64,000 nt of DNA, taken from contig NZ_CP119423.1 of assembly GCF_029223585.1 (NCBI RefSeq), positions 1,240,001 through 1,304,000 of the forward strand. The letters run 5' to 3'. Positions within the stretch are counted from its first letter, which is position 1. Every line of letters starts with the position of its first letter. The position numbers were made by a program, and so were the translations under genes. Shown here in pieces: positions 1-64,000 of the stretch. Source of the DNA: Photobacterium sp. DA100. GTDB lineage: Bacteria > Pseudomonadota > Gammaproteobacteria > Enterobacterales > Vibrionaceae. The notes beneath the pieces are model-generated. The model searched no databases. It worked only from the letters and a program-made list of their open reading frames with translations, and was not told the DNA's origin.

Positions 1-1
1 T

Positions 2-2431
2 ATCGGTCCGAGTCTACTGACTTCTGTTGCCCGTGCTGCCGAAGAGGTGTCCTCACCGTATTCGGCGGATGGGGTTTGGAAAACAACGGGCTCCCATTGG
101 GGGGCATTTCGCGCCAAGATCTACAACGGCAAGGTTGTTGAGATCAAGCCTCTGGAGCGAGATAAATACCCGACAGATATGATCAATGGGATCAAGGGGA
201 TCATCTATAACCCTTCCCGAGTCCGTTATCCGATGATCCGCTTGGATTGGCTCAAGAAGCACAAGTACAGCGGGGATACCCGGGGCAATAACCGTTTTGT
301 CCGGGTGACTTGGGACGAAGCGCTGGATATCTTTTACAACGAGCTGGAACGGATCCAAAAGGATTACGGGCCATGGGCACTGCATGCCGGTATGACTGGC
401 TGGCGGCAAACCGGCCAGTTCCACAGCTGTGGCAACCATATGCAACGTGCCGTGGGGATGCACGGTAACTTCATGACTAAGGTCGGGGACTATTCGACCG
501 GTGCCGGCCAGACGATCATGCCGTACGTGCTGGGCTCGACCGAGGTCTATGCCCAGGGCACCTCTTGGCCTGATATCTTGGAAAACAGCAAAACGGTGAT
601 CTTGTGGGCCAATGATCCGCTCAAGAATACCCAGGTCGGTTGGCAGTGCGAGACCCACGACTCCTACATGTATTACGAGCAGCTCAGGGACAAGGTGGCC
701 AAGGGCGAGATCAAAGTGATCTCAGTCGATCCGGTGAAATCGAAAAGCCAGAATTACCTGGGGTGCGATCAGCTCTACGTGAACCCGCAAACGGATGTGC
801 CTTTTATGCTGGCCATCGCCCATACCTTGTACAAGGAAGAGCTCTACGACAAGGCGTTCATCGAAACCTATGCCTTGGGCTTTGATGAGTTCATGCCTTA
901 CGTACTGGGCGAAACCAAGGACAAAGTCGAGAAAACTCCGGAGTGGGCGGAGCCTATATGCGGCGTCAAGGCCGATGATATCCGTGAGTTTGCCCGTCTG
1001 TTGGCGAAGGAGCGTACCCAGCTGATCTTCGGCTGGGCGGTGCAGCGCCAGCAGCACGGCGAGCAGCCATATTGGATGGGTGCCGTCATTGCCACCATGC
1101 TGGGCCAAATTGGCTTGCCGGGGGGCGGTATCTCTTATTCTCATCACTACAGTGGGGTGGGGATCCCTCCTACAGGGGCTGCAGGCCCTGGTGGCTTCCC
1201 GCGTAATGTTGACGAAGGTAAGAAACCGAAATGGGATAACGATGACTTCAAGGGGTACAGCCGGACCATTCCTGTTGCCCGCTGGGTTGACGCGATTCTC
1301 GAGCCGGGTAAGGAAATCAATTACAACGGGTCGAAGGTTGTCTTGCCCGATACCAAGATGCTGGTGGTCAGCGGTTGTAATCCCTGGCACCACCATCAGG
1401 ACCGTAACCGGATGAAAACGGCATTCCAGAAGCTGCAAACGGTGGTGACGATTGATTTTGCCTGGACCGCAACCTGCCGCTTTTCGGACATTGTGCTGCC
1501 AGCTTGTACCCAGTTCGAGCGCAACGACATCGATTTGTACGGGGCCTATTCGGGCACTGGTATCCTAGCGATGCACAAACTGGTGGACCCGCTTTACCAG
1601 TCGCGTACCGACTTTGATATCTTTACTGATTTTTGCCGGCGCTTCGGCCGCAACAAGGAATACACCCGCGGTATGGATGAAATGGAGTGGGTACGTTTGC
1701 TCTATGAGGATTGCCGCGAAGCCAATAAAGCCAATTTTGAAATGCCGGAATTCGACGAATTCTGGGAAGTGGGCCAAGCCGGTTGGGTCGACTTTGGCGA
1801 AGGCAAGAACTTCGTTCGCCATGCCGACTTTCGCGAAGATCCCGAAATCAACCCGCTGGGCACGCCATCCGGTTTTATCGAAATCTACAGCCGCAAAATT
1901 GCCAGTTATAACTACGAGCACTGCCAGGGGCACCCGATGTGGTTTGAAAAAGCCGAGCGTTCGCATGGTGGACCGAGTTCCGACAAGTATCCGCTCTGGC
2001 TGCAGTCGTGCCACCCTGATCAGCGCCTGCACTCACAGATGTGCGAGTCGGATGAGTACCGGGCGACCTATACGGTACAGGACCGCGAGCCGGTCTATAT
2101 CAGTCCGGAAGACGCGAAAGCCAGGGGGATTAACGACGGTGACTTGGTCAGGGTCTTCAATGATCGCGGCCAGCTCCTAGCCGGGGCGGTGGTGTCAGCC
2201 GATTACCCGCCCGGGGTGATCCGGATCCACGAAGGAGCCTGGTATGGCCCGCTCAACGAGAAGCTCGGGGCAATTGATACCTACGGCGATCCGAATACCC
2301 TGACCATGGATGTCGGCTCTTCCGAGTTGGCCCAGGCGACCAGTGCCAATACCGTGGTGGTGGATATCGAGAAATTCAAAGGCGAGGTACCGCCGATAAC
2401 TTCATTCGGCGGGCCGATTTATGAGTCCTGA
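2..2431 (+). CDS. torA: Trimethylamine-N-oxide reductase TorA (5' end cut by window)
   Basis: Periplasmic molybdopterin oxidoreductase that reduces TMAO (or a related N-/S-oxide) as terminal electron acceptor. The frame is open to the window edge; the first visible residues ([15 protein letters not shown]) match the end of a Tat signal peptide, so the true start lies upstream and the GTG at 47 is internal. The mature part follows E. coli TorA closely: [10 protein letters not shown] at the N-terminus, the molybdenum-ligand serine in GDYSTGAGQ (Ser codon 494-496), [11 protein letters not shown], and the C-terminal [11 protein letters not shown] and [11 protein letters not shown] segments of the MGD-binding domain. 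809 residues are visible. TorZ/BisC-type relatives are the alternative. No torD or torC is seen downstream. Confidence 0.88.
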
Positions 2432-2486
2432 CAGGCGAGGCGGTGGCTAGTTGGGTCCGGTTTCCGGTGATCGGGGAGTTTTGCGA

Positions 2487-2520
2487 CAACGCCTGAAGGC
2501 ATCGCTATCTTCAGGCGTTG
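2487..2520 (+). terminator. Hairpin after torA
   Basis: A 12-bp perfect stem (CAACGCCTGAAG / CTTCAGGCGTTG) with a 10-nt loop, 56 bases after the torA stop. No U-run follows, so it may terminate weakly or mainly stabilise the mRNA 3' end. Confidence 0.6.
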
Positions 2521-2650
2521 GCATATTCTCCTAGCACCGTGGAGCCCCTGACAGCCTGTTGCTGACCCATGCGACGTGGCCCCTTAGCCCTCGTTTGTGA
2601 GAGCTCGCGCAGCGCCAACCCGCGAATCTGCCGTATAATGACCTATTGAT

Positions 2651-2721
2651 ATATACCCAAGCTACTTCAAGATGCGGGTTCAGCGATATGATTCCTGCAC
2701 CTTGAGGTAACTTGGGTATAT
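2651..2721. repeat. Palindromic intergenic repeat (MITE/REP-like)
   Basis: Imperfect inverted repeat of about 71 bases. The left arm begins ATATACCCAAGCTACTTCAA and the right arm ends TTACTTGGGTATAT-like on the same strand (CTTGAGGTAACTTGGGTATAT); the arms pair over about 30 bases with a few mismatches. Dispersed palindromes with ATATACCCAAG ends are familiar from Vibrionaceae and some enterobacterial genomes (recalled, not checked). It sits 32 bases before the globin start codon, so it is probably transcribed in that leader. No second copy was seen in the window. Confidence 0.7.
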
Positions 2722-2753
2722 CTGATAGTTTTAGCCGATGGTTGTAGATAGAC

Positions 2754-3194
2754 ATGAAGCCTTACAGACCCAATGATTACAGCATACGAGAAAGAACTGC
2801 GCCGGATTACACGGTAGGGGAGAACGCTTTCAGGGCCGCGGGCGGTGAAGAAGGCATCCGGGCTTTGGTGGAGTCGTTTTACCATCATATGGACACCTTG
2901 CCGCAGGCAAAGACAGTGCGCCAGATGCATGATGATGATCTCAGCGAGTCGATCGATAAGCTGACTACTTTTCTGGTGGGTTGGCTCGGCGGGCCAGCTC
3001 GTTACGAAGAAAAATTTGGCATGATGAACCTGCCGGGGGCCCACCGCCATTTGGCGATAGGGGTGGCAGAGAAGGAAATGTGGCTGCAATGCATGCAAAA
3101 AGCCTTGGACGATCAGGACTATGATGAATTGTTCAAGCGCCATGTCATGGTCCAGCTGTCATTCCCCGCGGAGATGTGCCGTAACCGTACCTAA
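2754..3194 (+). CDS. Group II truncated hemoglobin
   Basis: 146-residue truncated globin of the YjbI/TrHbO type, a cytoplasmic heme protein that binds O2 or NO. The sequence shows AAGGEEGIRALVESFYHHMD in helix A/B, a proximal-His region MNLPGAHRHLAIG, and the group II TrpG8 in MWLQCMQKAL. It is about 15 residues longer at the N-terminus than minimal globins. It lies between torA and a convergent lactate operon, with a palindromic repeat in its leader, and looks monocistronic. The role is unproven; family members are linked to oxygen or nitrosative chemistry. Confidence 0.85.
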   Translation: MKPYRPNDYSIRERTAPDYTVGENAFRAAGGEEGIRALVESFYHHMDTLPQAKTVRQMHDDDLSESIDKLTTFLVGWLGGPARYEEKFGMMNLPGAHRHLAIGVAEKEMWLQCMQKALDDQDYDELFKRHVMVQLSFPAEMCRNRT

Positions 3195-3211
3195 GCTCCT
3201 CATTACTGTAT

Positions 3212-3240
3212 AAAGGGCGTCGCAACACGCCCTTTCCCCC
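3212..3240 (+). terminator. Bidirectional terminator between globin and lutC
   Basis: Stem AAAGGGCGT / ACGCCCTTT with loop CGCAAC. It lies between two convergent genes and is A/T flanked on both sides, so it can serve both. Confidence 0.75.
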
Positions 3241-3281
3241 ATTGCCCACACAGAGCCAGCGAGACCGGCGGCAAATACCAG

Positions 3282-4025
3282 CTAGAGATCGTCAATGATC
3301 ACATAGGTCGCATGGATCGGGCCATGGACCCCGACAACCTTGATCAGTTCAATATCCGCGGTGGAGCTCGGTCCGGAGACGAAGTTCACACACGAAGGCA
3401 GCCGCTCTCCCTGCTGGGCTTTTCTGTGCAGCTCGGCAGTGGCCTGGGTCAAGCGGGCGACCAGTGCGCTTTTGGGCACGACAAACACCGAGGCCTCAGG
3501 CAGCAAGCTGATCGCCCTGCCTTGTGCCGGTTGGCTATAGAGCACCATGGTGCCCGATTCAGCCAGCGCCTGTTCGGCATAAACGATCCCCACCTTTGCC
3601 CGCTCGGCGATCTCGATATTCGGTCCATAGCCTAGCTGGGGATCCCAGATATGGACCCTATGGTCGTCCGTATCGAGCTGCTCGGGGGCAAACAATGCCA
3701 GTAGCCGCGTATCGGCGGACACCAAGGTTTCGCTGGGTGCCCGCGAAGGGCTGGTTGCCGTTTCGTCATTACAATAACCGGCGCAAACCTGCCGCAATGA
3801 TTCGGTCAGTCCCGCCTGGGTAGTGACCAAGGCCTGGGCGCCCAGAGCCTTGCGGGTGTAGTCAATCAGTATCTGTTTGAGTTCGTCGCTGCTTTTTCCT
3901 GCCATGATTTCGTGGTGGCACGCATAGCGCAGCGGCGGACGCTCAACAGGCGTCGTTTGTCGCGGACGCCCCAGTTTGGCGGCGATGTTGTCGAGAAAGC
4001 GTTCGCGGTTGATGATTTCGCTCAT
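3282..4025 (-). CDS. lutC: Lactate utilization protein LutC
   Basis: LUD-domain protein (247 residues), the third subunit of the LutABC (E. coli YkgEFG) L-lactate oxidising complex. The LUD fold is visible from about residue 40 on, with AERAKVGIVYAEQALAESGT and the C-terminal SGPSSTADIELIKVVGVHGP that is typical of LutC. The ATG at 4025 is preferred over a TTG at 4031: GGAG lies 8 bases upstream of it and the TTG would overlap the lutB stop. Last gene of a lutA-lutB-lutC operon. Cytoplasmic; converts lactate to pyruvate together with LutA and LutB. Confidence 0.9.
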   Translation of the reverse strand: MSEIINRERFLDNIAAKLGRPRQTTPVERPPLRYACHHEIMAGKSSDELKQILIDYTRKALGAQALVTTQAGLTESLRQVCAGYCNDETATSPSRAPSETLVSADTRLLALFAPEQLDTDDHRVHIWDPQLGYGPNIEIAERAKVGIVYAEQALAESGTMVLYSQPAQGRAISLLPEASVFVVPKSALVARLTQATAELHRKAQQGERLPSCVNFVSGPSSTADIELIKVVGVHGPIHATYVIIDDL

Positions 4026-4027
4026 GT

Positions 4028-5452
4028 TCAAGACTCCGGGGTAGATTGTCTGTTTTTAAACCAGCTGCGAAACGATGGGCCGTCGGGCTGGGGCAGATCC
4101 CTTGCTTGTGCCCACTCACCGATCGCACCGACCTGCAGCGGTAGTTTGCCGTTTCGGATCAAGCCGCTGGCCAGGGTTGCACCGACCTTCACGGTTTTAT
4201 CCCACAGCAGTGGCCGTGCATTGATGATATTGAACGCTGCCACGCTCAGACGTTCTGCAAGCGGGGCCAGGCCCTGTTCGGCCATTTTTTGGCGGTGCTT
4301 GAGCAGCAGGTCGGATAACGGGATCTTGACCGGGCAGACATCATGGCATGCCCGGCACAGGCTGCAGGCATAGGGCAGCTCCTTGAAATCCTCATAGCCG
4401 CCGAGCAGAGGCGACAGCACCGCACCAATCGGCCCGGAATAGATCGACCCGTAGGATTGCCCCCCGATATGGCGGTAGGCCGGGCAGGTGTTGACGCAAG
4501 CAGCGCAGCGCACGCAGCGCAGGATATCTTTAAATTCTGAGCCCAAGATATCAGAGCGACCATTATCGACGATGACTAAATGGAACTCTTCCGGACCGTC
4601 TAGCTGGTCGTTTTCTCGCGGGCCGGTCAGCGCCGTCACGTAACCGGTTAGCGGAAGGCCGACGGCACTGCGGCAGAGCAGGCTGATCACAATATCCAGC
4701 TCTTCAAAGGTGGGCACGATGCGCTCCATCCCCATCACTGCAATATGGGTTTTGGGCAGGCTGGTGGCGAGCCGGGCATTACCCTCATTGGTAACCAGGG
4801 TTACAGTGCCGGATTCGGCAACGGCAAAATTACAGCCGGTGATCCCGATGTCGGCGTCCAGGAAGTCGTGGCGGATATAGTCCCGCACGTACCGGGTCAG
4901 TGCTTCTGGCTCCTCACTGCCCTGATAGCCGATTTTGTCGCGGAAGATATCACGGATCTGGTAGCGGTTCTTGTGCAGTGCCGGTACCACGATATGCGAT
5001 GGGGCATCGTAGTCGTCGACCTGCAGTATGTATTCGCCGAGATCGGTCTCGACAACGTCACAGCCGTTGCGCTCAATCATTGCATTGAGGCTGATCTCTT
5101 CGGTCACCATGGATTTGGACTTGACGACTTTCTTGGCGTTTTTGTCCCGGATAATGGTTTCGATATAGTTTGTGGCCTCGTCGGCGGTTTGGGCGAAGAA
5201 CACCTTGCCGCCATTGCGTTGGACGCTTTCGCTCAGCTGGTGAAGATAGTAATCGAGATGCTCGAGCACATGGTTGCGGATATCCATCCCCATTTCGCGC
5301 CACTGCTCCCAGTTGCCGAGTTGGTCAGCCGCGATTTGGCGGTTGGCAAACATCCGGGTTTGCGCATTGGCGACCGACTCCCGCATGAAGGTATCTTGCA
5401 TCTGGACTTCGATGCGCTGCTTGAACTGGGTAGTGCTGGTTTTCATCGACAT
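4028..5452 (-). CDS. lutB: Lactate utilization iron-sulfur protein LutB
   Basis: 474-residue iron-sulfur subunit of the lactate oxidation complex. An N-terminal LUD-like domain ([15 protein letters not shown]) is followed by two ferredoxin-type clusters, [12 protein letters not shown] and [12 protein letters not shown], near residues 310-375. A strong ribosome site (GGGAGG) precedes the ATG by 8 bases. It follows lutA by 14 bases and runs into lutC with a few bases of overlap at most, so the three genes are one transcription unit. A dedicated LutR or LldR regulator and a lactate permease are not seen next to it. Confidence 0.93.
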
Positions 5453-5466
5453 GGTCTGGACCTCCC

Positions 5467-6186
5467 TCAGCGACTCATTAGTACATCAACGATGTGCATG
5501 ACCTTGATGGGCTTGCCTTCGCGGCTGATACGGCCACCGATATTGATCAGGCAGCTGATATCCGCCCCGATCAGGTAGTCGGGAGCGGCCGCGCTGATGT
5601 GGCTGACTTTTTCTTTGACCATTTCACCGGAGATTTCGGCCATCTTGACCGAAAATGTCCCGCCGAATCCGCAGCATGTTTCCTGGTGGTTGATAGGCAG
5701 CAGGGTCAGTCCTTCGACTTGCGCAAGCAATTTGAGTGGCTCCTCGCGCACATTGAGCTTGCGGATCAAGCTGCATGACGGGTGGTAGACCGCGCGGCCA
5801 TCTAGTTTGGCGCCAAGCCGGGTAATGCCCAATTGGTTGACGATAAACTGGGTGAGTTCAAAAAAACGGTCGGCAATCTGCTGTGCCCTCAAGGCCCACT
5901 GTGGCTCATCGGCCAGGTATTCCGGGTAGCGTTTGATGGAGGCGACGCAAGAGCCTGCCGGAGAGACGATTGGGTACTCATTCGCTTCAAAGGCCATGAT
6001 GAGATTTTTCATGCCATTCTTGCTGGCGTGGATGTAGCCACTGTTGAGCGAAGGTTGGCCGCAGCAGCCTTGCTGTTCTGGGAAGATGACTTCACAGCCG
6101 AGTTGCTCCAGCAGTAATACACTTTTTTTGGCGACGTCCGCCTTGACGGTATCGCACAGGCAGGTGGCGAATAGGTTGACCTTCAT
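5467..6186 (-). CDS. lutA: Lactate utilization protein LutA (CCG-domain)
   Basis: 239-residue subunit with two CCG cysteine-rich domains, as in heterodisulfide reductase and glycolate oxidase subunits. The motifs are [12 protein letters not shown] near residue 40 and [11 protein letters not shown] near residue 170, with a preceding HPSCSLI. First gene of lutABC, with GGAGC 5 bases before its ATG. Its promoter must lie in the AT-rich stretch above 6186; no operator was recognised. Expected to pass electrons from lactate to the respiratory chain together with LutB. Confidence 0.92.
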
Positions 6187-6782
6187 ACTTGCTCCAGTGC
6201 TTGGGGTGAAGTGGCTAGCGAGCTAACGCTTCACTCTTTGTAATTTTGTTTACAGGGTGTAACGAAATGTTGGTATGGGAAGAATATTGTAGGGAATAGC
6301 CGGCTGGGCGCTACGGTTTTTTGTTGGCATTAATGCGCAAATCAGCACAATGATGTAGAGGGCGCTAAATTGGAATAAATAAAAGCAAGCTGAAATATAT
6401 ATATAAAATAGCCACTTATTATTTATTGCGCTTAAGGTGGTGAGATTCTATTTATCCACTTTTGGAAATAATGATTTTGTATCCCTGGCCAAATCCACGG
6501 AGTAGAAATGCCACGATTTTCCAGGCCCGAACAGTCAGGTGTTTGGGCTTTACATCGGTCTGAGGCACTAATGTTTGTAAGATAACGACAAATCGGACTA
6601 TTTAGACGGGGAGGTGAAAGTTAGTTACCGACCTGACCTATAAAAAATGGGAATAGGTAGATATCCGTTTTTTCATTTTTCTTTTGCCGGCCAATCCGTA
6701 TCCTATCGCCGCCTCTGGCGAAGCTGTCGCTCCAGAGGGCGTTTGTCTATTGCTGTGTTTTACCTTGTGTGTTGGAAGTGGT
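6187..6782. other. Long divergent intergenic region
   Basis: About 600 bases between divergent lutA and the first TSUP gene. It is AT-rich around 6340-6480 (GAAATATATATATAAAATAG) and must hold the lutA promoter. I found no CRP, FNR or known lactate-regulator operator and no credible small gene. A GGGGAGG at 6608 has no sensible ORF behind it. Confidence 0.5.
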
Positions 6783-7571
6783 ATGGAATTTTCGTGGGAA
6801 ATTATCGGGGCCCTGTTTGTCGTAGCTAGCCTGGCCGGTTTTATTGATGCCATCGCTGGAGGGGGAGGGATGCTGACCGTTCCCGCTTTGCTCGCGGCGG
6901 GGATCCCACCGGCCCAGGCGCTGGCCACCAACAAGCTGCAAAGCTCGTTCGGGAGTTTTTCTGCCACCCTGTATTTTGTCCGCAATGGCTTGGTTCGGCT
7001 CAACGAGATGCGCCTGGCAATTTTGTGTACTTTCGTCGGCTCTGCTGCTGGGGCCATGCTTGTCCAGTATATGGATGCCGGAACCTTGACGATGGTTATT
7101 CCGGCCTTGTTGGTGGCGATTGCGCTGTACTTTCTCATCGCGCCAGAAGCCGGTGACGGTGGTGGTCAGCCCAAGCTGGGCCAGGCCGGTTTTGCCCTAA
7201 CCGTCGGCACCGGGATCGGCTTTTACGATGGCTTTTTTGGCCCGGGGACAGGGTCGCTGTTTGCCATCTGCTTCGTTGTCATCGCCCAGCTCGGGATTGT
7301 CGAGGCCACGGCGAAAACCAAGGTGCTGAATTTCACCTCCAACTTTGCAGCCTTGCTGTTTTTCATTGTCGCCGGCCTGCCCATTTGGGAGATCGGCTTG
7401 GTGATGGCGCTTGGCGGCTTTATGGGAGCGAGGCTCGGCGCAAAGGTGGTGGTGACCAAGGGACGTAAATTGATACGTCCTCTTGTTGTGATGGTCTCGA
7501 TGGTAATGGCGGTCAAGCTGCTGGCCGAGCAGCATCCGCAGTGGCTGGAAACCATCGTGTCGTTTGTATAG
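6783..7571 (+). CDS. TSUP (TauE/SafE) family permease, copy 1
   Basis: 262-residue inner-membrane permease of the sulfite-exporter TauE/SafE family (YfcA type), with about 8 hydrophobic segments and the paired family motifs GFIDAIAGGGG near residue 20 and GTGIGFYDGFFGPGTGS near residue 140. The start is set at the ATG at 6783 (GGAAG just upstream) rather than an earlier TTG because its close relative at 11158 begins at the same residue (MEFSWEI versus MELSFDV). The substrate is unknown; family members export sulfite, sulfonates or other small anions. The downstream neighbour is convergent. Confidence 0.9.
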   Translation: MEFSWEIIGALFVVASLAGFIDAIAGGGGMLTVPALLAAGIPPAQALATNKLQSSFGSFSATLYFVRNGLVRLNEMRLAILCTFVGSAAGAMLVQYMDAGTLTMVIPALLVAIALYFLIAPEAGDGGGQPKLGQAGFALTVGTGIGFYDGFFGPGTGSLFAICFVVIAQLGIVEATAKTKVLNFTSNFAALLFFIVAGLPIWEIGLVMALGGFMGARLGAKVVVTKGRKLIRPLVVMVSMVMAVKLLAEQHPQWLETIVSFV

Positions 7572-7609
7572 CGCCGTTGGCACCGCTAGCCCATTGTGTC
7601 TGGCTGCTA

Positions 7610-8320
7610 TCAAGCAACCAGTTCGGCGGTGTCAGCGGTGGCCCACTCAATACAGGCCTTGGCCAGGATATCGAGTGAGTCGAGGCACTGCTGTGGCTGG
7701 TGGAAGACGGTTTCTGCCAGCGCAACCGGTATTTCCGTGCAGCCCAAGATAACGGCCTCGGCCCCTTGTTCGAGCAGGGCATCAAACACCGGCTTCATCA
7801 AACGGTGACCCTGCTCGACATCACCGGCCTTGACCGCATAGATCCCGTCCATCACGGCTTGCTGCTGGTCCTGTGTCGGGGCAACCGCCGCAATTTGCTT
7901 TTGCGCCAATTTGGTCTGGTACATCCGGGTTGCCATGGTGGCGGTGGTGGCCATAATGCCGACTTTGCGGTAGCCACGCTGCTGGGCTTCGTCCACAACA
8001 CTGTCTAGTATGCTGATCATGTGTACCCGGCAGGTGTTGCTCAGGCGGGGATACCAGTAGTGCGCGGTATTGCACGGCATAACAATACACTCGGCCCCGG
8101 CTTGTTCGAGTTGCTCCATGCCCTGTTTAAGGACCGGGTAGGGATCGTCGCCGTTGCTGATCAGGAAGGCGGTACGATCAGGGATTTGGGGATTATTACT
8201 AACCAGCATAGGAATATGCTGTTGATCGCTGCAGGCCGGTGTCTGCGCGATAATTTTTTGCATGAACTCGACAGTGGCTAGTGGCCCCATTCCGCCCAAT
8301 ATACCTAATTTCCTGCTCAT
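7610..8320 (-). CDS. Aspartate/glutamate racemase family protein
   Basis: 236-residue PLP-independent amino acid racemase (YgeA/RacD-like). Both catalytic cysteines are present, in VMPCNTAHYW and ILGCTEIPVAL, and the N-terminus has the typical KLGILGGMGPLAT. The ATG at 8320 is chosen because that motif follows directly and AGGA lies 9 bases upstream; a longer frame exists but is unsupported. It is divergent from a HypT-like LysR gene, with a Dcu-type carrier just beyond. This context suggests racemisation of aspartate or a related amino acid linked to C4-dicarboxylate uptake (inference). Confidence 0.88.
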   Translation of the reverse strand: MSRKLGILGGMGPLATVEFMQKIIAQTPACSDQQHIPMLVSNNPQIPDRTAFLISNGDDPYPVLKQGMEQLEQAGAECIVMPCNTAHYWYPRLSNTCRVHMISILDSVVDEAQQRGYRKVGIMATTATMATRMYQTKLAQKQIAAVAPTQDQQQAVMDGIYAVKAGDVEQGHRLMKPVFDALLEQGAEAVILGCTEIPVALAETVFHQPQQCLDSLDILAKACIEWATADTAELVA

Positions 8321-8526
8321 CTTATTGTTCCTACAGTATTTTCCACTGAGTTCACTATAGGGTAGCGCTGCGGCGGTGAGAAATGCCGTTGCTGAGCCGG
8401 TCATGCACAATCGGTATGGCCAGATGCGAAAACTGTGATCAGAGTAGCTTGAAACTGCTCCGTATGTGCAATGCGTTTCGCTATACTGCCGTTGCCTTTG
8501 GTTCGGGATAAATACGTTGTACGGAT

Positions 8527-9417
8527 ATGAATATTGAGAGTAAGTGGCTGGAAGATTTTCTGATGTTGGCGGAAGTGAGGAACTTCTCCATGGCGGCGGA
8601 CAAACGCAATGTCACCCAGCCGGCATTTAGCCGGCGGATCAAAGCGCTGGAGCAGACTGTGGGGGCCGAGCTGGTCGATAGAAGCAAGACGCCAATAGCG
8701 CTGACCCCCAGTGGCCGGTTGTTCCGGATCACCGCAAGAACATTGATCAACCAGATGATGGATGGAATCGGCCAGCTCTCGGATCTGTCGAAACTGGGAG
8801 GAAACAATGTCCGTGTGGCGGCCGCCCACTCCTTGGCCACCAGTTTGGTTCCGTCGATTCAATCTGAATTGATGACCGGCAAGCATAAGCCGATTTTGAG
8901 TGTCGAGGCGATCGATGTCGATGATGCGATTGAAGAGTTGCAGGAAGGCGGCTGTGACTTGCTGCTGGCGTTCGATGATGAGCTGCTGCGCCTGCCACCC
9001 TATCAGTCATTGCAAATCGGCCAAGCAGAGCTATTGCCAGTGTGTGCCTGCGATGGTTCAGGCAAGCCGCTGTTCAGAATTACCAACCACAAAGAAGTGC
9101 CTTGGTTGGCCTATAGCCCAAGCTCCTACATGGGACGCCAAGTGGAGGCGATTCGAAACCAGGTGAACTTGCAGCCCGTGTTCCTATCATCCATGACAGA
9201 TTTGCTTAAGACGCTGGTGCTGCAGGGCTTAGGCGTGGCGTGGCTACCCGATTATGCGATAAGACAAGAATTGGAAAACGGCAGGGTTGCCATTGTCGGT
9301 GATGCCTCATTGCGGTTGCCCATTACCTACTATGCCTACCGTTATCAGGCCCGCTTACACCCGGCAGGGGAGCAAGTCTGGCAAGCCTTGCGGTTGCATG
9401 CTGAAAAGCAGGTGTAG
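8527..9417 (+). CDS. LysR-family regulator, HypT-like
   Basis: 296-residue LysR regulator with an N-terminal winged helix (RNFSMAADKRNVTQPAFSRR) and a periplasmic-binding-like effector domain. By eye it aligns along its length with E. coli HypT/YjiE: SKWLEDFL, AIDVDDAIEELQEGGCDLLL, SSYMGRQVEAIRNQ, GVAWLPDYAI. HypT responds to hypochlorite by methionine oxidation; whether this protein does is unknown. It is divergent from the racemase gene and convergent with the Dcu carrier, so it probably controls one or both. Confidence 0.88.
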   Translation: MNIESKWLEDFLMLAEVRNFSMAADKRNVTQPAFSRRIKALEQTVGAELVDRSKTPIALTPSGRLFRITARTLINQMMDGIGQLSDLSKLGGNNVRVAAAHSLATSLVPSIQSELMTGKHKPILSVEAIDVDDAIEELQEGGCDLLLAFDDELLRLPPYQSLQIGQAELLPVCACDGSGKPLFRITNHKEVPWLAYSPSSYMGRQVEAIRNQVNLQPVFLSSMTDLLKTLVLQGLGVAWLPDYAIRQELENGRVAIVGDASLRLPITYYAYRYQARLHPAGEQVWQALRLHAEKQV

Positions 9418-9440
9418 CTGAACCCAGGCATAGACAAACA

Positions 9441-9464
9441 GCGAAGCGCCCTCAGGCGCTTCGC
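9441..9464. terminator. Bidirectional hairpin between LysR and Dcu genes
   Basis: A 10-bp perfect stem, GCGAAGCGCC / GGCGCTTCGC with loop CTCA, between convergent genes. There is no strong U-run on either side. Confidence 0.65.
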
Positions 9465-9478
9465 TCGGTTGGCAGTGA

Positions 9479-10780
9479 TTACACAATCATAGGCGCCAGC
9501 AGGAAGCCACAGACAGTCGAGACCGCGACACCGATTAAGCCCGGCATCAGGAATGGGTGGTCGAAAATATTCTTGCCCATGCGGGTTGAACCTGTGGAGT
9601 CGAACTCAATTGCGGCCAACGAGGTTGGGTAGGTCGGAAGCACAAATACCCCAGTGACCGCAACGAATGAAGCCAGGATCGCCCAGTGTGGCACTTGTAG
9701 GCTCAATGCCAATGGAATGATCAATGGCGTTGTCGCGCCTTGCGAAAGTAATAGGGTGCAAGTACCGAACAACACCAGTGACAGCAGCATCGGGTAAGAT
9801 TGCAGCAAGGAGCCGGCAAACTCTTTGATTTCAGGCAGGTAGGCATTCACCATGGTTGAGCCCATGGTCACAATACCAAGGATAACCGCGACAGAGCTCA
9901 TGCCGGAGCGGAAAGTGGTGGTGCGGATGATCTTCTCAGGATCAACATTGCACATCGGGACCATCAAGCAAGCAACGGCGAACATCGAAACAATGATGAT
10001 ATCGCGGGTCGACATCATGCTGCCGTCGGCAAAGTGTGGGCGCAACACAGGGAAAGCGGCATAGACCACAATGGCAACGGTGGCGATGAGAAACAGCATG
10101 ACAGAATATTTTGCTTTCGGTGCCAGGGTAATACTTTGCTGTTGCTTTTGTTCCTGAGCCTGTTGGAGGCGGGCAAGGTAAACAGGATCATCTTTTAATT
10201 CACAGCCTTGGCGTGACGCAATGAATGCACCAACCATCGCGGCGATAAAAGATGCAGGTAGGCAAACTGCCATGATTTCCAAGAAGCTGACACCGATCGG
10301 CTCCATGATCGAAATCATGGCGGCCATGGCTGCAGAGATAGGGGAGCCCGAAATCGCTACCTGTGAAGCAACCACAGCGCCTGCCAGCGGGCGGGAAGGG
10401 CGCACGCCGATCTCCTTGGCGACTTCCGAAATGACCGGCAAGGTCGAGAACACGGTGTAACCGGTACCGGCCATGATGGTCATCAGCCAGGTGATCATCG
10501 GGGCCAGAAAGCAGATGTATTTCGGGTTGCGGCGCATCAGGTTACCGGCATGGTGGACCAGCCAATCCATCCCGCCCGCGGCCTGCATAGTGGAAGCCGC
10601 GGTCACGACGGCCATGATGATCAAAATAACATTGACGGCGGGGGCGCTGGGCTCCAGACCAAAGCCGAGGGTCAATATCGCCAGTCCCAACCCGCCGGCG
10701 AGGCCGACGCCGAGTCCGCCCATTTTTAATCCCCAGTATATGCAGCCTAATACCACTAACAGCTCTATTGCTACTAACAT
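9479..10780 (-). CDS. Anaerobic C4-dicarboxylate transporter, DcuA/DcuB family
   Basis: 433-residue inner-membrane carrier with 10-12 hydrophobic segments. Family signatures include LMRRNPKYICFLAPMITW, AGTGYTVFSTLPVISEVAKE, RPSRPLAGAVVASQ and the C-terminal LPTYPTSLAAIEFDSTGSTR. These proteins exchange fumarate, aspartate or succinate during anaerobic growth. The length matches DcuA better than DcuB, but I cannot separate them firmly. The ATG at 10780 has AGGAAAAACT in front and matches the family N-terminus; a longer frame is not supported. A neighbouring racemase suggests aspartate as a substrate. Confidence 0.9.
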   Translation of the reverse strand: MLVAIELLVVLGCIYWGLKMGGLGVGLAGGLGLAILTLGFGLEPSAPAVNVILIIMAVVTAASTMQAAGGMDWLVHHAGNLMRRNPKYICFLAPMITWLMTIMAGTGYTVFSTLPVISEVAKEIGVRPSRPLAGAVVASQVAISGSPISAAMAAMISIMEPIGVSFLEIMAVCLPASFIAAMVGAFIASRQGCELKDDPVYLARLQQAQEQKQQQSITLAPKAKYSVMLFLIATVAIVVYAAFPVLRPHFADGSMMSTRDIIIVSMFAVACLMVPMCNVDPEKIIRTTTFRSGMSSVAVILGIVTMGSTMVNAYLPEIKEFAGSLLQSYPMLLSLVLFGTCTLLLSQGATTPLIIPLALSLQVPHWAILASFVAVTGVFVLPTYPTSLAAIEFDSTGSTRMGKNIFDHPFLMPGLIGVAVSTVCGFLLAPMIV

Positions 10781-11157
10781 AGTTTTTCCTGTCCGTTTGA
10801 AATGATAAAACCTTGAAATCTTTGCGGGTATAGTGCGGAAATGGTTTTGGGGTGTTAAATGCCAAATATTGCTTCGCGATACCGAATCGGCATAGGGGCT
10901 ACGCCAAAACTGGGACTGAGTTAACAGACCTGTGAGGTAAGGCCTTAATTCTGCACAAAATAGCAACGACTTTCGATGGCAAAGTAGCCACTGTTACTGG
11001 CGCAGTGAAGCAACAGGCATCGGTTTTTTTGTGACTTGGGTATGACCGATTCCAAACTGGAATGGGTTGTGGTCCGTCGTTTCGCTGTTCGAATTCTCAC
11101 TGAAATGATACTTTTCTGAGCCTTAACTCAAGCACTTAACCGAAGAGAAATAAACAA
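10781..11157. other. Divergent intergenic region, Dcu carrier / TSUP copy 2
   Basis: About 377 bases that must carry both promoters. No clear FNR (TTGAT-N4-ATCAA) or CRP palindrome was found. Confidence 0.4.
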
Positions 11158-11928
11158 ATGGAGTTGTCATTTGACGTATTGGGGCTGCTTTTCCTGGTTG
11201 CAGCACTGGCAGGATTTATCGATGCAATCGCAGGGGGGGGAGGGTTGCTGACAGTCCCAGCCCTGCTGGCAGCCGGCGTGCCGCCCACCCAAGCGCTGGC
11301 AACCAACAAATTGCAGGGGTCATTCGGCAGCTTTTCTGCCTCGTTGTACTTTATCCGCAATGGTTTGGTCAGTTTGGGTGAGATGCGCAATGCGATTGTC
11401 TTTACTTTTATCGGTGCCGCGACAGGGGCCGAGCTGGTCCAGCGCATCGATGCGGGGGTGTTGACCCAGCTGATCCCTATTTTGCTGGTGTGCATTTCCC
11501 TGTATTTCTTGTTCGCGCCGCAGGTCGGGCAAGGGGGAGGCACGCCGAAACTGTCCGATAACATTTTTGCCTTGGCGGTGGGCACCAGTATTGGCTTCTA
11601 CGACGGTTTCTTTGGACCGGGGGCGGGGGCACTCTATACCATCTGCTTTGTGGCCATTGCCCAGTTTGGTTTGGTGGAAGCCACGGCGCGAACCAAGATC
11701 CTCAACTTCACCTCGAACTTTGCGGCCCTGCTGTTTTTCATCTTTGCCGGCCTGCCGGTGTGGGAAATCGGTATTATCATGGCTGTCGGCGGGTTTATTG
11801 GGGCGAGAATGGGGGCCAAGGTCGTTATTTCCAAGGGGCGCAAGCTGATCAGGCCGATGGTGGTGATCACCTCGATGTGCATGGCGATCAAATTGCTAGT
11901 TGAACAGAATCCGCAATGGTTTCAATAA
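11158..11928 (+). CDS. TSUP (TauE/SafE) family permease, copy 2
   Basis: 256-residue permease closely related to the gene at 6783. Long runs are identical, including AGFIDAIAGGGG, LTVPALLAAG, LNFTSNFAALLFFI and KGRKLIRP; about two thirds or more of residues match by eye. It has the same two-repeat membrane layout. Its last 41 bases overlap the 3' end of the opposing LysR gene. The two copies bracket the racemase/LysR/Dcu group. Substrate unknown. Confidence 0.9.
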   Translation: MELSFDVLGLLFLVAALAGFIDAIAGGGGLLTVPALLAAGVPPTQALATNKLQGSFGSFSASLYFIRNGLVSLGEMRNAIVFTFIGAATGAELVQRIDAGVLTQLIPILLVCISLYFLFAPQVGQGGGTPKLSDNIFALAVGTSIGFYDGFFGPGAGALYTICFVAIAQFGLVEATARTKILNFTSNFAALLFFIFAGLPVWEIGIIMAVGGFIGARMGAKVVISKGRKLIRPMVVITSMCMAIKLLVEQNPQWFQ

Positions 11929-12733
11929 GCCGGCGTGTCCGCGGAGACTGGAAGCTATTTGGGCGATAGCAGAGTTGGACCGGACGCGTTAACTGATCCA
12001 AGAATGGAAAGTGGTGGCAGTGGTGAGGGGCAATGTTGAGCGTGTTGACGATCGAAATGGGCACCAAAGCCGCTGCGACACCGCTCAGGGCCAGTTGGGC
12101 GGCGGCAGTATAGGAATCCATTTCCATGTAGGGGACGATCCCTGCCTTCTGCAATGAGCTGGCCTGATTGGCATTGGCCGGGTTTTTCAGGTCATTGACC
12201 AACAGTTTGCTCGGAGGCTGGGTAAGGATCTGGTGGCTCACCACTGAAAACGGTTCATCAAACAGGTGGGTCACCGCCAATCCGTGCTGGGGCGGCAGGT
12301 GACCAGCGCAGAAACCGACGGCGGCATCGCCAGCCTGGACCCGCTCGACAATGATCGGAGTATGGTGGGTACTGATGGTAAGAAAAGGATCCTGCTGGAT
12401 GTATTCTCCCATCAAAGGTGCCAGGTAGCCTGCAACCAAGGTTTCAGAGCAGGCCAAATGGATAACCGTGCGATCATCGACATCAAGTTGATCGAAAATT
12501 TGTCCTTTCAGGGCCTTGAAACCGGGCTCGACCGCAGCGATCAGCTGCAGGGCATCGGCGGTCAGCTTGATACGCCGACCGTCAGGCTCGATAAGCTTTT
12601 TGCCGATCCGCTGTTCCAGTTTGGCAATGCGCTTGCTGACGGCACTCTGGCTGAGATACAGGCGGCTGCCTGCTTTGCTCATGGTACCCTCTTGGGCCAG
12701 TACCAGCAGCGTTTCAATCCCTTCAAGTAACAA
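11888..12733 (-). CDS. LysR-family transcriptional regulator
   Basis: 281-residue LysR regulator: N-terminal HTH (GTMSKAGSRLYLSQSAVSKR) and a LysR substrate-binding domain from about residue 90. The start is a TTG at 12733 with AGGA about 9 bases upstream. It lies 27 bases behind the MarR gene on the same strand, so the two may be co-transcribed, and its tail overlaps the TSUP gene head-on. Given this arrangement it is a candidate regulator of that TSUP gene (inference). Confidence 0.85.
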   Translation of the reverse strand: MLLEGIETLLVLAQEGTMSKAGSRLYLSQSAVSKRIAKLEQRIGKKLIEPDGRRIKLTADALQLIAAVEPGFKALKGQIFDQLDVDDRTVIHLACSETLVAGYLAPLMGEYIQQDPFLTISTHHTPIIVERVQAGDAAVGFCAGHLPPQHGLAVTHLFDEPFSVVSHQILTQPPSKLLVNDLKNPANANQASSLQKAGIVPYMEMDSYTAAAQLALSGVAAALVPISIVNTLNIAPHHCHHFPFLDQLTRPVQLCYRPNSFQSPRTRRLIETIADSVQLAI

Positions 12734-12760
12734 TCGTGTTATTCCTGTACTTGAAACCGA

Positions 12761-13246
12761 TTAGCGCTCGGTTTCTTGTTTGGTAATGCTGCCAACTTCC
12801 AGCATGGCGGCAACATCAAGGTGCTCGGCATTCATCATCGAAGAAATCCGCTGTACAGAAGACAATAGCAGCGATTGTTCCCATTCTTCCAAGCGCTGGA
12901 AGCGGGCGACAAAATCTTCTTGCAGCGGCGGCGGTGCTTTTGCCAGCAGCTCTCTTCCTTCATCGGTGAGGTAGGCGTGGACTTTGCGCTTGTCCAGTTT
13001 GCTACGCTCACGGATCACCAAGTGACGCTTTTCCAATCGGTCTAGAATCGTGGTGGCTGTCGCTTGGCTCATGTTGGTGTTGTTGGAAAGCTGACGGATA
13101 GTCACTTCGCCGGAATCGCGTATTGCGCGCATCAACACTAGCTGGGGGCCGGTTAAACCAGCAAGCTTGTTTAATTTGCGCGAATGCAGATCGATTGCTC
13201 GGATGATTTGGCGCAGGGCAATCAAGACTTCTTCGTGCTTGTCCAT
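12761..13246 (-). CDS. MarR-family transcriptional regulator
   Basis: 161-residue MarR protein with a winged helix (VTIRQLSNNTNMSQATATTILDRL) and the wing RERSKLDKRKVHAYLTDEG. The ribosome site AGGAGAG precedes the ATG by a few bases. From memory it resembles the Vibrio CosR/EctR group (RQIIRAID..., PPPLQEDFV, LEEWEQSLLLSS), which regulates compatible-solute genes; no ectoine genes are nearby, so the target is elsewhere or different. Upstream of a LysR gene on the same strand. Confidence 0.88.
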   Translation of the reverse strand: MDKHEEVLIALRQIIRAIDLHSRKLNKLAGLTGPQLVLMRAIRDSGEVTIRQLSNNTNMSQATATTILDRLEKRHLVIRERSKLDKRKVHAYLTDEGRELLAKAPPPLQEDFVARFQRLEEWEQSLLLSSVQRISSMMNAEHLDVAAMLEVGSITKQETER

Positions 13247-13392
13247 ATTACTCTCCTAATTAGTGCTCGGCGAAATTACAACAAACCGGCGAAAGTTGGA
13301 AGCCTTACTTTTCATAATGTTGTCTCGATCTGATTTGTTCCCGGTGAAAGGTGAAGCTTATTGGCAAAGAAAAAGCATTTACATTTTCTTAC

Positions 13393-13441
13393 AATCTTAG
13401 TTATCATTATCGGAATAAAAACAATTCTCACTTTCATTATT
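13393..13441 (+). promoter_or_regulatory. Two putative Fur sites before the imelysin cluster
   Basis: AATCTTAGTTATCATTATC at 13393-13411 matches 13 of 19 positions of the Fur consensus, and 13423-13441 matches 11 of 19; both carry TCATTAT. They lie just upstream of a TATAAAAT box at 13451-13458. Iron repression of the downstream cluster is inferred. Confidence 0.5.
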
Positions 13442-13450
13442 GTTTGTGGG

Positions 13451-13458
13451 TATAAAAT
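13451..13458 (+). promoter_or_regulatory. -10 box of the imelysin cluster
   Basis: TATAAAAT. It places the transcript start near 13464, which leaves no leader for the ATG at 13468 and favours the ATG at 13480. The -35 is poor. Confidence 0.5.
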
Positions 13459-13479
13459 AGCTTTCACATGGATGAAAAA

Positions 13480-14742
13480 ATGATTAAGACTCAATTCCCT
13501 CGTAATTTGATTATGGCTGCTTTTTGGGCGGCTCCCGTAATGGCGGATGCCGCTGATGTTTCCAAGCAGCAAGTGGTCACCCACTATGCAGATCTCGCCC
13601 ATAGCGTTTACAGTGACTCGCTAGCCACAGCGCAGGAGCTGGATAAGGCCATTGATGCGTTCATTGCAGCCCCGGCACCGAACACCTTGGCGCAAGCGCG
13701 CACCGCCTGGAAAGCGGCGCGAGTGCCCTACCAGCAATCCGAGGTGTTCCGTTTTGGCAACGCGGTGGTGGATGACTGGGAAGGGCAACTCAATGCATGG
13801 CCGCTGGATGAGGGCTTGATCGATTACGTGGCCGGTGACTATCAGTATGAGCTGGGCAATGAAGGGGCGAAAGCCAACATTGTGGCCAGCCAGTCCGTTC
13901 AGGTTGGCAACAAGCTGGTAGATACTGCCGAGATCACCCCTGAGTTATTGGCCAGCCTCAATGAGATCGGGGGATCGGAAGCCAATGTCGCAACGGGCTA
14001 TCATGCGATCGAGTTTCTGCTTTGGGGCCAGGACCTCAACGGTACTGATCCGGGGGCTGGGCAGCGCCAGTACACCGACTTTGCCTATGGTGAAGCCTGT
14101 ACCAATGGCAACTGCGAGCGGCGCCGCGATTACCTGAAAGCGGCCTCGGTACTGCTGCAAAATGATCTCGGCTGGATGGTGCAGCAGTGGTCTCCGGCGG
14201 TGGCGGGAAATTACCGTGCCGAGTTGCTGGCGGATTCGGCTGATAACGGATTGCGTAAAATTCTGTTCGGTATGGGGTCATTGTCGCTGGGCGAATTGGC
14301 GGGCGAGCGCATGAAAGTTGCGCTCGAAGCGCATTCGACCGAAGACGAGCACGATTGTTTCTCAGACAATACTCATAACTCCCATTACTACAACGAGCAG
14401 GGGATCTATAACGTCTACACCGGTACCTATATGCGGGTAAACGGTACCTTGGTATCGGGCCCGAGCCTCCACGATCTCGTCGCCAGCAATGATAAAGGCG
14501 CGGCCGAGGCCATTCAGGCTGAATTCGACCGTGCACGCAGCCAAGTCTATACCTTGGTCGAGTCGGCGGAAAAACAGGATCAGGCTTTTGACCAGCTGAT
14601 TGCGGCAGGCAACCAGGCGGGCAATGCCTTGGTGAATGCATCAATTCTGGCATTGGTAAAGCAGACCGCGAGCATTGAGCAGGCTGCGTCGATCATCGGG
14701 GTGAGCAACCTCAACCCAGATACCGCCGACCACCAGTTCTAA
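13480..14742 (+). CDS. Imelysin (peptidase M75 family) iron-regulated protein
   Basis: 420-residue exported imelysin/IrpA-like protein. Residues 1-23 are a signal peptide (LIMAAFWAAPVMADA). The family GxHxxE motif is present in ATGYHAIEFLLWG, with WKAARVPYQQSEVFRFGN upstream. Despite the peptidase name, family members are thought to bind iron or act in iron uptake at the cell envelope. The ATG at 13480 (GGA 8 bases upstream) is chosen over 13468 because of the -10 position. First gene of a four-gene cluster behind two Fur-like sites. Confidence 0.9.
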   Translation: MIKTQFPRNLIMAAFWAAPVMADAADVSKQQVVTHYADLAHSVYSDSLATAQELDKAIDAFIAAPAPNTLAQARTAWKAARVPYQQSEVFRFGNAVVDDWEGQLNAWPLDEGLIDYVAGDYQYELGNEGAKANIVASQSVQVGNKLVDTAEITPELLASLNEIGGSEANVATGYHAIEFLLWGQDLNGTDPGAGQRQYTDFAYGEACTNGNCERRRDYLKAASVLLQNDLGWMVQQWSPAVAGNYRAELLADSADNGLRKILFGMGSLSLGELAGERMKVALEAHSTEDEHDCFSDNTHNSHYYNEQGIYNVYTGTYMRVNGTLVSGPSLHDLVASNDKGAAEAIQAEFDRARSQVYTLVESAEKQDQAFDQLIAAGNQAGNALVNASILALVKQTASIEQAASIIGVSNLNPDTADHQF

Positions 14743-14751
14743 CCTCACCAC

Positions 14752-14773
14752 AAAGGGCTCGCCTGAGCCCTTT
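14752..14773 (+). terminator. Hairpin after first imelysin gene
   Basis: Stem AAAGGGCTC / GAGCCCTTT with loop GCCT. No U-run follows; it could attenuate rather than stop transcription into the di-heme gene 28 bases later. Confidence 0.55.
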
Positions 14774-14801
14774 CGTCATCTCAAACTTTACAGCTCGAGC
14801 G

Positions 14802-16235
14802 ATGAAAATGAAGTTGCCTTTCATGTTATCTGCAGCCGGATTGCTGCTCTCTATACTGTTTTCTCTTTCCACATCAGCCCAAGCCAGCCCTCTCCCGGTC
14901 GACGATGCCCTGGCGATGAAATCCGGTGGCAATACTACAGTGATAAAAAGCGGCGCCAACGCTTTTTCCCTACCGGCGGCGAACTTACCGCTGTCAAAGC
15001 GGCTCGACTTTAGCGTCGGAAACAGTTTTTTCCGCAACCCTTGGGTACAAGCACCGGCAACGACCGACGCCCGTGATGGCTTGGGGCCACTGTTCAACAC
15101 CAATGGCTGCCAAAACTGCCACATCAAAGATGGCCGAGGCCATCCTCCGCAGGAAGGAGACAGTAACGCGGTGTCGATGCTGGTGCGTTTGAGTATCCCG
15201 GCCCTGACGGCGGAGCAGAAGCAGGCCGTTATTAAAAGCGGGGTGATCCCCGATCCGGTTTATGGCGGACAGCTGCAAGACTTTGCGCTCTCCGGTGCCA
15301 AGCCGGAGGGACAGATCGTACTGAGCTACCGGGCGGTCCCGGTAACCATGGCCGACGGCGAGATCATTACCCTGCGCCAGCCGCAACTGGCCATCACCGA
15401 TTTGCAATATGGCCCGATGCACCCGCAGGTGATGATGTCGGCGCGTATCGCCCCGCCGATGATCGGCCTCGGGTTGCTTGAACTGATCCCAGAACAAACA
15501 CTGGAGCAGATTGCCAATGAGCAGCAGGCAGAAGAAAAGGGGATCTCCGGTAAGCTCAACCGGGTGTGGGACGTTGAAGCGCAGGGCTTCGCGGTAGGGC
15601 GTTTTGGCTGGAAAGCCGGACAGCCTAGCTTGATGCAGCAGAATGCTGCCGCGTTCAATGGCGATTTGGGGTTGACCAGTGATTTGTTCCCGGTGGAGAA
15701 CTGCTCTGAGATGCAACTGGTTTGTGATCGGCTCCCCAATGGTGGAGAGCCAGAGGTAAGCCGCAATGTGTTGACCTTTGTTGAATTTTATTCTCGCCAT
15801 CTGGCTGTCCCTGCTCGCCGCAATGTCAATGATCCGCAAGTTGTCAAAGGGGAAGCTCTGTTTGCTGCAGTTGGCTGCCAGAGCTGTCATGTCACCCAAG
15901 TCAGGACGGCGAAAAATACGGACTTCCCGGCGTTGTCCGAACAGCTTATTAATCCTTATACCGATTTGTTGCTCCATGATATGGGCGAGGGTTTGGCAGA
16001 CAACCGCGGCGAGTACCTTGCCAATGGACGAGAATGGCGCACGGCACCGTTATGGGGCTTGGGCTATACCGAGGAAGTCAATGGCCATACCAACCTGCTT
16101 CATGACGGCCGGGCACGCAATGTGATGGAAGCGATCTTATGGCATGGCGGAGAAGCCCAGCCAAGCCGCGATCAGGTTGTGGCACTGCCGAAAACTGACC
16201 GGGAGGCACTGGTCGCCTTCCTGCATTCACTGTAG
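14802..16235 (+). CDS. Di-heme oxidoreductase (DUF1111, thiol-oxidoreductase-like)
   Basis: 477-residue secreted c-type cytochrome. Signal peptide at residues 1-29, then two heme attachment motifs: CQNCH at about residue 103 and CQSCH at about 359. The C-terminal half has the DUF1111 pattern LLHDMGEGLAD, WRTAPLWGLGYT and LLHDGRARNVMEAILWHGGE. It resembles bacterial di-heme peroxidase-type enzymes and is regularly found with imelysin genes. The probable role is redox handling of iron in the periplasm (inference). It follows the first imelysin and precedes the second by 9 bases. Confidence 0.92.
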   Translation: MKMKLPFMLSAAGLLLSILFSLSTSAQASPLPVDDALAMKSGGNTTVIKSGANAFSLPAANLPLSKRLDFSVGNSFFRNPWVQAPATTDARDGLGPLFNTNGCQNCHIKDGRGHPPQEGDSNAVSMLVRLSIPALTAEQKQAVIKSGVIPDPVYGGQLQDFALSGAKPEGQIVLSYRAVPVTMADGEIITLRQPQLAITDLQYGPMHPQVMMSARIAPPMIGLGLLELIPEQTLEQIANEQQAEEKGISGKLNRVWDVEAQGFAVGRFGWKAGQPSLMQQNAAAFNGDLGLTSDLFPVENCSEMQLVCDRLPNGGEPEVSRNVLTFVEFYSRHLAVPARRNVNDPQVVKGEALFAAVGCQSCHVTQVRTAKNTDFPALSEQLINPYTDLLLHDMGEGLADNRGEYLANGREWRTAPLWGLGYTEEVNGHTNLLHDGRARNVMEAILWHGGEAQPSRDQVVALPKTDREALVAFLHSL

Positions 16236-16244
16236 GGGGCGGCA

Positions 16245-17249
16245 ATGAGGAAAAACGGGATGCTTCCGATGTTAACGCTGGTGGTATTGGCGGGCTGTGA
16301 CAGTGATGTCAACGAAATTAGCCAAGCTGTGCACCAGCAGCACCTTGCCGCGGCGCAGCAGTTTGCGGTCGCGGCGGTGGGGCTGAATGACTCCCTCTCT
16401 GGGCTGTGCCGCAACGACGGCACAGCGTCGCTGGAGGCGGCGCAGCAGGCGTGGACCCATACCATGCAGAGCTGGATGCCGTTTCAGGGGCGCGACAAAG
16501 GCAGCGAAGCGGCGTTGTCGCTCAGTTGGCAGATTCAATTTTGGCCGGACAAGAAAAACACCACAGGGAGAAAACTGGACCAGTTGCTGAAACAAGGAAC
16601 GCAATGGAGCGTCGCAACACTGGCTGGTCAGAGTGTTGCGGTCCAAGGATTGGGGGCCGCCGAATGGTTTTTGTATGACAGCCCACAGGTATTGCAGTCG
16701 GCCAAAGGCTGCCTGTTGGCCGTGGCGGTGGCGGCAAATATCCAGCACAGTGGGGAAGCCCTGGCCAGCGCGTGGCAAGACAACCCATGGCAAGCCATGA
16801 CGCCAGAATTGGCTCTGGGGGAGTATCTCGGCGCGCTGAACAACCAGCTCGACTACAGCATCAAGAAACTGCAGCGGCCGATGGGCCAGCCTGGTTATCC
16901 CAGGCCTTATCAGGCGGAGTCTTGGCGCTCTGGTACTTCGCTGGAGAACCTCAGGGCCAGTGTGGCTGCGATGGAGCAGCTTTACCTGGCCGGGGGACAC
17001 GGGCTGGACAGCTTGCTGCGAGACCGGGGGTATGGCGCGACCGCGGATCGCCTCGCGGATCAGTTTGCGGCCTTACTGGCATCTTGGCCTGCCGAGCCAT
17101 CGCTGACAGCCATGCTCAATAGCCGGGAGGGCTATCGTCAGTTGCTCAATATTTTCAATGGGTTGGAATATATCCAGTTAATGCTACAGGACGAAGTGGC
17201 AGCTGAATTGGGCATTAAAGTGGGGTTTAATGCAACCGATGGTGACTGA
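16245..17249 (+). CDS. Imelysin-family lipoprotein (second copy)
   Basis: 334-residue envelope lipoprotein: signal peptide with lipobox LAGC near residue 18, then an imelysin domain. At the position of the family GxHxxE motif this copy reads GLGAAEWFLYD, so the histidine is missing while the glutamate remains. It may have lost metal binding or use another ligand. It lies 9 bases after the di-heme gene and overlaps the DUF1513 gene by 20 bases, which implies one transcript. Confidence 0.85.
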   Translation: MRKNGMLPMLTLVVLAGCDSDVNEISQAVHQQHLAAAQQFAVAAVGLNDSLSGLCRNDGTASLEAAQQAWTHTMQSWMPFQGRDKGSEAALSLSWQIQFWPDKKNTTGRKLDQLLKQGTQWSVATLAGQSVAVQGLGAAEWFLYDSPQVLQSAKGCLLAVAVAANIQHSGEALASAWQDNPWQAMTPELALGEYLGALNNQLDYSIKKLQRPMGQPGYPRPYQAESWRSGTSLENLRASVAAMEQLYLAGGHGLDSLLRDRGYGATADRLADQFAALLASWPAEPSLTAMLNSREGYRQLLNIFNGLEYIQLMLQDEVAAELGIKVGFNATDGD

Positions 17250-18372
17250 TCAAACACGGCGCCGGCTGCTGCTCGGTGCATTGGGTAGCGCAGCCCTGCG
17301 TCCCTGGTCAGCGATTGTGGCAGCCAGTTCGCTTGCCGGCTGCAGCCTGCCGGCCTCATTCAACAGTATCACTTCAGAGGCGGCAATTGTGGGCTGCAGC
17401 CGTCAAATTGATGGGCGTTACGGCGTGGTGGTTGCGAACGATAAGGGCTTTCCGCTATACCAACTGCCGCTGCCAGAGCGCGGGCATGGGATTGCCTTGC
17501 AGCCTAACGGTACCTTGGCGGCGGCATTCAGCCGTCGGCCAGGAAGCTATCTGCAGGTATTCGACTATCGCCAGGGGGTGGCATGGCCTATTTATACAGC
17601 CCTGCCAAACCGCCACTTCTACGGCCATGGCGTATTTTCCCCCGACGGGAAGCTGATCTACGCCACTGAGGGGATCCGCCAGAGCAGCGAAGGGATCATC
17701 GGGGTCTATGCACTGGAAACTTTGGGGGCAGGGCGGTTAGAAAAGGTCGCCGAGTTCAGCGGGTTTGGTATCGGGCCGCATGAAGTGGTGTTGGCGGATG
17801 AGCAAACGCTGGCCATCGGAGTCGGCGGCGTACACACCCGAGGCCGGACACCGCTTAATCTAGGCAATATGCGGCCGGCTCTGGTCTACCTGGACCGTGA
17901 AACAGGGGAGGTTGTTGATAAAGCGATCTTGGCAGACAAGCAGCTTAGTATCCGCCACTTGAGTGTCACCGATACCGGAGCGATTGCGTGCGGGCAGCAG
18001 TACCGCGGCTTGCCTGAAGACGCGGCTCCCCTGGTGGCCCTTCACCGCCGGGGAGAGGGCGAAGAGCTTCAACCGCTGTTGGCTGAAGAGGAACAGTGGC
18101 TGCGTTTCAATCATTACATTGCCAGCATTGCCAGCTTGGAAGGGTTCCTGTTGGCGACCTCCCCGCGGGGAAATTGCTATGGAATTTGGCATGAGGTGAG
18201 CCGTGAGTTAGTGGAGCTGCGCCCACTGGTTGATGCGTCTGGCGTCGGTGTGAAGAACGGAAGGTGGCTTGTTGGCTCGGGAGCCGGAAAAGTTTTATCA
18301 ATTAATCCTTCAAAAGAGGCGCTGTCGGTACAAAGCCCGGTGATGTGGGACAATCACTGGAATATTGTCTGA
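17230..18372 (+). CDS. DUF1513 protein, Tat-exported
   Basis: 380-residue protein of the DUF1513 family, predicted as a beta-propeller-like secreted domain. The N-terminus carries a twin-arginine signal (TRRRLLLGALGSAA) and a later LAGC that could serve as lipobox. Family features are GHGIALQPNGTLAAAFSRRPG, HFYGHGVFSPDGKLIYATE and GIGPHEVVL. DUF1513 genes are commonly the last member of imelysin/di-heme clusters. Tat export suggests folding, possibly with a cofactor, before transport. Function unknown. Confidence 0.88.
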   Translation: MQPMVTDQTRRRLLLGALGSAALRPWSAIVAASSLAGCSLPASFNSITSEAAIVGCSRQIDGRYGVVVANDKGFPLYQLPLPERGHGIALQPNGTLAAAFSRRPGSYLQVFDYRQGVAWPIYTALPNRHFYGHGVFSPDGKLIYATEGIRQSSEGIIGVYALETLGAGRLEKVAEFSGFGIGPHEVVLADEQTLAIGVGGVHTRGRTPLNLGNMRPALVYLDRETGEVVDKAILADKQLSIRHLSVTDTGAIACGQQYRGLPEDAAPLVALHRRGEGEELQPLLAEEEQWLRFNHYIASIASLEGFLLATSPRGNCYGIWHEVSRELVELRPLVDASGVGVKNGRWLVGSGAGKVLSINPSKEALSVQSPVMWDNHWNIV

Positions 18373-18566
18373 AATGAAAGAGCTACCGGCTTTGCACTAA
18401 TTTGGTGCTGGTAGATTGTTGTTCTAATAATCGCAAAATATGTCAAATATCCTGACAAGTGTCAGGATTTGAAACATTACCGACTGGCAATGACGGCTAA
18501 ATTTAGTCCGTCGTCATAGCGCAATTTGCCATAATTATGATAACGGCAATGAGGAGTCAGTTGGTC

Positions 18567-20246
18567 ATGTTAACGCTCAGTCGTATGGGGCTTGTCCTGG
18601 TGTGTGTCTTCTCTCAGGTGAACCATGCTGAAGAAGTCTGGCCGGTGCAGCCTCTGTCTGCACGGGAGCAGCTGGAACAGCAGTTCTCCGATGATATTCT
18701 GCAGCAGAAGAAAGCCCGTCAGTGGGTACATGAAGTCGCCAACAACATTGCGGCCATACGCTATGTTGATCAGTTGGCTGATTTGTACCAGAGTATCGGC
18801 TTCGTCCCGTTGTGGCAGGATACCTTTACTGCCAGTGATTTTGAACAGCAGCTTCGTATGGTGGTGCTGTCGAATATCAGCAGCGATTTCAATCGCCGCT
18901 ATTCACTGCTTCAGCACTACAAACAGGCAAACGACTGGCGGCAGTATGATCTGCTGGCTACCGATACCCTGTTTGCCTACATGAGCTACGTCGAGGGGAT
19001 CCCGTCGTATGGCCGGGGGTGGCTATTTGGTGCCGGGGTCGATCCCCAATTGCCGATACCTTCCAATACGAGTCTGTCTCGCCTCTATAATGCGATCGAT
19101 ACCGAGAGGCTGCGCTCTTATATCAACAGCCTCAAGCCAGATGATGAAAACTACACCCGATTGCTGTTGGCAATTGATGCCCTAGAGCCAGCGGCAAACG
19201 ACGATTGGCCCGGGTTCTACCAACCGGGGATCATCCGGCTGGGTACTCGGTTGCGGAATCCGGATGCACTGATCACTATACTTGAACAGCTTGGCGATCT
19301 GCGGGATTTCGAGGCCGATCAGATCCGGGCGGCAGGCATACGTACCTACAACGTTGATTTGGCCAATGCGGTGAAGAGTTTCCAGCGCCGCCATGGACTG
19401 AAGGAGGACGGGGTGATCGGCCCGCAGACCCGGCAGTGGCTGGCAATATCACCCAGGTCGCGCATCCGTGTCTTGGCCCTGAATGCCCAGCGTACCCGGT
19501 TATGGCCTTCGGATGCCGCGTCGTTGCTGGTGGTGAATATCCCCAACTACGCACTCAGTCTGTGGCTCAATGACCGGCATGTGCTTGACAGCAAAGTGAT
19601 TGTTGGCCGACCGAGCCGGAGAACGCCGCTGCTGACCACCAATGTGTCTTCGGTGGTGTTCAACCCATACTGGAATGTGCCTATGTCGATAATGCGCAAG
19701 GATATTTTACCTAAGGCGCAGCGCGACAGGGGGTACCTGTACCGCAATGGGTTTGCGGTGATAAGAAGCTGGCAGAGCTCCGAGCAAATTCCTATCCACA
19801 CTATTGATTGGCGTATCGTCAATGCCAAGTCGTTTCCTTACCGGTTGCGGCAAAAGCCGGGCAGTAAAAATGCCTTGGGTAGGTTCAAGTTCAACATGCC
19901 CAATGACCATGCTATCTATTTGCATGATACCCCAGCCAAGAGTCTGTTTGCCAAGGAGACCCGAGCGTTCAGCTCTGGTTGCGTCAGGGTTGAGCAGGCG
20001 GATAGCCTGGCGATGATTTTACTCAATCACTCAGGGGTGCCGGAGCAGCGGGTCAATGAGCTTAAGTCACGTACGAAAACCAAGACAGTGGGGCTGTCCA
20101 ACAAAGTCAAGGTCCAGGTGATCTACCAGACAGCCTGGGTGGATAGCGACGGCTTGGTAAATTACCGTAACGATGTTTACGACTATGACAAGTTCGTTGC
20201 CATGTCTCAAAACCAAGAATTATTTACATCTCTTTACACTGAATAA
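18567..20246 (+). CDS. ldtD: L,D-transpeptidase LdtD (YcbB)
   Basis: 559-residue periplasmic enzyme that forms 3-3 (mDAP-mDAP) peptidoglycan crosslinks. It has a signal peptide at the start, a peptidoglycan-binding domain (VKSFQRRHGLKEDGVIGP, about residue 270-300), and a YkuD catalytic domain with AIYLHDTP and the nucleophile motif SSGCVRVEQ. The start is set at the ATG at 18567 because GAGGAG lies 10 bases upstream; in-frame ATGs at 18537 and 18549 lack a ribosome site. It is followed by mepK and gloC, as in E. coli. Confidence 0.93.
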   Translation: MLTLSRMGLVLVCVFSQVNHAEEVWPVQPLSAREQLEQQFSDDILQQKKARQWVHEVANNIAAIRYVDQLADLYQSIGFVPLWQDTFTASDFEQQLRMVVLSNISSDFNRRYSLLQHYKQANDWRQYDLLATDTLFAYMSYVEGIPSYGRGWLFGAGVDPQLPIPSNTSLSRLYNAIDTERLRSYINSLKPDDENYTRLLLAIDALEPAANDDWPGFYQPGIIRLGTRLRNPDALITILEQLGDLRDFEADQIRAAGIRTYNVDLANAVKSFQRRHGLKEDGVIGPQTRQWLAISPRSRIRVLALNAQRTRLWPSDAASLLVVNIPNYALSLWLNDRHVLDSKVIVGRPSRRTPLLTTNVSSVVFNPYWNVPMSIMRKDILPKAQRDRGYLYRNGFAVIRSWQSSEQIPIHTIDWRIVNAKSFPYRLRQKPGSKNALGRFKFNMPNDHAIYLHDTPAKSLFAKETRAFSSGCVRVEQADSLAMILLNHSGVPEQRVNELKSRTKTKTVGLSNKVKVQVIYQTAWVDSDGLVNYRNDVYDYDKFVAMSQNQELFTSLYTE

Positions 20247-20268
20247 ACTGCTTCTGTGTCAATAATTA

Positions 20269-20303
20269 GGCGATCTTTGGTGGAAAGATCGCCGAGTTTT
20301 TGT
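20269..20303 (+). terminator. Rho-independent terminator after ldtD
   Basis: Stem GGCGATCTTT / AAAGATCGCC with loop GGTGG, then GAGTTTTTGT. Confidence 0.88.
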
Positions 20304-20420
20304 CATTTCAAGGTTTGACTGAACAATATCTGAACGCTATCTTGCTTCTCCATTGAGGAATCCCGGTAAGGGTTGCGTTATCGTGCCCGGAGTAGGCCAG
20401 AAGTTAGTTGTTGTTGAGTT

Positions 20421-20969
20421 ATGTCTGAAATTGATTACAAGCGCCGTCAGCTTCTGGCGGCTGGCGGAGTGGCGCTTGGCGCATGTTTGCTGCCAAGCTG
20501 GGCATTAGCGAGTCCGTACAAAGCAGGAAGTGCGCGTCAGATATCGTTGCATAATATTCATACCCGTGAAGAGCTCGAAAGTGAATTCTTCAACGGGAAA
20601 CTGTATGTCAAAGAAGAGCTGCAGAAAATAAACTACATTTGCCGTGACTTCAGGCGCAACGAAGTCGCGAACATGGACCGGCGTTTGTTCGATGCAATCA
20701 CCGAGATCCAAGCGGGGCTGGGCCACAAAGGCCAGGTTCGGATTATTTCAGGCTACCGCTCGCCAGCGACCAATAAAGCACTGCAGAAAAATGGCGGTGT
20801 CGCGACAAAGAGCTATCATATGAAAGGTCAAGCGATTGACTTCAACCTAGAAGGTGTCTCTCTGTCACGGATCCGCAATGCTGCACTTGATTTGCGTCTA
20901 GGTGGTGTAGGATATTATCCACGTAGCGGGTTCGTCCATATAGATACTGGACCGGTTCGTCGCTGGTAA
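20421..20969 (+). CDS. mepK: Murein endopeptidase MepK (YcbK, DUF882)
   Basis: 182-residue Tat-exported zinc peptidase of the M15-like DUF882 family. A twin-arginine leader (DYKRRQLLAAGGVALGA) is followed by the catalytic region ISGYRSPATNKAL, SYHMKGQAIDF (His/Asp metal ligands) and FVHIDTG. In E. coli MepK cleaves 3-3 crosslinks, the bond that LdtD makes, so the adjacent pair makes and removes the same link. It has its own transcript, because a terminator separates it from ldtD. Confidence 0.92.
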   Translation: MSEIDYKRRQLLAAGGVALGACLLPSWALASPYKAGSARQISLHNIHTREELESEFFNGKLYVKEELQKINYICRDFRRNEVANMDRRLFDAITEIQAGLGHKGQVRIISGYRSPATNKALQKNGGVATKSYHMKGQAIDFNLEGVSLSRIRNAALDLRLGGVGYYPRSGFVHIDTGPVRRW

Positions 20970-21015
20970 TGGCTAGTTTGCCTAGCTGCGCGCCCTAACC
21001 CAAACCGAATAATTT

Positions 21016-21058
21016 CAAAGCCGACACTTCCTCCCTCTCTTGGTAGCTGTCGGCTTTG
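21016..21058 (+). terminator. Hairpin after mepK
   Basis: Stem CAAAGCCGACA / TGTCGGCTTTG with a 21-base loop; a modest pyrimidine-rich tail follows. Confidence 0.6.
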
Positions 21059-21149
21059 CTGTCTCTTGCGTCCGCTGTCTTTCTCCCCTGTTGTTGCACT
21101 GCGGTTTTTGCTATTCTGCGGCAAGAACTGAAATCGCTAGGAATTATCA

Positions 21150-21803
21150 ATGAGCCTTCAATTTGAAATTGTGCCGGTCACTCCGTTTCAGCAAAACTGC
21201 TCCATCATCTGGTGTGATGAAACCAAGGAAGCCGCAATGGTTGATCCGGGAGGTGATATCCACCTTCTGAAAGAAAAAGTGCAGCAACTGGGACTGACTG
21301 TCACCAAGCTGATTTTGACCCACGGTCACTTGGACCACGTAGGTGGCACTGAACCGTTGGCTAAAGAATTGGGTATTCCGGTGGTTGGGCCGCACAAGGA
21401 AGACGCCTTCTGGCTTCAGGGCCTGCCTCGCCAGAGTGAGATGTTCGGCTTTCCATTAACCGAAGCGTTCGATCCTGATCAGTGGCTGGAAGACGGCGAC
21501 ACCGTTGCGGTGGGTAACCAGACATTGTCGGTACTGCATACCCCGGGCCATACGCCAGGCCATGTGGTGCTCTACAGCAGAGAGGCAAACGTGGCGTTTG
21601 TCGGTGATGTACTGTTCAAGGGAGGCATTGGCCGTACCGACTTCCCTAAAGGTGACTACCAGACCCTGATTGATTCAATCAAGGGCAAACTGTGGCCATT
21701 GGGCAATGACGTGACGTTTATTCCGGGTCACGGTCCGATTTCGACCTTTGGCAGTGAACGCGCCTCGAACCCATTTGTTGCCGACGAGATGCCGCTGTAC
21801 TGA
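21150..21803 (+). CDS. gloC: Glyoxalase II-type metallo-beta-lactamase-fold hydrolase (YcbL)
   Basis: 217-residue cytoplasmic metallo-beta-lactamase-fold enzyme, E. coli GloC/YcbL, with hydroxyacylglutathione hydrolase activity. The metal motif is THGHLDHVGG (residues 57-66), with HTPGHTPGHVV near 130, GDVLFKGGIGRTD near 155 and the last histidine in FIPGHGP. Third gene of the conserved ldtD-mepK-gloC block. Confidence 0.92.
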   Translation: MSLQFEIVPVTPFQQNCSIIWCDETKEAAMVDPGGDIHLLKEKVQQLGLTVTKLILTHGHLDHVGGTEPLAKELGIPVVGPHKEDAFWLQGLPRQSEMFGFPLTEAFDPDQWLEDGDTVAVGNQTLSVLHTPGHTPGHVVLYSREANVAFVGDVLFKGGIGRTDFPKGDYQTLIDSIKGKLWPLGNDVTFIPGHGPISTFGSERASNPFVADEMPLY

Positions 21804-21812
21804 TGACAAAGC

Positions 21813-21836
21813 AGCCCAGATTATTCTGGGCTTTTT
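21813..21836 (+). terminator. Rho-independent terminator after gloC
   Basis: AGCCCAGA / TCTGGGCT with loop TTAT, then TTTTCCCCCC. Confidence 0.85.
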
Positions 21837-21850
21837 CCCCCCTTGTTTTT

Positions 21851-21866
21851 TGTGACTACTTTCACG
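21851..21866 (+). promoter_or_regulatory. CRP site upstream of uhpT
   Basis: TGTGA-CTACTT-TCACG, 9 of 10 consensus half-site positions. Its centre (21858.5) lies about 103 bases before the start point implied by the -10 at 21950, which matches the CRP position I recall for E. coli uhpT. Confidence 0.7.
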
Positions 21867-21890
21867 TTTCTTCTCTCCTTTGGCTGGAAA

Positions 21891-21915
21891 TAGGAAATTT
21901 TCCTAACTGTCCTAA
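21891..21915 (+). promoter_or_regulatory. Candidate UhpA operator
   Basis: Perfect 15-base palindrome TAGGAAATTTTCCTA (21891-21905) followed by a repeated half-site TCCTAA at 21910-21915. The palindrome centre is 39.5 bases downstream of the CRP centre, i.e. near -64, where E. coli UhpA binds its strong site. Assignment is by position, not by a matched consensus. Confidence 0.5.
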
Positions 21916-21949
21916 GTCCGGTTCTCAAGCCACCTCTTATCTGCCTCCC

Positions 21950-21955
21950 TACAAT
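21950..21955 (+). promoter_or_regulatory. uhpT -10 box
   Basis: TACAAT with no recognisable -35, as expected for an activator-dependent promoter. The predicted start is about 21962, giving a leader of about 173 bases. Confidence 0.5.
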
Positions 21956-21995
21956 GCCTGCCAATGGTCTTCTTGCAGTTTGCTTAACTGGCGAG

Positions 21996-22064
21996 TAGGG
22001 GCTGTTGAAGCTTTACCTTTATCGGTGCAGATTGCAGCGTTTTGTGACGTTTCAACAGACCCTA
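21996..22064 (+). other. Potential long-range stem in the uhpT leader
   Basis: TAGGGGCTGTTGAA (21996-22009) can pair with TTCAACAGACCCTA (22051-22064), 13 of 14 positions, enclosing a 41-base loop. It ends about 70 bases before the uhpT start codon. It may be a leader structure or a small RNA element; I recognise no family. Confidence 0.45.
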
Positions 22065-22134
22065 TTCGGCAGGAGAAAGCCAGAACGCGCAGCAGTTGCT
22101 GCAGATAACGTCGAAAAAGTATTGAGGGTGACAC

Positions 22135-23535
22135 ATGCTTAAACTCCTTGATCAGGTCAGAAAGCCAACACTGGATCTGCCTGTAGAAGAGCGCCGTAAA
22201 ATGTGGTTCAAGCCATTTATGCAATCGTACCTGGTTGTATTCATTGGTTACATGACCATGTATCTGATCCGTAAAAACTTCAACGTTGCTCAGAACGACA
22301 TGATTTCTACCTATGGTTTGTCGATGACAGATCTGGGTTTGATCGGTCTGGGTTTCTCCATTACTTACGGTATTGGTAAAACAGTCGTTTCTTATTATGC
22401 CGATGGAAAGAACACCAAACAGTTTCTTCCTTTCATGTTGATTCTTTCCGGTATTGCGATGCTAGGCTTCAGTGTGAGCATGGGTGGTTCAAGCACCAGC
22501 CTGTTCATGATGATTGCTTTCTACGCGCTGAGTGGTTTCTTCCAGAGTACCGGTGGGCCGTCAAGCTATTCGACCATTACCAAATGGACGCCGCGCAATA
22601 AGCGTGGTACCTACCTTGGTCTGTGGAATATGTCGCACAACGTGGGTGGTGCGGGCGCGGCGGGTGTTGCCCTGTTTGGTGCTAACTACCTGTTCGATGG
22701 TCACGTGATCGGTATGTTCGTTTTCCCGTCAATCATTGCATTGGTTGTTGGTTTCTTGGGCTTGCGCTTTGGTAGCGACTCACCGGAAGCATACGGCCTG
22801 GGTAAAGCGGAAGAGCTGTTTGGCGAAGAGATCAGCGAAGAAGACATCAACGCTGAAGAGAACCAGATGACCAAGCGCGAAATCTTCATGGAGTACGTAC
22901 TGAAGAACAAGATCATCTGGCTACTGTGTTTTGCCAACATCTTCTTGTACATCGTGCGTATCGGTATCGACCAGTGGTCAACGGTATATGCTTACCAGGA
23001 GCTTGGTCTGTCAAAGGAAACCGCTATTTCCGGTTTCACCCTGTTCGAAGTTGGTGCGCTAGTTGGTACGCTGATGTGGGGTTACCTGTCTGACTTGGCG
23101 AACGGCCGCCGTGCGTTGGTTGCCTGTGTGTCTCTGGTCTTGATCATCTTCAGCCTTGAGTTCTACCAGCATGCAACGAATGAGTACATGTACCTGGGCT
23201 CGCTGTTTGTGCTTGGCTTCCTGGTGTTCGGCCCGCAGCTTCTGATTGGTGTTGCCGCTGTCGGCTTCGTGCCGAAGAAAGCAATCAGTGTTGCCGACGG
23301 TATCAAGGGTACCTTTGCTTACCTGATCGGTGACAGCTTCGCGAAACTGGGTCTGGGTATGATTGCCGACGGTACGCCTATCTTTGGCCTGACCGGCTGG
23401 AAAGGTACGTTTGCTGCCCTGGATACCTCCGCGGCTGTGTGTATTGTCCTGCTAGTCTTTGTTGCCATCGCGGAAGAGAAAAAAATTCGCCGCGAGAAGC
23501 GCCTGCAGAAGCAGCTTGAGCTAGAAACAGCATAA
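22135..23535 (+). CDS. uhpT: Hexose-6-phosphate:phosphate antiporter UhpT
   Basis: 466-residue MFS/OPA antiporter that imports glucose-6-phosphate and similar sugar phosphates (and fosfomycin) in exchange for phosphate. It is nearly co-linear with E. coli Uhp[88 protein letters not shown]. Here it precedes uhpABC, the reverse of the E. coli order (uhpABC then uhpT). A strong terminator separates it from uhpA. Confidence 0.96.
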
Positions 23536-23559
23536 TCTCGACGACGAGATGCTTTACCT

Positions 23560-23587
23560 AAAAAACTGCCTGCGGGCAGTTTTTTTA
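23560..23587 (+). terminator. Rho-independent terminator after uhpT
   Basis: AAAAACTGCC / GGGCAGTTTTTTT hairpin with a TGC(G) loop and seven Us. Confidence 0.88.
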
Positions 23588-23708
23588 TGCCTGATTTCCA
23601 TCGGCGGCAGGCTACAAGTTCACTATTTTCGAATAATTACATTCCAGCCTTGTTTCAACCGGGCTGAACAGGTAGGTTATGCCTCTTTTTCGCCTTGGGG
23701 GACAAAAA

Positions 23709-24317
23709 ATGATCAACGTCGCATTGGTTGATGATCACATCATTGTGCGGTCTGGATTTGCGCAGCTGTTGATGTTGGAAGACGACATCCACGTAGTGGG
23801 CGAGTTCGGCTCGGCGAAAGATGCCCGCCAAGGACTGCCGGGCAGCCAGGCCAATGTCTGTATTCTCGATATTTCCATGCCGGATGAAAGCGGCTTGTCG
23901 CTGCTGGCCGATCTGCCGGAGGGGATCGCCTGTATCATGCTCAGCGTCCACGATAGCGCCTCGGTGGTTGAAAAGGCACTGGAGGCGGGAGCCAGGGGAT
24001 ACCTCAGCAAGCGCTGCGGCCCCGATGAGCTGGTCCAGGCGGTCAGGACCGCGGCGGCGGGTGGCTGCTACCTGACACCAGATATCGCGATTAAGCTGGC
24101 GACGACGGCGAAGTCTGCGGCATCGGTATCCCTGCTGACCAAGCGCGAGCGCCAGGTCGGGGAAATGCTGGCAACCGGGTTGGATGTCAAAGCCGTGGCA
24201 ACCGAACTCGGTCTTAGCCACAAGACAGTCCATGTCCATCGCGCGAATGCTATGGACAAGCTCGGTGCCAAGAACAATGTTGAACTTGCCAAGCACTTTG
24301 ATACCGAGGTGCTGTAA
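23709..24317 (+). CDS. uhpA: Response regulator UhpA
   Basis: 202-residue NarL/FixJ-type response regulator. The receiver domain has the phospho-acceptor Asp in [12 protein letters not shown] (about residue 54) and the C-terminal HTH reads [29 protein letters not shown] then HKTVHVHRA (about 140-185). The ATG at 23709 is preferred: GGGGGA lies 7 bases upstream and [10 protein letters not shown] is the family N-terminus; an earlier in-frame ATG at 23679 is not supported. It activates uhpT when phosphorylated by UhpB. Its stop and the uhpB start share a base (TAATG). Confidence 0.93.
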
Positions 24318-25843
24318 TGCGCAATTTTGCCCTTACCACAATCGGTGGGTGGCTGCTGATTGCCTGCGCCTGGTTCTGCCTCTGGGCCATTGCGTCTTAT
24401 TTTACCCTCGACCCTGAGCTGGCTGTCTTCCTGTTCCCCTTCGCGCTGCGGATGGGGGTTGCCCTGCATTGCCCGAAAAAATACTGGGGGGCGGTTTATG
24501 GTGCCGAGTGGGGGCTGATGCTGGCATTGGCCCCGCAGGTCGGCAATCCGTTATGGGGGGCTGCCCTGTGTGCCAGTGTTGCCAGCGTGCCGTTGTTGTG
24601 GGTGGCACACGGCCAATATTACGGTTCCCAGTTACGGCGGCTGTGCGTGATGGGGACGGTGATCGGCTTGGCGGCGTTGCTCAATGTTGCGATATCGGGC
24701 TGGTTCAGCGATCACAGCTGGATGGTGTTGCTGATCAGTATCACCGGTGGGCTGATGCTAGTGCCCAGCTGCTACCTGATTTGGAGCTATTTGTTCCAAC
24801 AGGCTTGGATCCCGCTGACGGTAGATCTGGTGTCCCGTCCGGTGGCTTTACGGGTACGGCACATCTTTTTCTATGCCGGGCTGTTTATAGCCAGTATTGC
24901 GCTGCAACTTGGCCTGCCTGACGAAATGCGTCGGTTTGCCCCTTTCTGCTTGGCGATCCCGATCATCTTGCTGGCGTTCCGCTACGGTTGGCAGGGGGCG
25001 TTGCTGGGGACGCTGCTCAATAGTGTGGCCTTGATTGCAGCCCGCAGCACGGGAAGCGATCTGGAAGTCACCGACTTGCTGCTCTCGCTCTCGGCACAAA
25101 GCCTGACCGGAATTCTGCTGGGGATGGGGATCCAGCGCCAGCGGGAGCTGAACCAGCAACTGCGCCTGCAGCTCGACCGCAACCATAGCCTTTCCCGCCA
25201 GTTGGTCAAAGCCGAAGAGTCAGTGCGGCGGGATGTCGCCCGTGAACTGCATGATGAAATCGGCCAGAATATTACCGCTATTCGTACCCAAGCCTCCATC
25301 ATCCAACGGGTCGAGACCACCCCTGTCGGGGCAGGGTGTGCCGGCATGATAGAAAACTTATCTCTGAATATCTACGACACGACCAAAGGGTTGCTGAGCC
25401 GGCTGCGGCCCAAATCACTCGATGACATGGGGCTGGCCGATTCCATCGAGCAGCTGGTACGTGACCTGGAATGCGAGGCGCTGGGGATTAGCGCGGTTAT
25501 CTCCTGGCATTGCAACGGGCGAGAGCCCGAGTCCTTGAGCGATACCCTGAGCGTGACGCTATATCGCCTGTGTCAGGAGGCGATGAATAATGTGGTCAAA
25601 TATGCCAAGGCCAGCCAGCTTGAACTGACTTTTGTGCTGCGGGACGACACGGTTGAGTTGACCGTGAGGGATAACGGACGCGGCTTCAGTGTTGAGCAGG
25701 TGATGCAGATGTCGTCGAAAGGGTTTGGCCTGCAGGGGATGCGCGAGCGGGTCGAAGCTCTCGGGGGCAAAATTGTGGTCGATAGTCAGACCTCCGGTGC
25801 CAACCAAGGTACTTGCATCGCCATCCAAATGCCCCTTTTGTGA
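24317..25843 (+). CDS. uhpB: Sensor histidine kinase UhpB
   Basis: 508-residue inner-membrane histidine kinase. The N-terminal half is an 8-helix MASE1 membrane region; the kinase half has the HisKA_3 box RDVARELHDEIGQNITAIR (about residue 300) and an HATPase domain with RLCQEAMNNVVKYAKAS and DNGRGF and GFGLQGMRERV. It takes its signal from UhpC and phosphorylates UhpA. Translationally coupled to uhpA. Confidence 0.93.
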   Translation: MRNFALTTIGGWLLIACAWFCLWAIASYFTLDPELAVFLFPFALRMGVALHCPKKYWGAVYGAEWGLMLALAPQVGNPLWGAALCASVASVPLLWVAHGQYYGSQLRRLCVMGTVIGLAALLNVAISGWFSDHSWMVLLISITGGLMLVPSCYLIWSYLFQQAWIPLTVDLVSRPVALRVRHIFFYAGLFIASIALQLGLPDEMRRFAPFCLAIPIILLAFRYGWQGALLGTLLNSVALIAARSTGSDLEVTDLLLSLSAQSLTGILLGMGIQRQRELNQQLRLQLDRNHSLSRQLVKAEESVRRDVARELHDEIGQNITAIRTQASIIQRVETTPVGAGCAGMIENLSLNIYDTTKGLLSRLRPKSLDDMGLADSIEQLVRDLECEALGISAVISWHCNGREPESLSDTLSVTLYRLCQEAMNNVVKYAKASQLELTFVLRDDTVELTVRDNGRGFSVEQVMQMSSKGFGLQGMRERVEALGGKIVVDSQTSGANQGTCIAIQMPLL

Positions 25844-25877
25844 AGCGGCAGCAACCAATAGAAGAGAGAGCTTAACT

Positions 25878-27218
25878 GTGAATGCACCCATGTCAGGGAT
25901 CTTGAAGTCGTCGCCGACAACTGAGGCCAGTGACCATGGCGACAGTGTTGATGCGCGCTATCGGTACTGGCGTCTGCATATCATGCTGACCATGTATGTC
26001 GGCTATGCGGTGTTTTACTTTACCCGCAAGAATTTTAACTACGCCATGCCGACTATGCTGGTTGACCTTGGCCTAGATAAAGCGGATATCGGCTTGATGG
26101 GAACCTTGTTCTACATCACCTATGGTGCTTCCAAGTTTCTCTCGGGGGTGATTTCCGACCGCTCCAATCCCCGCTACTTTATGGGTATCGGCCTGATGGC
26201 AACCGGTGTGGTTAACGTCATGTTCGGCTTTGCTGATTCACTGTGGTGGCTGATGACTTTATGGGTATGCAATGCATGGTTTCAAGGCTGGGGTTGGCCA
26301 CCTTGCTCGAAGCTGATGACGACCTGGTATTCCCGCTCGGAGCGTGGCTTCTGGTGGTCAATTTGGAATACCGCCCATAACGTGGGGGGAGCCTTGATCC
26401 CGTTGCTGGTCGGCTATCTGACCTTGCACTACAGCTGGCGCCTGGGCTTTATTGTACCGGGGGCTATCGCGGTGGTGATCGGGGTTGTGCTGTGCTGGCG
26501 GTTGCGGGATAAGCCGGTCACCCTTGGGCTGCCAACCGTTGGCGAGTGGCGTCGGGATAGGCTCGAGTTGACCCATGAGCGGGAAGGGTTCGGCCTGAAC
26601 GCAAGGGAGATCCTCCGCAAATATGTCCTGACCAATAAATATATCTGGTTGCTGGCTTTCAGTTATGTGCTGGTGTACGTGGTGCGCACGGCCATTAATG
26701 ATTGGGGGAACCTCTACCTGAGCGAGCAGCAGGGCTACGGGCTGATCCAAGCCAATATGGCACTGTCGCTGTTTGAAGTCGGTGGTTTTGTGGGCTCCCT
26801 GGTCGCAGGGTGGGGATCAGATCGCTTGTTTGGCGGCAACCGCGGGCCGATGAATGTGATTTTTGCTATCGGGATCTTCCTGTCGGTTGCAGCCCTGTGG
26901 CTGATGCCGGTGAAAAACTTTGCCTTACTGTCAGGGTGTTTCTTCTCGGTCGGATTTTTTGTTTTCGGTCCACAGATGTTGATAGGTATGGCAGCGGCGG
27001 AGTGTTCGCATAAAGACTCGGTCGGTGCGGCCACCGGGTTTGTCGGGCTATTTGCCTATATGGGCGCGGCGTTGGCCGGCTACCCGCTCGCTTTGGTGAT
27101 GGAGTATTTCCACTGGACCGGCTTCTTTGTTGTTATTTCCGTGGCGGCAGGGGTGATTGGGCTGTTGCTCATGCCGTTTCTCAAGGCTCAGGCGACGCCT
27201 GAACCATCGTCCTTGTAG
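25878..27218 (+). CDS. uhpC: Hexose phosphate sensor UhpC
   Basis: 446-residue MFS/OPA-fold membrane protein that senses external glucose-6-phosphate and drives UhpB. It shares YFTRKNFNYAMPTM and the UhpT/GlpT fold, with NAWFQGWGWPPCSKLMTTWY and the C-terminal FGPQMLIGMAAAE. The GTG at 25878 is chosen because GAGAGAG lies 7 bases upstream and the resulting length (446) fits E. coli UhpC (about 440); an upstream in-frame ATG inside uhpB is unlikely. Last gene of uhpABC. Confidence 0.92.
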   Translation: MNAPMSGILKSSPTTEASDHGDSVDARYRYWRLHIMLTMYVGYAVFYFTRKNFNYAMPTMLVDLGLDKADIGLMGTLFYITYGASKFLSGVISDRSNPRYFMGIGLMATGVVNVMFGFADSLWWLMTLWVCNAWFQGWGWPPCSKLMTTWYSRSERGFWWSIWNTAHNVGGALIPLLVGYLTLHYSWRLGFIVPGAIAVVIGVVLCWRLRDKPVTLGLPTVGEWRRDRLELTHEREGFGLNAREILRKYVLTNKYIWLLAFSYVLVYVVRTAINDWGNLYLSEQQGYGLIQANMALSLFEVGGFVGSLVAGWGSDRLFGGNRGPMNVIFAIGIFLSVAALWLMPVKNFALLSGCFFSVGFFVFGPQMLIGMAAAECSHKDSVGAATGFVGLFAYMGAALAGYPLALVMEYFHWTGFFVVISVAAGVIGLLLMPFLKAQATPEPSSL

Positions 27219-27231
27219 CGCCTTCGGGGGG

Positions 27232-27906
27232 CTAGCTGGCGGCCAGATAGCGCCGTGCCAAGCCGGCAAAATCGGCGGCGGGGCGGTCGAGGAAGTCCTC
27301 CGAGATAAAAAAGTCGTAGCCGATAAGCTCGCGGTTGTAGTGCATCCGGTTGGCCAGCATGGCTTGCAGGCCTTTGAGCACATGACCTGAACGGGTGGTG
27401 AAGTGGTTATCATCAAACATGATATCTTCTATTTCGTAGGGCGGGTTATCGAGGCCTTTGTGGGCCATGATAAGCAGGATCCGCTGGTCGATAAGGAGCT
27501 TGGTGGCGACCCGGGGACATATTGAATCAATGAATTCCTCATAGTCTTTGAGCCTGACCCCGACCCAAGGGACGGGCTGGTGCCAACCATCTTTGGCAAT
27601 ACTGGCCTGAGCGATACTGTCGATATTCTTCCAGCGTGCCAGCCAGCCGCCGTAATGGCTGTGAAACTGAATATGCATGAAGGTCAGGGTAAATGACAGC
27701 TCGGGACCTTGGGCGTACTTGTAGCCGACCAGCATCATGATACAGGCCCCTATCAGCAAGATGGCGACGACAGGAGGGGCCACGGTGGGAAAAATCACGC
27801 CGATCAGCGTGGCCACAACGAAGCCGGCAATGCCTGCCACAAACAGGTTCGCTTGGTAGGGAGTGATACCGGTTGTGATGTAGCGAGTTTTCAAACTGTC
27901 ACGCAT
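27232..27906 (-). CDS. DUF2982-like membrane protein
   Basis: 224-residue protein with two adjacent membrane segments near the N-terminus (LFVAGIAGFVVATLIGVIF and VVAILLIGACIMMLVGYKY) and a soluble C-terminal domain (YGGWLARWKNIDSIAQ, VPWVGVRLKDYEEF). It resembles the marine gammaproteobacterial DUF2982 family as I recall it; function unknown. An ATG at 27906 is preferred over a TTG at 27912. It is convergent with uhpC, 13 bases apart. Confidence 0.7.
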   Translation of the reverse strand: MRDSLKTRYITTGITPYQANLFVAGIAGFVVATLIGVIFPTVAPPVVAILLIGACIMMLVGYKYAQGPELSFTLTFMHIQFHSHYGGWLARWKNIDSIAQASIAKDGWHQPVPWVGVRLKDYEEFIDSICPRVATKLLIDQRILLIMAHKGLDNPPYEIEDIMFDDNHFTTRSGHVLKGLQAMLANRMHYNRELIGYDFFISEDFLDRPAADFAGLARRYLAAS

Positions 27907-28304
27907 TGCCAATACCGAGCCGTTTTGATCAACTTAAGTATTGTCGAAATGGCAAAAACGATCACCTAAGTTGTGATTTTATCATGAATAATGATTTATT
28001 AATTGCATATGGGTATTTATCCAGATGTTTGACGAAGATACAGAAATATCCCGGCATATTCTCATAACATCTTTTTATTTAGAGCTTTTTTCTGCCTGCC
28101 GGAAATAGTCAAAAATGAGAGGTGGTCGCTTATTTTTGAGTAAAATCATCTTTTGTTGAGGATGAAATAACCGTTCGCTGGCATTTCTCTGACATCCTTG
28201 GTATAACACGCGCTTACTTTTTCCCGCTGGAACTATCAGCCTGTTCTGTTTTCAGGTTGATGGATGGTGGTGACTGAAAGTAGTGCAACGGAGTAGGAAA
28301 TTTA
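27907..28304. other. Divergent intergenic region
   Basis: About 398 bases, AT-rich, between the DUF2982-like gene and the H1-like protein gene. A possible -10 (TATAAC, 28202-28207) lies about 100 bases before the downstream ATG, with a weak -35. No recognised operator or RNA. Confidence 0.4.
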
Positions 28305-28715
28305 ATGAGAATCTCTCACAAACGTAAAGTTCAGCTGAAACTACAAAAGCGCCTTAAGGGCCTAGTAGTTGAAGCAAAACCAGCAGCAGTGAAAGCTGTT
28401 GTGAAAAAAGCACCAACTGCAGAAACAGTAAAAGCTGCTCCAGCGGCGAAACCTGTTGTTGAAGAAAAGAAGCCAGTAGAAGCGGCAGCACCTGTTGCAG
28501 CTAAAGTGTCTTTGACTCCTAAACAGCAGCAAGTGCTGGATATTGTTGTTAAGAACGCTGAAGGTATCAATCCGAAAGGTATTGGTCTTGAGGCCGGCCA
28601 GGAAGACAGTAAAGCGGCTTCTTGGGCGACTGGTGCGCTGAAAAAACTGACCGAAGAAGGTTTGGTTGAGCGCATCCAACTGGCAGGCAACAAGGTGCTG
28701 TACAAAGCACTTTAA
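28305..28715 (+). CDS. Basic low-complexity tail fused to a winged-helix-like domain
   Basis: 136-residue hypothetical. Residues 1-20 are strongly basic (MRISHKRKVQLKLQKRLKG); residues 21-68 are an Ala/Lys/Pro/Val-rich tail like histone H1 or bacterial HctB tails (AVKAVVKKAPTAETVKAAP, EEKKPVEAAAPVAAK); residues 69-136 look like a MarR/winged-helix fold (LTPKQQQVLDIVVKNAEGIN, ATGALKKLTEEGLVERIQL). GTAGGAAA precedes the ATG. Probable DNA-binding protein; no target visible. Monocistronic. Confidence 0.8.
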   Translation: MRISHKRKVQLKLQKRLKGLVVEAKPAAVKAVVKKAPTAETVKAAPAAKPVVEEKKPVEAAAPVAAKVSLTPKQQQVLDIVVKNAEGINPKGIGLEAGQEDSKAASWATGALKKLTEEGLVERIQLAGNKVLYKAL

Positions 28716-29014
28716 TGATTCCCAAGCAATGAAGCGCGCTGTTTGCGACAGGGCGACTCTAACCAGCTTTGGGTTTGCAGCCAGGCCCGTTCCTGATCCG
28801 GTCAGGGGCGGGTATTATTCCCCTCTTTTGTTTCGCTGGCAAAACGCAACTTGCTCCATCTGTAATACTGTCTCAAAAATGCGTTATTGAGTAACTCAAT
28901 GATAAACGTGTTGCATTATCCTGTCGTAATGTCTCATCTCTGCTATAACTTATTATAAATAGACACCCATCAGTAACGTCTTGGTTTCCAAGATGTGCAT
29001 GCGGAGGCGAGTGT

Positions 29015-29320
29015 ATGACAATGATAAGTGCTAGAGAGTTCTCCGATTGGTTACGCGTTCGTTTTGCTAATGAAGATCAAGGCGTGAGTTTAACTAGGGA
29101 AGACATCAATCAGCTGACAGGACGCCAGAGCTTTTCGCTTGGATTTGTAAACGACATCCACTATGAACTCATGCAGCATGGTATGGCATTTGTCACTGAT
29201 ACGTCACGAGAGACTTTCTATTTGATCCCTGTGGCGAACAAACCTTGGCGCGAGCAGTTAGAGCATCAATACGAACGAGAGCTTTTCTGCAACGTATTGC
29301 CATTGGACAAATCTGGCTAA
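29015..29320 (+). CDS. Hypothetical protein, 101 residues
   Basis: Soluble 101-residue protein with no signal peptide or membrane segment. GGAGGCG precedes the ATG by 6 bases, a good ribosome site. It has mixed alpha/beta character with SAREFSDWLRVRFANEDQG at the N-terminus and ETFYLIPVANKPWREQLEH near the C-terminus. I recognise no family. It is followed by a strong terminator shared with convergent aspC. Confidence 0.75.
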   Translation: MTMISAREFSDWLRVRFANEDQGVSLTREDINQLTGRQSFSLGFVNDIHYELMQHGMAFVTDTSRETFYLIPVANKPWREQLEHQYERELFCNVLPLDKSG

Positions 29321-29344
29321 CATAATGCTAGGGTCTCGAAATAA

Positions 29345-29370
29345 AAAAAACGGGCGCAGGAGCGCCCGTT
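29345..29370. terminator. Bidirectional terminator between hypothetical gene and aspC
   Basis: CGGGCGC / GCGCCCG stem with loop AGGA, flanked by eight As on the left, which give a U-run for aspC on the minus strand. Confidence 0.85.
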
Positions 29371-29402
29371 TATCGTTTCAGCCGAAGAGGTAGCTTGGGT
29401 TA

Positions 29403-30593
29403 TTAAAGTACAGCCGCGATACCTTTACACAGTGGCTGCATATTTGCCTTGGTCATGCCGGCAACACTGATACGGCCAGAGCCAACGATATAGATACCGA
29501 ATTCGTCTTTCAGGCGGCTAACCTGCTCTTTGCTCAGGCCCGAGAAAGAGAACATGCCGTTTTGGCGTTCGATAAAGCTGAAATCGGCCTCGACACCCAG
29601 ATCTTTTAGGGTCTGCACAAACAGGATACGCATTTCCTGAATGCGGTCGCGCATATCGGCAACTTCCACTTCCCACTCGGCTCGCAGGGCGGCATCGTTC
29701 AAGATCTCGGTCACAATCGCCGCACCGTGTGCTGGTGGGTTGGAGTAGATCACGCGGGCAATACTTTTCACCTGGCTGAACGCGGTCGTGGCCTCGGTGC
29801 TGTTTTTGGCTACGAGGGTGAATGCACCGACTCGCTCGTTGTATAGACCGAAGTTTTTCGAGAATGAGCTGGCAATCAGTAGCTCTTCGCAAAGGTCGGC
29901 AAAAATACGCAGGCCTTGGGCGTCCTCTTCTACCCCTTTGGCAAAGCCCTGATAGGCGAAGTCGAACATTGGCAGCAGTTGCTTCTCTTTGCACAGCTCA
30001 GCAAGCTGTTGCCACTGGGGTGCCTGTGGATCGATACCGGTTGGGTTGTGGCAGCAACCGTGCAGCAGGACCACATCACCAGGCGCGGCATTGGCCAGAT
30101 CGGCCAGGGCGGCCTCAAAGTCCATGTCTTTGCTGGTGGCATCATAATAGCTGTATTGCACCGTTTCTAAGCCGGCAGCGGTGAAGACACCGTTGTGGTT
30201 GGCCCATGTCGGGTTGCTGATCCAAACTTTGACATCGCCAAGCTGGCGCTTGATAAACTCAGCAGCCAGACGCAGGGCTCCGGTACCGCCAGGGGCCTGG
30301 GCGGTCTGCGCACGTTTAGAAGAGATGATTGGTGAGTCGGCGCCAAACAGCAGCTGCTGTACAGCAAGACCGTATTCTGCCGTGCCGGGAATACTTAGGT
30401 ATGATTTAGTGGTTTCTTTTTCCAGCAAAATCGCTTCGGCTTTTTTTACTGTGGCCAGAACAGGGGTATTGCCTGATTCGTCTTTATAGATACCGACGCC
30501 GAGGTTGATTTTCTCCGGGCGGATGTCGTTTTTGAACTCTTCAGTTAATCCAAGGATCGGGTCGGCGGGTGCAGCAGAAATTTTCTCAAACAT
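29403..30593 (-). CDS. aspC: Aspartate aminotransferase
   Basis: 396-residue PLP enzyme that interconverts aspartate/2-oxoglutarate and oxaloacetate/glutamate (with aromatic side activity). It aligns end-to-end with E. coli Asp[13 protein letters not shown] at the start, [24 protein letters not shown] and the PLP lysine in [15 protein letters not shown]. The ATG at 30593 gives the same length as E. coli; a TTG two codons earlier is unlikely. In E. coli aspC lies after ycbBKL and before asnS on the same strand, as it does here with insertions between. Confidence 0.95.
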
Positions 30594-30893
30594 TGTCAAT
30601 CATCCATGCTGGTAATGGTAAAGGGTCAATATGTTCTTTATACCTTTTAACACGGGCGATTGACAAGAAATTGTAACATCTTAGCCAAATAAAATATGAT
30701 AGCAGTGAATTGTTACTAGTTTTCGCTAACATTCGCACAAATCGGTCAAACTCTCCCCGTTCTTCTTTGCAAGAAAATTACAACAAAAATCATCGATCTA
30801 CTGATGTTTTGTGCGTCAAATCCCATTAAAACTGTATAAATTTCACCTAAAAACGTAATTAAATTATAAATTCACTATGCAAGTGTACTCCTA

Positions 30894-30909
30894 TGTGAAA
30901 TCGATCACA
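30894..30909 (+). promoter_or_regulatory. Perfect CRP site
   Basis: TGTGAAATCGATCACA matches both CRP half-sites fully. A TAGCAT at 30932-30937 would be a -10 with CRP centred near -41.5, driving the sugar permease gene; aspC on the other strand is the alternative target. Confidence 0.8.
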
Positions 30910-31182
30910 GATGGTAGGGGTGGGGTTGTCATAGCATTGCTCCCCGATGGAAATCGGTCAAATGTGATGATCAGGGCCTGATTTGGTGATGTAAACATAG
31001 AAAAATCCTGTTTTCACCGCCAATAGTTAAGGAACATACTAATATTCCCAAGTTACCTCTGATTCTCGTTTTCGGGGGTTGCTGGTGGATGAACATAATA
31101 ATGATCATCTGTTTTGTCCGAATGTTGTAAATCTGCTGCAGTTTCAATGTGTTTTGCAGCAGGCAGTATCGGGGAACACTCA

Positions 31183-32544
31183 ATGGAAAAGCCACGCCTT
31201 ACGTTTTGGCAGATATGGAATATGAGCTTCGGCTTTATGGGGATTCAATTTGGCTTCGGTCTGCAAAATGCCAATGTAAGCCGAATTTTTGAAACTCTGG
31301 GAGCAAGCATTGATCAAATCCCTATTCTTTGGATCGCAGCTCCTCTAACGGGCCTGTTGGTCCAGCCCATCATCGGTTACTTCAGTGACCGTACCTGGAC
31401 GGTACTTGGCCGTCGTCGCCCTTATTTTCTCTGTGGCGCCATTGCCTCCTCACTCGCGCTGATTATCATGCCGTATTCTCCGTACCTGTGGGTGGCAGCC
31501 GGTATGCTGTGGATTTTGGATGCGTCTATCAATATCTCGATGGAACCTTTTCGCGCCTTGGTGGCCGACAACTTGCCGTCTGAGCAGCGGACCCAAGGGT
31601 TTGCGGTGCAGACCTTCTTTATCGGCGTCGGCTCGGTGGTGGCATCGGCGATGCCATATTTGCTGAGCAATGTCTTCGATGTCGCCAATACCGCACCGGC
31701 AGGCGAAGTGCCGCCATCGGTGAAGATTTCCTTCTTGTGCGGGGCCGTGGTATTTGTGGCTTCTATTCTCTGGACGGTGCTCCGTACCAAGGAATATTCA
31801 CCGCAACAGCTGGCGGCTTTTCACAACACCGCGCCGCAGCAGGAAGAAGAGAAGGCCAGCTTGAAAGCGATTTGGGTTGATATCAAGGCGATGCCAAAGA
31901 CGATGATGCAGTTGGCGGTGGTGCAGTTTTTCTCTTGGTTCGCTCTATTTGCTATGTGGATTTACACCACGTCGGCAGTCACCTCGCAAATTTTCGGCAC
32001 CACGGATACCAGCTCGGCGCTGTATAACGAAGGGGCTGACTGGGTAGGCTTATGTTTTGCCGCATATAACGGTATCTCGGCGCTGGCGGCCTTTGCTCTT
32101 CCTTGGTTGGCGCAGCGCACCAGCCGCAAGTTTGTCCATAGCTTCTCGTTGATCATCGGCGGCTTGAGCCTGGCATCGATTTCCCTGATCCATAACCCAG
32201 CCATGCTGATGGTCAATATGGTGGGTATTGGCCTGGCCTGGGCGAGCATCCTGTGCATGCCTTATGCCATTCTGGCTGGTGCCCTGCCCGTGAACAAGAT
32301 GGGATTTTACATGGGGGTCTTCAATTTCTTTATCGTATTGCCTCAAATTCTGGCGGCGGGGATTTTGGGCTTCTTTACCCGGTGGGCATTCGACGGCAAT
32401 ACCATGATGGCCATTGTCCTTGGCGGCGCCTCAATGATCTTTGCTGGCCTTGTGGTATGTATCGTAAAAGACGAAGATGAGCCAAATAAGGTTGAGTCAA
32501 ATGAGACCGACAAGGTATCAACGTCACAGGCCGTGACCGTTTAA
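31183..32544 (+). CDS. MFS sugar transporter, SLC45/GPH-like
   Basis: 453-residue, 12-segment inner-membrane permease. The signature SDRTWTVLGRRRPYFL between helices 2 and 3 is that of the sucrose/maltose SLC45-GPH group. The ATG at 31183 has GGGGAA about 7 bases upstream and fits the family N-terminus; the earlier in-frame ATG at 31114 would add a non-family extension. It is isolated from any glycosidase gene and sits behind a perfect CRP site with a leader of about 240 bases. The sugar is not known. Confidence 0.88.
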   Translation: MEKPRLTFWQIWNMSFGFMGIQFGFGLQNANVSRIFETLGASIDQIPILWIAAPLTGLLVQPIIGYFSDRTWTVLGRRRPYFLCGAIASSLALIIMPYSPYLWVAAGMLWILDASINISMEPFRALVADNLPSEQRTQGFAVQTFFIGVGSVVASAMPYLLSNVFDVANTAPAGEVPPSVKISFLCGAVVFVASILWTVLRTKEYSPQQLAAFHNTAPQQEEEKASLKAIWVDIKAMPKTMMQLAVVQFFSWFALFAMWIYTTSAVTSQIFGTTDTSSALYNEGADWVGLCFAAYNGISALAAFALPWLAQRTSRKFVHSFSLIIGGLSLASISLIHNPAMLMVNMVGIGLAWASILCMPYAILAGALPVNKMGFYMGVFNFFIVLPQILAAGILGFFTRWAFDGNTMMAIVLGGASMIFAGLVVCIVKDEDEPNKVESNETDKVSTSQAVTV

Positions 32545-32570
32545 CTATCGGCAATGCCGATTGAGATAAA

Positions 32571-32588
32571 GGCCAGCCCAGGCTGGCC
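32571..32588. terminator. Hairpin between permease and crotonase genes
   Basis: GGCCAGC / GCTGGCC with loop CCAG, between convergent genes. Confidence 0.65.
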
Positions 32589-32628
32589 TATCTTCGCTAT
32601 GGCTGAGTAATCCACCCATAGCCATCAC

Positions 32629-33378
32629 TTAGCTAAACTTCGCTGGCCGCTTTTCTAGAAAGGCACTGACGGCCTCTTTGGCTTCGTCGCTTCTGATCCG
32701 TTGTATCAACTCAATGTTTTCGTCTTCAATGGTTCTTAGCAGGCGCGTTTTTTCCTGTTGGCCAATCATACGTTTGCTGATCTGCATCGCTTTTGGGGGC
32801 AGCTGGCTGAGTTGCTCGGCGCACTGGAAGGCCGCGTCGTCAGGGCTCTGGCTGATCTGATTGACAAAGCCTAGCGTAAGCGCCTCATCGGCGGTCATTG
32901 TTGCTCCGAGCAACAGCATTTCTTTGGCTTTTCTCGGGCCGACCAATTTTGCCAATTCAGTACTTGAGGCCATTTCCGGGCAAAGTCCCAAGTGTACAAA
33001 CGGGGTTTTGAATACCGCGCTGGGTGAGCAGTACACAACATCGACAAACTGCAGCATCGTCGTACCAATACCAATGGCGGGGCCGGACACCGCAGCCACA
33101 ACCGGGGTATCGCACTCGACCAAGGATTTCATAAAGCGTTCGCCATGAAAGTCAGCCATGCCCTGTGAGATGGCGACAAAATCTTGCATGTCATTACCGC
33201 CACAAAAAATCTCCGGCAGTCCACGCAATACAATCACCCGTGTCTCCGGTGACTGGTTGGCGTGGATGAGGGTATCGGCCAGGGTGTGGTACATGGCTTG
33301 GTTGAGGGCATTTTTGGCCGCTGGGCGGGTGAGTTGGATATCAAGAACCGGGCCATTGTGGGTAATGCGGATGTCCAT
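32629..33378 (-). CDS. Enoyl-CoA hydratase/isomerase family protein
   Basis: 249-residue crotonase-fold enzyme. It shows the oxyanion-hole segments GNDMQDFVAIS (about residue 60) and SGPAIGIGTTML (about 105), and FVHLGLCPEMASS where the second catalytic acid usually lies. Probable role in acyl-CoA metabolism; hydratase versus isomerase cannot be told. AGGAAAGCTGAC precedes the ATG at 33378, so a longer frame is rejected. No other fatty-acid genes are near. Confidence 0.88.
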   Translation of the reverse strand: MDIRITHNGPVLDIQLTRPAAKNALNQAMYHTLADTLIHANQSPETRVIVLRGLPEIFCGGNDMQDFVAISQGMADFHGERFMKSLVECDTPVVAAVSGPAIGIGTTMLQFVDVVYCSPSAVFKTPFVHLGLCPEMASSTELAKLVGPRKAKEMLLLGATMTADEALTLGFVNQISQSPDDAAFQCAEQLSQLPPKAMQISKRMIGQQEKTRLLRTIEDENIELIQRIRSDEAKEAVSAFLEKRPAKFS

Positions 33379-33681
33379 GTCAGCTTTCCTTAAGTGGTAG
33401 GATGAGTTGTTTTGCCTATTAATCATGGACAAGGCAGGACCATAAGACAATTAAATCTCGGCGGGCAAGATCCCCAAATAGGGTACGCGTTATATGGCGA
33501 TAGGCCTTTGAAAGGCAGGATGAGGGTGTTGGCGGTCTATTGGCATTAGCGATGCTATTGTATTGCCGGAGGAAGATATTGAAGCACTTAAAAAATTATA
33601 AGTGTGATTAGATTGTGTTCAGCCATGGCTGACCCACCCAAAGCGGCGTGTCAGCATTTATCGCTCGTAAAGGGCGAGCAA
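33379..33681. other. Intergenic region without recognised feature
   Basis: About 300 bases between the crotonase start and the VF530 stop. Several short reading fragments occur but none has a start, ribosome site and family resemblance. Confidence 0.4.
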
Positions 33682-33900
33682 CTAAAGGAAAAAGGTATCG
33701 AGATACAATTGCTCGACTTCTTTTCTTGCCCATTCGGTGCGGCGCAGGAATTTCAGGCTCGACTTGATACTCGGGTCATTGTTGAAACAGCGGACTTTGA
33801 CAATTTGCCCCAGCTCTTCCCAACCGTAGTGGTCGACGAGTTCTTCGAGGATCCTTTGCAGGGTAAGGCCGTGTAATGGGTTGTTGGGTTGGTGATCCAT
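33682..33900 (-). CDS. VF530 family protein (DUF2132)
   Basis: 72-residue protein of the VF530 family, named after a Vibrio fischeri protein with a solved structure and a proposed DNA-binding fold. It matches throughout: [22 protein letters not shown], then GWEELGQIV and [20 protein letters not shown], and [13 protein letters not shown]. Unknown physiological role. Monocistronic; weak ribosome site. Confidence 0.85.
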
Positions 33901-34048
33901 AGTGTGTTTCTTTGTGCGATCTTCTTAATTCGGTCTGGGTGGCACTATACCAGCTTGGATTGTCTAATTAAATCTCCATATTTGTTAGACTAGACATAAC
34001 TGCGCAGCAGGCCATGTTGGTAAGGCTGCATTAACTTTAGGAAATACT

Positions 34049-34507
34049 GTGCTCAATAACGATATTTTACGACGTCTTCGCTATACCTTTGATTTCAGCG
34101 ATTCTGAGATGATGGGTATTTTTGCCGCTGCTGAGCATGAGGTTAGTCGTGAGCAGATCAGTGATTGGCTGAAGAGAGAAGAGGAGCCGGCTTTCAAGAA
34201 GTGTACGGATCGCGAGTTGGCGATTTTTCTCAATGGCCTGATCAATGTTAAGCGTGGCAAAAGGGAGGGACCACAACCAGAACCTGAGTCGCGCTTGACC
34301 AACAATATGATTTTCATGAAATTGCGTATTGCGCTGAATTATAAAGCGGAAGATATTCTGGAGATTATGGAAAGTGTCGATTTTCGAATGAGCCAGCATG
34401 AGCTAAGCGCATTTTTCAGAAAGCCCGACAACAAGCATTACCGCGAGTGTAAAGATCAGATCCTGCGTAATTTCCTATTAGGGATGCAGTATAAAATCCG
34501 CCCTTGA
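34049..34507 (+). CDS. yehS: DUF1456 protein YehS
   Basis: 152-residue cytoplasmic protein made of two similar DUF1456 repeats: NNDILRRLRYTFDFSDSEMM and NNMIFMKLRIALNYKAEDIL each open a repeat of about 70 residues. The start is a GTG with TTAGGAAA about 5 bases upstream. Function unknown in all species I know of. Confidence 0.9.
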   Translation: MLNNDILRRLRYTFDFSDSEMMGIFAAAEHEVSREQISDWLKREEEPAFKKCTDRELAIFLNGLINVKRGKREGPQPEPESRLTNNMIFMKLRIALNYKAEDILEIMESVDFRMSQHELSAFFRKPDNKHYRECKDQILRNFLLGMQYKIRP

Positions 34508-34550
34508 TTGGCGGCTATTGTTGCGCTGAAATGTTCAGTCAAACAATAAA

Positions 34551-34575
34551 CAAGGGCTGCCAATGGCAGCCCTTG
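34551..34575. terminator. Bidirectional terminator between yehS and convergent gene
   Basis: Perfect 11-bp stem CAAGGGCTGCC / GGCAGCCCTTG with loop AAT, then TTGTTTTG. Confidence 0.85.
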
Positions 34576-34589
34576 TTGTTTTGAGCGGT

Positions 34590-35168
34590 TTAACCTGCGC
34601 TTTCGTCCAGGCTAATGTCACCTTCATGTTGGTTGAGCAGCATCTTCTGGATGTTGAAACCGCACAGCATCAGGATCAGGCACCAGTTCAGGAATGGCAA
34701 TGTGCCTTTTACCATACTCTCGGCCAACTGGGCCGGTTTCCATTGAAAAGTTTCACACAGGCCGTCGATCGTGATGCCGGTAAAGGTGTTGTCGCCGATG
34801 ACACGCTTGAACTCTTTTTCCGTCGGCATTTCAAACTGGGTTTTGTTCTTGAAGGCTGTCGGCTTGAAGGCGCGCATGACCTTGCGTGCGTCGACGTCTA
34901 TCGGCTGGCCGTTGTTCTGGATGTTCGGCCGGCCTGCCAGTGCAGTCAGGAAGCACCAGCAAGGGTAGGGAATATCGGAGATATTTTCCGGTTCACGCTT
35001 GTAGCGTGACATCCAGTCAGAGAGTTTCTTTTCTTGTAGACCTGTTAAACGGGCGAGGGTAGCGGCATCGTAACCATACTCTTTGAGTAGGTTGATAATT
35101 TCAGCAACTTCGGCAACGAAGGGCTTGGCCCATTGGTTGGCCGGGGCTAGGGTAACATCTCTGATCAT
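34590..35168 (-). CDS. Hypothetical protein with possible HTH
   Basis: 192-residue protein; a helix-turn-helix-like stretch is visible near residues 40-60 (AATLARLTGLQEKKLSDWMS). No signal peptide; a hydrophobic patch (LPFLNWCLILMLCGFNIQ) near the C-terminus may be a membrane helix. I do not recognise the family. The start is uncertain: ATG at 35168 is used because the apparently conserved part begins there, but an in-frame ATG at 35222 is equally possible. It follows the DUF2937-like gene on the same strand. Confidence 0.7.
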   Translation of the reverse strand: MIRDVTLAPANQWAKPFVAEVAEIINLLKEYGYDAATLARLTGLQEKKLSDWMSRYKREPENISDIPYPCWCFLTALAGRPNIQNNGQPIDVDARKVMRAFKPTAFKNKTQFEMPTEKEFKRVIGDNTFTGITIDGLCETFQWKPAQLAESMVKGTLPFLNWCLILMLCGFNIQKMLLNQHEGDISLDESAG

Positions 35169-35307
35169 GCTGGACTCATTGGCATTTATAGGGTTGCTTG
35201 AGAGGCTCAAGCGCATAGCCATAAGCTTATTCGAAGCCAGTGGGGAAGTCTATTTAGCAGCAGCAACCTGTTACCTTTGGCGCAACAGTTGTATTAAATA
35301 TCGCCAG

Positions 35308-35826
35308 CTAGTTGGGTGATGCTGCTGGACGGGAGTTGTTTTTCCGCAGGCGGCGACAAAGGAGTAAGGGCAAATAGAGCATAAGATTGAGCCCCAGAGC
35401 CACCACAATACAGAAGGCAATGCTTTCAACATCTATGGGAAGCCCCGGCTTGAAATGGACCAGGACACGTTTGAGCTCATCGAGCCTCACCGGGTTAAAC
35501 ATAAATAGTGCTTTATCGAGCAAATGGCCGTTCGAGAGTGTTTCCATCGCTTGCTCTAGCATGTGGTGTTGCCGCAGGATCTCAAGCTTGTGTTCGGCAT
35601 CGACCCGAACAATGGGGTTCGGTTCTTGCAGCAGCGCATCAATCATGCTCTCGGCACTGTCAAAGCCATGCCGGCGTGCGTTGGCCGTGTAAGCGTCGAC
35701 TTGCTGTGTGTTGGCATCAAAAAAACCGGACAGGTACTGCAGATAATGGTCTGCCAGCATGGGGATCTGCAGGGTTGCAATCAACAGCCCACCGAAAATC
35801 AGCCTATCTACTAACCGTTTTATCAT
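35308..35826 (-). CDS. DUF2937-like membrane protein
   Basis: 172-residue inner-membrane protein with a hydrophobic N-terminal segment (LIFGGLLIATLQIPML), a charged periplasmic-type domain, and a C-terminal membrane segment (SIAFCIVVALGLNLMLYLPLLL) followed by a basic tail. This pattern fits DUF2937 as I recall it. AAGGAGG precedes the ATG. Function unknown. Confidence 0.75.
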   Translation of the reverse strand: MIKRLVDRLIFGGLLIATLQIPMLADHYLQYLSGFFDANTQQVDAYTANARRHGFDSAESMIDALLQEPNPIVRVDAEHKLEILRQHHMLEQAMETLSNGHLLDKALFMFNPVRLDELKRVLVHFKPGLPIDVESIAFCIVVALGLNLMLYLPLLLCRRLRKNNSRPAASPN

Positions 35827-36027
35827 CTTGCCTCCTTGCTGCTGGTCCGCTGACTATAAACACACTTCCGGTGTGAAGGAAAGCAGCCAAGCCACTGAAT
35901 TTTAGTTATATAGCAAGTTAACGTGCATTGCCATCGGTGGATGTTCTGGTCGTGTCAAAAAAGAGGGGGCGTAGAGGTTATGAAATGAGAGTTACAGGGA
36001 TTTGGACAACCGAATTAGGTGGGGTAC

Positions 36028-36059
36028 AAACAAACAGGACGAGCATGGGCTCGTCCTGT
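36028..36059 (-). terminator. Terminator after asnS
   Basis: ACAGGACGAGC / GCTCGTCCTGT with loop ATGG; on the minus strand it is followed by TTGTTTG. Confidence 0.82.
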
Positions 36060-36106
36060 GAGGTAGATTGACCTATGTTGGAATAGGTTTAGCTTCTAAC
36101 GCTGAA

Positions 36107-37507
36107 TTAGAAGTTTGCTGAGCGTGGCGTACGTGGGAATGGGATCACGTCACGAACGTTAGCCATACCCGTTACGTAAGAAACCAGACGCTCGAAGCCT
36201 AGACCGAAGCCAGCGTGCGGTACTGTACCGTAGCGGCGCAGGTCACGGTACCAGCCCATGTGCTCAGGGTCGATACCCATCTCAACCATGCGCCCGTCCA
36301 GGATGTCCAGACGCTCTTCACGCTGAGAACCACCGATGATTTCACCGATACCCGGTGCTAGAACGTCCATCGCAGCAACAGTCTTGCCGTCGTCGTTCAT
36401 ACGCATGTAGAACGCTTTGATGTCTTTCGGGTAGTTCTTCACGATAACCGGAGCTTTGAAGTGCTCTTCTGCCAGGTAGCGCTCGTGCTCAGAGGACATA
36501 TCGATGCCCCACTCAACGTCGAACTCGAACTTGCGGCCAGAGTCTTTCAGGATCTGAATTGCGTCGGTGTAGTCAACCTGGGCAAAGTCTGAATCTACAA
36601 ACTGCTCTAGGCGAGAGATTGCGTCTTTGTTGATGCGCTGAGCGAAGAACTCAAGATCATCACGGCGCTCTTCAAGTACCGCTTTGAACACGAACTTCAG
36701 CATGTCTTCAGCAAGCTTGGCAACATCGTCCAGATCGGCGAATGCCACTTCAGGCTCAACCATCCAGAATTCTGCAAGGTGACGGCTGGTGTTAGAGTTT
36801 TCAGCACGGAACGTCGGGCCGAAAGTGTAAACCTTGCTTAGGGCACAAGCGTATGCTTCTGCGTTTAGCTGGCCAGATACGGTCAGGAATGTTTCCTTGC
36901 CGAAGAAGTCTTCGTTGAAGTCAACATCGCCCTGTTCGGTACGAGGCAGGTTAGCCATGTCCAGCGTCGATACGCGGAACATTTCACCGGCACCTTCACA
37001 GTCAGAGGCTGTGATCAGCGGTGCAGACATCCAGAAGTAACCCTGCTCGTGGTAGAAACGGTGGATAGCTTGAGAAAGGCAGTTACGAACACGTGCTACT
37101 GCACCGATGACGTTGGTGCGCGGACGAAGGTGTGCCACTTCACGAAGGTATTCGATAGAGTGACGGGTTTTCGCCATAGGGTACGTGTCAGCATCTTCAA
37201 CCCAGCCAACCACTTTAACGTCAGTGGCTGCTAGCTCGAAATCCTGACCTTTCGCTGGTGATTCAACAATCTTACCGGTGACCTCAACAGAGCAACCAGT
37301 GGTCAGTTTAAGTACTTCTTCCTGGTAATTATTTAACTCATTAGGGACCACGGCCTGAATCGGGTCGAAACAAGAGCCGTCATAAATGGCAAGGAAAGAG
37401 ATTCCAGCTTTGGAATCACGACGTGAACGGATCCAGCCGCGAACAGTGACTTCACTGTCAACCGCTAGCTTACCGCTAAGTACGTCTGTTACAGGCGCGT
37501 AAGTCAT
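36107..37507 (-). CDS. asnS: Asparaginyl-tRNA synthetase
   Basis: 466-residue class IIb aminoacyl-tRNA synthetase, the same length as E. coli AsnS. An N-terminal OB-fold anticodon domain ([16 protein letters not shown]) is followed by the catalytic core with motif 2 [17 protein letters not shown] and motif 3 [10 protein letters not shown], ending [15 protein letters not shown]. Charges tRNA-Asn in the cytoplasm. Preceded by the chemoreceptor gene on the same strand, with a gap of about 100 bases that should hold its own promoter. Confidence 0.97.
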
Positions 37508-37609
37508 GTGTAAATTATTCTCCGTTAAGGCACTTTATTTGTGTACTGTCGGGTATTCTACCCTAAGACACAGTCCAAGGAACCCATATTACCTGTCTTA
37601 CGTTTAGCA

Positions 37610-39229
37610 TCAAGCCTTGTTATTGCCTGAAAGGGTAAATTGATGCAGTAATCGCTCTAATTGTTCTGCCAAGTGCTCAAGATTTACGCTAATTTCTTTC
37701 GAAGCTTGGGCATGGGTAGCCGTATCGGCGGCATGTTGGCTGATCGTGTCGATTTTTGACCGGATACCGTCGGCCAATGAAGCTTGGCTGGCACTCTGCT
37801 GCTGAATATCGACTGCATGGGTATTGACTACCTGGATCTGATCGCCCATCGCTGCCAATGCGGCTGATAACTCTTGGATGGTATCGACCTTGGAATAGGC
37901 GGTTTGGCAGGTGGTATCGATAGCCTCGGCAGACGCTTCGCAGTCGCTGTGCAGGGCTTCGATGATTGTCTGGATATCGCCGGTCGCCTGGTAGGTTCGG
38001 GTGGCGAGACTACGGACTTCATCGGCCACGACGGCAAAGCCACGGCCTTGCTCACCGGCCCTGGCCGCTTCGATGGCGGCGTTGAGTGCCAGCAAGTTGG
38101 TTTGCTCGGCAATGTTGCGGATCACATCAAGGATACTGCCCACCTGCAGACTCTGCTGGTTGAGGTGGTCAATCTTCAGTTTGACGTTCTCGATGTCCTT
38201 GACCAGTTGCTGGATACTCTCGCCGGCTTCAGAAGCGAGTTGGGTGCCAGCACTGGCCGACTCGGCTGCATGCTGGCTCAAGGCTGCCGATTCGGTGGTG
38301 CGCTGCTCGGTGTCATGCTGCTGGTGCTGCATGGTATCGATGGCACTGAACATGTCGTCGGTTTCGACCCGTTGGCTGTCGGCTGCCCGATTGGTCTGGG
38401 AGGAGACCGAAATCAAGTGGTTGGCCTGTTCGCTGAGCGATACCGACGTATGCTGTACTTGCTCCAGGCTTGTGGAGAAATTGTCCAGCATTTGATCATA
38501 GCTGTTGCAGAGTTCTCCGATTTCATCTTGCCGGTTGTCATTGAGCCGCTGACTGAGATCTTTATTCTTGCTGGTGGTTCGCATGTAGTCTGAGAGACGC
38601 TTGAGCGGGTTGACGATGATCCGGCGGATCATGAATAGAGTAAAGAGGAAGCCGGTTGCGGCGATGGCGGCCATAATGCTTCCTGCCGAAAGCAACTGCT
38701 GGTTAATACGCTGGTACAGGGGGGCTAAATCGTACTCCAGCCGCACAACACCGAGCACCTCATTTTCCGGTACGATATGACATTGTAAACAGTTAGTTCC
38801 CCGGTAGTCGGCTCTGGCCTTCATCGGCAGCGCCACCAAGAGTTTGCTGCCACGCTCGGTGGTTATGGTCTCGGCAATGGTTTCTCCGGCCAGCGCGCGT
38901 TGGTCGAAGTGGTCAACGGCAGCCTGGTTGTCTAGCCCGGGGCCGAAAAACTGAGTAATGCCAGGGCCCCGGATCACCCTGACATTCTCAATTCCACTGT
39001 GGGAGAGAACCTTCTGGCGCAGGGTTTCCTTTTGCGACATAGTCCCGGTCAGCATCATCATATTTAAGCTATCAAAGTAGTTGCCGGCTTTATCCAGCGT
39101 TTGTTCGCTGATCACCGACTCCAGCAACTTCTTTTGCTGTCCTGCTTCATAAATAAGGCTGGTTACCAAGACGATAGTGAAAACTGAAAATAGGGTAAGC
39201 AGCAGTTTGTTGGCGATTGTAAGACGCAT
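37610..39229 (-). CDS. Methyl-accepting chemotaxis protein with c-type heme motif in sensor domain
   Basis: 539-residue chemoreceptor. Layout: membrane helix about 5-27, periplasmic sensor domain, second membrane helix about 182-204, HAMP ([18 protein letters not shown]) and a cytoplasmic signalling domain with the hairpin tip [20 protein letters not shown]. In the sensor domain [19 protein letters not shown] contains CxxCH (Cys147, Cys150, His151 from this start; bases 38777-38791), the attachment site of c-type heme. Such sensors are taken to detect redox state or gases. The ATG at 39229 is preferred; an upstream in-frame ATG at 39319 lacks support. Confidence 0.9.
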
Positions 39230-39452
39230 CTTCCATGATCTCTTATTTTTATTGTGGATATTGTAATGTGTTTGAAATGTTAATAGACGGTTGGTTGTGG
39301 TGGGTGTGATGCCGAGCAACTATTCTGTTTGAGAATATTACCTGAATGTGATCTGTGTGTGGTCTAGGGCTTTGTTATTGCATGGTATTTAATCTTGTTG
39401 CTGCTGATTGGCGACAAAGAGGCCAAACGGGGCTTGGCCTTATGGTGTTAAT

Positions 39453-39592
39453 TTAATGTTGGGCCGAATGCTCTTTAGCAGTCATGCCATAATAGACTTT
39501 GTCATCGAAGCCTTGCTCGAGTTTATAATAGTCTTTCTGACGTCCTTCAAGTTGATAGCCGCATTTCTCCAGCTTTTTATAACAGTAAAAGC
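39453..39592 (-). pseudogene. 3' remnant of a GNAT acetyltransferase gene
   Basis: On the minus strand about 45 codons read CYKKLEKCGYQLEGRQKDYY then KLEQGFDDKVYYGMTAKEHS, ending at a TAA (39453-39455). This is the C-terminal pattern of GNAT acetyltransferases (a Tyr-x-Lys-x-Gly-Tyr/Phe strand, an EGR turn, a DYY helix, a D-x-x-Y-x-M strand). No start or acetyl-CoA-binding motif precedes it: an in-frame stop lies a few codons upstream, and a hairpin occupies that spot. I read it as the truncated end of a lost gene. Confidence 0.55.
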
Positions 39593-39616
39593 CCGTTTTC
39601 CCGGGCTGTTACTGTT
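39581..39616. terminator. Terminator after the large lipoprotein gene
   Basis: Long stem AACAGTAAAAGCCCG / CGGGCTGTTACTGTT (one mismatch), with U-runs in both directions. Confidence 0.8.
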
Positions 39617-39628
39617 ATAGATGGATCT

Positions 39629-42490
39629 CTAAGGTGCTTGTTCTTCCGTGACATCGAAGGCACAGACTTCACCATCATTGAGTATTGTTCCGGCTGGTGG
39701 CCCTGCGGGCTCCTCTTCCGCCGGAGGTGTTTCCCCTTCTGGTGGCGGTGTCTCACCAGAAGGTGGCGTCTCTTCTTGAACCGGTGGTGGCGGTTCAGTC
39801 GGAACCACATTGGGTACTGAGCTGGCGTCAATCAAGGTGACGATGTCGCTCCAGATCTCGCCTTCATCGCTGCCGTAGTTCAAAGATTCATCCGTTTGCC
39901 AGCGCCCCTGGTGGTTGAAGGCTTTGATGGCCAGTTTCAAACCATCGGTATCGGTGATTTGGATCCGCTCATTCATCGGGTACGACTCGTCAACTGACTC
40001 GTAATACAGCGTGCCATCATCTTCAATCTTCCAGCGGATATCGAAGTTGAAACCGCAACCGCTTTTGTCGATATAACTGCCGAGGAAGTACTCACCTTGG
40101 AAGGTGTCGCTGAGCTTCAGGTAGCGCTCTTGGCCTTCCTCATTGTCGCTGGCGAAAGTTAGGGCTTTATCATCGCGGTTATCGCCACTCTGTCCCACTA
40201 ACAGCGCTTCGGTGAAGATCGGGTTGCGGCCAAACCAGATCTGTTTGCAGAGCTGGACCTGGTTGTTGTAGTTGGCGAGGCTTTCTTTGACAACCGGGGT
40301 TGCCGTGGTTTGATCCCAGCCAGAATCACCATCAAGGCAAGCGGCCAGGGTGCCCGGTAAATACTCGCGGGCCATCAGGTTGGTGATTTGAGCTTGCTGT
40401 CCCTGCTGGCTGAAGACCTTTATCGCCAGCAGATTTTGCTGGTATTCATAACTGGTCAACGCCCAGAAATCGAATTCATCTTCAATGTTGGTGTTGCCGA
40501 ACAGCTTCAGGTAGCCCTCTTCAGTGAAGGACCATGCACGGGAGCTTGTTTCCTTGAGGGTATTGCGATAGTGATCCCAACTGTTGTCACTGCGGAGGAT
40601 GTGAGCGGAAATTTCGCCCTCTTCACTGATCTGAACCAAGGTCTTGTCGGTAAGATCACTGACTGACTGGGTAGTGAAACGCTCGTCACCGCCACACTCG
40701 GTCACAGCATTAAGGAACAGCCCTTCATTGGCGAGGCTGGTATTGCCAAAGACACATTCTCCAAAGGGCGGCAAGTTGTCCCGTGTTGCCGCGGCAAAAA
40801 TCTGCGCCTTGGCATCATTATCAAAGCCTGAATAATGGAACTCAGCCCGCTCGAGCAATACCTCGCCGATATTAACGAAACCCCGGTCCTCGATGAGGAA
40901 GAGATTGCGGCCATTGAACGCGTAGTCGTCGGCAAGTTGCTTGATGACGTCCGGTACATCGAACCGGATCACCGGTTTGCCCGATACCGTGGTCGGTGCC
41001 CATACCCCGGTGTCCTGGATTGTCCACTCGTTGGCTGCAATGCGGCTCCAGTAGCGGACAGTGAAGAAATCATCACCGATGAACTCGGCGACAATATTGT
41101 CGCTAAGTTTGAATCCGTTGACCTGGTCAATAGTGATACCCACGTTGAACAATGGCGTCTTGATATCGTCAAGCGAAGTAAACCCGGCGTCAGGAGCAAG
41201 GTATGGATAGGCTCGGCAGGTGTCCTTATCATTGGTGTTGTCGCAAAGCAGGTAGGTTTCATTTTCTGGCCGCCAGGTGAAGTAGAAGCCTGAGGCACCG
41301 TCACTGAATGTCATGTCGTCTTCAATATAACGGGTGAGGTAATGGTTCTGCTTACTCGAAAGGAAGTCATGCATTTTTTTACCCGATAGGGCGTAAACTT
41401 TGGCTTCTAGGGTAACGCCTCTCTCCGCATCGGTATTGAGTGCGGCATCGGTTAGCAAAGCACTGCGGTCAGTTGAAAATTGTACTTTAAGATAATTAAA
41501 CAGACCGACCCAGCCTTGGTTTGTAAGCACTTGCGAGCGGATGTCGTCGGAGCCAAAGCTGGTAGAGTTACTGAAGTAGGTGAAAACTTCCGTCAGGGTG
41601 ATATCTTCACTGCCGCTTTTATCCCAGCTGAACTCACTGATTGTGGTTTCGTTGCCGTCATACGATGTCGTGTCGGCAAAAATCGCCTTGCCTTGGTTGC
41701 CCTCTGACGCACTGATTTCCCAATAACCGTCATTGAGGATGGCCAGCACATTGGCGGCGACAGCCGACTGTTCGGTAAAGAACCGCTCAAGCCGGCCTTC
41801 GGTCATGGTCTGAACGATGGTCAGGCTCATCAGATCTTTGAGCGTTAGTCCTTGAATACCGATTTTCGGGAAAAGGGTATCACGGATATCGATGGCGATC
41901 TTGTTGATGTCTTCTAGGGCGAGAGCAACCGCCCCCTGTGCCCCGGATTCGAAAACGTCAGTGAAGACGCCCCAGCTTTCATCGGCGACAACACGCTGGG
42001 CAAGGGCATAGAAGGTGAGCGATGACTCAAGAGAAATGGCTAGGCGCTCAGCGGCCAGCGGTGTCATAAGCAAACCGGTGGGCAGGCTCTCGCCCAGGGT
42101 GTACTCGGGAACTCCGTCCAGATCAACCAGCAAGACGGCATTGATCCGCGCCCGGGTGCCCGCATCTAGGACATAGTTGCCATCTCCTTTGGCCTCAAGC
42201 CGGGTGATATCGATAGATTCAAAAATTTTCCCTTTGTCGTCCAGCCAGACAGCCGCGAAATTCTGTTCGGTAAGATGTTTAACTGCATTGGCATAGGCTG
42301 GGCTGATCAAAGAGAAACCTTGATTGGCGGCAAGAACCATACCGTCGGGTGCATCGACAGAAACCGTGAAGGTGGTTGAAACGGGCACGGGCGTGCCTGC
42401 AACGGGCTCGGCGGGCTTACCGCTGTCTCCACAGGCAGCAAGCAGCAGGCTACTGATAGCCAGCAGGGTATATCCCAGGTAACTGCGCAT
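39629..42490 (-). CDS. Large hypothetical lipoprotein (953 residues)
   Basis: Signal peptide with lipobox LLLAAC (Cys20) and GGGG 8 bases before the ATG, so an envelope lipoprotein. The body is rich in short beta-type segments and acidic residues, with several cysteines (for example FGECVFGNTS, VTECGGDERF, GTLAACLDGDSG, DKSGCGFNFDIRW) and repeated W/Y-containing strand patterns that suggest related beta domains. Residues about 900-935 are a Pro/Glu/Thr-rich linker (PTEPPPPVQEETPPSGETPP), followed by only about 20 residues. I recognise no family. Flanked by a GNAT remnant and queE. Confidence 0.85.
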   Translation of the reverse strand: MRSYLGYTLLAISSLLLAACGDSGKPAEPVAGTPVPVSTTFTVSVDAPDGMVLAANQGFSLISPAYANAVKHLTEQNFAAVWLDDKGKIFESIDITRLEAKGDGNYVLDAGTRARINAVLLVDLDGVPEYTLGESLPTGLLMTPLAAERLAISLESSLTFYALAQRVVADESWGVFTDVFESGAQGAVALALEDINKIAIDIRDTLFPKIGIQGLTLKDLMSLTIVQTMTEGRLERFFTEQSAVAANVLAILNDGYWEISASEGNQGKAIFADTTSYDGNETTISEFSWDKSGSEDITLTEVFTYFSNSTSFGSDDIRSQVLTNQGWVGLFNYLKVQFSTDRSALLTDAALNTDAERGVTLEAKVYALSGKKMHDFLSSKQNHYLTRYIEDDMTFSDGASGFYFTWRPENETYLLCDNTNDKDTCRAYPYLAPDAGFTSLDDIKTPLFNVGITIDQVNGFKLSDNIVAEFIGDDFFTVRYWSRIAANEWTIQDTGVWAPTTVSGKPVIRFDVPDVIKQLADDYAFNGRNLFLIEDRGFVNIGEVLLERAEFHYSGFDNDAKAQIFAAATRDNLPPFGECVFGNTSLANEGLFLNAVTECGGDERFTTQSVSDLTDKTLVQISEEGEISAHILRSDNSWDHYRNTLKETSSRAWSFTEEGYLKLFGNTNIEDEFDFWALTSYEYQQNLLAIKVFSQQGQQAQITNLMAREYLPGTLAACLDGDSGWDQTTATPVVKESLANYNNQVQLCKQIWFGRNPIFTEALLVGQSGDNRDDKALTFASDNEEGQERYLKLSDTFQGEYFLGSYIDKSGCGFNFDIRWKIEDDGTLYYESVDESYPMNERIQITDTDGLKLAIKAFNHQGRWQTDESLNYGSDEGEIWSDIVTLIDASSVPNVVPTEPPPPVQEETPPSGETPPPEGETPPAEEEPAGPPAGTILNDGEVCAFDVTEEQAP

Positions 42491-42607
42491 AATAATTTCC
42501 CCAATAGGTCACTGGATCATGAATCTTTATTGGTATTAGTTTCTGCTCAGTATAGATAGGGCAAAAAGATGCAAAGTTAAGAAAGGAGATGTGTCTCGGA
42601 GATAGAG

Positions 42608-42633
42608 CGGCTGTCCTGAAAGTAAGACAGCCG
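42608..42633 (-). terminator. Hairpin after queE
   Basis: CGGCTGTC / GACAGCCG with a 10-base loop, about 34 bases past the queE stop; no U-run. Confidence 0.5.
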
Positions 42634-42666
42634 AATAAGGTAGCCTGTCACCTCGATGTCAAGCGA

Positions 42667-43347
42667 CTACGCGATAGCGAGGTATTTGTGGGTCTGGATA
42701 GACAGGCGCCAGTTGCGCTTGATGCAGGTTTCGATACACAGCTCGGTCGCCCTCGGCTTTTGGCTGATTGGCTGCAGGGCGATATTGACGTTGGCCTTGA
42801 GCTGTTTTCCCGCGATCAGCTCATCAAGCTGTTCGATATCTTTTTGGGTACCGACGGGATGCTTGATCTCATCGGCACGTTCCAGCGCACTTGCAAGCAC
42901 AGGAAGCTTGGCCTTCATGTTGATTTTGGGTGAAACCGTGACCCAGGTGTTATCCGTTGCCAGCACCTCAGACGTACCACTGGTTTCGATCTGGCAGTTA
43001 AAGCCCGCTTGCTCAAGAGCGGTAGTAAGCGGCAGCAAATCGTAGATACAAGGCTCGCCGCCGGTGATCACGACGTGTTTGGCGGTGTACTGCTGCTGGG
43101 CAAGTAAATTAACGATGCCGTGTGCATCTAGCTCGGTCCAGAGCGGGGAGTCACCGGTCTTTGCCATGACGTCTTCGATAGAGCCGTGATCCTGAGGTTC
43201 AGCACTCCAAGTTTGTTTGGTATCGCACCAGGCACAGCCCACAGGGCAGATTTGGAGCCTGACAAAAATGGCAGGTACACCGGTAAATACACCTTCACCT
43301 TGGATTGTTTCAAAGACTTCGTTAATTTTGTACACCGTTAACCTCAT
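42667..43347 (-). CDS. queE: 7-carboxy-7-deazaguanine synthase QueE
   Basis: 226-residue radical SAM enzyme of queuosine synthesis; converts 6-carboxytetrahydropterin to 7-carboxy-7-deazaguanine. The cluster motif reads CPVGCAWCDTK (CxxxCxxC), preceded by NEVFETIQGEGVFTG, and VVITGGEPCIYDL provides the SAM-binding GGEP. The ATG at 43347 is chosen because the conserved N-terminus follows, although no good ribosome site is seen; longer in-frame starts exist. No queC/queD next to it. Divergent from mlc. Confidence 0.93.
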   Translation of the reverse strand: MRLTVYKINEVFETIQGEGVFTGVPAIFVRLQICPVGCAWCDTKQTWSAEPQDHGSIEDVMAKTGDSPLWTELDAHGIVNLLAQQQYTAKHVVITGGEPCIYDLLPLTTALEQAGFNCQIETSGTSEVLATDNTWVTVSPKINMKAKLPVLASALERADEIKHPVGTQKDIEQLDELIAGKQLKANVNIALQPISQKPRATELCIETCIKRNWRLSIQTHKYLAIA

Positions 43348-43493
43348 GGTGGGGGGATTTTGCGACCGGTGATTATCGCAAAATTGCATGGAGCTGTCTT
43401 TATGTCGGTTAATTTTTGTAGTTAAAAAAAAGGCAATAGTTTTGCGGTACAATGAGAGCTAGGGCAAAAATTGCTTTGTTTTTCATGATTCAT

Positions 43494-43509
43494 CGTGACC
43501 CTTGTCACG
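43494..43509 (+). promoter_or_regulatory. CRP-like site upstream of mlc
   Basis: CGTGA-CCCTTG-TCACG: 8 of 10 consensus half-site positions and a perfect inverted repeat (CGTGAC/GTCACG). E. coli mlc is CRP-controlled, so a CRP role is plausible. Confidence 0.55.
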
Positions 43510-43533
43510 GACTTAACATTATCGACTTCACAA

Positions 43534-43549
43534 TTAGTTCGCAAAGTAA
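43534..43549 (+). promoter_or_regulatory. Possible Mlc/NagC autoregulatory site
   Basis: TTAGTTCGCAAAGTAA, 12 of 16 palindromic, AT-flanked with a central GC as in Mlc/NagC operators. Located 51 bases before the mlc start. Tentative. Confidence 0.35.
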
Positions 43550-43599
43550 AAAAATTCAATTTGTATTAAATGATGACAGATTTTACCGGGAGTTTAGGC

Positions 43600-44814
43600 A
43601 TGTATGTCGCTCAGCCAGGTCACATAGACCATATCAAAAGAAACAATGCCGGCAGCGTGTACAAGCTTATTGACTTGTTTGGGCCAATCTCCCGCATTGA
43701 GCTATCCAAACGTAGCCAGCTAGCCCCTGCGAGTATTACCAAAATTACCCGTGAGCTCATTGATGCCCACCTGATCAAAGAAACCGCGATTCAGGAATCT
43801 TCCAGCCGGGGCCGTCCTGCCGTTGGGTTGGTGCCTGCCAACGAGGGTTGGCAATTTCTGTCTATCCGACTGGGGCGGGGTTACCTAACCATCGCTTTGC
43901 ACGAGCTGGGCGGGGATATCCTGGTGGAAGAGCGTCAGGATATCGATGTTCTGCACCAAGATGAAGTACTGAAAAAGCTGATCACCGAGATCCACACTTT
44001 CTTTGCCAATCATGTCGGTGAACTAGATAGGATCACGGCTATTGCCGTGTCACTGCCGGGATTGGTAAATTCCGATGCCGGTATGGTTATCCAGATGCCC
44101 CATTACGATGTACACAACCTGGAACTCGGGCCTGCAATCCATGAGGCAACTGGGCTGCCGGTATTTATCGGTAATGATACCCGCTCTTGGGCACTGGCCG
44201 AAAAACTGTTCGGTAACTCCCGCGATGTGGCTAATTCCATTTTGGTGTCTATCCACCACGGCGTCGGTGCCGGTATCGTGCTTGATAATGTTGTGCTGCA
44301 AGGGCGGATCGGTAACGTCGGTGAACTGGGCCATATCCAGATCAAACCCTACGGCAAACGCTGCTTCTGCGGCAACCACGGTTGCCTTGAAACGGTAGCC
44401 AGTGTGAAGGCTGTTATCGAGCAGGTTGATCAGAGGCTGCGGGAAGGCCATCCCTCGTCGCTTCATGGCAAGACGTTGACGATAGAGCGGATTTGTGAGG
44501 CGGCGATGGCTGGCGATACATTGGCCAGGCAGGTGATTGTTGAGCTGGGCCACCATTTGGGCCAAGCCATTGCAATCATGGTTAACCTGTTCAATCCCGA
44601 GAAGGTCTTGATCGGTGGTGAATTCAACCGTGCGAAAGATATTTTGTATCCGGCGATCATGGATTGTGTCCGCAGTCAGTCGCTACCGGTGTACAACCGG
44701 GATCTGGTCATTGAGCAGAGCTCTTTCTATACCCAGGCGACAATGCCGGGTGCTGCTCTGGTGAAGCAAGCAATGTATGATGGCCATTTGTTGATGAAAC
44801 TGATTGAGGGTTGA
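43600..44814 (+). CDS. mlc: ROK-family sugar repressor Mlc
   Basis: 404-residue repressor of PTS and sugar genes. It matches E. coli Mlc: QPGHIDHIKRNNAGSVYKLI, HTH with LAPASITKITRELIDAHLI, RGRPAVGLV, the zinc site CFCGNHGCLE and MVNLFNPEKVLIGG. The ATG at 43600 has GGGAG 8-9 bases upstream; the ORF could start 10 codons earlier but that part is not family-like. Mlc is sequestered by PtsG during glucose uptake in E. coli. NagC-like paralogues are the alternative, but the N-terminus fits Mlc. Confidence 0.9.
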   Translation: MYVAQPGHIDHIKRNNAGSVYKLIDLFGPISRIELSKRSQLAPASITKITRELIDAHLIKETAIQESSSRGRPAVGLVPANEGWQFLSIRLGRGYLTIALHELGGDILVEERQDIDVLHQDEVLKKLITEIHTFFANHVGELDRITAIAVSLPGLVNSDAGMVIQMPHYDVHNLELGPAIHEATGLPVFIGNDTRSWALAEKLFGNSRDVANSILVSIHHGVGAGIVLDNVVLQGRIGNVGELGHIQIKPYGKRCFCGNHGCLETVASVKAVIEQVDQRLREGHPSSLHGKTLTIERICEAAMAGDTLARQVIVELGHHLGQAIAIMVNLFNPEKVLIGGEFNRAKDILYPAIMDCVRSQSLPVYNRDLVIEQSSFYTQATMPGAALVKQAMYDGHLLMKLIEG

Positions 44815-44894
44815 CTGACTTTGTTGCCGAGTTAGGTCAATATGCCTTTGTAAAAATTCACATCCACAGACATATGGTTGCCTAAATTGTCACA

Positions 44895-45461
44895 TTAACT
44901 GTCACTTTTCAGCTGTTCGTCAATGACATTGTGCAGAAAAGAGAGGGCTGCACGGTGATCATTGCGGCTCATGAACCATTGCTTCTGGTTGGTTTCCAGG
45001 GGCAACAGCTCCAGCCATCGCTGACATACCCAAGTCATGTCATTGTAATCGGGGAGGGGATAATTCTCGGCATGTTCGGGATATTCGTCGAACAGGGCTT
45101 TTAGGCTATTGGAAATATCTCGATCGACAAACTTGATTTGGCTTGGGGTCCAATTAGAGATCGGGGTGACATCGCCAAACCGTAAGCCATCTTCTTCTTG
45201 CCAATGTTTATTGATCAGGAATTTTTCAACGCCTTTGATGGTAATGCCCAGCAGCCCATCAGGGAGCTTTTCGAAATCCGTGATGATTACCCGGGTACCG
45301 AAATGGCACAGCGTGGCTTCATCTTTCATGCAGAGGCCGAAGCCGTTACCGTCCCCCATAGCCAGTTTGACTAAACGGGTATAGCGTGGTTCGAAAATAC
45401 GCAGTTTACTTATCCCACCTGGCAGCAGGTATATCTGTAACGGAAATAGTGGTAATTGCAT
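44895..45461 (-). CDS. LON substrate-binding domain protein
   Basis: 188-residue protein consisting of the Lon N-terminal (PUA-like) domain only: MQLPLFPLQIYLLPGG, LRIFEPRYTRLVKLAM, FGTRVIITDFEKLPDGLLGI. No AAA or protease domain. The ATG at 45461 has AAGG 8 bases upstream and begins the conserved region. Function unknown; members of this family are widespread in gammaproteobacteria. Downstream of bioA on the same strand but beyond its terminator. Confidence 0.88.
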   Translation of the reverse strand: MQLPLFPLQIYLLPGGISKLRIFEPRYTRLVKLAMGDGNGFGLCMKDEATLCHFGTRVIITDFEKLPDGLLGITIKGVEKFLINKHWQEEDGLRFGDVTPISNWTPSQIKFVDRDISNSLKALFDEYPEHAENYPLPDYNDMTWVCQRWLELLPLETNQKQWFMSRNDHRAALSFLHNVIDEQLKSDS

Positions 45462-45544
45462 AGTATTAGCCTTACTGACGTTATTCATTATATAAATACG
45501 GGCCAACCTGAAGTTGGGTTTGCTATAACGTTCAGGAAAAGTAT

Positions 45545-45574
45545 AAGCAGACAATCTTTAGAAGTTGTCTGCTT
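45545..45574. terminator. Terminator after bioA
   Basis: Perfect 10-bp stem AAGCAGACAA / TTGTCTGCTT; on the minus strand it is followed by ATACTTTTCC, on the plus strand by TTCG. Confidence 0.75.
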
Positions 45575-45581
45575 TTCGATA

Positions 45582-46862
45582 CTACTTAAGTGCTAACATG
45601 ATGGCGGAAGTGAGCTGGCTAAGTTGTTGTTGATTAATGATAAATGGAGGCATTATGTAGACAAGTGTGCCAAATGGGCGAATCCATACCCCACTGTCTA
45701 CAAAAGTTTCCTGAATACTGGCCATCTCAACGGGCTCATGGAGCTCGACCACGCCGATGGCCCCCAGCCAGCGAACGGCTTTGACCTTGTCGAGTGCTTC
45801 AATCTCAGGAAGTGACTCAGCTAATTGTTTTTCAATGGCTTTTACTTGATGCAGCCAATTGCCTTGGGCGAGGATATCCAAGCTCGCATTGGCGACCGCA
45901 CAGGCCAGCGGATTGCCCATGAAGGTCGGGCCGTGCATAAAGCACCCCGCATCTCCGCCACATACCGTATTTGCGACATGGCTGCTGGTAAGGGTGGCCG
46001 AAAGGGTCATGTACCCCCCCGTCAGCGCCTTGCCGACACACATAATATCAGGACTGATACCGGCATGTTCGCAGGCAAATAATTTTCCGGTGCGGCCAAA
46101 ACCGGTCGCTATCTCATCGGCAATGAGCAAAATACCGTATTCGTCGCACAGCTGTCGCACCCGCTTGAGGAAGGTCGGGTGATAGATACGCATCCCCCCC
46201 GCTCCTTGCACGATAGGCTCGATAATTACTGCGGCAACGTTGCGGTGCTGCTGCTCGAGCTGGTGGCGGAAATCATCAATATCCGACTCTTGCCAAGGCT
46301 CAAAGAAGCCTCCCTCCGGCGACTGGGCGAAGATATGCTCAGGCAGGAACCCCTTGTACAGGCTGTGCATCGAGTTGTCGGGGTCGGTGACCGACATGGC
46401 GGCAAAGGTGTCGCCATGATAGCCATGTTTGACCGTGAGAAATTTTGCCCGCGGCTCGCCTCTGGCATGCCAGTACTGCAGCGCCATTTTCAGTGCCACT
46501 TCCACTGCGACGGAACCTGAGTCGGCGAGAAAAACATGCTGCAGGGGGGGCGGTGTGATAGCGACCAGCTTGCGGCAGAGCTCGACAGCGGGCTGATGGG
46601 TAATGCCGCCGAACATCACATGTGACATTTTATCGAGCTGGGCTTTAGCCGCTTCGGTTAAGGCCGGATGGTTGTAGCCATGGATCGTCGACCACCACGA
46701 CGACATGCCATCAATGATTTCCCTGCCGTCCTCAAGTTGCAAATAGACCCCGTTGGCACTGACTACCGGGTAACACGGGAGTGGGTTCAGGGTTGAGGTA
46801 TAGGGGTGCCAGACATGCTGCTGGTCAAATTCCAAATCGACCGTATTGTTTGTTTTTTGCAC
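45582..46862 (-). CDS. bioA: Adenosylmethionine-8-amino-7-oxononanoate aminotransferase BioA
   Basis: 426-residue PLP aminotransferase that makes 7,8-diaminopelargonate from KAPA with SAM as amino donor. Features: HVWHPYTSTLNPLP, GMSSWWSTIHGYNHP, FLADSGSVAVEVALKMALQY, and the PLP lysine in CVGKALTGGYMTL. Divergent from bioBFCD across a 139-base region with a BirA operator that begins 3 bases from its ATG. Confidence 0.96.
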   Translation of the reverse strand: MQKTNNTVDLEFDQQHVWHPYTSTLNPLPCYPVVSANGVYLQLEDGREIIDGMSSWWSTIHGYNHPALTEAAKAQLDKMSHVMFGGITHQPAVELCRKLVAITPPPLQHVFLADSGSVAVEVALKMALQYWHARGEPRAKFLTVKHGYHGDTFAAMSVTDPDNSMHSLYKGFLPEHIFAQSPEGGFFEPWQESDIDDFRHQLEQQHRNVAAVIIEPIVQGAGGMRIYHPTFLKRVRQLCDEYGILLIADEIATGFGRTGKLFACEHAGISPDIMCVGKALTGGYMTLSATLTSSHVANTVCGGDAGCFMHGPTFMGNPLACAVANASLDILAQGNWLHQVKAIEKQLAESLPEIEALDKVKAVRWLGAIGVVELHEPVEMASIQETFVDSGVWIRPFGTLVYIMPPFIINQQQLSQLTSAIMLALK

Positions 46863-46864
46863 AG

Positions 46865-46897
46865 TTGTAAACCTTGCTCCTTGTTGGTGGTTGACAG
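46865..46897. promoter_or_regulatory. BirA operator (bio box)
   Basis: TTGTAAACC-N15-GGTTGACAG, a near match to the BirA consensus TTGTAAACC-N15/16-GGTTTACAA (two mismatches in the right half). It lies between bioA and bioB, so biotinoyl-AMP-bound BirA would repress both. Confidence 0.82.
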
Positions 46898-46918
46898 TCT
46901 ACCGTCTCAAAGTAGACT
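46896..46918. repeat. Inverted repeat next to the BirA operator
   Basis: AGTCTAC-N9-GTAGACT, perfect 7-base arms, abutting the bio box. It may overlap the divergent promoters or bind another factor; no known operator matched. Confidence 0.5.
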
Positions 46919-47001
46919 AGCCAAGTAACAAGAAGCAATGAATGCATCATTCAGCAGCCCGTGTTTGTGCTGGCTGAAATCATAATAAGAGGTGATTACA
47001 C

Positions 47002-48054
47002 GTGGAAGTACGTCACGACTGGACAGTCGAGGAAGTTCAAGCGCTATTTGACAAGCCATTTATGGATTTGGTGTTTGAGGCCCAGCAGGTACACCGCCAG
47101 TACCATGATCCCAATAAGGTACAGGTGAGCACCTTGCTTTCTATTAAAACAGGAGCCTGTCCGGAAGACTGCAAGTATTGCCCGCAAAGCGCGCACTACC
47201 GCACGGATGTGGATCGTGAGCGCCTGCTGGAAGTTGAGCGGGTGCTGGATGCGGCGCACAAGGCGAAGACCTCCGGCGCCACCCGTTTCTGTATGGGAGC
47301 GGCATGGAAAAACCCGAAAGAGCGCGATATGCCTTATCTGCTGGAGATGGTCCGCGGGGTGAAATCCATGGGGCTGGAAACCTGTATGACACTTGGCATG
47401 ATCACTGGCGCGCAAGCCAATGAGCTGGCCGATGCTGGCTTGGACTACTACAACCACAACCTCGATACTTCACCGGAGTTCTACGGCAATATCATTACCA
47501 CCCGTACTTACCAGGACCGCCTCGATACCCTGAGCCATGTCCGTGAGGCCGGCATGAAGATTTGCTCCGGTGGGATCATCGGCATGGGGGAAAGCTCTCG
47601 CGACCGAGCCGGATTGCTGGTTGAGTTGGCCAATCTGCCTACCCATCCGGAAAGTGTGCCTATCAATATGCTGGTTAAGGTAAAAGGGACCCCGTTGGAG
47701 TCTGTCGATGATGTCGATCCGTTCGACTTTATTCGTATTATCGCGGTAGCGCGGATCATCATGCCTAAATCGGCGGTGCGTCTATCGGCTGGCCGCGAAG
47801 ATATGAATGAGCAAATGCAGGCGCTTTGCTTTATGGCCGGTGCCAACTCGGTGTTCTATGGTTGTAAGCTGCTGACCACGCCAAACCCGGGCGAAGATAA
47901 GGACATGCAGTTGTTCGCCAAACTGGGGATCAACCGCCAGGAGCAAGCAGCTAAGCCGGATGAAGTGCAGGCACAGGAGTTGTTGGGACAAGTGGCCGAG
48001 CGCGTTGCCGCACGACCAAGCAAGGATGAGCTGTTCTACGATGCATCGGTTTAA
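47002..48054 (+). CDS. bioB: Biotin synthase BioB
   Basis: 350-residue radical SAM enzyme that inserts sulfur into dethiobiotin. The cluster motif is [11 protein letters not shown] (CxxxCxxC) with TGACPEDC before it; [13 protein letters not shown] and [17 protein letters not shown] segments and the [2Fe-2S]-binding Arg in [10 protein letters not shown] follow. The start is a GTG with AGAGGTG 8 bases upstream. First gene of bioBFCD; its end overlaps bioF by 14 bases. Confidence 0.96.
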
Positions 48055-49201
48055 GCAACGGATCGCGTCGGCCCTTGAAGACAGACAGGAGCAAGGGCTT
48101 TATCGGACATTGAGCTGCCTGGGGCGCGGACAGAATATGTCAGTGCAGTTGCGGGAACAGTCATTGCTGAACTTTTCCAGCAACGACTATCTTGGTCTTG
48201 CGCAAGATCCAGAGCTAGTTGCCGCATGGCAGGAAGGGCTATCCCGTTATGGTGCCGGTAGCGGCGCCAGTCCGTTGGTGACAGGTTTTCACTCTCCGCA
48301 TCAGTACTTGCAGTCGCAGCTTGCCGAATGGTTGGGCTACGATCAGGCGCTGTTGTTCAGCAGCGGTTTTGGTGCCAACCAAGCACTCTTGTTTGCCTTG
48401 CTGCAAAAGGGCGATTACCTGCTGCAAGACAAGCTCAATCACGCCTCGTTGGTTGAGGCGGGGATGCTGTCTCCGGCAACTATGCGGCGTTTTGCTCATA
48501 ACGATCCCGCTTCATTATCCCGCCTGCTTTCGCGCATGCCCGATTGCTCCCCAAAGCTCGTTGTGACCGAGGGGGTTTTCAGCATGGACGGGGATCTTTC
48601 GCCGCTCGGTGATATAGCCGGTGTGTGCCAGCAGAGCGGCAGCATGTTGGTTGTCGATGATGCCCATGGCTGCGGGGTACTTGGTGAGTCTGGCCGCGGC
48701 AGCTGTGATCATGCCGGCATCAAGCCAGATATCCTGGTGGTGACCTTTGGCAAGGCATTTGGCCTGCAAGGGGCGGCGATACTGTGCAGTCAAGATGTTG
48801 CCGAATACCTGGTGCAGTTTGCCCGCCACTTTATTTATTCAACGGCAATGCCACCTGCGCAGGCCCATGCCCTGTCTACAGCATGTGACATGATCCAGCG
48901 ACAAGGCTGGCGGCGGGGAAAACTGGTCGCGCTAGGGGAGTGTTTGGCTGGGCATTTGTCACCTGATGTTGAGATGGTGTCTACCCCAACTCCGATCAAG
49001 CCTTTGATGGTGGGTAGCAGTGAGCGGGCGGTTAGTTTCGCCGATAAGTTAAGACAGCGAGGGCTGTGGGTGAGTGCAATCCGCCCGCCGACGGTTCCCG
49101 CCAATGCCGCAAGGCTGCGGGTGACCCTGACGGCCGCTCATAAAGAAACGGAAGTACGCATGCTGGCGCAGGCAATCAACGAGGTATGGCATGAAGAATA
49201 A
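48041..49201 (+). CDS. bioF: 8-amino-7-oxononanoate synthase BioF
   Basis: 386-residue PLP enzyme that condenses pimeloyl-ACP/CoA and alanine. Features: [48 protein letters not shown] and the PLP lysine in [15 protein letters not shown]. The ATG at 48041 is inside the end of bioB and fits the family N-terminus ([15 protein letters not shown]); an earlier ATG at 47960 is in bioB coding sequence and is rejected. Confidence 0.94.
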
Positions 49202-50015
49202 TGCAGAGACAGCAGCCACTCTTTTGGCGGATGCCGTGGTGACCGACAAGCAAGCTATTGCCGACGCCTTCGGCAAGGCGGCGAAGCATTACGATCAATC
49301 GGCGGCATTTCAGCGCCAGGTCGGCCATCATTTATTGGCCAAACTCCCCTCGCTCAACGTCGCGGGTAGCCAGGTACTGGACCTCGGTTGTGGGACAGGC
49401 TATTTCAGCCAGCAACTACAACAAAGGGGAATGCAAGTCTGTGCCACCGATCTGTCCAGCAAGATGCTCGAGCAGGCCAGATTGCGTTGCGGTGAGCAAG
49501 TCAGATATGTAGAAGGTGATGCGGAGTGTCTGCCGTTGCCGGACAATCAGTTCGATTTTGCTTTCACCAGCCTGGCTCTGCAGTGGTGTGAAGATCTGTC
49601 GGTTCCGCTGCGAGAACTCCGGCGTGTCGTTAAGCCGGGTGGCCAAATTGTTTTTTCTACGTTGGCACAGGGCTCCCTGTATGAGCTTTGCCATGCATGG
49701 AAGCAGGTTGATCAATATCAACATGTAAACAAGTTTCTTTCGCAAAAGGCCATAAAACTTGCGCTGGCGCAAGCGGGGTGTACGGAGCTTGACCTAGAAT
49801 TTCTGCCAATCACCATGTATTACCGCTCGGCAGTTGACCTTATGAAAGATTTGAAAGGTATAGGGGCAACACATATTCATCAGGGGCGAAAAGCAGGCTT
49901 GGCCGGTCGCAAGACCTTTAAGGCATTAGAGAGCGCTTATGATGAGTTTCGACATGAGGACAATCAGCTGCCGGCAACATACCAAGTCTGTTTTGGAGTA
50001 ATTATTAATGACTAA
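49191..50015 (+). CDS. bioC: Malonyl-ACP O-methyltransferase BioC
   Basis: 274-residue SAM-dependent methyltransferase that caps malonyl-ACP to start pimelate synthesis. SAM motif [14 protein letters not shown] (about residues 63-76), then [13 protein letters not shown] and [12 protein letters not shown]. It overlaps bioF by 11 bases and bioD by 8 bases, so translation is coupled across the operon. Confidence 0.94.
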
Positions 50016-50688
50016 CGCTTTCTTTGTAACAGGTACAGATACTGAAGTAGGTAAAACTGTAGCCTCTCGCGCCATTCTTCATGCTGCAGCTAGCGCGAAT
50101 ATCAAGATGGCGGGTTATAAGCCGGTGGCGTCCGGTAGCGCACCGACAGCCAATGGTATGCGTAATTCTGATGCTTTGTATATCCAAGATGCATCTGTTG
50201 TCGAGTTGGAATATGACGAAGTCAATCCGTACGCATTTGAAGCGGCCATCTCTCCGCACTTGGCCGCCGAGCAGGAAGACCGAGTGATCGAGTTTGACGT
50301 GCTGTCGAAGGGGCTGGAACACCTCAAGCAAAAATCTGATGTTGTATTGGTTGAGGGGGCTGGCGGCTGGCGTGTACCTGTGTCTTGGAACGACTACCTT
50401 TCTTCTTGGGTTAAGCAGGAAAAACTGCCTGTTATCTTGGTTGTTGGTGTGAAGCTAGGTTGTCTGAGTCACGCCATACTAACAGCAGAAGCGATTCAGC
50501 ATGATGGCTTGGAAGTGGTGGGTTGGGTTGCGAACCGCATCAATCCAGGCACCGAGAACTATGCCGACATCATTCGAATGCTGGAAGAAAACCTACCGGG
50601 GCAGAAGTTGGGCGAAATCCCTTATATGCCGGGTATCAAGAAGCGCAACCTAGCGGACTACATTGATCTGTCACCGCTTGGCCTATAA
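50008..50688 (+). CDS. bioD: Dethiobiotin synthetase BioD
   Basis: 226-residue ATP-dependent carboxylase that closes the ureido ring of dethiobiotin. P-loop [12 protein letters not shown] near residue 8, YKPVASG near 37, and [10 protein letters not shown] near 115. Last gene of the operon, followed by a strong terminator. Confidence 0.96.
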
Positions 50689-50730
50689 TTGGCTGCTTGG
50701 TGTAGTGTGCACCAGGTGCTGAGAGATAAA

Positions 50731-50759
50731 AAAACCTGCCGTTAGGCAGGTTTTTTTTT
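50731..50759. terminator. Rho-independent terminator after bioD
   Basis: AAAACCTGCC / GGCAGGTTTT with loop GTTA and nine Us. The A-run on the left lets it also stop the convergent membrane-protein gene. Confidence 0.93.
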
Positions 50760-50778
50760 GCAGACTGCGGTGTCGGTA

Positions 50779-51450
50779 TTATTTTACCGAAGGCTTGCTG
50801 GCAGTACGTTTGAGGTTCGGCAGGCAATACCACGCGGCGGCGAACAGGATCAGGCTATAAGCCAGCAGCTCCACTCCTTCCTCGGCCAGGTTCTTAACGC
50901 CGCGCACGTAATGCTCTTGCATGATCCCTTGCCACAAACCACCCATGCCAAAGATGCGGGCGAAGACGAGTAGAGTGACCATGGCACCAAGCATCAAACT
51001 AAAACTGTTGTGCTTCATATAGTCCATGAGCGGCTCAACGGTGGTTTTGCGGTGCATGATAGCGTAGCCAATTGCCGCAGAGGCGAGCAGCCATGCCGGG
51101 TACTTCCAAAAGCCATGGACAACCTGATCGAGTACCGAGTCCATTTCACGGATAAACATCACCCCAAAAAAGGCTGAAACCAAGAGCGCGAAGCCGCGCT
51201 GATGTGGCTGGCGGATTGCCACCATGGCAAATAGACTGGATGCAATGAACAAGTAAGTTTCCTGCAACAATTCCGTCCAGGAGTTTTCACCAACACTGTT
51301 TTGAATATGCAGCACATCAAAATGGATGGTGAAAGCGGATAGGGCCATTAGCAGAGCAAGCAAAAAGAACAGCGATACGCTTTTGAAGAGCGGCTGGTAA
51401 ATGGAGTTTGCTTGCGTTTGTTGCGAGGCGGTGGTCGTTGTCAGTGACAT
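50779..51450 (-). CDS. Hypothetical integral membrane protein
   Basis: 223-residue inner-membrane protein with about six hydrophobic segments (for example SLFFLLALLMALSAFTIHF, LLVSAFFGVMFI, WLLASAAIGYAI, FSLMLGAMVTLLVFARIF, LLAYSLILFAAAWYCL). Acidic and histidine residues flank the helices (HFDVLHIQ, REMDSVLDQVVHGF, EEGVELL). No family recognised. AGGTACGCC precedes the ATG at 51450. It lies between bioD and htpX, as I recall for other vibrios. Confidence 0.75.
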   Translation of the reverse strand: MSLTTTTASQQTQANSIYQPLFKSVSLFFLLALLMALSAFTIHFDVLHIQNSVGENSWTELLQETYLFIASSLFAMVAIRQPHQRGFALLVSAFFGVMFIREMDSVLDQVVHGFWKYPAWLLASAAIGYAIMHRKTTVEPLMDYMKHNSFSLMLGAMVTLLVFARIFGMGGLWQGIMQEHYVRGVKNLAEEGVELLAYSLILFAAAWYCLPNLKRTASKPSVK

Positions 51451-51545
51451 GGCGTACCTGCGTACTGTATAGGGTTGCAAAACAGTACAGTCTAACCAGG
51501 GCAGCTGAATCTCAACTGAATCGTGATCCGGATCACGCTATTAAG

Positions 51546-51572
51546 GAAAAAGCCTCTCTTTGCAGAGAGGCT
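51546..51572 (-). terminator. Terminator after the 52-residue gene
   Basis: AGCCTCTC / GAGAGGCT with loop TTTGCA; on the minus strand a TTTTTCC tail follows. Confidence 0.85.
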
Positions 51573-51601
51573 CCAATGAATCTGATTAATAGCAAGCTCG
51601 C

Positions 51602-51760
51602 TTAGTTATTGCCAGCTAGGCCAATAAGTGCTTCTTGAGTTTCAGTAAGCTTCTTGTTATTTCCGTCTAACCCCAGCTCTTTACGCGCTTCTTCTGCAGA
51701 CATACCAAGATGACAGCGTAGAATGTCAATTGCTACCTGGTAGTTTTCGTGATCAGCCAT
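51602..51760 (-). CDS. Small conserved-looking protein, 52 residues
   Basis: Acidic soluble protein (MADHENYQVAIDILRCHLGM at the N-terminus, SAEEARKELGL in the middle). A strong AAGGAGG lies just upstream of tandem ATGs at 51763 and 51760; the second has the better spacing. Bracketed by its own terminator, so a genuine small gene rather than noise. Function unknown. Confidence 0.7.
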   Translation of the reverse strand: MADHENYQVAIDILRCHLGMSAEEARKELGLDGNNKKLTETQEALIGLAGNN

Positions 51761-51954
51761 CATTCCTCCTTGATAATTGAATACCATGCACCATCACTAA
51801 CTAAATACGACAATAGAATATATCAGTCGTAGATACAATAAGACTAAAGTCTAAACCTGTCTAGTCCTACCATTGCCCTAAGTTTCATAATGCTAGCAGT
51901 AGATCATATTCTGCGTTAAGCCCCAATTAAAGCTGTTTCTATTATCATCAAAAA

Positions 51955-51984
51955 GATTGTTTAATAGTATTTGATTGTTTAATA
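51955..51984 (+). repeat. Direct repeat upstream of htpX
   Basis: GATTGTTTAATA occurs at 51955-51966 and again at 51973-51984 (18-base period), about 165 bases before htpX. The surrounding 51764-52139 region is AT-rich; a TATACA at 52043-52048 could be the htpX -10. No CpxR or sigma-32 site was recognised. Confidence 0.5.
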
Positions 51985-52139
51985 ACAAAAATGAAACGTA
52001 ACAATTTTTCACTTCCACTTGTTTTCTGTTTCAACGACCATACTATACATATCAATAACAAATGGATGATGCCTCAGTTGTACCAACAATGGGTAAGACT
52101 GGGGTAACAGCACCTTCTTTTCAGGAGAAAGAGTACTAT

Positions 52140-53018
52140 ATGAAGCGTATTGCATTGTTTTTGGCAACTAACCTAGCGGTATTGCTGGTCTTCAGTGTTG
52201 TCTTGAACGTCGTCTATGCGGTGACAGGCATGCAACCGGGGAGCCTTTCTGGACTACTGGTAATGGCTGCCTTGTTCGGTTTTGGTGGTTCGTTGATTTC
52301 ATTGTTCATGTCGAAGTCAATGGCCCTGCGCTCTGTGGGCGGTATGGTTATCGAACACCCACGCAACGAGACCGAGCACTGGCTGATGGAAACCGTTGCC
52401 CGCCAGGCACAACAGTCTGGTATTGGTATGCCGACCGTCGCCATTTATGACTCGGGTGATATCAACGCATTTGCAACGGGGGCCAAGCGCGACGATTCAC
52501 TGGTTGCGGTATCGACAGGCTTGCTGCACAGCATGACGCGTGACGAGGCCGAGGCAGTATTGGCCCACGAAGTGAGCCACATTGCCAATGGTGACATGGT
52601 GAACATGACTCTGATGCAGGGCGTGGTGAACACGTTCGTGATCTTCGTCTCTCGTTTGGTCGCCGGTGCTATCAGCGGCGTAAACAGCAGTGATGAAGAG
52701 GGCGAGGGCGGTAGCTACATGACCTATTTCATTGTCTCATCTATCATGGAAGTGCTGTTCGGTTTCTTGGCGAGTATCTTGACCATGTGGTACAGCCGTC
52801 ACCGCGAGTTCAAGGCCGACGCAGGCTCTGCGCAGCTCGTGGGTAAAGAGAAAATGATCGCGGCACTTGAGCGTTTGAAGATGAGCCATGAATCTCAGCT
52901 TGAAGGCTCGATGATGGCGTTTGGGATCAACGGCAAGAAATCCCTGTCTGAGCTGTTTATGACCCACCCACCGTTGGACAAGCGTATCGACGCGCTTCGT
53001 CGTGGTGAGCACCTGTAA
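52140..53018 (+). CDS. htpX: Membrane zinc protease HtpX
   Basis: 292-residue inner-membrane M48 metalloprotease for quality control of membrane proteins. It has two N-terminal membrane helices, the zinc motif [10 protein letters not shown] (HExxH), a second pair of helices ([18 protein letters not shown] and [16 protein letters not shown]) and the third ligand in EFKADAGSA; it ends [19 protein letters not shown]. The ATG at 52140 matches E. coli HtpX length; an upstream in-frame ATG at 52062 is unsupported. Confidence 0.95.
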
Positions 53019-53048
53019 GCCCGCGGCGAACAGCTTGCTTTAGAATGA

Positions 53049-53083
53049 AAAAAGCCCTCGGTTGTTGTGACCGGGGGCTTTTT
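53049..53083. terminator. Terminator after htpX
   Basis: AAAAAGCCCTCGG / CCGGGGGCTTTTT-type hairpin with a GTTG/TTGTGA loop, between htpX and a convergent MFS gene. Confidence 0.82.
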
Positions 53084-53101
53084 ACTTGGAGTGGCTAGCT
53101 A

Positions 53102-54310
53102 TTAAGCCATAGCAGCTTGACGCTCGATAGGCTTATCGTTGATTGGGATATGGATAAGCGCAGCAATCAAAGCAAGTACAACGGTTGACCACCAGATAGG
53201 CTCGTAGCTGCCATAGTAATCGTAGATGCGTCCGCCGAACCAGGCGCCAAGGAAGCTGCCTACTTGGTGGGTGAAGAAAACCAATCCGTACAGGGTGGAG
53301 AGGTATCGTGGGCCAAAGATTTGGCGCACCAGGCCTGAGGTCAGGGGCACGGTTCCCAGCCAGCAAAACCCAATGGCACCGCCAAACAGAGCCGCTGTTT
53401 CAGTTGTCACCGGCAGGGTCACAAAGCCGGCGATGACCAGGGTGCGCATCACATACAAGGCAGACATTACATAGCGCTTGTTGAACTTATCGCCCATCAC
53501 TCCCCAGAAATAACTACCGAAGATGTTGAAGATCCCCACGTAGGCCAAGGCCATCGCTGCTGTGGTACCGGGTAACCCCTTGTCTGCCAGGTAGCTTGGC
53601 AGGTGGGTGGCAATGAACATAACGTGGAAACCACAGACGAAAAAGCCCATGTGGATCAGCCAGTAGCCACGGTGGCTGAATGCCTCTTTCAAAGCTGTCT
53701 TGAGCGTTTGCTCAATTTCTGGCGTGGCCGATGTGGTTGTTTTTTGCTGATTGGCCTTCATAAAGAAAGAGAAAGCCATCATCAGGGCACATAGCATAGC
53801 GAAGACCTGCAGGGCGGTCTGCCAGTCAAACTCGCTGAGCAAATATTGGGCCCCCGGGATCACCGCGAACATCCCGAATGAGCCGGCTGCCGTTGTTAGG
53901 CCGAAAGCTTTGGCGGTATGTTCGGCGGGGACCACTCGCGCCACGGCACCCAGTATGATGACATAGCTGGTAGCACTTAACCCAAGTCCGACCAAGGCGC
54001 CAAGGGAGACATATAGCCAGTTCGGCTCTACTGCAATTGAGGTAAGGTACAATCCCAAGCCATAGGCGATGGCACCAGTCCAGATGACCTTTTGCGCGCC
54101 CCAGCGGTCAGCGGCCATACCGACAAACGGCTGGAAGGCGCCGAAAAGCAAGTTCTGCACAGCGATAGCCAGACTAAAGAATTCACGGCCAGTATCAAAA
54201 TGCATAGAAATCGGCATCATGAAGATACCGAAAGACTGCCTGATCCCTAGGCTGATAATTAGTGTTCCAATGCCTATCCACACAAGCAGTGGAAAGCGAA
54301 AAATACTCAT
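53102..54310 (-). CDS. MFS transporter (MCT/OFA-like)
   Basis: 402-residue permease with about 12 membrane segments. The N-terminus (GIRQSFGIFMMPISMHF) and the loop ADRWGAQKVIWTGA resemble the monocarboxylate / oxalate-formate antiporter-like branch. The substrate cannot be assigned. It starts 2 bases after the stop of a 56-residue gene on the same strand, which suggests coupled translation. Confidence 0.88.
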   Translation of the reverse strand: MSIFRFPLLVWIGIGTLIISLGIRQSFGIFMMPISMHFDTGREFFSLAIAVQNLLFGAFQPFVGMAADRWGAQKVIWTGAIAYGLGLYLTSIAVEPNWLYVSLGALVGLGLSATSYVIILGAVARVVPAEHTAKAFGLTTAAGSFGMFAVIPGAQYLLSEFDWQTALQVFAMLCALMMAFSFFMKANQQKTTTSATPEIEQTLKTALKEAFSHRGYWLIHMGFFVCGFHVMFIATHLPSYLADKGLPGTTAAMALAYVGIFNIFGSYFWGVMGDKFNKRYVMSALYVMRTLVIAGFVTLPVTTETAALFGGAIGFCWLGTVPLTSGLVRQIFGPRYLSTLYGLVFFTHQVGSFLGAWFGGRIYDYYGSYEPIWWSTVVLALIAALIHIPINDKPIERQAAMA

Positions 54311-54312
54311 TG

Positions 54313-54483
54313 TTATAGTCCGGTCAAAGTGTGGTCATTTGAGTTTTGCTGATGGCAGCCGCCGCTCATTGCGTGTTCGGCCAGCGAGTCCAACAATGGC
54401 TGGCAGTGGTGAACCCCAACTAGGGTCAGAGCAAGCAGCAAGACCATCCGTATCAGTTGGGCCGTCAGTGATTGTGAAAACAT
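54313..54483 (-). CDS. Small membrane or secreted protein, 56 residues
   Basis: Short protein with one hydrophobic segment (LIRMVLLLALTLVGVHHC) followed by a His/Cys-bearing tail (HHCQPLLDSLAEHAMSGGCH). The ATG at 54483 has GAGG 6 bases upstream; a longer frame to 54555 exists but lacks support. Its stop lies 2 bases before the MFS start, so it reads as a first gene of a two-gene operon. It may be a partner of the permease or a coupling leader; unknown. Confidence 0.6.
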   Translation of the reverse strand: MFSQSLTAQLIRMVLLLALTLVGVHHCQPLLDSLAEHAMSGGCHQQNSNDHTLTGL

Positions 54484-54578
54484 CAGTGCCTCAAGGTAAA
54501 AAAGTGCGGGGATAGTAGAGGAAATTAAGTTATGACTCAAATGAGCAAATAACAAATATTCTATGCATAATACGCATA

Positions 54579-55778
54579 TTATCGGGAACGAGGGCGTAGG
54601 CGGTAAATTGCACCGGAATCTGCCGATAAATACAGCCAGCCCAGGTCGTCCACAGCCAGGGCCCGTATCCGTTCGTCCAGTGCTTCGAGCAGTCGCTCTT
54701 CGTTTGCGATGCCGGCATTGTCTGTTATTTCAACCCGGTTTAGGTGGCGTAGTTTCAATGCCCCACTGAATAGCTGGCCTTGCCAGCTGGGGAAGGCTGC
54801 GCCTCGATAAAGAAGCAGGCTGCCCGGTGCTATGGAGGGAATATACACCTTGCGTGGCGAGACAATGCCTTCTTTCTCGGTGGCTTCGCCCACCGCAATC
54901 GGGCCCCAATATTCCTTCCCGTGAGAGGTGACTGGCCAGCCGTAGTTAGCCCCTGCGGTGATTAAATTGATTTCATCGCCGCCCCTAGGACCATGCTCGT
55001 TTGACCACAGCCGGTTGGTCAGTGGATCAAACAGCAGCCCTTGCGGGTTACGGTGACCAAAGCTCCAAATTTCAGCAAGTGCATTCGGTGTATCGGTAAA
55101 AGGGTTGTCTTCGGGCGTTGAGCCATCGAGGTTGAGTCTAAGGATAGTGCCCGCATGGGTTGCGAGATCTTGCCCGTTGGGACGATGAGCTCGGTCCCCG
55201 ATAGAAAAAAAGACATGGCCTTGGTTATCGAAAGCGATACGGCTACCGAAGTGGCGGGAAGCATCGCTGAAGGATTGGGTGACCAGCAAATCCTGCCAGT
55301 GGGTTAACTGGGTACCGCTAAGCTTGGCGCGGGCGAGGGTTGTTGCGGCCTGCCCATCGTGTGCTTTAGCGTAAGTGAAGTAATACCAGGTTTGAGGTGC
55401 GGCGTTGTTGTGACGCTGGTCGGGCGGTTGGTTGCCGGTGGTATCTAGTCGGGCGATATCCATCAGCCCCCCCTGTCCGTATTGGCGAATGGGGGGGAGT
55501 CCGGAAACTTCTTGCAGGGAACCATCCTCAGGGTTGAGCAGGCGAATATTACCTTCCCGGTAGGTGATCAGCAGCTGTTGGTCGGGGGTGAAAGCCATCC
55601 CCCAAGGTACGCCGTCGGTTTGCCCGATGCGCTCAACGACATAGTGCATGCCGAGGCTGGAGCCTTCGAGTACAGTTTCAGGGAAGGACAGAGCCTTGGC
55701 TGGTGGGGCCAATATGATAAGGGATAACAAGGCCAGGCGTACTGTGTTCATTGCTGTAGCGAGGGGGCGGTACCTCAT
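54579..55778 (-). CDS. PQQ-dependent aldose sugar dehydrogenase (YliI-like)
   Basis: 399-residue exported protein of the soluble aldose dehydrogenase / glucose-sorbosone dehydrogenase family. Signal peptide, then a beta-propeller with VPWGMAFTPDQQLLIT, YGQGGLMDIA, GSRIAFDNQGHVFFSIGDR and WSNEHGPRGGDEINLI, the family PQQ/calcium region. Oxidises aldoses in the periplasm if PQQ is available; PQQ biosynthesis genes are not in the window. The start at 55778 has AAGGA about 10 bases upstream. Confidence 0.9.
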   Translation of the reverse strand: MRYRPLATAMNTVRLALLSLIILAPPAKALSFPETVLEGSSLGMHYVVERIGQTDGVPWGMAFTPDQQLLITYREGNIRLLNPEDGSLQEVSGLPPIRQYGQGGLMDIARLDTTGNQPPDQRHNNAAPQTWYYFTYAKAHDGQAATTLARAKLSGTQLTHWQDLLVTQSFSDASRHFGSRIAFDNQGHVFFSIGDRAHRPNGQDLATHAGTILRLNLDGSTPEDNPFTDTPNALAEIWSFGHRNPQGLLFDPLTNRLWSNEHGPRGGDEINLITAGANYGWPVTSHGKEYWGPIAVGEATEKEGIVSPRKVYIPSIAPGSLLLYRGAAFPSWQGQLFSGALKLRHLNRVEITDNAGIANEERLLEALDERIRALAVDDLGWLYLSADSGAIYRLRPRSR

Positions 55779-55853
55779 CCTGCGGTTTCCTTCTATCCTG
55801 TGCGCTATCAGTAGTGTAGCAGCTAGGATAGCGGTGTCTTTTCGACTTTATGG

Positions 55854-57347
55854 TTACTGTTTGGTTTGTCCTGCAATAATTGCGGCTAGCTGGTCGAGCC
55901 CCTGCCGCCAGGTGTTATTTTCACGGAAGTTGGCAAAGCTCAGGCGCAGGCAATGCGCATAGCGCTTGTTGGTACTGAACATGGTGCCGGGAAGTACGCT
56001 GATCCCTTGGCTTAGCGCCTGTTGATAAATGGCCTGACTGTCCGCATGCTCGGCTAGAGTGAGCCAGCATAAGAATCCACCGGTTGGTTGGGTCAGGTGG
56101 TAATGATCCCTAAGCTGCGGGTATTGGTCCAAGGCCTGGGTGAGCTGCTGATAGAATACCTGCTGTTTTTTAGCGTAACTGCGGCGGATTTTACCGAGGT
56201 GCTGGCGGTATTTGCCGCTTGCAAGGAATTGGGCAACCGCGGAGTGAATGAGGTTGGGGCTGCCCATGTTGTCAGTGAGCAAGCGTTTCTCAATTACCGT
56301 CTGATACTTGCCGGCCACGACCCAGCCGATACGGAGTCTGGAGTCCAATGTCTTAGATAACGAGTTGCAATAGATCACCCGGTTTTCATGGTCGAGGGTT
56401 TTCAGCGGCAGGGGACGCTGATGATGTGCCAGGCCGCCGAAGACATCGTCTTCGATAATTGGGATCCCACGAGTCATGGCGAGGAAGCGTAGTCGGTCCG
56501 CTGTCGACATCACATACCCTGTCGGGTTGTTGAAACTGGGGTTAATCAAGATGGCCTTGACCGGCCAATCTTTGAGTGCCTGCTCAAGGGCATCCAAATG
56601 AATGCCGGTGATTGGGCTCGCCGGAATTTCAATCACTTTAAGGCCCAGAGATTCTAGTAGCATAAGGTTGCCGAAATAACTGGCAGACTCGACCAAGACA
56701 ATATCCCCTGCAGAGGTCAGGGCCTGCAGGCTCAAGCTAATCGCCTGCTGCGCACCATGGGTTACCAGCAGAGACTGCTTGGAGATGGTAATGCCAAGTT
56801 CGCGGTTTATACCAACGAGTTGCTTCAATAGCAGATCGTTTCCCGGTGGCAGTTGGTAATGGCTGGGAATATGGCTTTGGTAGCGGCTGTGTCGGCCTAT
56901 TTCAGCGTACAAGCTGTTGATGGCAGGAAAGTCAGTATCAGGGTGGGCCGATCCCATAGGTAAAACCTCTCGGGATACAGGCAGTTCCATGATTTTTTTA
57001 CTGAGTGTCATTAGGTCGACAAAACCCGGCTCGGGAACCGGTTCTGGAAGTCCATGGATGACTTTGGTGCGATTGACCCGATAGCCAGAGCGGGCTTGTG
57101 CGGTGATCTTCTGGTTAGCTTCCAGTTGCTGGTAGGCACGGATCACCGTGTTTTTACTGACAGATAGCTTTTGGCTGAGATCTCGAATAGAAGGGAGTCG
57201 TTCCCCCTGCTGGAAGCTTTGTTTGTCTATGCGCTCGGAGATCCATTGGTAGACGTACTGGTATTTGGTTTTGAGCTGGCTATGTTCCTGCAACAATGCT
57301 TTTTGACACCGAGAGTTATACGTTTTCTTTGTGTTATCTGTACCCAT
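55854..57347 (-). CDS. MocR-type GntR/aminotransferase regulator
   Basis: 497-residue MocR/PdxR-class regulator: an N-terminal GntR winged helix (LPSIRDLSQKLSVSKNTVIR, about residues 50-70) fused to a fold-type I aminotransferase domain with the PLP lysine in CNSLSKTLDSRLRIGWV. Divergent from an EamA transporter gene with 87 bases between, an arrangement in which MocR proteins commonly control the neighbour. Effector probably an amino-acid-related amine; unknown. Confidence 0.92.
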   Translation of the reverse strand: MGTDNTKKTYNSRCQKALLQEHSQLKTKYQYVYQWISERIDKQSFQQGERLPSIRDLSQKLSVSKNTVIRAYQQLEANQKITAQARSGYRVNRTKVIHGLPEPVPEPGFVDLMTLSKKIMELPVSREVLPMGSAHPDTDFPAINSLYAEIGRHSRYQSHIPSHYQLPPGNDLLLKQLVGINRELGITISKQSLLVTHGAQQAISLSLQALTSAGDIVLVESASYFGNLMLLESLGLKVIEIPASPITGIHLDALEQALKDWPVKAILINPSFNNPTGYVMSTADRLRFLAMTRGIPIIEDDVFGGLAHHQRPLPLKTLDHENRVIYCNSLSKTLDSRLRIGWVVAGKYQTVIEKRLLTDNMGSPNLIHSAVAQFLASGKYRQHLGKIRRSYAKKQQVFYQQLTQALDQYPQLRDHYHLTQPTGGFLCWLTLAEHADSQAIYQQALSQGISVLPGTMFSTNKRYAHCLRLSFANFRENNTWRQGLDQLAAIIAGQTKQ

Positions 57348-57434
57348 TAAAAATCACCAAACTGTCCCTGTTAAGATTTTTGTGCCCATTTAAAGTAAGG
57401 GTAATTAAGGGAAAAGAAAAGTGGGTGACCTATA

Positions 57435-58337
57435 ATGACGCGATTTATTCCATTCTTGTTTGTTGTTCTCTGGAGCTCTGGCTTTATTGGCGCACGGCTC
57501 GGTTTACCCTACGCCGAACCCGCAACATTCCTCTTAATCCGGATGGTTGCGAATATCGCGGTGTTTTTGCTGCTGGTGGCTATCCTAAGAGCTCGGATAC
57601 CGACCGGCAGGGCGCTGGTTCACTGTATGGTGGCAGGCTTGTTGATCCACGGTTTTTACTTGGGCGGTACCTATATCGCGATTGGCCTCGGTATGCCGGC
57701 AGGGCTGTGCTCCCTGCTGGTAGGGTTACAGCCAATAGTGACCGCGCTGGTAATGTTCGGCTGTGCAGGCGAGCGAATGCGGTTGTCGCAATGGATCGGG
57801 TTGGCAATTGGCTTTGTTGGCATCAATCTTGTGCTGCAAGGGAATATGGCTTGGCATCAGGATGGTAGCCGAGAAGCCGCCTATCTGTTCACTTTCCTGG
57901 CTTTGGTGGGGATAACTTTTGGTACGCTTTACCAGAAAAAGTTCTGCCAAGGTATTGATATGGTGGGCGGAGCCGTATGGCAATATTTTGCGGCGGCTTT
58001 GTTGTTCCTGCCTTTGGCTCTGGCGACGGAAACCATGGTGGTACATTGGACCCCGACGTTTATATTTGCCCTGAGCTGGTTGGTCTTGGTGCTGTCGGTC
58101 GTCGCCATTTTATTACTGCTTTATATGGTGAAGCATGGTGAGTCATCCAAGGTGGCTTCGACCTTTTACCTCGTACCGCCAATGACGGCTTTCCAAGCCT
58201 GGTTGATTTTTGGTGAACGTTTTGACGAGTTCGGTGCCGCCGGTTTTCTGTTAGCTGCCATCGCCGTTTTCCTTGTGACGAGAAAGCCTAAACTGGCCGG
58301 CACGAACACTTACTCTTCGGCTAAGCCGGCTTCTTAA
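57435..58337 (+). CDS. EamA/DMT-family transporter
   Basis: 300-residue drug/metabolite transporter with ten membrane segments and two EamA halves (WSSGFIGARLGLPYAEPATF in the first; KVASTFYLVPPMTAFQAW in the second). Likely an exporter of an amino acid or small metabolite; the substrate is unknown. Divergent from the MocR-type gene, its probable regulator. Confidence 0.9.
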   Translation: MTRFIPFLFVVLWSSGFIGARLGLPYAEPATFLLIRMVANIAVFLLLVAILRARIPTGRALVHCMVAGLLIHGFYLGGTYIAIGLGMPAGLCSLLVGLQPIVTALVMFGCAGERMRLSQWIGLAIGFVGINLVLQGNMAWHQDGSREAAYLFTFLALVGITFGTLYQKKFCQGIDMVGGAVWQYFAAALLFLPLALATETMVVHWTPTFIFALSWLVLVLSVVAILLLLYMVKHGESSKVASTFYLVPPMTAFQAWLIFGERFDEFGAAGFLLAAIAVFLVTRKPKLAGTNTYSSAKPAS

Positions 58338-58476
58338 AAGAGGGGGGATCATCCAAGCGGCGGACAGGAAACCGAAGTCTTGGGCGAGCTGGTGATGGAA
58401 AATTGTTCAGCTGGTATTAATTGAACATCATTCAATTGTTTGTCATTATTGTGTCAATCTACAGTTTTGAGGTTGC

Positions 58477-58818
58477 ATGATGATGAAAAGTATCATTAAG
58501 ACGGGTCTTCTCGGTATGGCTCTGGGATGCTCTCTGCTTGTTGTTAGCCTGGAGCAAGATGCCCCTCATGCCGGCGAAGATACCCGTGGTTCTCTCGCGC
58601 AACAAAAGCCTGGTCAAGAAGTGAGTGGCCACAACCTAACGGTTAAATCCCAGCAGGCATATATTGCGGAACTGTACCGGGCGCGTGAAAAGCTTCAGTC
58701 TCTGGGGGAGGAGAACTCCGAACTGTACCTGTCGATTGAAAATGCCATTGCCCTTAACGAAGAGTTGTTTGATGACGCCGGTTATTGGCGGGCCCATTAT
58801 TTGGGCCCTTCTTCGTAG
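58477..58818 (+). CDS. Small exported protein, 113 residues
   Basis: N-terminal signal-type helix (GLLGMALGCSLLVVSL) followed by a soluble domain with a helical C-terminal part (QQAYIAELYRAREKLQSLGE). A lipobox-like ALGC is present but poorly placed. Three tandem ATGs at 58477, 58480 and 58483 follow GAGG; which is used cannot be told. No family recognised. Its 3' end is convergent with the ABC1 kinase gene, 21 bases apart. Confidence 0.65.
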   Translation: MMMKSIIKTGLLGMALGCSLLVVSLEQDAPHAGEDTRGSLAQQKPGQEVSGHNLTVKSQQAYIAELYRAREKLQSLGEENSELYLSIENAIALNEELFDDAGYWRAHYLGPSS

Positions 58819-58839
58819 GATACGGCGCAAACGGGGGGA

Positions 58840-60195
58840 TCAGCCCTGTAACCGGTAAGGTGAGAAAATCTTCCCAACATCGACCTTGGCTTGGAGCCTC
58901 GCGGCAAGCAGATATAACCCCCCTAGCTTGCGGTGGAAGAAAATCGCATCGGCAGGTGGGGTATGCCAATAATTCTCTTTCATGCTCAGCGCCGTGCCGG
59001 CATCACGAATTCGACGTGCCAGGTCGGTTTGGCCGAAATCAAATTCGCCCACGGTCATGATCGGCTCACAGGCTTCCAGGCATAGCGCGATCACCGCCTC
59101 TTGCTGTGAGGCCGTGATCGGTTGACTGAAAAAGCCAATCTGGCGCAGGGCTGAGTTCATCGCCGGTTTATCATGATGCAGCGCTGCGCTGAGTAGTAGC
59201 CGGTAGCCTTCCGATACTCTGGACGGGTAAGCACGAGTTGCTCCGAAATCAAGTAACACCAGCTGCTGAGATTGCTCGTTGTAGAGGAAGTTGGCGAAGT
59301 TCGGATCGGTCTGTACCAGCCTGAAGTCAAACATTTCTTTGAACAGCAGTTCGAAGGCGAGCACCATAACATGGTTTCGTACATGCTGCGGCTGGTTGGT
59401 CAGCGACTCAACCGGCAGGCCGTCAACAAAGTTCATCGCGAGGATGTTTTCTGTGGTCAGCTCGTCGAAGACATACGGTATGACATATCTGGCATCGTGG
59501 GCCAGTAATTGACGGTATTGCTTGAGCAGCTTGGCCTCGAGCTGATAGTCCGCTTCTGCATGGAGCTGCTGCTTGGCCTGTTCCAGCAAATCCTGATAAT
59601 CAACGCCCTTGGGCAGTAGCCCGGAGACACGCAACAGGGTAGCGACGTTATCAACATCGCTGTCGATACTTTGCTTGATCCCCGGGTATTGGATTTTCAG
59701 TGCAATTTTCTCACCCTGCCAGTTGGTGGCGGCATGCACCTGGCCGATAGATGCTGCAGCGACAGGGTAGAAGGAAAAGTTCTGGAACCGGTCTTGCCAG
59801 TCGATATCCCACTCCTGCTGCAGCACTGCATTGAGTTGGCTGATGGGCATCGCCTTGGCTTCTGCCCGAAGCCGGGCCAATAGCTCTGCCAGTTCAGGCG
59901 GTAGAAGATCCCCGGCATCCATTGACAGCAACTGTCCAACTTTCATCGCGGCCCCGCGTAACTGTGCCAACTGCTCAGCAACGCGCTTGGCATTGCTGGG
60001 GGTAAGCAATAACTCACTTGCTTTTGGGCGGTTTCCCTGGGCAAGTTGCTTCACCCCTTCGGTAACCATGCTGCCTGCCACGCGTGTCGCCAGTGAGCCA
60101 AGTTGCCCCAGGCGTGACAGACGGCTCTTGGGGACTGAGGCATATTCTCGGGCAGTCCCTGGCTTATTTTTACTGATGATGTTCTCCGGTTTCAT
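58840..60195 (-). CDS. ABC1/ADCK (UbiB/COQ8-like) atypical kinase
   Basis: 451-residue ABC1-family protein-kinase-like ATPase. The diagnostic KxGQ motif is present in GAAMKVGQLLSMDAG, with the A-rich loop AAASIGQVHAA, the lysine region IALKIQYPGI, LVQTDPNFANFLYN and VLLDFGATRAY (metal site DFG). COQ8-type members support quinone synthesis. It is closer in length and order to stand-alone ABC1 proteins than to UbiB, which usually has C-terminal membrane helices (none seen). Not next to ubi genes. Confidence 0.9.
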   Translation of the reverse strand: MKPENIISKNKPGTAREYASVPKSRLSRLGQLGSLATRVAGSMVTEGVKQLAQGNRPKASELLLTPSNAKRVAEQLAQLRGAAMKVGQLLSMDAGDLLPPELAELLARLRAEAKAMPISQLNAVLQQEWDIDWQDRFQNFSFYPVAAASIGQVHAATNWQGEKIALKIQYPGIKQSIDSDVDNVATLLRVSGLLPKGVDYQDLLEQAKQQLHAEADYQLEAKLLKQYRQLLAHDARYVIPYVFDELTTENILAMNFVDGLPVESLTNQPQHVRNHVMVLAFELLFKEMFDFRLVQTDPNFANFLYNEQSQQLVLLDFGATRAYPSRVSEGYRLLLSAALHHDKPAMNSALRQIGFFSQPITASQQEAVIALCLEACEPIMTVGEFDFGQTDLARRIRDAGTALSMKENYWHTPPADAIFFHRKLGGLYLLAARLQAKVDVGKIFSPYRLQG

Positions 60196-60315
60196 ATCGA
60201 TTTACCCGTAGACTTTAATTATACAGTTACGTGCTGCCAAAGCAGTTGGTTCATATCGGCAGGGGCTGACAAGTAATGCCGATAAAAGACTATATTGAGC
60301 AAAAGTGACATAAAG

Positions 60316-60337
60316 AAAAGGCCAGCAGTGCTGGCCT
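60316..60337 (-). terminator. Terminator after ECF operon
   Basis: GGCCAGC / GCTGGCC hairpin; on the minus strand it is followed by TTTTCTTTATG. Confidence 0.82.
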
Positions 60338-60371
60338 CAGGTATGGTAGATAGTGATTGTTCGGTGTCTGG

Positions 60372-61211
60372 CTAAAAAGGATACCAGAAGAGCTGTTCGG
60401 CGGAGTAACGGTTGGCAAAGCCCAGGGCCAAGATCACGGCGATGGTAAACAAAACAGCGAAATCCGCCTTGGTCAGCGGCTTCAAGCTATACCAGCTGCG
60501 ACGTTTGTGCTGGCCAAATCCGCGTAAGGTCATCGCATTGGAAATCACATCTGCACGGTCAAGGCTGGAGAAAATCAATGGGCCAAGAATTTTGGCCACA
60601 TTTCTAATGCGGGTAAAGACCGGCGCATTTTTCGAGATATCCACCCCACGTGCCTGTTGGGCATGCATGATGTTGATGAAGTCCTTGGTCACTTCCGGTA
60701 GGTAGCGCAATGTCAGGCTCACCGCATAGGCAATACGGTACGGGACGCCTAGCTTATTCAAGCTAGCCGAAAACTCCGTCGGGTGGGTGGTAAACACGAA
60801 TACCAGAGCGACTGGGAACATGCTGAAGTACTTCAGGGTAACGGTTATCAGGTAAAACAGGGTTTCCTGGGTTAGGGAGTAGTTACCCGGCAGCGGGATA
60901 AGTACGGTTTGGCTGCCCATATACTCAGTTCCCTGCTGCGGTGCAATCAGATACATGAACAAGGCATTGAGCAGCAAAACCGTTACCGTACCTGTCATCA
61001 AGGTCTTGTAGTTGGCCGCGGGAACACGCGAGAGGCGCAGCAGGCCAAACCCGACCAATATCATGGCAACAATGATGCGGACATCGAACGTCATCAGTAC
61101 CATGGTGACCCAGGCCATAAACAAAATGAATTTGGTGATCCCATTTAGCGCGTGGAGAGGCGAGCCGGTATTGATGTAGCTAATACCGAATTTTATCTTA
61201 TTGGTTTTCAT
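60372..61211 (-). CDS. ECF transporter transmembrane component EcfT
   Basis: 279-residue inner-membrane scaffold subunit of an energy-coupling-factor importer. It has five to six hydrophobic segments and the two coupling motifs AQQARGVDIS and AMTLRGFGQH (A-x-x-x-RG) that grip the ATPases. Its start overlaps the ATPase gene's stop by 4 bases. Third gene of the operon. Confidence 0.92.
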   Translation of the reverse strand: MKTNKIKFGISYINTGSPLHALNGITKFILFMAWVTMVLMTFDVRIIVAMILVGFGLLRLSRVPAANYKTLMTGTVTVLLLNALFMYLIAPQQGTEYMGSQTVLIPLPGNYSLTQETLFYLITVTLKYFSMFPVALVFVFTTHPTEFSASLNKLGVPYRIAYAVSLTLRYLPEVTKDFINIMHAQQARGVDISKNAPVFTRIRNVAKILGPLIFSSLDRADVISNAMTLRGFGQHKRRSWYSLKPLTKADFAVLFTIAVILALGFANRYSAEQLFWYPF

Positions 61212-62905
61212 GAAAGTGAGCCTGCCTCATGGTTAATGAAGCAACGAATAAAGTGATCAATACGTTCGATACCCAAGCTACTGGCCAGTGTATACAAACT
61301 GGTTACTGTCAGGTTGGCTTGTTCCAGCAAGGCCGGCTGGCTGAACACCTCGTTGACGGCAGAATCGGCCAGCAACTTGCTGTCGGCGATGACGATCGCG
61401 CGCTGGGTGTATTCAAGCACCAAATGCATATCGTGGGAAATGATCAAAATGGTGATCCCCAGCTTTTGGTTGAGCTCCTTGATAAAGCCCATCATGGCCG
61501 TGTAGTGGTGGTAATCCTGGCCCGCGGTTGGCTCATCGAGGATCAGCAGCTTAGGCTCCAGTACCAAGATAGTTGCGATGGTGACCCGCTTTTTCTGGCC
61601 GTAGCTTAAAGCGTCAATAGGCCAGTGGCGGTAGCGATCCAGCCCGCACAGCTTCAAAGTCTCCAGTACCTTGGCCTCGACTTCGCTTTCTGGCACCCCG
61701 CGGTTGCGCAGGCCGGAAGCGACTTCATCGAAAATCATATGGTGGGAAATCATGTGGTTTGGGTTCTGCAGCACAATACCAATGTCTTGGCTTCGCTCGA
61801 AAATGGAACGCGCGGCTAGGTCATGCCCTTCAAAGCAAATGCTCCCGCTGTCCGGCTCCAATACGCCCATAATCAAACGGGTGATCGTCGACTTGCCTGA
61901 ACCGTTCTTGCCGAGGATCGAGACAAACTCGCCTTGGTTGACGGTAAAGCTGACACCGTCGAGGGTCTGGCGCTGATTATCGTAGGAGTAGCTGAGGTTT
62001 TTGACCTCGAGGAGGGGCGCCTCTTTAGATTCAGCCGTGACCATGTCACTTTGCTGGAACCAGTTGAGTACCTGCGGCTTGAAACGGGCGATATCGAGTG
62101 TCGACAGGTAGGCGGGTTTATCCGCTTGGTCGATGTCACAGCCGGCTGCTTTCAATGCAGAAAGATACAGGGGCTCGCGGATCCCGTGCTGGACCAGTAG
62201 TGGGCTTGCCAGCAGCTCGTCGGGTGTCATGTTGGCAACAATTTCGCCGCGCTCCATCAGGATAATACGGTCGGCATGGCAGTGCAGCACATCTTCAAGT
62301 CGGTGCTCGATAATAACTACAGTTTTGCCGGTCTCGCGGTGCAGGCGGTCGATTATTTCGATGGTTGACTTGCCCGTTTTCGGATCCAAACTCGCGAGCG
62401 GTTCGTCGAACAGAAGAATGTCGACATCGTCGACCATCACCCCTGCCAGCGATACGCGCTGCTTCTGGCCGCCACTGAGGTCGAAAGGCGACAGGTGTAG
62501 CATATCGTCGAGATCCATCATTGCGGCTGTCTCTTCAACCACTTGGCGCATCGGGCCCGGAGCAATCATCTGGTTTTCCAGGGCAAAGGCGATGTCTTCG
62601 CCGATGCTCAAGCCGACAAACTGGCCATCGGTGTCTTGCAGGACCGTTCCCACCATACTGGTACACTGGTGAAGATCCATCTGCTGGGTTTCTTTACCGT
62701 TGATTTTAAGGCTGCCGGTGATGTCGCCTTTGACCGAGAAAGGAATCAAGCCATTCAAGCATTGGCCCAACGTCGACTTGCCGCTACCGCTTGGGCCAAC
62801 AATAACAACCTTTTCGCCTTTATTTATTGTTAGGTTGATGTTCTTCAGGGTTGGCTGTTGCAGCGCCCAGTATTTGAATGAGAAGTCAGTAAACTGAATA
62901 GACAT
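61208..62905 (-). CDS. ECF transporter ATPase, two ABC domains fused
   Basis: 565-residue protein with two complete ABC ATPase domains in tandem. Domain 1: Walker A GPSGSGKST, signature LSGGQKQRVS, Walker B ILLFDEPLASLDP. Domain 2: Walker A GKNGSGKST, a variant signature LSYGQKKRVT, Walker B LLILDEPTAGQD. In most ECF systems these are separate EcfA1/EcfA2 proteins; the fusion gives both halves in one chain. Second gene of the operon, 3 bases after the S-component gene. Confidence 0.93.
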   Translation of the reverse strand: MSIQFTDFSFKYWALQQPTLKNINLTINKGEKVVIVGPSGSGKSTLGQCLNGLIPFSVKGDITGSLKINGKETQQMDLHQCTSMVGTVLQDTDGQFVGLSIGEDIAFALENQMIAPGPMRQVVEETAAMMDLDDMLHLSPFDLSGGQKQRVSLAGVMVDDVDILLFDEPLASLDPKTGKSTIEIIDRLHRETGKTVVIIEHRLEDVLHCHADRIILMERGEIVANMTPDELLASPLLVQHGIREPLYLSALKAAGCDIDQADKPAYLSTLDIARFKPQVLNWFQQSDMVTAESKEAPLLEVKNLSYSYDNQRQTLDGVSFTVNQGEFVSILGKNGSGKSTITRLIMGVLEPDSGSICFEGHDLAARSIFERSQDIGIVLQNPNHMISHHMIFDEVASGLRNRGVPESEVEAKVLETLKLCGLDRYRHWPIDALSYGQKKRVTIATILVLEPKLLILDEPTAGQDYHHYTAMMGFIKELNQKLGITILIISHDMHLVLEYTQRAIVIADSKLLADSAVNEVFSQPALLEQANLTVTSLYTLASSLGIERIDHFIRCFINHEAGSLS

Positions 62906-62908
62906 GAC

Positions 62909-63460
62909 TTATTCTGCCTCGATCAGGTTGTAGCTTTGCTGCTTGCGCTTTGCGACAGCGCTCAGGATGAAGTGGCCGACAATGGCGATCAGTACCGTGT
63001 TCCCGGCAGCAATGATCGTTAGCTGTGCCAGCACCTTAGTAAACGGTTCGGCGTACAGCACCGCGTCAAGGAAGGCCGAGCAGCCATAGCCCACGACATT
63101 GCCGATGAAAGCCAGGAGCACGAACAAGCAGAAGTCAATGTTGGAGAACAGCCCTTTTTCAATTCTCTCTTTGGTTATTTTGGGATATAGGCCAATGACC
63201 AGGCCGACGATCCCTGAGCCGAGAACCCAAGTTACCCATACGCCCCAGCCGGCGAAGAGGTCGGTGACCCAGTGGCCGATGAACCCGACAAGAAAGCCAA
63301 CGAGAGGGCCGAATAACACGCCGAACAAGGCAAGTACTGCCATGGCGGGTTTGAGAGTGGTATTTGCAAAGACAGGAATACCAAACATAGGTAAACCACC
63401 AATACCATATAAGGCTGCACCGATTGCAATGAGCACAACTGTCTTGGCAGAGAGATTCAT
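62909..63460 (-). CDS. ECF transporter S component, UPF0397 family
   Basis: 183-residue membrane protein with five to six helices that supplies substrate binding. It matches UPF0397 ([71 protein letters not shown]). Databases often label this family a riboflavin S component by analogy; the substrate is not proven here. The ATG at 63460 has AAAGG 8 bases upstream and fits the family start; a longer frame to 63544 is rejected. First gene of the operon, behind a MetJ-type site. Confidence 0.9.
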
Positions 63461-63651
63461 GACATAACCTTTTAAAGCTCTTGGGTATTTGCTTGTACAT
63501 TGCCGGCCAAAAGGCTGCTTGCGAAGTCCAAAACAAACCCGCAATCATGTCGGGTCAGGTGTTGCAAATATCCATATTTAAGCAAGAGCAGTTATGCCGG
63601 CAGGCATAAGGACGCGACATGATACATGAACATCAAACAGAAGGGAAACCT

Positions 63652-63667
63652 CTACATCTAGACGTCT
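63652..63667 (-). promoter_or_regulatory. Tandem MetJ boxes upstream of the ECF operon
   Basis: Plus-strand CTACATCT-AGACGTCT: the second 8-mer is the exact MetJ consensus and the first matches 5 of 8. MetJ binds tandem 8-mers. It lies about 192-207 bases before the S-component start, with a possible -35 (TTGGCT) just upstream on the minus strand. Confidence 0.6.
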
Positions 63668-64000
63668 AACTCTTAGCCAAAATAGCCTGTCCTGCTGCTG
63701 GGGTGAACATTGTGAGGGGATATTACGTACCAAAGTCATGCTGTTAGCAGCAAAGCGGCAATACTCATCACAGCCAAGGCTATTGGACACGGGACGTTTG
63801 TTAATAGCTATCGATGGGCAATACTTTAATCATGGAAGGAGGCCATTTGGCTGGCAAGCAAAGCGAAGGCTTGGTTTGAGCGGAGGCTATCCTTGTGCAG
63901 AATGTGTTGCGAGATGTTTTTGCCAAATGAAAATTGTAGCTTGCCGAAAAAAAAGGAAATTTCTATAACTAGCTGCTTTTTTTAGACTTTGATGAATAAA
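63668..64000. other. Window-edge region without recognised gene
   Basis: No ORF with a credible ribosome site and family resemblance was found. I compared the strand reading into the ECF operon with FMN, TPP, SAM and cobalamin riboswitch cores and saw none. It may be upstream sequence of a gene beyond the window. Confidence 0.4.

Follow-up and report, generated by a model that had tools for sequence, protein, structure and literature searches.

What does the UPF0397 transporter of Photobacterium sp. DA100 import, and why does its operon lie behind sequences that resemble a MetJ operator? The family label suggests riboflavin; the sequence-only reading of this DNA had proposed methionine or a precursor. 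We analyzed a stretch of 64,000 nucleotides of contig NZ_CP119423.1 (positions 1,240,001 to 1,304,000), referred to here as the window, together with orthologous and more distantly related loci. We believe that the operon encodes a MetJ-controlled ECF importer of a methionine-family compound, most likely S-adenosylmethionine (SAM), and that together with DUF62, a protein encoded beside it in many distant bacteria, such an importer would form a salvage route from SAM to methionine. We give this reading a probability of roughly one half, with the substrate judged from regulation and gene partnership.

The operon is predicted to encode a dedicated (group I type) ECF importer that drives uptake with ATP. 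A substrate-binding S component, a fused ATPase (EcfA/A') and EcfT are encoded together on the minus strand from 63460 to 60372 (Table 1), downstream of the boxes, as the sequence-only reading had described. Scores of 155.9 bits to PF07155 and 230 bits to NF010182 (curated cut-off of 99) place the S component in UPF0397. Its AlphaFold2 model had a mean pLDDT of 93.4, and structural comparison assigned the modelled protein the S-component fold. The operon shares with group I ECF transporters the joint encoding of S, A-A' (fused here) and T as well as this predicted fold, and differs from them in that its S component matched no S component among solved structures in a sequence search at E up to 1. 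The model was fitted by ThiT, by 4hzu (which we take to be HmpT) and by FolT as well as by TmRibU. The missing sequence match and the indifferent structural fit both count against a riboflavin substrate. Twelve polar or aromatic residues, N33, T34, H63, D67, W75, W78, D132, Y136, E138, K142, Q146 and N154, were conserved in at least 90% of the proteins in each of three sets: 27 from distant loci with DUF62, 19 from distant loci without it (together 46 of 80 distant S proteins, recovered with a strict pattern), and 16 chosen from the vibrio side. At one locus (L069:10636-11804), a two-gene insertion that is transposase-like by eye separates the ATPase gene from the remaining part of EcfT.

Table 1. 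Predicted features of the transporter operon and its upstream region, in window coordinates.
Feature	Position	Strand	Remarks
Tandem MET boxes AGACGTCT-AGATGTAG, predicted MetJ operator	63652-63667	minus	-207 to -192 from the ATG at 63460; conserved in orthologues
Predicted promoter: -35-like TTTCCC (63648-63643), 18-nt spacer, -10-like TATCAT (63624-63619)	63619-63648	minus	predicted from the layout in orthologues
Untranslated leader, ~150 nt	63461-63612	minus	start point inferred
S component (UPF0397, PF07155, NF010182; substrate-binding membrane subunit)	62909-63460	minus	183 aa
Fused double ATPase EcfA-EcfA' (two PF00005 stretches and DUF3744)	61208-62905	minus	565 aa
EcfT (PF02361, CbiQ family)	60372-61211	minus	279 aa; 4-nt overlap of its start with the end of the ATPase gene

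The putative MetJ operator is present upstream of orthologous operons far more often than expected by chance. The tandem MET boxes are as first described, with one 8-mer identical to the consensus and the other matching it at 5 of 8 positions (13/16 over the pair; CTACATCTAGACGTCT on the plus strand, AGACGTCTAGATGTAG on the coding strand). Taken alone, this site is not significant: the 6.0-Mb genome contains 17 tandem sites with three or fewer mismatches versus 32 for a reversed-pattern control, and some of the 17 look real, for example boxes just upstream of metJ itself. The site therefore counts for its conservation and not for its match in a single genome. We scanned the 350 nt preceding the S gene in orthologues, grouped by their nearest named proteins, for tandem matches of at least 12/16, and took expectations from dinucleotide shuffles. 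Boxes were found in 19 of 21 Photobacterium-like orthologues (expected 0.11), 11 of 14 Vibrio-like orthologues (expected 0.10), 2 of 2 Aliivibrio-like orthologues (expected 0.02) and 2 of 3 loci of a sister family (expected 0.05; all three at 11/16), in genomes that are related and not independent; the boxes lie at varying distances from the ATG (72-311 nt), and a large part of the DNA around them has diverged. These counts took in 14 of the 19 Vibrio-like and 3 of the 4 sister-family genomes that have an S gene, and one of the three sister-family loci (L067) has a stop codon within the S frame.

The operator was missing from one other family that carries MetJ, with boxes of at least 12/16 at 0 of 10 loci (expected 0.08). 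In this family (L023, L048-L050, L052-L055, L057 and L059), which has both MetJ and the transporter, control was lost or never gained; a TATAAT-like element was seen in several members. The two Photobacterium-like exceptions had best matches of 9/16 (L006, in which the upstream region is much shorter) and 11/16 (L009). MetJ was detected in 45 of the 46 genomes tested, including the ten without a box, and the sole miss was a Psittacicella genome. We found no box of at least 12/16 upstream of either DUF62 or the S gene in Psittacicella (best 11/16), though three of four genomes carry MetJ. Based on the presence of metJ in the DA100 genome and of tandem boxes kept at the promoter in four groups of orthologues, we infer that SAM-loaded MetJ would bind the boxes in the window.

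The operator adjoins the predicted -35 region, which fits the expectation for repression. Box-bearing orthologues have, by eye, a common layout of MET boxes, TTTCC or a similar sequence, approximately 17-18 nt, a TATAAT-like hexamer and GC-rich sequence. Photobacterium-like loci have a longer leader (approximately 160-265 nt, counted from the -10 region) than Vibrio-like loci. Photobacterium-like leaders (63461-63627 in the window) have shared blocks such as GCTCTTG and GGATTATT amid variable stretches, and RNAalifold on 10 of these sequences predicted two pairs and no covariation. A leader riboswitch was considered and rejected, as an Rfam search with relaxed thresholds gave only chance eukaryotic and archaeal families below gathering scores. 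The sequence-only reading had named a riboflavin-responsive element as a sign against itself; an Rfam scan of 63000-64000 detected neither an FMN riboswitch nor other riboflavin-linked control of the RibU type.

In distant relatives, the transporter is frequently encoded next to DUF62. We examined the best 80 loci to one Enterococcus sequence in a scan of genome contigs, mostly from Bacillota with some from Spirochaetes and others. The ATPase was present at all 80 loci (2-3 kb away from S in L107 and L132) and EcfT at 76, the other four stretches being short or ending before EcfT. DUF62 was detected by tblastn at 47 of the 80: 46 copies were in the same orientation as S and upstream of it, with their ends no more than approximately 0.65 kb away, and one was downstream of EcfT on the opposite strand. 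It was also present in the four Psittacicella genomes found, and a Pfam run on one of these copies identified it as PF01887 plus PF20257, SAM hydroxide adenosyltransferase. Clustering revealed no recurrent partner besides S, A and T other than DUF62, with no other family at more than four of the 80 loci. DUF62 was absent from 33 of the 80 loci, from all 42 Vibrionaceae-side genomes sampled, and from the DA100 genome, which we searched.

The partnership was also found in an evenly drawn sample. Because the 80 loci are the best matches to a single Enterococcus sequence, we checked 299 genomes sampled evenly across the phylum of a Bacillus genome, calling S components by NF010182 above its cut-off. 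DUF62 was present in 6 of 10 genomes with an S component (absent from the other 4) versus 10 of 289 without (Fisher p = 1.6e-6), and in 5 of 9 (p = 1.8e-5) when the centre genome G437, preselected from the 80 loci, was left out. The two genes were on the same contig and strand within approximately 5 kb in all six genomes, three of which have DUF62 upstream of S and three of which have two DUF62 copies downstream of EcfT. No weaker, below-cut-off S-like match in the sample was near a DUF62 match, and in the ten other DUF62-bearing genomes, tblastn detected no UPF0397 S component or EcfT at any of the 11 DUF62 loci. The 46 upstream copies were 52-76% identical to the Psittacicella copy, whereas the 11 unlinked copies showed only 28-39% identity to the operon type in ten cases and 50% in one.

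The DUF62 proteins encoded with the transporter keep the putative Asp-Arg-His triad of the SAM hydroxide adenosyltransferases (PF01887). In an alignment of 44 of the 47 copies and five others, Asp72 and Arg79 were present in 49 of 49 and His132 in 48 of 49, positions at which the chlorinase differs by eye. Four operon copies from three loci scored below the NCBIfam hydrolase cut-off of 350 (127.8-134.6, and 99.7 for one paralogue); with scores this far under the cut-off, their hydrolase activity is putative. In L167-L169, EcfT is followed downstream by two DUF62 paralogues, and the first of those in L167 departs at 12 conserved polar positions and keeps the putative triad. The DUF62 proteins of L177 (5836-6831) and L178 (5972-6913) have apparent signal peptides by eye, which hint that SAM may be hydrolyzed outside the cytoplasm.

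Regulatory elements at the distant loci point to methionine and SAM. An Rfam scan of 58 of the 80 loci detected an element at 26 loci, a T-box at 23 and a SAM riboswitch at 3, lying immediately ahead of DUF62 or, where DUF62 is missing (L122, L125, L128 and L161), of S; the other 32 had neither element directly upstream at the Rfam threshold. The alignment column that we take to be the T-box specifier position read AUG in all nine alignments displayed. A separate pattern search of 29 loci sought AUG by design, and only the nine displayed alignments escape this bias. In the evenly drawn sample, there was a T-box at 1 of 9 fetched loci and a SAM riboswitch at none of the 9, indicating that control of this kind is common and far from universal. 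T-boxes with an AUG specifier by eye also precede luxS (L096:9116-9349) and a metY-like gene (L090:3031-3276) beside the operon. A non-methionine T-box had been sought as a contrast, and these two, the other T-boxes examined, provided no contrasting codon. Judging from the predicted elements, three unrelated devices (MetJ boxes, T-boxes and SAM riboswitches) subject the transporter, in separate lineages, to control by methionine or SAM.

These elements are difficult to reconcile with riboflavin. Where elements were found, they were of the methionine type. At the Anaerococcus locus L091, an FMN riboswitch lies before an ECF S-like gene of another kind, which scores weakly against the ECF S families of NCBIfam and is followed by a SAM riboswitch and then DUF62 and the UPF0397 S gene; riboflavin-type and SAM-type control are predicted to be adjacent there, on different S components. 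With no FMN riboswitch in the scanned part of the window, we consider a riboflavin transporter, as the family label has it, highly improbable. The substrate is probably SAM or a close methionine compound and not riboflavin, SAM itself being suggested by the gene partnership. The proposal of methionine or a precursor over riboflavin therefore stands in its regulatory part, given the MET boxes and the T-boxes and SAM riboswitches, and needs to be widened with respect to the substrate, as the co-occurrence with DUF62 speaks for SAM, or something derived from it, no less than for methionine or a precursor.

A serious rival, though one that we consider rather unlikely, is an importer of methionine or a precursor (homocysteine or S-methylmethionine), with DUF62 separately recovering methionine from intracellular SAM, possibly R,S-SAM. 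A methionine importer combined with such internal recovery would likewise agree with the shared operon. MET boxes, T-boxes and SAM riboswitches all report on methionine or SAM status, the neighboring luxS and metY-like genes have methionine-type T-boxes of their own, and mtsABC is listed in the Vibrionales MetJ regulon in the excerpted text of Leyn et al. 2014 (PMC4239095). However, dedicated methionine importers (MetNIQ and MetT) are already described for these groups, and characterized DUF62 proteins act on SAM and not on methionine, both according to excerpts of the literature; a role of DUF62 in clearing R,S-SAM is doubted in PMC12120602. Furthermore, one locus has MetN-like and MetI-like genes (best matches, below cut-off) in the same gene run as the operon genes. 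This run (L170:950-4719) comprises the MetN-like gene, the MetI-like gene, an MptD-type S component, DUF62 and the UPF0397 S gene, with the ATPase and EcfT approximately 4.6 kb further on.

A hydrolase that is induced at methionine shortage would waste the costly SAM made by the cell itself, unless that SAM were imported or a dead-end epimer, which makes SAM import followed by hydrolysis the simplest joint reading of transporter and enzyme. We tentatively propose that UPF0397 proteins are S component partners of an ECF transporter for SAM that would form, together with DUF62, a salvage pathway from SAM to methionine and adenosine. Loss of metK was considered as an argument for SAM import and rejected: metK was kept in 49 of the 52 genomes searched, the misses being G104 (86% complete) and two MAGs, and no genome clearly swaps synthesis for import. 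Retention of metK is no help to the SAM reading.

We also considered a vitamin used by methionine enzymes: a B6 vitamer, cobalamin or cobalt, or a reduced folate. PF07155 is assigned also to PdxU and HmpT in the excerpt seen of PMC9997740, cobalt was suggested by Augustus and Spicer (PMC3228920, likewise in excerpt), and the S component has a weak FolT-family score (29.5 bits, cut-off of 60). A MocR/PdxR-like regulator (55854-57347; best NCBIfam match PdxR, below cut-off) is encoded approximately 3 kb beyond EcfT. It is divergent from an EamA transporter gene, the two genes together spanning 55854-58337, and a similar pair was seen by eye near the operon in the Photobacterium-like loci L082 and L083. 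In five Vibrio- or Aliivibrio-like neighborhoods, however, there was no MocR-like gene by eye, with EamA-like ORFs present. The B6 transporters HmpT and PdxU belong to the same Pfam family, but no solved HmpT chain came up in a sequence search with E up to 1, and the regulation here differs. No cobalamin riboswitch was detected at threshold in 67 loci scanned, and none of these candidates accounts for the DUF62 partner. We consider a vitamin substrate improbable.

Our preferred reading, import of a methionine-family compound that is most likely SAM, would work as follows. When SAM is plentiful, SAM-loaded MetJ would occupy the tandem boxes next to the -35 region, keeping the operon off. As SAM falls, the S component would be made, capture its methionine-family compound, most likely SAM, and topple, and EcfT with the fused ATPase would drive the captured compound inwards. 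Toppling of the S component and ATP-driven import are the established mechanism of ECF transporters. At loci with a T-box or a SAM riboswitch, uncharged tRNA-Met or low SAM would switch the operon on. The DUF62 protein encoded alongside in Psittacicella and many Bacillota would hydrolyze imported SAM to methionine and adenosine, and in the sampled vibrios, which are without DUF62, imported SAM would be used directly.

Methionine regulation and ECF transporters were reportedly covered by Rodionov et al. in 2004 and 2009. The link to MetJ has been published. As excerpted, Augustus and Spicer 2011 (PMC3228920) describe mtsABC in 10 Vibrionales, with predicted metboxes in 6 and possibly cobalt as the substrate, and Leyn et al. 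2014 (PMC4239095) place mtsABC, called ECF-family, in the Vibrionales MetJ regulon with no substrate fixed. Like the operon in the window, mtsABC is a predicted transporter in the MetJ regulon, and the two are very probably the same operon, a comparison made on excerpts that give no locus tags. The idea of MetJ regulation is therefore well supported by the conserved boxes and is not new. In addition to those reports, we find boxes in a sister family and a link to DUF62, and as far as our searches show, the DUF62 partnership is the new element. No report tying DUF62 or SAM uptake to the UPF0397 ECF family was found among the literature matches listed, and the portions seen of PMC2667541, PMC9712650, PMC11109136, PMC10376253 and PMC13210130 contain nothing on a DUF62-ECF link.

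The function of DUF62 has been puzzling. According to excerpts, a 2023 review finds it not obvious and points to R,S-SAM, and a 2025 paper (PMC12120602) describes as unknown the reason why DUF62 hydrolyzes SAM back to its precursors, and doubts clearance of R,S-SAM. The presence of DUF62 and a methionine-controlled importer in one operon suggests a simple and testable answer, namely that the SAM comes from outside.

The evidence presented here argues against the riboflavin-based family name in Pfam and NCBIfam, which many listed proteins bear. If our reading is true, SAM would be a new kind of ECF substrate; to our knowledge, a SAM ECF transporter would be the first of its class for that cofactor. 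Operon-linked DUF62 would then gain a physiological role, the conversion of imported SAM to methionine.
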